DNA of 21,426 nt, from the IMG/VR virus record IMGVR_UViG_3300003409_000290, positions 8,479 to 29,904 of that record, one strand, 5' to 3'. Numbering within the stretch: the stretch's first letter is position 1; the number at the start of each line of letters is the position of its first letter. The stretch comes from a virus. Positions 1 to 21,426 of the stretch are shown here, piece after piece. Below the pieces are notes generated by a model. The model saw nothing but the letters and a program-made list of their open reading frames with translations. It ran no database searches and was not told where the DNA came from. The translations under genes and the position numbers were made by a program.

Positions 1-509
1 TACGTATGAACATCAAACGTATATTGCTTGATGAGTCACTACCGCCAGATAATATGTCAGCTCGATCAGCAACAGAAGTTGTGGAAAGAATGAAAGAGTT
101 ATCACAAAACTTAGGTTCTGCATTTGGTCGACTCATTAATGAAACCATGATTCCATTAGTTTCTAAAATGTTACAGGTGATGGATGAGCGTGGCATTATT
201 AACTTACCATTAAAAGTAAATGGCTTAGAAGTGAAGATTGCACCAGTGGCTCCATTAGCTATGGCACAGAATATGGATGATGTACAAAACATTTTACAAT
301 ATGCACAGATTGCACAAGGTGCTGGTCCAGAAGGTGCAATGACAATCAAGATTGATGAGATGATGGATTACATTGCTGAGAAGCTTGGCGTACCACAAAG
401 GTTACGACCAACACCAACTGAACGAGCTATTGCAAAACAACAAGCAGCACAGATGGCACAAGCAGCACAGCAACAAGAAATGGCCATGGCACAACAACCA
501 CAGGAGTAA
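1..509 (+). CDS. Portal (head-tail connector) protein, C-terminal part, cut by the left window edge
   Basis: The frame stays open to the window edge (first full codon at 3), so the ATG at 6 is probably internal and this is only the last ~168 residues. The part around residues 17-50 (ARSATEVVERMKEL, then GSAFGRLINETMIPLV) resembles the C-terminal region of podovirus head-tail connecting proteins, where helices with alternating E/R/L precede the C-terminal barrel or tail. It ends in a Gln/Ala/Met-rich low-complexity stretch, common at portal C-termini. The portal forms the dodecameric ring at the capsid vertex through which DNA is packaged and ejected. Its place just before scaffold and capsid genes matches T7-like order. 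Family assignment is from recognition of the sequence; the missing N-terminus cannot be checked here. Confidence 0.75.
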   Translation, partial: RMNIKRILLDESLPPDNMSARSATEVVERMKELSQNLGSAFGRLINETMIPLVSKMLQVMDERGIINLPLKVNGLEVKIAPVAPLAMAQNMDDVQNILQYAQIAQGAGPEGAMTIKIDEMMDYIAEKLGVPQRLRPTPTERAIAKQQAAQMAQAAQQQEMAMAQQPQE

Positions 510-512
510 TAT

Positions 513-926
513 ATGAGTGATACAAAAACAGTTCAGATGAAAAAAGCAAGAGAGATTGAAAAGCGTATCTATAAAGATAAGCTTACTGATTATAAAATAA
601 AACTAAAGATGTATCAGGATGATCCACGCAATAAAGTAGATAATCCAAGCGGCGTTTCAGGCATGAAAGATAGATCGCCAAAAAAACCAGTGTCGTTAGT
701 TGGTAATTATGAAAAAAGCTTAAATTATATAGACAAATATAGCAATATGTCTAAAGAAGAAAGAAGTAAACCATCTAATAAAAATCAGTATCAAGAAGCT
801 AAAAATTACGTTGCTTTTATAGCAAAACAAACATCTCATAAAAACATGAATAGAAATAATCGTTCCTTAATGAAAAATGCTCGTGTTGAAAAAGATGGTG
901 TTGATCTTTACGCGGATGAACGATAA
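513..926 (+). CDS. Lysine-rich basic protein of unknown function
   Basis: A 137-residue protein very rich in Lys, Arg, Asn and Ser, without a hydrophobic segment or a motif that I recognise. It begins four bases after the portal stop and ends in a TAATG overlap with the next gene, so it is part of the head operon and probably translated with it. The strong positive charge would suit binding to DNA or to the acidic scaffold, but that is inference. Base composition here (runs of A, few GC codons) is more AT-rich than the following gene, which hints at a different history. Function unknown. Confidence 0.7.
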   Translation: MSDTKTVQMKKAREIEKRIYKDKLTDYKIKLKMYQDDPRNKVDNPSGVSGMKDRSPKKPVSLVGNYEKSLNYIDKYSNMSKEERSKPSNKNQYQEAKNYVAFIAKQTSHKNMNRNNRSLMKNARVEKDGVDLYADER

Positions 927-1189
927 TGGCTGGATGGGAAGATTTACAAGAAGCATTACCTTTAGAACAAGGTGATGGTCTAGAGAAGCGAGACGAGTTA
1001 GATCGTCTTTGTCTACGTGTCCTAGGGGGTGAGGACGGGGAAAAACTAATGAAATGGCTGCGTGATGCAGTCGTTGAGCAACCCGTTGCTTTGCCGGGTA
1101 GCGATCCAAGCTACGCGTTTTACCGTGAAGGACAAAACAGTATAGTAAAGGACTTAGAAGCAAGGCTAATTAGAGCAAGGAAATTATAA
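926..1189 (+). CDS. Bbp19-like small head-module protein
   Basis: An 87-residue protein. The pattern 'LRVLGGEDGEKLMKWLRD' followed by 'YAFYREGQNSIVKDLEARL' resembles the short Bbp19-type phage proteins (family first named in Bordetella phage BPP-1), which have an N-terminal (F/L)xxxxxxxxGxxxLxxL stretch and a C-terminal (R)EGQRSxVxxI helix. These are usually found between portal and scaffold genes; their exact role is not established. The gene is linked by TAATG overlaps to both neighbours. Local GC content (about 1015-1110) is visibly higher than in the preceding gene. The assignment rests on pattern memory and should be treated as moderate. Confidence 0.65.
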   Translation: MAGWEDLQEALPLEQGDGLEKRDELDRLCLRVLGGEDGEKLMKWLRDAVVEQPVALPGSDPSYAFYREGQNSIVKDLEARLIRARKL

Positions 1190-2007
1190 TGGAAGAAACA
1201 CTCGAGCCTAGTGTGGAAACGCAAGAAGAAAGCACTGGCCTACTCGATGGAGCAACACCAACAATCGATGAAGCTAGTACTGAAGATCCACAGAAAGTAG
1301 CAGTAGATCACAGAGATCCTGAGGAACTCAAAGCACAAGAAGAGTTTGCAGTTAATGAAGCAGAAGATGATGAACCGTTAGAGCGACCAGACTGGTGGCC
1401 AGAAAACTTCTGGAAGTCAGATGACGATGCACCGGATCTTGAAGGTATTGCTAAGTCATGGATGGATTTACGCAAACAAATCTCACAAGGTAAACATAAA
1501 GCACCAGCTGATGGTAACTATGACTTAGCTGCATTTGGTGAAATTCCAGAAGATGATCCATTACGTAGTCATGTAGTTGGTTGGGCAGCGCAGTATGGCG
1601 TAAGTCAAGCTGCATTAGATGATCTTGTTGGCGAGGTTGTGCAAAACAACATGCTGGCAGCAGAAACACAACAAGTAAATCTTGAAGAAGAACGTAAATC
1701 TTTAGGTCCTAATGCTGATGCTAGAATCAATGGTATGGTGAAATGGGCATCTAGTTTAGTACAAAAAGGTGTCTGGGGTGAAGATGATTTTGAAGAGTTC
1801 AAGGTAATGGGTGGTACTGCAAAAGGTATCGCTGCTTTAGAAAAACTCAGAGCCTCGTATGAAGGTCGTGTACCTGTAGAAGCAACTCCAGTAGAAGGCG
1901 CACCATCAAAAGAAGAGCTATATCAAATGGTAGCGGATCCTAGATACAATACAGATCCATCCTACCGTCAAAAAGTAGAAAGAGCATTCGCTCAAAACTT
2001 CGGTTAA
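1189..2007 (+). CDS. Capsid assembly scaffolding protein
   Basis: A 272-residue acidic protein. Residues 1-65 are dominated by Glu/Asp/Thr/Pro. Around 65-75 lies ERPDWWPENFW, matching the (R)PEW(L)PEKFW-type motif seen in T7-like capsid assembly proteins; it is followed by a K-rich patch (KQISQGKHK, about 96-104) and a YDL/P segment. The last ~30 residues (LYQMVADPRYNTDP, then a basic helix ending AFAQNFG) match the usual scaffold C-terminus, which in this class contacts the coat protein. The protein would act as a temporary internal core during procapsid assembly and leave before DNA packaging. Its position directly before the capsid gene supports this. It starts in a TAATG overlap with the upstream gene. 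Confidence 0.85.
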   Translation: MEETLEPSVETQEESTGLLDGATPTIDEASTEDPQKVAVDHRDPEELKAQEEFAVNEAEDDEPLERPDWWPENFWKSDDDAPDLEGIAKSWMDLRKQISQGKHKAPADGNYDLAAFGEIPEDDPLRSHVVGWAAQYGVSQAALDDLVGEVVQNNMLAAETQQVNLEEERKSLGPNADARINGMVKWASSLVQKGVWGEDDFEEFKVMGGTAKGIAALEKLRASYEGRVPVEATPVEGAPSKEELYQMVADPRYNTDPSYRQKVERAFAQNFG

Positions 2008-2011
2008 ACGC

Positions 2012-2041
2012 TTGACAATAGGCTTTGTTCCCATGTACAAT
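2012..2041 (+). promoter_or_regulatory. Candidate sigma70-type promoter ahead of the capsid gene
   Basis: A perfect TTGACA (2012-2017) is separated by 18 bases from TACAAT (2036-2041, five of six matches to TATAAT). It lies just after the scaffold stop codon and 150 bases before the capsid ATG, where high capsid expression would need a promoter. The -10 box falls in the loop of a long inverted repeat (2017-2058), so the same bases may have a second role. Confidence 0.55.
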
Positions 2042-2058
2042 CGGGAATGAGGCCTATT
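2017..2058 (+). other. Long hairpin (16-bp stem, 10-base loop) in the capsid leader
   Basis: Left arm 2017-2032 (AATAGGCTTTGTTCCC) pairs with right arm 2043-2058 (GGGAATGAGGCCTATT) without a gap, using 13 Watson-Crick and 3 G-U pairs, around loop ATGTACAATC. No T-run follows, so it is not a typical intrinsic terminator. It could be an RNase III-type processing site in read-through transcripts, a stabilising 5' structure for downstream RNA, or an operator over the promoter. Which of these applies is not visible from sequence. Confidence 0.6.
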
Positions 2059-2191
2059 ACATATTCTTGTAACCCTTAAACGCAAGTAAGCTTGTCGACT
2101 GGCTATCGTAAATAGCAAGCACGGCCCAGATTTCTCTGGCATACCACAGCGATTAATACACAATTTTATTAATTACTATAAGGAGTCAATA
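2059..2191 (+). promoter_or_regulatory. Structured 5' leader of the capsid gene
   Basis: The rest of the 184-base non-coding gap holds two smaller hairpins, GCTAT/ATAGC with loop CGTAA (about 2102-2116) and CCAGA/TCTGG with loop TTTC (2126-2139). It ends in a very AT-rich stretch before a strong Shine-Dalgarno AAGGAG (2180-2185), six bases from the ATG. An unpaired AT-rich approach to a near-consensus ribosome site fits very high translation of the coat protein. Confidence 0.5.
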
Positions 2192-3034
2192 ATGGCTATT
2201 GGTTTATCTAATGCTTTTGTTACCTTATTTGATGCCGAAGTTAAACAGGCTTATCAAGCTAAAGCAGAGCTTGTTGGTGCAGTTAGACAAAGACGTGGCG
2301 TTGAAGGTTCAACAGCAAAATTCCCTAAAGTGGGTAAAGGCGTGGCTACATTACGTGTACCACAAACAGACGTAACACCATTAAATGTGGATTTTTCACA
2401 AGTTACAGCAACAATGCAAGACTGGAATGCTGCAGAGTATTCTGACATCTTCATGCAACAAAAAGTTAACTTTGACGAAAGACAAGAATTAGTACAAGTA
2501 GTTGCTAATGCTATCGGTCGTCGTCAAGATCAGTTAATTATTGATGCATTAGAAGGTTCTGGTACTTCATTGACTGTTGCTAATGACATCGGTGGTACAG
2601 ACACAAACTTAAACGTAGCAAAATTACGTGAAGCTAAAAAACTATTAGACAAAGGTAACGTTCCTCCACAGGATCGTCACGTTGTTTTACATGCTAATAA
2701 CTTAGCTGCACTATTAGGCGAAACAGAAGTAACATCTACTGACTTCAACACTGTTAAAGCTTTAGTATCTGGTGAAATCAATACATACCTAGGTTTCACA
2801 TTCCATGTACTAGGCGATAGAACTGAAGGCGGCTTAACTGTTGATGGTTCTGATGATAGAACTGTATTGGCATTCCATAAAGATGCTCTCGGTTATGCTG
2901 AAGGCATGGGTCCTAAAACTGAAATCAACTACGTACCAGAAAAAACTTCATTCTTAGTGAATGCTATGTTCTCTGCTGGTGCTGTAGCGATTGACGCTGA
3001 AGGTATTGTTAACCTCACATGTCGTGAATCATAA
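2192..3034 (+). CDS. Major capsid protein
   Basis: A 280-residue protein that forms the capsid shell. It resembles the short phage capsid proteins of marine podoviruses (Phage_capsid_2-like, presumed HK97-type fold). The N-terminus is MAIGLSNAFVTLFDAEVKQAYQ, followed by a 'KFPKVGKG' strand region, 'NFDERQELVQVVANAIGRRQDQLIIDAL' as the long spine-type helix (about 115-142), and 'RHVVLHANNLAALLG' mid-protein. Length is shorter than T7 gp10 (about 345) but normal for this group. It lies directly after scaffold, leader and promoter and has the best ribosome site in the window (AAGGAG, spacing 6). Codon use is regular and repetitive, as expected for a highly expressed gene. Family fold is from recognition, not computed. 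Confidence 0.88.
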   Translation: MAIGLSNAFVTLFDAEVKQAYQAKAELVGAVRQRRGVEGSTAKFPKVGKGVATLRVPQTDVTPLNVDFSQVTATMQDWNAAEYSDIFMQQKVNFDERQELVQVVANAIGRRQDQLIIDALEGSGTSLTVANDIGGTDTNLNVAKLREAKKLLDKGNVPPQDRHVVLHANNLAALLGETEVTSTDFNTVKALVSGEINTYLGFTFHVLGDRTEGGLTVDGSDDRTVLAFHKDALGYAEGMGPKTEINYVPEKTSFLVNAMFSAGAVAIDAEGIVNLTCRES

Positions 3035-3045
3035 GGAGATAAATA

Positions 3046-3327
3046 ATGGCTTATTCTAAAGACAATTTACAACCTATTGGTGGTCAGTCTAAAGCTGGTA
3101 ACGCTCCTCAAATGTGGAGCTACACAGCACCTGGCACTGACGCACTTGCTGATATGAATACATCAGGTTACTTTAATGATGCATCATCAGTATTAAAAGT
3201 AGGCGATCTAGTATACTTATGGGACGCATCTGTTCCTACAGCATCACTAGCAGTCGTACTTTCTAATGCTGCTGGCGTTGTTGATGTATCTGACGGTACA
3301 GCAATTGCAGTTACAGACGCTGACTAA
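3046..3327 (+). CDS. Probable capsid decoration or head-stabilising protein
   Basis: A 93-residue protein rich in Ala, Ser, Asp and Val, with short beta-prone segments (VLKVGDLVYLWD, ASLAVVLSNAAGVVDVSDG). It starts 11 bases after the capsid stop with a good AAGGAG ribosome site and is followed by a terminator, so capsid and this gene form a two-gene transcript unit. Small beta-rich proteins in this slot are often decoration proteins on the shell. No specific family is recognised; the role is inferred from location, size and composition. Confidence 0.65.
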   Translation: MAYSKDNLQPIGGQSKAGNAPQMWSYTAPGTDALADMNTSGYFNDASSVLKVGDLVYLWDASVPTASLAVVLSNAAGVVDVSDGTAIAVTDAD

Positions 3328-3345
3328 GTTGTTTAATGCAGATTG

Positions 3346-3370
3346 GGTAGGTACTCCGGTGCCTACCTAT
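3346..3370 (+). terminator. Hairpin terminator after the capsid unit
   Basis: GGTAGGTAC (3346-3354) pairs with GTGCCTACC (3359-3367), a nine-pair stem with one G-U, around the tetraloop TCCG. A short T-rich tail (TATTTG) follows. Its location matches the T7 terminator that follows gene 10. The weak T-run suggests partial termination, so the tail genes would be transcribed at a lower level by read-through. Confidence 0.7.
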
Positions 3371-3392
3371 TTGCACATTTAAAGGAAACAAA

Positions 3393-4007
3393 ATGGCTAC
3401 AGGTGATACCGATATTAAAATATGTTCCGATGCATTACTAATGCTTGGGGCCAATCCAATATCATCATTTACTGAAGGTACAGATGAATCTAACATTTGT
3501 GATCGACTCTATCCAGATATTAAGATTCGTACACTTACAATGTATGACTGGTCATTTTCATTCAAGAAAACACAATTAGGTCGATTAGTTACAATACCGA
3601 CCAATGAATACAAATACGAATATCAACTACCATCTGACATTATCGGCAGACCGAACGCCGTCTATGATGTTGCTGAGGTAGGCGCTTATCCTCGTAGAGA
3701 ATACAGACTCATGGGTGATAAGTTATTAACAGATTATGAAGAAGTATATATTGATTATCAATACAATGTTCCTGAGTTTGCATTGCCACATTACTTTGTG
3801 CAGTTACTTAAATATGAAATGGCTTGGCATCTAGCACTACCAATTACTGATCAGGCAGATAAGTCAGAGTACTGGAGAACAATTTCTGAAGGTACGCCAG
3901 GAGAGAATGGTCGTGGTGGCTACATGAGACAAGCAATGAACATAGATAGTCAAGGCAACCCAACAAATGCAATACAAGATTTCTCATTAATTAATGTGAG
4001 GTACTAA
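3393..4007 (+). CDS. Tail tubular protein A (T7 gp11-like adaptor)
   Basis: A 204-residue protein. The opening 'TDIKICSDALLMLGANPISSFTEGTDESNICDRLYP' is the typical start of gp11-like proteins and related head-completion proteins: a helical bundle in which a 'LLxLGxxPI' motif precedes an 'A(N)xCxxxYP' motif. 'YEYQLPSDI' (about 66-74), 'YRLMGDKLLTDYEEVYIDYQY' and 'LPHYFVQLLKYEMAWHLALPIT' follow in the family order. Twelve copies form the ring between portal and nozzle. The length matches T7 gp11 (196). Start supported by AAAGGAAAC upstream. It overlaps the next gene by TAATG. Confidence 0.88.
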   Translation: MATGDTDIKICSDALLMLGANPISSFTEGTDESNICDRLYPDIKIRTLTMYDWSFSFKKTQLGRLVTIPTNEYKYEYQLPSDIIGRPNAVYDVAEVGAYPRREYRLMGDKLLTDYEEVYIDYQYNVPEFALPHYFVQLLKYEMAWHLALPITDQADKSEYWRTISEGTPGENGRGGYMRQAMNIDSQGNPTNAIQDFSLINVRY

Positions 4008-5977
4008 TGGCTAGGTTTGTTGATATACAAACTAATTTTACAAGTGGTGAGCTTGATCCTCTTGTGCGTTCACGTATTGATCTTGATGCATATAAAAATG
4101 GTTTAGAATCAGCACAAAATGTTGTATGTCAGCCACAAGGTGGTGTGCATAGAAGATCAGGCACTCGATTCCTAACAGAACTTGGTGGCAGTCCAGAGAA
4201 TGGTGTACGTCTTGTACACTTTGAATTTTCAGTTAATGACAGTTACATGTTGGCTTTTACCAACAATCGCATGTACATCTTCAAAGATAAAGTATTACAA
4301 ACAAACATCAATGGTCCCGGGAACGATTACCTTACAACCACAATTGCTAGTGCTAGATTAGATGCAATGTGTTTTACTCAGTCAGCAGACACGTTGATTG
4401 TTGTCGAAGAAGATATGGTACCAAAAAGAATTACCAGGACAAGTGATACGGCTTGGACTATATCTGACATTACATTTGATTCTACACCACAGCATGCATA
4501 CACATTAAGCACCGAAAATACATCAGCAGCTGGTACGCTTACACCAAGTGATGTGTCAGGCAAGATCACGTTGACTTCACAACATAGTATCTTTGATTCT
4601 TCTCATGAAGGTCAATACATTAATGCAGAGCCTCAAGGTCGAGCTAGGATTGTTGAAGTAGTCAGTCCATCTGTAGTCAATGCAGTAACAGAGTTTCCAT
4701 TCTTTGATACAGTGGCTATTGATAATGCAGACTGGGAACTTGAAGAAGGTTATGAAGATGTATGGTCTGTGTCTAAAGGATGGCCCAGAACAGTTACATT
4801 TCACCAAGGACGTTTATTCTTTGGTGGTAGTAAATCAAGACCATCCACCATCTGGGGATCTAAAGTAGGTTTATTTTTTGACTTTAAGCCAGTCGAGGGA
4901 TTAGATGATGATGCTGTAGAAGCCACTCTAGATACCAATACATTCAATGCTATTGTAGACATGATCTCTAGTCGTGACTTACAAATCTTTACATCAGGCG
5001 GTGAGTTTGCTGTTATTCAAGAAGGATTAACACCAATTACACCGACGAGTTTCTTTTTATCCACAACATCACGTAATGGTACCAAGGAAGGTGTACGAGT
5101 TAAACAGCTAGAATCTGGTGTGTTATTTATACAAAGACAAGGTAAGCAATTAGCTGAGATTGCATATTCTGATACATTCTTAACTTATGTTACATCTAAA
5201 ATTTCATTACTCTCTGGTCACTTACTCAAAGGCCCAAAGCGTATGGACTTACGTCGTGCAGTGAATACGGATGAAAACGATTTACTATTTATAGTCAATG
5301 AAGATGACGGCACGATGGCTGTGTTTTCATTACTACGATCACAGAATGTTATTGCTGCATCAGAGTTTACTACACTAGGTAGTTATTTAGATGTAGGTGT
5401 TGATATTACAGATATATACACAATTGTTAAACGGAGCGACAATAGTGTAGATAAGTATTATGTTGAGGTGTTTGAGGAAGATCGATTAACTGACAGTGCA
5501 GTCATTGGTGAAGCAGTCTCTAGTGTAGATGCGTCGCATATCGACGGGGCTACAGTCAATGTGCTGTCAGATGGATTAGTGGAGGAAGATCAAACAGCTG
5601 ATAGTGCAGTCACGTTTACTAACACACCAACTACATCATGCGAAGTTGGACTACCAATTACAGTAGAAGTAAAAACCATGCCGATTGATTTAAGGGTCGT
5701 TGGTGGTACACGTATTGGGTTTAGAAAACGTATTGTTGAAGTAAATGCTTTATTGTATGAAACACAGAACATTGTAATAAACAACAATCTTGTGCCAATC
5801 CGTACGTTAGGATCTGGTGCATTAGATAGTGAGGTACCAACCTTTACTGGAACAAAAGTACTACATGGTATACTAGGATATAGCAATGAAGGTCAGATTA
5901 CAGTAACACAATCTGCACCGTTAAAACTGACATTGCTTGGTTTGGAATATAAAATAGCAACACATCAAGGAACATAA
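4007..5977 (+). CDS. Tail tubular protein B (T7 gp12-like nozzle)
   Basis: A 656-residue, beta-rich protein. The N-terminus (TNFTSGELDPLVRSRIDLDAY, then GLESAQNVVCQPQGGVHRRSGTRFL) is the conserved start of podovirus tail nozzle proteins. Mid-protein 'WPRTVTFHQGRLFFGGSK' (about 265-280) and 'TIWGSKVGLFFDF' are further family landmarks belonging to the propeller region. The hexameric nozzle closes the tail and opens for DNA release. The length is between cyanophage and T7 (794) forms. It begins by overlap with tail tube A and is separated by two bases from the next gene, so the tail proteins are made in order. Confidence 0.9.
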   Translation: MARFVDIQTNFTSGELDPLVRSRIDLDAYKNGLESAQNVVCQPQGGVHRRSGTRFLTELGGSPENGVRLVHFEFSVNDSYMLAFTNNRMYIFKDKVLQTNINGPGNDYLTTTIASARLDAMCFTQSADTLIVVEEDMVPKRITRTSDTAWTISDITFDSTPQHAYTLSTENTSAAGTLTPSDVSGKITLTSQHSIFDSSHEGQYINAEPQGRARIVEVVSPSVVNAVTEFPFFDTVAIDNADWELEEGYEDVWSVSKGWPRTVTFHQGRLFFGGSKSRPSTIWGSKVGLFFDFKPVEGLDDDAVEATLDTNTFNAIVDMISSRDLQIFTSGGEFAVIQEGLTPITPTSFFLSTTSRNGTKEGVRVKQLESGVLFIQRQGKQLAEIAYSDTFLTYVTSKISLLSGHLLKGPKRMDLRRAVNTDENDLLFIVNEDDGTMAVFSLLRSQNVIAASEFTTLGSYLDVGVDITDIYTIVKRSDNSVDKYYVEVFEEDRLTDSAVIGEAVSSVDASHIDGATVNVLSDGLVEEDQTADSAVTFTNTPTTSCEVGLPITVEVKTMPIDLRVVGGTRIGFRKRIVEVNALLYETQNIVINNNLVPIRTLGSGALDSEVPTFTGTKVLHGILGYSNEGQITVTQSAPLKLTLLGLEYKIATHQGT

Positions 5978-5979
5978 TT

Positions 5980-6639
5980 ATGGGAACCGCAGTAGCATTT
6001 AAGGGCGCAACAATGGTTGGCATGAAAGGAGCTGCAGCTACAGCTGGAACTTCTTTATTCAGTGCAGCTGCTGTATCAGCACCTATCGCTAAAGTAGGCG
6101 CATCAATGATGATGAATCCAGCAATTATGACTCCAGGTGGTGGAGGATTATTAGCTGGTGCTGGCACAGTCTTGGATGCAATGAATAAGTATTCTGGCTT
6201 AATATCTACAGGATTTTCTGGATTACAAGCTGTAGGTGCTTACAATCGTGGTCAGTTCATGGAACAACAATATGAAATCCAAGCAGAACAAATGCGAGCC
6301 GATCAAGAAATTAATAGACTTAACTTATTGCGTGCAGCTAATGACAAGACACGTAATTTACTAGCAGTCAATGCAAGTGCATTAGCCGCTGGTTTTGCTA
6401 ATGGGGTAAATGGCTTTGATGGTTCAGTGAAGTTGGTGACGCAGAAAAATGAAGAACGTTACTTACGTGACATTAGTGCATTAGAGTTTAACTCTAAATC
6501 GTCAGAGTTATTTCAAGATGCTCAGTCATCAATGCTTGCTGCTGCCGGTGAAGAAGCTGTGCGTGGTTCTAGGTTTGATGCTTTGTATCATATTGGTAAT
6601 GCTTATAAAATTTATAATGACACAAGGGTTCCAACATAA
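5980..6639 (+). CDS. Internal virion protein, gp14-like
   Basis: A 219-residue protein, similar in length to T7 gp14 (196). Residues 1-75 are rich in Ala, Gly and Met with hydrophobic stretches (FKGATMVGMKGAAATAG, SAAAVSAPIAKVGASMMM); residues 80-140 are helical and charged (QQYEIQAEQMRADQEINRLNLLRAAND). That layout, a hydrophobic N-terminus followed by coiled helix, is typical of the ejected protein that builds the outer-membrane part of the DNA conduit. Order after the nozzle gene and before a ~800-residue protein equals T7 gp14-gp15. Assignment is by composition, size and synteny rather than by a strict motif. Ends in a TAATG overlap with the next gene. Confidence 0.75.
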   Translation: MGTAVAFKGATMVGMKGAAATAGTSLFSAAAVSAPIAKVGASMMMNPAIMTPGGGGLLAGAGTVLDAMNKYSGLISTGFSGLQAVGAYNRGQFMEQQYEIQAEQMRADQEINRLNLLRAANDKTRNLLAVNASALAAGFANGVNGFDGSVKLVTQKNEERYLRDISALEFNSKSSELFQDAQSSMLAAAGEEAVRGSRFDALYHIGNAYKIYNDTRVPT

Positions 6640-9038
6640 TGGGAAAGTTAACACAATATCAAGAATCTGGTTTTCAATTTAGCCCAATGCAGCAGTTTAC
6701 TACTGCTCCAATCCAGGAAGCATTAGCATCGAATGAACGTGTTGATAGGTTTTTATCTGAAGTAGGGAAAACCTTTAATGAAAAAGCAAATGTATATGCT
6801 AGTGAACAAGCTGTTAAAGATGCTATTACTAATCCCATTACTAAAGAACAAATAGATCAGGCAAGACAAACTGGTGGCAATCCTATTGACCAGTTCTTGA
6901 CTGGTGGTACAACATATAACGATGCTATTAAGAAAGTCATGGGTCAGCAAGTTGCTGGTGAATTACGACTAGAACTAGATCAAATGAGTTCTGACATATT
7001 AGAACAAGTACGTACTGGTCAGATTACAAACCAAGGCCAAGCATTACAAATGCTACAAGAACCTATCTCTGCTCACATTGAGTTTTTATCTGGTATTGAT
7101 CCGGTATTAGCAGAGGGTTATGGCGCACAAGCCACCGCATCTGCACGTAACTACCTTAACCAAGCAGATACAGTTATTCGTAATCAAGAAGAAGAAAAGC
7201 GTTTGTTCAATGCTGAAACAATGAAAGCGAACGTTGAACGTGATTATGAAAACTTCTTACTTGCCAATCCTAATGCTGATAGAGAAGTTAGAGATGCATA
7301 TAAAAATGTAATCAGACAAATGGCACGTGATATGTCATTTAGTGGTACGCGTAAACAAGAAAAGTTAGCACAACAACTAGACGAGTCATTACAGTTAATT
7401 GATGATGGCCATAGTGTCAAAGTATTAGCAGATAAATATAAAGGCAAGACAATTGATGAGGTTTTAGATGCATTACCTAAAGATAAGTCTGTTGAAGCTA
7501 GTGATTACATGCAATCTACAAACAAAGAACAATTCGCTAAATTGTTGAAAGATGAGTTAAATAATGTCAATGCAAATATTGCAGCTCGAGATCGTATTGC
7601 GAAAAGACAGTTAGATGTAATCAATAATAGTTACTTAGCTGAAGGTCAGCGTATACCACCAGCTATGATTAAAGAGATGTATGATCTTATAGAACCAGGA
7701 TCTGAACTAGTAGACTTTGTAGATGAAATGGTAAAACAATCTAACGCAATTGAGCAGCTGAATAAGTCTAGCTTACCAGATTTAATAGTTGAATTAGAAG
7801 GTTTGATGGATAGAAAAATTAGATTAAATGAAGATTTAACCATTCCAGAAACTCAACGATTAAAGATATTACAACCTTATGTTAAGAATATGTCTGAAGC
7901 ATTAGCAAAGGATCCGGTTGGATTAATTGGTAAAAGAGATGGTCAATACAAGGAATTAGACTTAAATAGTCCAACACTAGCTAATGATGTATTACAAAGA
8001 AAACAACTGATTGAGCGTAATGCAGATAAGTATGGTATTGGTGATGTAGATAAAGACACAATGTTGTTAAGCAAAAATGAAGTTGATGCTTTTGTGAGTA
8101 CTTATCTTAAAGCTGATGGTCAGCAAAGAACTGCTATGTTGCAAGTGTTAGATAGAGACTTTGGTGCAGACAATTCTGCTGCGTTAACACAATTGGTTAG
8201 TGGCGGCTTACCTACGACTGCTGAATTATCATCTTACTTTAACAATCCAACACTTACAGAACGTTTCTTAAGTTTTGATGACAAGGACGAGCGAGACAGA
8301 TTGAATCAAGTCGCTCAAGAAAAGAATACTAGTTACAATGATGTACGTAAAGAAATTGCAAACAAATTCTCAGAGTTCAACGAAGTTGTTATGCGACAAA
8401 ACCAATTCAATACAAGTATCTCTACTGCTAAAATGGATAACATTCATGATGCATTCACATACCTTGCGATTACTCATATGCAATCTGGTATGTCACAAAG
8501 TAGTGCGATCAAGGAAGCAGCTGAAGAATTTACTGAGAAGTTTCAAATCAAAGATACTTACTATGTTCCAACTTTATACAATGGTAAAGAGATTGATGCA
8601 GCAGAAGTCATGACTAAAGCAGAGCGTATCAAAGATATTCACCTAGAAGATTTCAATGGTGTTCCATTTGGTTCATTACTGGAGATTGCAGACGAAGAAG
8701 AACGCATGATGGAGTTTAAAACACAGCTTGTTGAGAATGGTAGATGGCATAACACTCCAGACGGTACTGGCTTAATCTTTGGTATTACTATGGGTGATGG
8801 TTCATTTTCACCAATTGTTAATGAACAAGGTAACAATCTATCATTTAAGTTTGATGATGTAACCATGACTGTTCCCGGCACTAACATTGATATTAATCCC
8901 CCAGAAGGTGAGACTATCATCGAGAGACGTGGACGTAAAACTCGTGCAAGAGAAAGATTACAAATGACTCCAGACGAGTTACGTAGATTAGAAGAAAAGA
9001 AAGCTAGAGGCAAGAAAGTCTTTGGCTTAAAGGAATAA
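6639..9038 (+). CDS. Internal virion protein, gp15-like
   Basis: A 799-residue, mostly helical, charged protein (T7 gp15 is 747). It has no signal peptide or clear membrane segment; long stretches rich in Glu, Gln, Lys and Asn (about 185-470) are coiled-coil prone. 'SEVGKTFNEKANVYASEQAVKDA' near the N-terminus and the basic C-terminus (TIIERRGRKTRARERLQ, then EEKKARGKK) are typical of gp15-like core or ejection proteins in marine podoviruses. It would form part of the inner core stack and, after ejection, the periplasmic tunnel. The call depends on size, composition and synteny; sequence of these proteins diverges quickly. Confidence 0.72.
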   Translation: MGKLTQYQESGFQFSPMQQFTTAPIQEALASNERVDRFLSEVGKTFNEKANVYASEQAVKDAITNPITKEQIDQARQTGGNPIDQFLTGGTTYNDAIKKVMGQQVAGELRLELDQMSSDILEQVRTGQITNQGQALQMLQEPISAHIEFLSGIDPVLAEGYGAQATASARNYLNQADTVIRNQEEEKRLFNAETMKANVERDYENFLLANPNADREVRDAYKNVIRQMARDMSFSGTRKQEKLAQQLDESLQLIDDGHSVKVLADKYKGKTIDEVLDALPKDKSVEASDYMQSTNKEQFAKLLKDELNNVNANIAARDRIAKRQLDVINNSYLAEGQRIPPAMIKEMYDLIEPGSELVDFVDEMVKQSNAIEQLNKSSLPDLIVELEGLMDRKIRLNEDLTIPETQRLKILQPYVKNMSEALAKDPVGLIGKRDGQYKELDLNSPTLANDVLQRKQLIERNADKYGIGDVDKDTMLLSKNEVDAFVSTYLKADGQQRTAMLQVLDRDFGADNSAALTQLVSGGLPTTAELSSYFNNPTLTERFLSFDDKDERDRLNQVAQEKNTSYNDVRKEIANKFSEFNEVVMRQNQFNTSISTAKMDNIHDAFTYLAITHMQSGMSQSSAIKEAAEEFTEKFQIKDTYYVPTLYNGKEIDAAEVMTKAERIKDIHLEDFNGVPFGSLLEIADEEERMMEFKTQLVENGRWHNTPDGTGLIFGITMGDGSFSPIVNEQGNNLSFKFDDVTMTVPGTNIDINPPEGETIIERRGRKTRARERLQMTPDELRRLEEKKARGKKVFGLKE

Positions 9039-9039
9039 T

Positions 9040-10251
9040 ATGGCCCAGATAGGATTCGGTCTTAACGTAAACAAGACAGCTCAGGAATCAGGATATGATC
9101 AGTATGCTGTAGGTCTAGGTGATGTACTCAAAGCTACTGCTGAAGAAACCTGGGCAAGAAACCCATTATCTTCTACATCTACCTTGATTGAATTACAACG
9201 TGCGGCACTGAAAGAAAATAGCCCACTTGTATCTAAAGATCAACTGAATGCAGAATATGGTGATCTTGGATTGTCATTTGAAGAGGATGAATATCAATCT
9301 GTTGTTGATCTAATGGTGGAAGAAAAGCAAGCAGAACGTGAAAGACAATCTATCATTGCTAGAGGCCCACAAGGCTTTGGTGTAGGTGCAGCTAAGTTTG
9401 CAGTAGGTTTAGGTGTTAGTATGCTAGACCCTATTAACGTTGCATCAGCATTTATTCCAGTTGTTGGTCAAGCACGTATGGCACAGATGGTAGCAAAGAG
9501 TGGATTTACTAGAGCTAGGTTTGCTAAAGGTGTTCGAGAAGGTGCTGTGGGTGCAGCTGTTGTTGAACCAGTTGTGGCTTTAGCTGCTAGTGAACTACAG
9601 GCAGATTATGGCCTAGCTGATAGTTTCTTAAACATTACCTTTGGTTCTATCTTAGGTGGTGGCTTGCATGTAGGTACTGGTAAATTATCAGACCTTGCAA
9701 TACGTAAAGAGTTTAGAGCAAAGGTTAGACGTGCCAGGGAAGATCTAGACATTGACGCACCTAATCTTCGTGATGCTGAGATTAACCTATACAAAGCATA
9801 CTATCCAGAAAATTCTGCAATCATGAGAGATCTAGATAAGACTGATCCACAGACTAGAAAAGTATTACTAGAGAAATCACTCAATGATTTAATGCTGGAA
9901 AAGGAAGTAGATGTTGCTCCTATTGTAGATGCTGATCCGGTATTAAAACAATCATCAGATACTTCTGCTAGACCAAACAATAGAGTTAAACCAGAAACAC
10001 CAAGATCAGAACAGCAACAAAGCACTGCTGTTAATAATACAGTCAATAAAACAGAGCCTGACTTCGATGTTGAAATAGATAACTTAACTCAAAGATTACA
10101 AGAGAAACGTCAAGCACGTCCTGAATTAAGATTTGATGAAGATGCAAAAGACATTGATGCAGCAACACAAGCATTAGATGAAGTTCAAACTAAGTCTGAA
10201 GACATCAAAGCGGCAGTCAAAGATTTAGCTAACTGTATAGATGGAAGATAA
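9040..10251 (+). CDS. Internal virion protein, gp16-like N-terminal part (separate gene)
   Basis: A 403-residue protein. After a charged helical start it has two Gly/Ala-rich hydrophobic regions, about 113-151 (GVGAAKFAVGLGVSMLDPIN, then a region ending VGQARMAQMV) and 168-214 (GAVGAAVVEPVVALAASEL). Both are typical of the membrane-inserting part of podovirus gp16-type ejection proteins. Residues 290-403 are a charged, Gln/Asp-rich linker. I see no transglycosylase motif, unlike T7 gp16, which carries one at its N-terminus. The next gene begins two bases after the stop, in another frame. Together the two proteins (1263 residues) are close to T7 gp16 (1318). Confidence 0.72.
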   Translation: MAQIGFGLNVNKTAQESGYDQYAVGLGDVLKATAEETWARNPLSSTSTLIELQRAALKENSPLVSKDQLNAEYGDLGLSFEEDEYQSVVDLMVEEKQAERERQSIIARGPQGFGVGAAKFAVGLGVSMLDPINVASAFIPVVGQARMAQMVAKSGFTRARFAKGVREGAVGAAVVEPVVALAASELQADYGLADSFLNITFGSILGGGLHVGTGKLSDLAIRKEFRAKVRRAREDLDIDAPNLRDAEINLYKAYYPENSAIMRDLDKTDPQTRKVLLEKSLNDLMLEKEVDVAPIVDADPVLKQSSDTSARPNNRVKPETPRSEQQQSTAVNNTVNKTEPDFDVEIDNLTQRLQEKRQARPELRFDEDAKDIDAATQALDEVQTKSEDIKAAVKDLANCIDGR

Positions 10252-10253
10252 CC

Positions 10254-12836
10254 ATGGCAGATAAATGTTTAATAAGAGTTCAGAAGTTACTAGATAAGTC
10301 GTCTATTGGCTTTGTTGAAAGAGATGAGATTCTTAACCAGCTTAAGATTGCTCAGGCTGAACTAAAGCTAAACAGAATTGATGAGATTAACATTGATGAA
10401 GTAGCACAAACTGTACAAGACCAGATTGTATTACAACGCAAGATTAACAAACGTAATGCTATTGAAGATGAAATCAAAGGTCGTGAACTTGTTGAGTATG
10501 TGTTTGAAGAGTTCCGGGACAATCCCAAAGAAGGCTTGAATGCTATTCTTGTTGGATCCACAGATCAAAAGAAAGGTGCTAGGGCCTCAGTTGCAGTACA
10601 ACAACATGCTGCTGTGAATCAATTAGTCAATGGTGTACCTAAACGTTTACGTGATGCTGGAGTAGAAAGACTATTTGCTAACGCTGATAGAAATACACAG
10701 TTAAGAATTGCACGTGTGATGAAAGATCTAGCTGATCAACCGACTAAAGCAGAGGTTGATGCCGGAATCAAACCAACCATATCAGAAAAGAATCCAGAGA
10801 TTGTAAAGCTTGGCACCATACTACATGAATACTCTGAGATGGTCAGACAACAACTTAATGATCGTGGTGCTAATATTGGTAAGATGTGGGGTTATGTAGT
10901 CAGACAATCTCATGATCCATATCTAGTACGTGATGCAGCTAAAGTGTTAAACAAACAGGACATTCCTACTGATCCAAAACTAGAAGCAAAGTATGATCAA
11001 AACTATAACAAGAACTTTATGGCTTGGAAAGAGTTTGTTATGGATAAGCTTGATAAGGACAGAACTTTTGCTGACACAAATGATATTGATGAGTTTATGT
11101 TGTTTGCATATAACTCACTTGTTAGAAATGACTCACTCAAATCTGATGGTGCTGAATTTACATTTGGGGCAAGGTCGACGAAGAACGTAGCCAAGTCTGC
11201 ACAGATGAAACGAGTATTACATTTTAAAGATGCTGATAGTTGGTTTGATTACAACGAGATGTTTGGTGTTGGTAACCTGAATGAATCATTCTTCTCTGGT
11301 CTTACAACAGCTGGACGTAACATTGGTATTATGGATACATTAGGTACCAAGCCGGCACAGAACTTTGAGAAGATTAGAAAAGCTGTAGCAACTAGATTAG
11401 CAGCAGAAGGTAGAGATGCTGGACAAGTCAATGCTCAACAATATGAAAAGTTCATGGCTGTTATTGATGGAAGCATCTATTCTGTGGAAAACTTTGCCTT
11501 AGCTAAGTATTCTGCTATTGCACGTACTGTAGCAAGTACGGCAAAGCTTGGTGGTGCAGTCATTAGTGCTGCATCTGATTTGGCTCAGTATGGAGCTGAA
11601 ATGAAATACCAAGGTAAGTCATTCTTAGGTGGTATGGCTGAAGCTCTTGGCTCGTTATTTAAGGTAAAGAATAGCAAGGATAAGAAAGATATTGCTGAGG
11701 CATTAGGTCATATGGCTGATAGTGTCATATATGACAATTCTGGTCGATTCCAGGTGGGTGACAACTTATCCAAGGGATGGACTAATGTTCAACGTACATT
11801 CTTTAAATACAATTTATTATCTTGGTGGACGAATACACTTAAAGAAGGTGCTATGTTAAGTATGGCTAATTACTTTGCCAAACAGAAAAGTATTGAGTTT
11901 GACAACTTAAACCCATCATTAAAGAATCTATTTAACCAATATAACATTGATAAAACTAGATGGAACATTATTAGATCTGTGGCTATGGAGAAAGCTGCAG
12001 ATGGTACGGAGTTTATTAGTGTTAAAAACTTAGAGAATATTACAGACCCACAAGCTAAATTGATTGCTGGATTAGATAATGCTAGTGATCGTGAGATTAG
12101 AATCATCAAAGATAAGTTTAAATCATCTGTATCCGGCATGTTATTAGACAGAACAACATATGCTGTGATTGAACCAGACGCTAAAGTCAAAGGTATTATG
12201 ACACAGGGATTTATGGCTGGTACCACATTAGGTGAGGCCATTAGATTTATAGGTCAGTTCAAAGCATTCCCAATGTCTATTCTCTACAAAACTTTATCAA
12301 GAGAGGCTTCATTTTGGAGAGCTGGTAACAAAGCAAGATCTATCAGTGGTATCTCATCAATCCTAGTAACATCAACATTGCTAGGTTATTTATCTATGAC
12401 TGCTAAAGATGCACTCAAAGGTAGAACTGCTCGTGATCCATTAAAGCCAAAAACATTCTTAGCTGCATTCTTACAAGGTGGTGGCTTAGGTATTTATGGT
12501 GATGTCTTGTTTCAGGAAACGAGAACTGGTGGCGAAATTGCAGCAAGTATGCTTGGCCCAGTACCATTAACTGGTTTTGATGTAATACAAGCGCTTAAGT
12601 ATGGCGTTACTGGAGAAGGTGATAAAGCAGCAAGACAAGCGTACAGAACTATATCTACCAACATTCCATTTTTAAACTTATTCTATGCTAAGACAGCGTT
12701 TGATTATCTGATTGGATACCAGATGATGGAGACTATGAATCCTGGTGTATTAAAAAGAATGGAGAAGCGTATGGAGAAAGATTACAATCAGGAGTTTTTA
12801 TTGACTAAACCATCGCAACAATTTACAGGTTTTTAG
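10254..12836 (+). CDS. Internal virion protein, gp16-like C-terminal part (separate gene)
   Basis: An 860-residue protein. It contains 'LHFKDADSWFDYNEMFGVGN' (about 321-340) followed by 'LTTAGRNIGIMDTLGTKPAQNF', a conserved signature of large podovirus internal virion proteins. Later come a hydrophobic helix region (about 417-447, SAIARTVASTAKLGGAVISA) and 'ILVTSTLLGYLSMTAKDALKG' (about 695-720). The C-terminal 'LQGGGLGIYGDVLF' and 'LKYGVTGEGDKAARQAYRT' are also typical of the family. It would be ejected with the DNA to form the inner-membrane channel. GGAAGA before ATG 10254 gives a normal ribosome site, so it is probably a true gene and not a frameshift product. Confidence 0.78.
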   Translation: MADKCLIRVQKLLDKSSIGFVERDEILNQLKIAQAELKLNRIDEINIDEVAQTVQDQIVLQRKINKRNAIEDEIKGRELVEYVFEEFRDNPKEGLNAILVGSTDQKKGARASVAVQQHAAVNQLVNGVPKRLRDAGVERLFANADRNTQLRIARVMKDLADQPTKAEVDAGIKPTISEKNPEIVKLGTILHEYSEMVRQQLNDRGANIGKMWGYVVRQSHDPYLVRDAAKVLNKQDIPTDPKLEAKYDQNYNKNFMAWKEFVMDKLDKDRTFADTNDIDEFMLFAYNSLVRNDSLKSDGAEFTFGARSTKNVAKSAQMKRVLHFKDADSWFDYNEMFGVGNLNESFFSGLTTAGRNIGIMDTLGTKPAQNFEKIRKAVATRLAAEGRDAGQVNAQQYEKFMAVIDGSIYSVENFALAKYSAIARTVASTAKLGGAVISAASDLAQYGAEMKYQGKSFLGGMAEALGSLFKVKNSKDKKDIAEALGHMADSVIYDNSGRFQVGDNLSKGWTNVQRTFFKYNLLSWWTNTLKEGAMLSMANYFAKQKSIEFDNLNPSLKNLFNQYNIDKTRWNIIRSVAMEKAADGTEFISVKNLENITDPQAKLIAGLDNASDREIRIIKDKFKSSVSGMLLDRTTYAVIEPDAKVKGIMTQGFMAGTTLGEAIRFIGQFKAFPMSILYKTLSREASFWRAGNKARSISGISSILVTSTLLGYLSMTAKDALKGRTARDPLKPKTFLAAFLQGGGLGIYGDVLFQETRTGGEIAASMLGPVPLTGFDVIQALKYGVTGEGDKAARQAYRTISTNIPFLNLFYAKTAFDYLIGYQMMETMNPGVLKRMEKRMEKDYNQEFLLTKPSQQFTGF

Positions 12837-12901
12837 TCATATCAGATATCACTTAGTGGATATTTTATATTAACGGGAGTAAAATATAGTAGAGGATTAT
12901 T

Positions 12902-15094
12902 ATGGCAATCGATATATCAAGCACAACTAGACGTATAGTGTACACTGGCTCAGCCGGTGTAGGCCCGTACGCATTTAACTTTGAGGTCTTAGCTCAGACT
13001 GACATCGCTGCATACTTTAATGATACAGAGCTAACGCTTACAACAGACTTTACTGTATCTATCGATCCTGATGGGACAGGTTCAGTTACGATTGTCACTG
13101 GCACCAATGTTCCTACTACACCAGATGCTGATGATCGTATCACCATTGTTGGTGCAAGAGATATTGAGCGTACAACAGACTTCACAACTGGTGGCCCTCT
13201 ATTTGCTACATCATTAAACGATGAATTCGACAGCTTAACCATATTTACACAACAAAACAAAGAAGAAGCTGACCGCTCAATCAAAGCACCAGTGACTGAT
13301 CCATCTTCTATTAATATGACACTACCTAAAGATGATGATCGTAAAGGCAAGTATCTATCATTCAATGCTACTACTGGTAATCCTGAAGTTGTTAATGCAG
13401 TCGTAGACATTAATACTATTGCTGGTATTGCAAGTGATGTAACTACAGTATCAGGTATCGCATCTAATGTGACATCAGTTGCTGGCAATGCAACAAACAT
13501 AAATACTGTTGCAACCAATATATCTAATGTAAACACTACAGCATCAAGCATCTCTAATGTGAATACTGTTTCAGCTAGTATCAGTAATGTAAATGCTGTT
13601 GCAGGCAATGCAACGAATATTAACACTGTTGCTGGTATTAGTACCGATGTTACAGCAGTTGCTGCAATTGATACAGCAGTTTCAGCAGTCAACGCTAATT
13701 CTGCAAACATTAATACTGTATCTACAAATATAGCTAATGTTAATACTTTAGGACCAATAAGTTCAGACATTACGACAGTAGCAGGAATATCAGGTTATGT
13801 GACTACTGTTGCAACAGATTCAACTAATATTAGTACAGTAGCAACAGACATAGCTGATGTTAATTTGGTTGCTGGTAACATTGCTAATGTAATTACTGTG
13901 GCAAGTGCTAACACAGACATCAACACTATAGCAACAAATCTAGGTGGTGCAGATACCATCGGTACAGTAGCAACAAACATCTCTAATGTTAATTCAGTTG
14001 GTAGTAACATTGCGAATGTAAATACTGTGGCTGGTAATTCGACTAACATTACAACTGTAGCAAATAATGAAACCAACATTAACACAGTAGCAACTAATGT
14101 GACAGACGTAGTGACATTTGCTGAAACATATCTTGGTGCATTTGCGTCTGCTCCAACTACAACTACAACTGGTGCATTGTATTACAACACAACATTATCA
14201 CAGTTATATATCTGGAATGGATCTGCATGGGATCAAGCCGCATTCTCAATCACAGGTACAGTGACATCATTCAACACCAGAACAGGTGCAATTACATTAT
14301 CAGCTACTGATGTTAACAATGCACTAGGTTCTGATGCCGTACTTGACTCAGACATTGGCGTAACAGTACAAGCATACGATGCAGACATTGCTAAGTATGA
14401 TGATGCGACTGCAAACTTCCAAGGCAATCTAGTTGTTGATGGTGACTTAACAATTAATGGTACAACAACTACTATCTCTGCTACTGAGTTAGCAATTGAA
14501 GATAACTTGATTTATCTTAATGATGGATCAACTGTTACTAATCCTGACTTAGGCTGGGTAGGTAACTACAATGATGGAACCTATGCACATGCTGGTATCT
14601 TCCGTGATGCAACAGATGGTACATTTAAATTCTTTGATAGTTATACACCTGAGCCTGGATCAGCAATTGATACAGCTCATGGATCATTTGCATTAGCTGA
14701 CGTATCTGCCGCATCATTTACTGGCAATCTAACTGGAGATGTGACTGGTAACGCAGATACAGCAGATGCATTATCAACAGCGAGAACAATCGGTGGTGTA
14801 TCGTTTGACGGCTCTGCTAACATTAATCTTCCTGGTGTTAATACTACAGGTAATCAAAACACTACAGGCACAGCATCAAACATTACCGCATACACAATCA
14901 ACCAAAACTTAGGTACAACTAGCTCACCTACATTTGCTACAGTCAATGCAACTACTGTTGACCTAGGTAACTGGACAGTAACAGAATCAGGTGGAATATT
15001 ATACTTTGCTACTAGCGGAACTAATAAAATGAAGCTAGACGCAAGTGGCAACTTAACAGTTACTGGTGACGTAACAGCTTATGGAACTATATAA
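12902..15094 (+). CDS. Tail fibre, T7 gp17-type N-terminus with Asn-rich quasi-heptad shaft
   Basis: A 730-residue protein. Residues 1-135 (RRIVYTGSAGVGPYAFNFEV, 'DFTVSIDPDGTGSVTI', 'LNDEFDSLTIFTQQNKEEADRSI') match the phage T7 tail fibre N-terminal domain that docks on the tail. Residues about 169-404 are quasi-repeats such as NINTVATNISNVNTVAGN, with Ile/Val spaced 3 and 4 apart and Asn/Thr between, consistent with a trimeric coiled-coil shaft. The C-terminal part has 'GDLTINGTTTTISATELAIE' and 'GNLTGDVTGNADTADALSTA', both common in marine phage fibres. It ends in a short strand-rich tail without a pyramid tip like T7's, suggesting that the distal adhesin is the next gene, which overlaps by TAATG. 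Start supported by AGAGGA six bases upstream. Confidence 0.88.
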   Translation: MAIDISSTTRRIVYTGSAGVGPYAFNFEVLAQTDIAAYFNDTELTLTTDFTVSIDPDGTGSVTIVTGTNVPTTPDADDRITIVGARDIERTTDFTTGGPLFATSLNDEFDSLTIFTQQNKEEADRSIKAPVTDPSSINMTLPKDDDRKGKYLSFNATTGNPEVVNAVVDINTIAGIASDVTTVSGIASNVTSVAGNATNINTVATNISNVNTTASSISNVNTVSASISNVNAVAGNATNINTVAGISTDVTAVAAIDTAVSAVNANSANINTVSTNIANVNTLGPISSDITTVAGISGYVTTVATDSTNISTVATDIADVNLVAGNIANVITVASANTDINTIATNLGGADTIGTVATNISNVNSVGSNIANVNTVAGNSTNITTVANNETNINTVATNVTDVVTFAETYLGAFASAPTTTTTGALYYNTTLSQLYIWNGSAWDQAAFSITGTVTSFNTRTGAITLSATDVNNALGSDAVLDSDIGVTVQAYDADIAKYDDATANFQGNLVVDGDLTINGTTTTISATELAIEDNLIYLNDGSTVTNPDLGWVGNYNDGTYAHAGIFRDATDGTFKFFDSYTPEPGSAIDTAHGSFALADVSAASFTGNLTGDVTGNADTADALSTARTIGGVSFDGSANINLPGVNTTGNQNTTGTASNITAYTINQNLGTTSSPTFATVNATTVDLGNWTVTESGGILYFATSGTNKMKLDASGNLTVTGDVTAYGTI

Positions 15095-16089
15095 TGTCAA
15101 TAAAAGAATCAGGTGATTTAGGTATACAAAATGATATAGTTGCTGAATTTGGCGGCACAGCTCCACATCAAATGACCGAGTATTATCGTGGTGGAGCTTT
15201 AGTTGATAATGTCACAAATAATGCAGCTATTAGTACTAGCGGTGAAATATCTATTGGTGATTTTTATGGTGCTGGTAACGTAGTAGCTATTAATTTAACC
15301 ATTGCATCTAACACTAATAACTATAATGTATATACAGCAGCATCTTCCAATCCTGCTTATGTAGCAGGAGCATCTCAAATAAATGTTACTGTTAATCCAG
15401 GTGTAACTGTTGGATCGACATCCACAGGAACTTATGCAATGCAAGTGCCATCTGCATTTAATCCAGCTGATCAAGTAAATATTACTAACAATGGAGTCAT
15501 TGTTGGTAAAGGGGGTAATGGAGGAAAAGGTGGCGGTAATAATCCATTTCCTGCTGCTGGAGCTGTAGGTGCGGCTGCTGGACATGGGTTATATATTAAT
15601 AGACCTGTAACAATTACAAACAACGGCACCTTGGCAGGTGGCGGTGGAGGTGGTGGTGGTTCAGGGTATGGCGCTCTTCAAGAAGGCCTTACCCCTAAAT
15701 CTGGCCCGAGTTTTGTTGGCTGCGGTGGACAAGGTGGCGGTGGTGGTGCTGGTGTGACTACATCCTCTGGAGGTGCTAGAGGAGGAACTTTTGAGAGACC
15801 TGGCAATGCTGGTGCTGGCGGAACAGCAACTACTGGCGGGGCAGGAGGAGCAAGAAATACTGCAACACCTAATCAGACAGCAACACCAACCAGCTATACA
15901 GGGAAGGGCGGTAATGGTGGAGCAAGAGGATCCAATGGAGTGGCGAGTGAAGCAATCTTTGGTATCTATGATGCAAGTAACTCTCAAGTTCCTGGTTCTA
16001 AAGCTGGCGGAACTCGCGGTAGATACATCACTGGAAATTCATTTGCAACATGGGCAACCAATGGCACACGATTAGGTGCATCAAGTTAA
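15094..16089 (+). CDS. Glycine-rich fibre-tip adhesin candidate
   Basis: A 331-residue protein. The N-terminus (residues 1-62) contains 'SGEISIGDFYGAGN', the '(S)xIxxxDFYG' motif found in many phage fibre and baseplate-associated proteins. A beta-rich region (65-130) is followed by five glycine-dense blocks: about 138-148 (GKGGNGGKGGG), 182-189 (eight Gly in a row), 210-220, 240-253 and 270-279. They are separated by variable Ser/Thr/Pro/Asn-rich stretches. This alternation is what polyglycine-II sandwich adhesins, such as gp38 of T-even phage S16, look like: Gly blocks build the core and the variable stretches form receptor-binding loops. Translational overlap with the fibre gene supports a partner role. 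The similarity is in architecture; homology is not shown. Confidence 0.72.
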   Translation: MSIKESGDLGIQNDIVAEFGGTAPHQMTEYYRGGALVDNVTNNAAISTSGEISIGDFYGAGNVVAINLTIASNTNNYNVYTAASSNPAYVAGASQINVTVNPGVTVGSTSTGTYAMQVPSAFNPADQVNITNNGVIVGKGGNGGKGGGNNPFPAAGAVGAAAGHGLYINRPVTITNNGTLAGGGGGGGGSGYGALQEGLTPKSGPSFVGCGGQGGGGGAGVTTSSGGARGGTFERPGNAGAGGTATTGGAGGARNTATPNQTATPTSYTGKGGNGGARGSNGVASEAIFGIYDASNSQVPGSKAGGTRGRYITGNSFATWATNGTRLGASS

Positions 16090-16102
16090 TTAAGAGGATA
16101 TT

Positions 16103-16474
16103 ATGAATAAGATTAAATATAAGATTAAAGATTATGATCAACAAAGTAATTCAGTAATTATTGCTTTCTGTTCTGATGAAACAAAAACAAATAACCCAGA
16201 TGATTATCCTGCTTTTGCTTTTCAACCAATAGAGCAATACCCTGATGTTACAGATATTGAATTGTTAAAAAAGAAGATTGCACAACAAGGAATTTCTTTA
16301 GCAGAACAAGCTAAGATCGCAGAGCATGCTCACTCAAATGTTGAAATGCAAGAGAAATGGAAAGCATTGGTTGGTCAAACGTTTGAATATAATGTTAGTG
16401 ATGTGTTGAATATAGACTCAGACACAGAGGTACATTACGCTAATGAAGTAGTTGTTCCTCCTGTCGCAGAATAA
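16103..16474 (+). CDS. Unknown protein after the adhesin, possible fibre chaperone
   Basis: A 123-residue acidic protein beginning 14 bases after the adhesin stop with AGAGGA as ribosome site. The N-terminal half (residues 1-55) is strand-prone ('KIKDYDQQSNSVIIAFCSDE', 'YPAFAFQPIEQYPDVTD'). Residues 55-95 form a helix with many Gln, Ala and Lys (ELLKKKIAQQGISLAEQAKI). Small proteins in this place are often fibre assembly chaperones, but I do not recognise a chaperone family motif. Function is unknown; role suggested only by position. Confidence 0.65.
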   Translation: MNKIKYKIKDYDQQSNSVIIAFCSDETKTNNPDDYPAFAFQPIEQYPDVTDIELLKKKIAQQGISLAEQAKIAEHAHSNVEMQEKWKALVGQTFEYNVSDVLNIDSDTEVHYANEVVVPPVAE

Positions 16475-16484
16475 GGAATAATAA

Positions 16485-16958
16485 ATGAAAGTAATGAATG
16501 TAATCAAATGTAGAAATTTTGCAATATGCTGTGGTCATGCTACTGCTAATGACTCTATTGTACATCCAAATACATTAGACAAAAACACACAAATGCAATT
16601 CTATCTTGCACAAGGATACGTCAATGTATCGAATGGTGTCAAAGATTATGACTTACCATTAAGAGAATGGTTTGATCTTAGTGAGTTTAAAAATGATAGT
16701 AAATTAACTTACACTACTAATGAGCAAGGCTGTGCATGGGTTTTGATATTACCTGAAAATAATACAGATGAATACACAGTAACTGCAATCAATGATGGCA
16801 CAGTTCAAGCTACGCCTAACTCATTTTTGTTAGTGACTGATGGTGAAAAAGTAAAAGCAAATGGTTTAAAATTAAAGCACTTAAACTACGTACCTTTAGA
16901 TAAAGATGTTGTGATAGAATTAAATGGTGGAAGTGTACATAAATTTACTGTTAAATGA
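16485..16958 (+). CDS. Unknown beta-rich protein beside the oxygenase cluster
   Basis: A 157-residue protein. The second half alternates short strands and turns ('CAWVLILPENN', 'YTVTAINDGTVQATPNSFLLV', 'KLKHLNYVPLDKDVVIELNG'), a pattern compatible with a small beta-barrel such as a cupin, but no metal-binding His/Glu motif is clear. The N-terminus holds Cys9, Cys15, Cys16 and His18, which could be incidental. Its stop overlaps the start of the first oxygenase gene (ATGA), so the two are co-translated. It may be a partner or substrate of the enzymes that follow; that is inference. Confidence 0.62.
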   Translation: MKVMNVIKCRNFAICCGHATANDSIVHPNTLDKNTQMQFYLAQGYVNVSNGVKDYDLPLREWFDLSEFKNDSKLTYTTNEQGCAWVLILPENNTDEYTVTAINDGTVQATPNSFLLVTDGEKVKANGLKLKHLNYVPLDKDVVIELNGGSVHKFTVK

Positions 16959-17515
16959 TAATTAAAAACCTTATACCAAAAGAATTCTGTCAGTTTTTTA
17001 CACATGTATTATTACGTAATGTAGACCTGCAAGATAAAAAGGACGACAATCAAGTGAGTAATTCACTGACGATAATGCAGCATCATATTGTGTTTGAAAC
17101 GTTACATGAAAGATTGTGGCCCAAAATTGAAAGTGTTGCTGGCAGAAAATTGATGCCAACATATGCATATGCAAGATTGTACCAAAATGGTAATGATCTA
17201 GAAAAACATGTTGATAGACCAGCCTGTGAATTAAGTGTGTCTATCCAACTAGGAAGATCTCATCATTACGCATATCCATTTTATTTAGAAGGCACTCGTG
17301 TAGATCTAAATGAAGGTGATGGTGTGATGTACTTAGGATCAAAGCAAGAACATTGGAGAGAAAAATGCAATGGTCCAGATGGATATTATTCTGGACAAGT
17401 ATTCTTACATTTTGTATATGCAGATGGTGAACATACCCAAGAAGTTGGTGATCAAAATAGAAGAGATCTATATTCATATATGAAAAATAGAACTCAACTA
17501 ATGGAGATTAAATAG
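16955..17515 (+). CDS. 2OG-Fe(II) oxygenase (first of three)
   Basis: A 186-residue protein. His85-Val-Asp87 (in DLEKHVDRPACELSVSIQL) gives the HxD iron motif directly before a strand, and His133 (SKQEHWRE) is the probable distal iron ligand, followed by the strand GQVFLHFVY. This spacing and the 'RLYQNGNDLEKHVDR' lead-in match small phage 2OG-Fe(II) oxygenases. The Arg/Lys that binds the 2-oxoglutarate carboxylate is not obvious at the usual place ten residues after the distal His; Arg135 is a candidate. Enzymes of the family hydroxylate proteins, nucleic acids or small molecules using O2 and 2-oxoglutarate; the substrate is not visible here. Starts in an ATGA overlap with the upstream gene. 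Confidence 0.78.
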   Translation: MIIKNLIPKEFCQFFTHVLLRNVDLQDKKDDNQVSNSLTIMQHHIVFETLHERLWPKIESVAGRKLMPTYAYARLYQNGNDLEKHVDRPACELSVSIQLGRSHHYAYPFYLEGTRVDLNEGDGVMYLGSKQEHWREKCNGPDGYYSGQVFLHFVYADGEHTQEVGDQNRRDLYSYMKNRTQLMEIK

Positions 17516-17519
17516 TTGT

Positions 17520-18104
17520 ATGATGTTGTTAAATCCAAGAAATCATTATGGCAAAGAAGATGTTATCTATTGGGAGAATTTTCTTAGTGATGAGGACATT
17601 CATTTCTTAAGACATCATCCATCGTGGATGAATTATCATACAGCAGAAGTTGGTGATGCAGTAGAAGATTATGGTATTAGGCGTACTAATGTTGCATGGG
17701 TAGATTTTTCAGAACAAAACCAACACATTTGGCAGAAGATTGCTAAGGTAGTATCTGATATAAATAGTCAATTTTTTCATATTAACCTCACTGGATTTTA
17801 TGAAGACATGCAGCTATCAGAGTACAGCGCAGCATATCAAGGACATTACAACTGGCACACAGATGCATGTTCCTCTGATAAACAAGTACCAAGAAAATTA
17901 TCTATGGTATTGATGTTATCTGATGCAAATGAATATGAAGGTGGAGAGTTGCAGATTAAAACATCGGATCATGATGAAACATTAGAAATGCAAATGGGCA
18001 GAGCGTGGTTCTTTCCATCCTATATGTTACACAGAGTTACACCTGTAACAAAGGGATTAAGAAAGACTGCGGTATTATGGGTAGGTGGAGAGCCGTGGCG
18101 GTAG
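17520..18104 (+). CDS. 2OG-Fe(II) oxygenase, PKHD/prolyl-hydroxylase type (second of three)
   Basis: A 194-residue protein with all the expected catalytic residues: His113-Thr-Asp115 (GHYNWHTDACSS), His171 (FPSYMLHRVTPV) and Arg181 ten residues later for the 2-oxoglutarate carboxylate. 'RKLSMVLMLSDANEYEGGEL' between them is the standard double-stranded beta-helix segment of prolyl-4-hydroxylase-like (PKHD-type) enzymes common in marine phages. Of the three, this has the most complete motif set and is likely active. The substrate cannot be read from the sequence; a virion protein or a host target are both possible. It begins four bases after the first oxygenase gene; ATG at 17520 or 17523 may be used, with GGAG at 17503 rather far away. 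Confidence 0.87.
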   Translation: MMLLNPRNHYGKEDVIYWENFLSDEDIHFLRHHPSWMNYHTAEVGDAVEDYGIRRTNVAWVDFSEQNQHIWQKIAKVVSDINSQFFHINLTGFYEDMQLSEYSAAYQGHYNWHTDACSSDKQVPRKLSMVLMLSDANEYEGGELQIKTSDHDETLEMQMGRAWFFPSYMLHRVTPVTKGLRKTAVLWVGGEPWR

Positions 18105-18107
18105 TGT

Positions 18108-18614
18108 ATGGTAAACATTTATCAAACATCCATTAAGTTTGAAGATAATTTAGATGTTATTAAGCATGAACTAATTAAAGACTATATGAGTGATGCGGTG
18201 CAGTTGAATAGAGTCAAAGGAAAGTACAACTTTTGGTTATCAAATAAATACAAACCATTTACAGATATTTTATACAATGAGTTTGTTAAAGAAGCAAGAA
18301 AATGTTATGACTTTGTACTCAGTGATGACAATGAACAAAATGTGTGGGCATATATTAGCAATAATCAATACTATAATTTATGTATACACAACCACAAGCA
18401 TACAGCAGATATTAATGCAGTGTGGTATTTGCATGTACCAGACACAACGGGTGGTGAGCTAACATTTTATGATGTGGATAAAAATAAGATTGGTGAAATT
18501 AAACCTAAGACCAATGACTTATTGATGTTTGATGGGGATTTAAATCATGTTGCACTTCCTCCAGATAGTGAGGATTTTAGGATTGGATTAAATATGGAGA
18601 TTAGAACAAAATGA
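18108..18614 (+). CDS. Putative 2OG-Fe(II) oxygenase, variant motif (third of three)
   Basis: A 168-residue protein. 'YYNLCIHNHKHTADINAVWYLHVP' (about 88-111) resembles the 'HNHPxSxxSGVYYL' stretch of the 2OG-FeII_Oxy_5 (TIGR02466-like) family. His94 and His96 lie at the first iron site, and Asp101 may be the acidic ligand. 'GGELTFYD' follows, then 'LLMFDGDLNHVALPP' with distal His147 and, 11 residues later, Arg158 (FRIGLNMEI), which fits 2-oxoglutarate binding. The lack of a plain HxD makes the activity less certain. It is four bases downstream of the second oxygenase and overlaps the next small gene by ATGA. Family membership is likely; function unknown. Confidence 0.7.
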   Translation: MVNIYQTSIKFEDNLDVIKHELIKDYMSDAVQLNRVKGKYNFWLSNKYKPFTDILYNEFVKEARKCYDFVLSDDNEQNVWAYISNNQYYNLCIHNHKHTADINAVWYLHVPDTTGGELTFYDVDKNKIGEIKPKTNDLLMFDGDLNHVALPPDSEDFRIGLNMEIRTK

Positions 18615-18778
18615 CACCAGACGAGAAGCTACATTCACACGAGAAGCTATGTGCTGAACGATATGCTACCATACATAAACGCCTTGATCGATTAGAGTTT
18701 ATGTTACAACGATTAATCATGGGCTGCATGGCTGGATTCGGTGCCATTGTTGTGGCCGTCATTGTCAACAAACTATAA
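18611..18778 (+). CDS. Small membrane protein, holin-like
   Basis: A 55-residue protein: MTPDEKLHSHEKLCAERYAT, then a charged helix (IHKRLDRLEFMLQRL), then one C-terminal membrane segment (about 36-52, IMGCMAGFGAIVVAVIV) ending NKL. The ATG overlaps the stop of the third oxygenase (ATGA), with GGAGA ten bases upstream. Charged N-terminal helix plus a single TM is the layout of many small class II/III holins or holin partners, and the gene lies at the head of the lysis cassette. It could equally be an antiholin or another pore component. No exact family is claimed. Confidence 0.65.
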   Translation: MTPDEKLHSHEKLCAERYATIHKRLDRLEFMLQRLIMGCMAGFGAIVVAVIVNKL

Positions 18779-18806
18779 TGCTATCTAGACTATGTCAAAT
18801 GTTAAG

Positions 18807-18813
18807 AAGAGGA
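18807..18813 (+). promoter_or_regulatory. Ribosome binding site deciding the small-ORF frame
   Basis: AAGAGGA ends seven bases before ATG 18821. The competing overlapping frame (ATG 18778) has no comparable site, which favours the 44-residue membrane protein as the true product. Confidence 0.6.
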
Positions 18814-18820
18814 ATACAAA

Positions 18821-18955
18821 ATGTGGATGATCTATATACTCATAGTTATCTCGATACTCGTGGCTTACGAGCTTATCCGAAAACAACTAAGAAAAAGAAG
18901 CAAGAGTGTCCTTATAAAATTGAGCGACTTACTGAGGGAGATTGCGTCTAAATGA
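18821..18955 (+). CDS. Very small N-terminal membrane protein of the lysis cassette
   Basis: A 44-residue protein. Residues 2-17 (WMIYILIVISILVAYE) form one membrane segment, followed by a strongly basic stretch (IRKQLRKRSK) and a short helix. Positive-inside prediction puts the C-terminus in the cytoplasm. A good ribosome site precedes ATG 18821, and its stop overlaps the holin start (AAATGA, ATG at 18952), a coupling typical of this operon. It may be a holin regulator or a reduced spanin-like piece, but at 44 residues it is too short for a usual i-spanin. Function is inferred only from context. Confidence 0.6.
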   Translation: MWMIYILIVISILVAYELIRKQLRKRSKSVLIKLSDLLREIASK

Positions 18956-19347
18956 TTTGGTCACCAATTATAGGTATAATAGGGGATGTACTAGATAAGG
19001 TTATACCTGACAACAATGCAAAACAGAAAGCGAAAGCAGACATTGAGAAAGCTCTCATCGACAATGCATCAAAGATTAATCTCGCTCAGGCTGAAACGAA
19101 TAAGATTGAAGCTAGCCATCGTAGTGTTTGGGTTAGCGGTTGGCGTCCTTTCCTTGGCTGGATCGCTGGTTGTGGTTTTGCTTGGGTGTTTGTTGTATCC
19201 CCGGTGGCTCAATGGGTGTGTGCATTACTTGGCATGGATATAGTATTACCTGTATTACATACTGATGTATTAATGGAATTAACATTAGCAATGCTTGGCC
19301 TTGCCGGATTACGTTCCTGGGAAAAGAGCAAGGGCTTAACGAAGTGA
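18952..19347 (+). CDS. 3-TM holin (GTA-type, holin superfamily III)
   Basis: A 131-residue protein. A short amphipathic N-terminus (IIGIIGDVLDKVIPD) and a Lys/Ala-rich helix (KQKAKADIEKAL to about residue 50) are followed by 'SVWVSGWRPFLGWIAGCGFAW' (about 58-78), the hallmark of the 'holin of 3TMs, for gene-transfer release' family. Further membrane segments and the end 'LGLAGLRSWEKSKG' follow, also a family signature. The holin makes inner-membrane lesions that time lysis and let the endolysin reach the wall. It overlaps the small gene upstream (ATGA) and the endolysin downstream (GTGA). Confidence 0.9.
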   Translation: MIWSPIIGIIGDVLDKVIPDNNAKQKAKADIEKALIDNASKINLAQAETNKIEASHRSVWVSGWRPFLGWIAGCGFAWVFVVSPVAQWVCALLGMDIVLPVLHTDVLMELTLAMLGLAGLRSWEKSKGLTK

Positions 19348-19784
19348 GATTATCTGAACACTTTACCTTGGAAGAAATGACCAGGAGCCAAATGGCTAAG
19401 CGTCATGGTATTGATAACACTCCAAATGATATGCAATTGGAGAACCTAAAAACATTAGCGAAAGGGATGGAACTTGTTAGGACTAAGCTTGATAGTTTGC
19501 CTATTACTGTTAGTAGTGGCTTTAGGTGTGAGGCTCTCAATGATTTGCTCGGATCTAAAAGAACAAGCCAGCATATTAGAGGTCTTGCTGCTGATTGGAC
19601 TTGTGATCGTTATGCTGATGTTGATCGCGTATTTGAAGTTATCGCTGAATCATCTATTCCTTTTGATCAGCTGATTTTAGAATATGATTCCTGGATCCAC
19701 ATCTCATTCCCACCTGAAGGTGAAGAACTTCGTAGACAAGTATTGGTAATCGATCGTGAAGGCGCAAGGATTTATAACCCGTAG
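19344..19784 (+). CDS. Endolysin, peptidase M15 (D-Ala-type peptidoglycan peptidase)
   Basis: A 146-residue protein starting with GTG that overlaps the holin stop. 'LSEHFTLEEMTRSQMAKRHGIDNTP' is the usual start of M15-type phage endolysins. 'SSGFRC' (57-62) precedes 'SQHIRGLAADW', giving His77 and Asp84, and 'SWIHISF' gives His119: the three zinc ligands of the M15_3 family. It cleaves peptide cross-links of peptidoglycan in the periplasm. No signal peptide or membrane anchor is present, so it depends on the holin. The length is normal for the family, and the neighbouring holin fully supports the role. Confidence 0.92.
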   Translation: MRLSEHFTLEEMTRSQMAKRHGIDNTPNDMQLENLKTLAKGMELVRTKLDSLPITVSSGFRCEALNDLLGSKRTSQHIRGLAADWTCDRYADVDRVFEVIAESSIPFDQLILEYDSWIHISFPPEGEELRRQVLVIDREGARIYNP

Positions 19785-20106
19785 TTTCATTGAACATCTT
19801 TACAATACATTCCGTATTCATAAGCCATTCCAGGACTTTCCTGATAGCATTGATGTTGAGTTTGAAGTTGTCTACCATCATGATTGCATCGGAGAGTATA
19901 CGCCTGAACCGCACCGCATACTGGTATCAACCAAGTATTGTAAGACACTCGAAGCTGTTATCTATACAGTCCTCCATGAAATGATCCACATGAGAATGTA
20001 CCTGGACAACCCTAAGTCCGAAGAGTACGTTGAACATAACAAAAAGTTTGATGCCTACAACACCCAAGTGTGTGCTATGTACTTCCTTGATCCACAAGAG
20101 TTATAG
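19756..20106 (+). CDS. SprT-like zinc metalloprotein
   Basis: A 116-residue protein. 'VIYTVLHEMIHMRMY' gives His74-Glu75-x-x-His78 (HExxH) and 'YVEHNKKFDAY' gives the third ligand His94, the pattern of the SprT/Spartan-like zinc-peptidase family. Eukaryotic Spartan cleaves DNA-protein crosslinks; the role of phage versions is unsettled. The start is taken as GTG 19756, 29 bases inside the endolysin gene, because no in-frame ATG lies near; the true start could be later, since the first ~12 residues are not conserved. Placed in the lysis cassette, it may aid lysis or act on host protein complexes; that is inference. Confidence 0.75.
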   Translation: MKAQGFITRSFIEHLYNTFRIHKPFQDFPDSIDVEFEVVYHHDCIGEYTPEPHRILVSTKYCKTLEAVIYTVLHEMIHMRMYLDNPKSEEYVEHNKKFDAYNTQVCAMYFLDPQEL

Positions 20107-20115
20107 TTATATAAT
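20087..20115 (+). promoter_or_regulatory. Candidate sigma70-type promoter for the phosphoesterase gene
   Basis: TTGATC (20087-20092) and a perfect TATAAT (20110-20115) are separated by exactly 17 bases. The -35 box lies inside the end of the SprT-like gene; the expected start of transcription (about 20122) is some 23 bases before ATG 20145. This would give the last two genes a transcript independent of the long late operon. Confidence 0.5.
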
Positions 20116-20144
20116 GGATATATGTACAACATAGGGGGGAACCT

Positions 20145-20849
20145 ATGAGTTATAAATCGGTCTTAGTGATCTCTGATTTACATATTCCGTACCACCATGA
20201 GGATGCTTTTGAATTCTTAAAAGCACTCAAGAAGAAATACAAACCAGACCTTGTTGTCAACATTGGCGATGAGATTGATCAACATGCTATTAGTTTTCAT
20301 AACCATCATCCTGACTTGAAGTCACCTGGCGATGAGTTACGTGAGGCTAGAAAGTATGTCAAACAATTAGAACAAATTTTTCCTGAGATGACCTTGGTAC
20401 ACTCGAACCATTCATCATTGATTTACAGACGTGCTGTTGCACATGGCCTGAGCCTTGAGTATCTGAAAACTTACAATGAGTTTTTACAAGTGGGTCCGGG
20501 ATGGCAATGGGTGGATGACTTAAAGGTTGAGCTGTCTGACGGCAATGCATGTTTCTTTACTCATGGTATGTCAGCTGATGTAATGAAGGTGGCGCAGCAG
20601 TATGGAATGAATACAGTCCAGGGACATTACCATTCTAAGTTCAAGGTTGAATACTATTCTAATCCGGACAAGCTCGTATGGGGTATGCAAACTGGATGTC
20701 TTATTAACCAGAAAGAACTTGCATTTGAATATGCGAAGAACTTTAAATCTCGATTCATCATAGGATGTGGTATGATCATAGAAGGTCAACCTAAACTAAT
20801 GCCAATGGTACTAAAGGACGGTGGAAGATGGACGAAGAAAATAGTATAA
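20145..20849 (+). CDS. Calcineurin-like metallophosphoesterase
   Basis: A 234-residue protein with the standard order of metal-binding motifs: Asp11-x-His13 (ISDLHIPY), Gly-Asp42-x-x-Asp45 (NIGDEID), Asn88-His89 (VHSNHSS), His140 (FFTHG) and Gly-His161-x-His163 (VQGHYHS). All ligands are present, so it should be an active di-metal enzyme hydrolysing phosphomono- or diesters. Phage members can act on nucleic acids or nucleotides; the substrate here is unknown. A strong ribosome site (AGGGGGGAA) and its own promoter precede it. Its last bases overlap the next gene. The combination of endolysin, SprT-like protein and phosphoesterase in a row is unusual to my knowledge. Confidence 0.87.
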   Translation: MSYKSVLVISDLHIPYHHEDAFEFLKALKKKYKPDLVVNIGDEIDQHAISFHNHHPDLKSPGDELREARKYVKQLEQIFPEMTLVHSNHSSLIYRRAVAHGLSLEYLKTYNEFLQVGPGWQWVDDLKVELSDGNACFFTHGMSADVMKVAQQYGMNTVQGHYHSKFKVEYYSNPDKLVWGMQTGCLINQKELAFEYAKNFKSRFIIGCGMIIEGQPKLMPMVLKDGGRWTKKIV

Positions 20850-21052
20850 TGTCAGAGCTTGACTCAGAACAAGCAAGTGCAGTAGATTCAATCATAGGTA
20901 GAAAGATATGGAACGTAGAAATCTTAGAAGATGGAGACGAGTCCATGATCAAGATTATGTTCTCAGAAGATGATGACTCAGATTTTATGTTGATTCATGC
21001 AGAAGGTATGGATATGTACATCATTAAGGAAAAACCACAGGTCACGCATTAA
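20828..21052 (+). CDS. Small acidic protein of unknown function
   Basis: A 74-residue, strongly acidic protein (many Asp and Glu, e.g. EILEDGDESMIKIMFSEDDD). It contains alternating strand-like segments ('KIWNVEILED', 'MIKIMFSEDD', 'MDMYIIKEK'), suggesting a small beta fold. Two starts are possible: ATG 20828 with AAGGA upstream, or ATG 20849, which overlaps the phosphoesterase stop (TAATG) as seen elsewhere in this operon. It shares the phosphoesterase transcript and is followed by hairpins and a terminator, so it is the last gene of the late block. The high negative charge might mimic nucleic acid; this is speculation. Confidence 0.65.
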   Translation: MDEENSIMSELDSEQASAVDSIIGRKIWNVEILEDGDESMIKIMFSEDDDSDFMLIHAEGMDMYIIKEKPQVTH

Positions 21053-21087
21053 AAACAACCTTCACAATCGCTCTGTATTGCACGATA

Positions 21088-21106
21088 TTAACCTAACCTA
21101 GGGTAA
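21088..21106. repeat. Short inverted repeat after the late block
   Basis: TTAACCTA (21088-21095) and TAGGGTAA (21099-21106) form an eight-base inverted repeat with one mismatch and a three-base centre. No T-run follows on the + strand. It may be a protein-binding dyad or a weak hairpin. Confidence 0.4.
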
Positions 21107-21118
21107 CATATAAGAAAA

Positions 21119-21130
21119 CAACGATCGTTG
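21119..21130. promoter_or_regulatory. Perfect 12-bp palindrome, operator candidate
   Basis: CAACGATCGTTG is fully self-complementary with no spacer, more suited to binding a dimeric protein than to forming an RNA hairpin. On the minus strand it is followed by TTTTCTT, so it might also help stop the convergent transcript. Confidence 0.4.
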
Positions 21131-21165
21131 CACAGTGAGCCTAGAAAAGGGCTTCACCGTGTTTT
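21131..21165 (+). terminator. Terminator at the end of the late operon
   Basis: CAC-A-GTGA-GCCT (21131-21142) pairs with GGGC-T-TCAC-C-GTG (21149-21161), with one A/C mismatch and one bulged T, around loop AGAAAA. TTTT follows at 21162-21165. It lies 78 bases after the last + strand gene and overlaps the 3' end of the convergent minus-strand gene. Confidence 0.6.
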
Positions 21166-21320
21166 GCTGTAAAATCATCAAGATTGAGTGGCAATTGCAC
21201 TTCAGATCTGGACAATTTACACTCCGGCCTAAGTTTTAGAAACTCATCCACTAATTCTTTGCAATTAAAGATACGAAATTCGTTACCATCTTCGTCTGCA
21301 ATGTAATATCTATCATTCAT
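21141..21320 (-). CDS. Small minus-strand gene of unknown function
   Basis: The only convincing minus-strand gene. From ATG at 21320 it encodes 59 residues, opening MNDRYYIADEDGNEFRIFNC, then a charged helix (KELVDEFLKLRPECKL) and an end LPLNLDDFTAKHGEALF. A GTG at 21329 would add three residues, but ATG is preferred; neither has a strong ribosome site. The mixed strand-helix composition looks like real protein, not a shadow frame, and no + strand gene lies opposite. Its stop lies in the loop of the + strand terminator. It is transcribed divergently from the gene starting at 21412, the typical position of a small regulator, but no DNA-binding motif is recognised. Confidence 0.55.
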   Translation of the reverse strand: MNDRYYIADEDGNEFRIFNCKELVDEFLKLRPECKLSRSEVQLPLNLDDFTAKHGEALF

Positions 21321-21342
21321 AATTTTCACTATACCATATTAA

Positions 21343-21378
21343 TATATCTGTCGTATATGTATTACATGTATATCTGTC
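21343..21378. repeat. Direct repeat in the divergent intergenic region
   Basis: TATATCTGTC occurs at 21343-21352 and again at 21369-21378, a 26-base period (about two and a half DNA turns). It lies between two divergent genes, and on the minus strand each copy reads GACAGATATA. Tandem sites like these usually bind a regulator. Confidence 0.55.
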
Positions 21379-21380
21379 AT
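21352..21380 (-). promoter_or_regulatory. Candidate promoter of the minus-strand gene
   Basis: On the minus strand ATGACA (from 21380) and TATACG (ending 21352) are 17 bases apart, matching the sigma70 consensus at five and four of six positions. The leader to ATG 21320 would be about 25 bases. One direct repeat overlaps the -35 box, the other lies just past the -10 box, so a bound protein would block it. Confidence 0.35.
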
Positions 21381-21411
21381 ACTAAAATCTCAATTAACTA
21401 AGGGGAACATT

Positions 21412-21426
21412 ATGTGGACAACACCA
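21412..21426 (+). CDS. Start of the next gene, cut by the right window edge
   Basis: ATG at 21412 is preceded by a good ribosome site (AAGGGGAA, about five bases away) and reads M-W-T-T-P before the window ends. It is the first gene of a new + strand unit beyond the divergent region. Nothing can be said of its function. Confidence 0.55.

Follow-up and report, generated by a model that had tools for sequence, protein, structure and literature searches.

An apparently mobile phage host-recognition cassette with a built-in set of predicted 2OG/Fe(II) oxygenases

Introduction

Few kinds of extra gene are as common in marine phages as those for 2OG oxygenases, whose substrates are for the most part unassigned. 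For pelagiphages, the available text of Wittmers 2022 (PMC9599517) describes a 'ferrochelatase' gene that always adjoins a 2OG oxygenase gene, and excerpts of a second study (PMC11561400) report that PHROG 2954 and 61 are enriched in seasonal viruses. By the PHROG 2954 name, these pelagiphage partner genes belong to the same family as the first oxygenase of our locus (P1), and they too lie beside other 2OG oxygenases. In the available portions of both papers, the P1-type protein is read as a ferrochelatase of haem and iron metabolism, and a link to an adhesin cassette is not drawn. In metaviromic islands (PMC3909814, accessible text), Fe(II)-dependent oxygenases and the Gp38 adhesin are listed together as host-recognition genes of the hypervariable islands of marine phages, but the anatomy, the partners, and a mechanism are not given in that text. 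Further, the T4-like cyanophage S-SCSM1, which infects Synechococcus, has 24 2OG genes that are interpreted in the accessible text as host reprogramming (PMC9602691), and phage 2OG proteins similar in fold to human EGLN3 are described in excerpts of another report (PMC12774648). As far as their accessible text goes, earlier papers had thus already drawn attention to clusters of 2OG genes and to the presence of oxygenases within host-recognition islands, while in the accessible part of the open-licence literature searched we found no proposal of adhesin hydroxylation.

The module of the T-even phages, in which the gp37 fibre tip and the Gly-rich Gp38 adhesin form a unit, resembles our locus in that respect. 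To our knowledge, the classical gp37/Gp38 module has no oxygenases.

Results and discussion

Gene row of the window

The window, i.e., the whole stretch of DNA that was analysed, covers 21.4 kb of an IMG/VR virus record that is 32.3 kb long. Methylophilales phage MEP301 was its sole megablast relative among phage isolates (73% over 914-5986). The genes of concern are these:

12902..15094, + strand: tail fibre, 730 aa; its C-terminal ~60 residues (about 14906-15091) alone are common to loci L137, L141, and L142
15094..16089, + strand: Gly-rich Gp38-like adhesin, 331 aa, 23% Gly (from PF05268, PHROG, and Gly fraction)
16103..16474, + strand: PA, 123 aa, directly 3' of the adhesin gene
16485..16958, + strand: PB, 157 aa, cassette member without assigned function
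16955..17515, + strand: P1, 186 aa, predicted 2OG/Fe(II) oxygenase, PHROG 2954 (H85, D87, H133, R135)
17520..18104, + strand: P2, 194 aa, predicted PKHD-like 2OG/Fe(II) oxygenase (H113, D115, H171, R181)
18108..18614, + strand: P3, 168 aa, predicted PF13759-like oxygenase with an HxH...H site (H94, H96, H147; R158)
18611..18778, + strand: small protein (MTPDEKL...); the right-hand edge of the sequence common to the cassette relatives is formed by its N-terminal part (18611-18715)

Read from the window, the three oxygenase ORFs have the lengths of 186, 194, and 168 aa and the head-to-tail order that a preliminary description had given them. The PB stop and the P1 start overlap by 4 bases (ATGA), as do P3 and the next gene, 18611 (again ATGA), and the gaps between P1 and P2 and between P2 and P3 are 4 and 3 bases. 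Farther downstream, an ORF at 19756-20106 that overlaps the end of the endolysin gene has a zinc-protease-like HEMIH motif.

Three dissimilar oxygenases

Profile searches of the whole virus record returned PF13640, a 2OG family, for P2 and P3 only. P2 matches it with an E-value of 1.7e-16, and its sequence matches in the PDB are PKHD hydroxylases (E 2e-7 to 2e-9), among which PiuC and Sbal_3634 (PDB IDs: 9GHL, 3DKQ) correspond over the catalytic core only, P2 being shorter. Moreover, His113, Asp115, His171, and Arg181 are invariant in 16 relatives. On these sequence grounds, P2 is assigned as a PKHD-like PF13640 2OG/Fe(II) oxygenase.

P3 passes the cut-off for PF13640 (E 4.3e-8) and falls just below that for PF13759 (E 2.4e-5). 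Its AlphaFold (AF2) model (pLDDT 85) finds 3BVC and 2RG4 as best folds, both of which the profile search also finds, followed by the P4H/PHD2 prolyl hydroxylases. These two PF13759 proteins share the family, the HxH motif, and the fold of P3, though they are uncharacterised and P3 is only about 17% identical. A scan of viral contigs with the single P3 sequence found no relatives, and these were gathered by family alignment instead; among the resulting 34 sequences, His94 and His96 are invariant and His147 nearly so, whereas the positions aligned with Asp101 are not conserved. The metal-site motif proposed earlier (H94, H96, D101/H147) thus keeps its three histidines and loses Asp101, and reads HxH...H. 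Few 2OG oxygenases have a site of this kind. Here, however, the PF13759-like relatives have HxH...H in place of HxD...H throughout, and by this comparison it appears as a family trait, not as damage.

P1 gave no Pfam match in the profile search, so that the 2OG profile matches looked for in all three proteins were obtained for P2 and P3 alone; some P1 relatives have weak matches to PhyH, 2OG-FeII_Oxy_2, or HalD. Instead, P1 matches phrog_2954 (E 3.3e-43). A further family, phrog_3531, matches P1 at one end and P2 at the other, which points to a natural fusion of a P1-like and a P2-like part. When the profiles of P1 and P2 were aligned with hhalign, the match was not significant, and we therefore used the structure to place P1. 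Its AF2 model (pLDDT 91.1, pTM 0.88) has 305 Foldseek matches in the PDB at E<=0.001, and the top 50 listed are 2OG-type enzymes. The best solved match is the Pseudomonas putida prolyl-4-hydroxylase (PDB IDs: 4J25, 4IW3), also crystallised with EF-Tu and a close match of P3 as well (all with the double-stranded beta-helix, DSBH). With 11-16% identity to P1 and P3, and with EF-Tu as its partner, this enzyme is like the phage proteins in fold only. Across the P1 alignment (107 sequences), H85-x-D87...H133 is invariant, as is Arg135 (HxR), and Gln148 is nearly so, while P1 is without an Arg at the usual 2OG-binding site (about 10 residues past the distal His). On its model, then, P1 has the fold of the 2OG/Fe(II) oxygenase superfamily.

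Overall, the predicted double-stranded beta-helix folds of P1 and P3 come from models and that of P2 from homology, and the candidate iron sites are conserved. The view of the preliminary description that these are three distinct oxygenases, not recent duplicates, agrees with their dissimilarity, each being of the double-stranded beta-helix 2OG/Fe(II) type; nor do two or more of them lack the beta-helix core or the iron site, and in relatives the genes do occur together. Purifying selection acts on both P1 and P2, with dN/dS of about 0.1-0.2 against relatives.

The 'ferrochelatase' label of PHROG 2954

PHROG 2954 is named "ferrochelatase" in databases (PHROGs, RefSeq) and in two papers, from which one could suppose that P1 supplies haem and is partnered with oxygenases via iron metabolism. 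Against these names, the ferrochelatase profile (PF00762) matches 0 of 107 P1 relatives and nothing in the phage record, although it does detect 8 of the 14 control genomes; the name is hence unsupported. Moreover, P1 has the fold and the invariant HxD...H of a 2OG oxygenase, and at 186 aa it is far below the 317 positions of the profile. We consider a ferrochelatase role practically negligible in probability; PHROG 2954 is very probably a 2OG oxygenase family and its database name wrong, an identification that appears to be new. With the corrected identity, published ecology (PMC9599517, PMC11561400) loses its haem and iron-metabolism reading. A similar situation was noticed with PHROG 274 and 2297 ('DNA endonuclease V' and 'DNA endonuclease'): proteins matched by them, e.g., L060:4417-4890 and L011:6965-7504, also score with 2OG oxygenase families, and from these scores the endonuclease label looks wrong too.

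A cassette with sharp edges and an exchangeable third gene

For L137, L141, and L142, we matched each listed plus-strand ORF against the window together with two more stretches from the virus record of the window. In all three loci, homology to the window starts within the C-terminal ~60 residues of the fibre, continues through the adhesin, PA, PB, P1, and P2, skips the third slot, and resumes at the start of gene 18611, with L137 additionally sharing the holin. The remaining plus-strand ORFs of these loci, which include two large ones (510-605 aa, terminase-/portal-like), have no match to the window record. In L001, a nearer relative, the whole fibre is shared with the window. As for the third slot, it holds P3 in the window, another 2OG gene in L001 and in L137, L138, and L140, and two further 2OG genes in L141 and L142. 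Thus, P1 and P2 stay together as a pair, whereas close relatives fill the third slot in three different ways. We therefore dropped P1-P2-P3 as a conserved triplet. The earlier idea of a three-gene modification pathway gives way to a fixed unit of P1 and P2 with the adhesin, PA, and PB, since exchange of the third gene between relatives speaks against a conserved three-step pathway.

The adhesin scores 23.7 bits against PF05268 (Gp38), for which the cut-off is 25, and its PHROG match is to tail fibre/host specificity. Judging from its position, PA is probably an assembly or attachment factor of the adhesin. We used PA as an anchor, which by itself does not select for oxygenases and was first recognised in oxygenase-bearing loci; among the 75 PA loci analysed, a Gly-rich gene lies upstream of PA in 66/74, and where 2.5 kb of downstream sequence is present, at least one 2OG gene follows in 51/63 and at least two in 48/63 (38/46 and 35/46, respectively, after removal of near-identical PA copies). 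Five of the 63 are without a recognised 2OG gene even with added families, so the adhesin is not always in need of one. Adhesins that have oxygenases contain slightly more Asp, His, and Pro, a difference too small to interpret in loci that are non-independent.

Because of the sharp homology edges amid unrelated flanks, and the 2OG genes in 51/63 PA loci, we read 14906-18614 of the window from sequence comparison as a host-recognition cassette that is mobile and brings its own set of oxygenases. The linkage of oxygenase and host-recognition genes suspected at the outset is borne out in that P1 and P2 move together with the fibre tip and adhesin. An adhesin-PA-PB-P1-P2 cassette with sharp boundaries and an exchangeable third enzyme appears to be new.

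The sister phage MEP301 has homologous flanks (the fibre N-terminus and a homologue of gene 18611) with different fibre genes between them. No P1-P3 homologue was seen there (three proteins compared with 2OG profiles, the others by annotation), and MEP301 is absent among the tblastn matches listed for P1 and P2. One candidate, MEP301 gp20 ('putative endonuclease'), was rejected as an oxygenase, as a match was obtained with none of the 2OG profiles applied to it; its sequence begins with a short fibre-like part and then resembles a GIY-YIG-type protein.

Neighbourhoods of P1 relatives

The P1 profile search gave at least 599 confirmed stretches in viral contigs, the best 80 of which were kept, and 26 matches in GTDB genomes. 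A 2OG gene adjoins P1 in 89 of the 115 P1 loci, and 57 have runs of at least three, the longest with 9, counts that describe neighbourhoods and not prevalence, as the 2OG families were built from the same loci and the loci chosen by P1 similarity. Strict counts exclude the A6 family (Asp/Asn hydroxylase-like), which Pfam and hhalign left unconfirmed. Across the 80 viral loci, 2OG genes make up 49% of the genes at the first position from P1, 37% at the second, 25% at the third, 8% at the fourth, and 1% at the seventh and beyond. The 2OG clustering near P1 is hence more than chance. Multi-oxygenase clusters, with 57/115 P1 loci, are nothing out of the ordinary for phages of marine and fresh waters. 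Among the 115 P1 loci, 24 P1 proteins exceed 280 aa; in L083, the one long P1 scanned from a viral contig, P1 is followed by a second 2OG domain, while in L130 and L131 the P1 domain is at the C-terminus.

In cyanophages, the settings differ. In S-SCSM1 (L216, 1-8675), two groups of 2OG genes, seven genes in all, flank a tail-fibre gene whose annotation is that of a virion protein; the P1-type protein of this phage is found by the tail-fibre genes and its P3 relative between baseplate genes. In P-SSM7, P1 is among replication genes, adjoining a Dam methylase and away from adhesins.

Two bacterial settings were also observed. In Brasilonema sp. CT11 (L107), the P1-family oxygenase at 5821-6492 lies between AMP-binding/PKS-type megasynthase genes (an NRPS/PKS-type cluster), and is probably a natural-product tailoring enzyme. 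In Pyrinomonadaceae and Acidobacteriota, P1-domain proteins of 411-414 aa (L130:4558-6492, L131:2694-4607) adjoin PqqD-domain proteins that run on into a Tat-like stretch; this pair is possibly a peptide-modification system.

Lastly, fatty-acid desaturase-like genes are found within the adhesin/oxygenase cassette at L153:8878-9657, L106:5279-5992, and L013:2726-3451. The L153 gene matches PF00487, the L106 gene does so below the cut-off, and the L013 gene has no Pfam match.

Proposed function and alternatives

From the linkage, we infer hydroxylation of the fibre or adhesin. That P1-P3 hydroxylate the fibre tip or adhesin, with the cassette moving as a block and a swap of the third enzyme altering the chemistry, is a proposal to which we give an even chance. 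In it, the cassette (14906-18614) would pass between phages with its fibre tip, adhesin, PA, PB, P1, P2, and an exchangeable P3, and P1-P3 would be expressed together with the adhesin. If the enzymes are active on a protein substrate, the most likely targets of hydroxylation would be fibre-tip or adhesin side chains at the stage of virion assembly; chemical groups would then be added at the receptor-binding surface, possibly with an effect on binding, and a swap of the third enzyme would alter this surface chemistry. The proposal draws on the predicted folds and conserved sites, the co-mobility in L137, L141, and L142 together with the PA-anchored linkage, the other fibre genes of MEP301 where P1-P3 homologues were not found, the virion tail-fibre gene amid seven 2OG genes in S-SCSM1, and the naming of both Fe(II)-dependent oxygenases and Gp38 adhesin as host-recognition genes of marine phage islands (PMC3909814). 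More indirectly, the P4H-like fold, the NRPS/PKS cluster, and the PqqD neighbours point to a peptide or protein substrate. Co-mobility of P1 and P2 with the host-gripping tip suggests chemical modification of the tip. Counting against it are the position of P1 away from adhesins in P-SSM7 and the five PA loci in which a 2OG gene was not recognised.

The same co-mobility would also be expected, and to that extent speaks against the adhesin as substrate, if what the oxygenases alter is the surface of the host to which the adhesin binds (lipid A, LPS, or an outer-membrane protein). They could do so, for instance, to block superinfection by phages that use the same receptor, and would travel with the adhesin on that account. 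A bacterial 2OG enzyme, LpxO, hydroxylates lipid A. The desaturase genes in the L153 and L106 cassettes would fit a lipid substrate, and the TPR/GT2-like gene in L146 is also in keeping with a host-surface target. Yet the enzymes sit in a structural/lysis gene row, and both the fold matches of P1 and P3 and the bacterial P1 contexts favour peptides or proteins, for which reasons we hold modification of the host surface to be unlikely. Nor do we expect, except with rather low probability, that late in infection the enzymes act as auxiliary genes on cytosolic proteins of the host (translation factors, ribosomal proteins) or on metabolism, the adhesin linkage then reflecting no more than an insertion hot spot between fibre and lysis genes. 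This would accord with the closest solved fold of P1, a P4H crystallised with EF-Tu, with P1 in the replication region of a cyanophage, and with the treatment of such genes as auxiliary metabolic genes in the available text of the literature (PMC11561400, PMC9599517, PMC9602691). A hot spot, however, leaves unexplained why P1 and P2 stay with the fibre tip, adhesin, PA, and PB when both flanks are replaced, as well as the adhesin-anchored co-occurrence (51/63).

Altogether, we regard the cassette as real and widespread and hydroxylation of the fibre tip or adhesin as a plausible function. With P1 and P2 inside a mobile fibre-tip/adhesin cassette, these oxygenases gain a concrete, testable candidate substrate. 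More tentatively, and with somewhat less confidence than an even chance, aquatic phages in general may diversify receptor binding by adhesin hydroxylation through travelling, exchangeable oxygenase sets with PHROG 2954 as the hub enzyme. If true, this would add a post-translational layer to host-range variation, and host recognition would depend on the enzymes as well as the adhesin sequence.

Some loci also hold genes for possible further modification. GT2/TPR-like genes adjoin the oxygenases at L146:10004-11062 and L147:9439-10512, and glycosyltransferases and a radical SAM gene adjoin the P1-bearing protein of S-SCSM2R (L021); in such loci, hydroxylation followed by glycosylation is conceivable.
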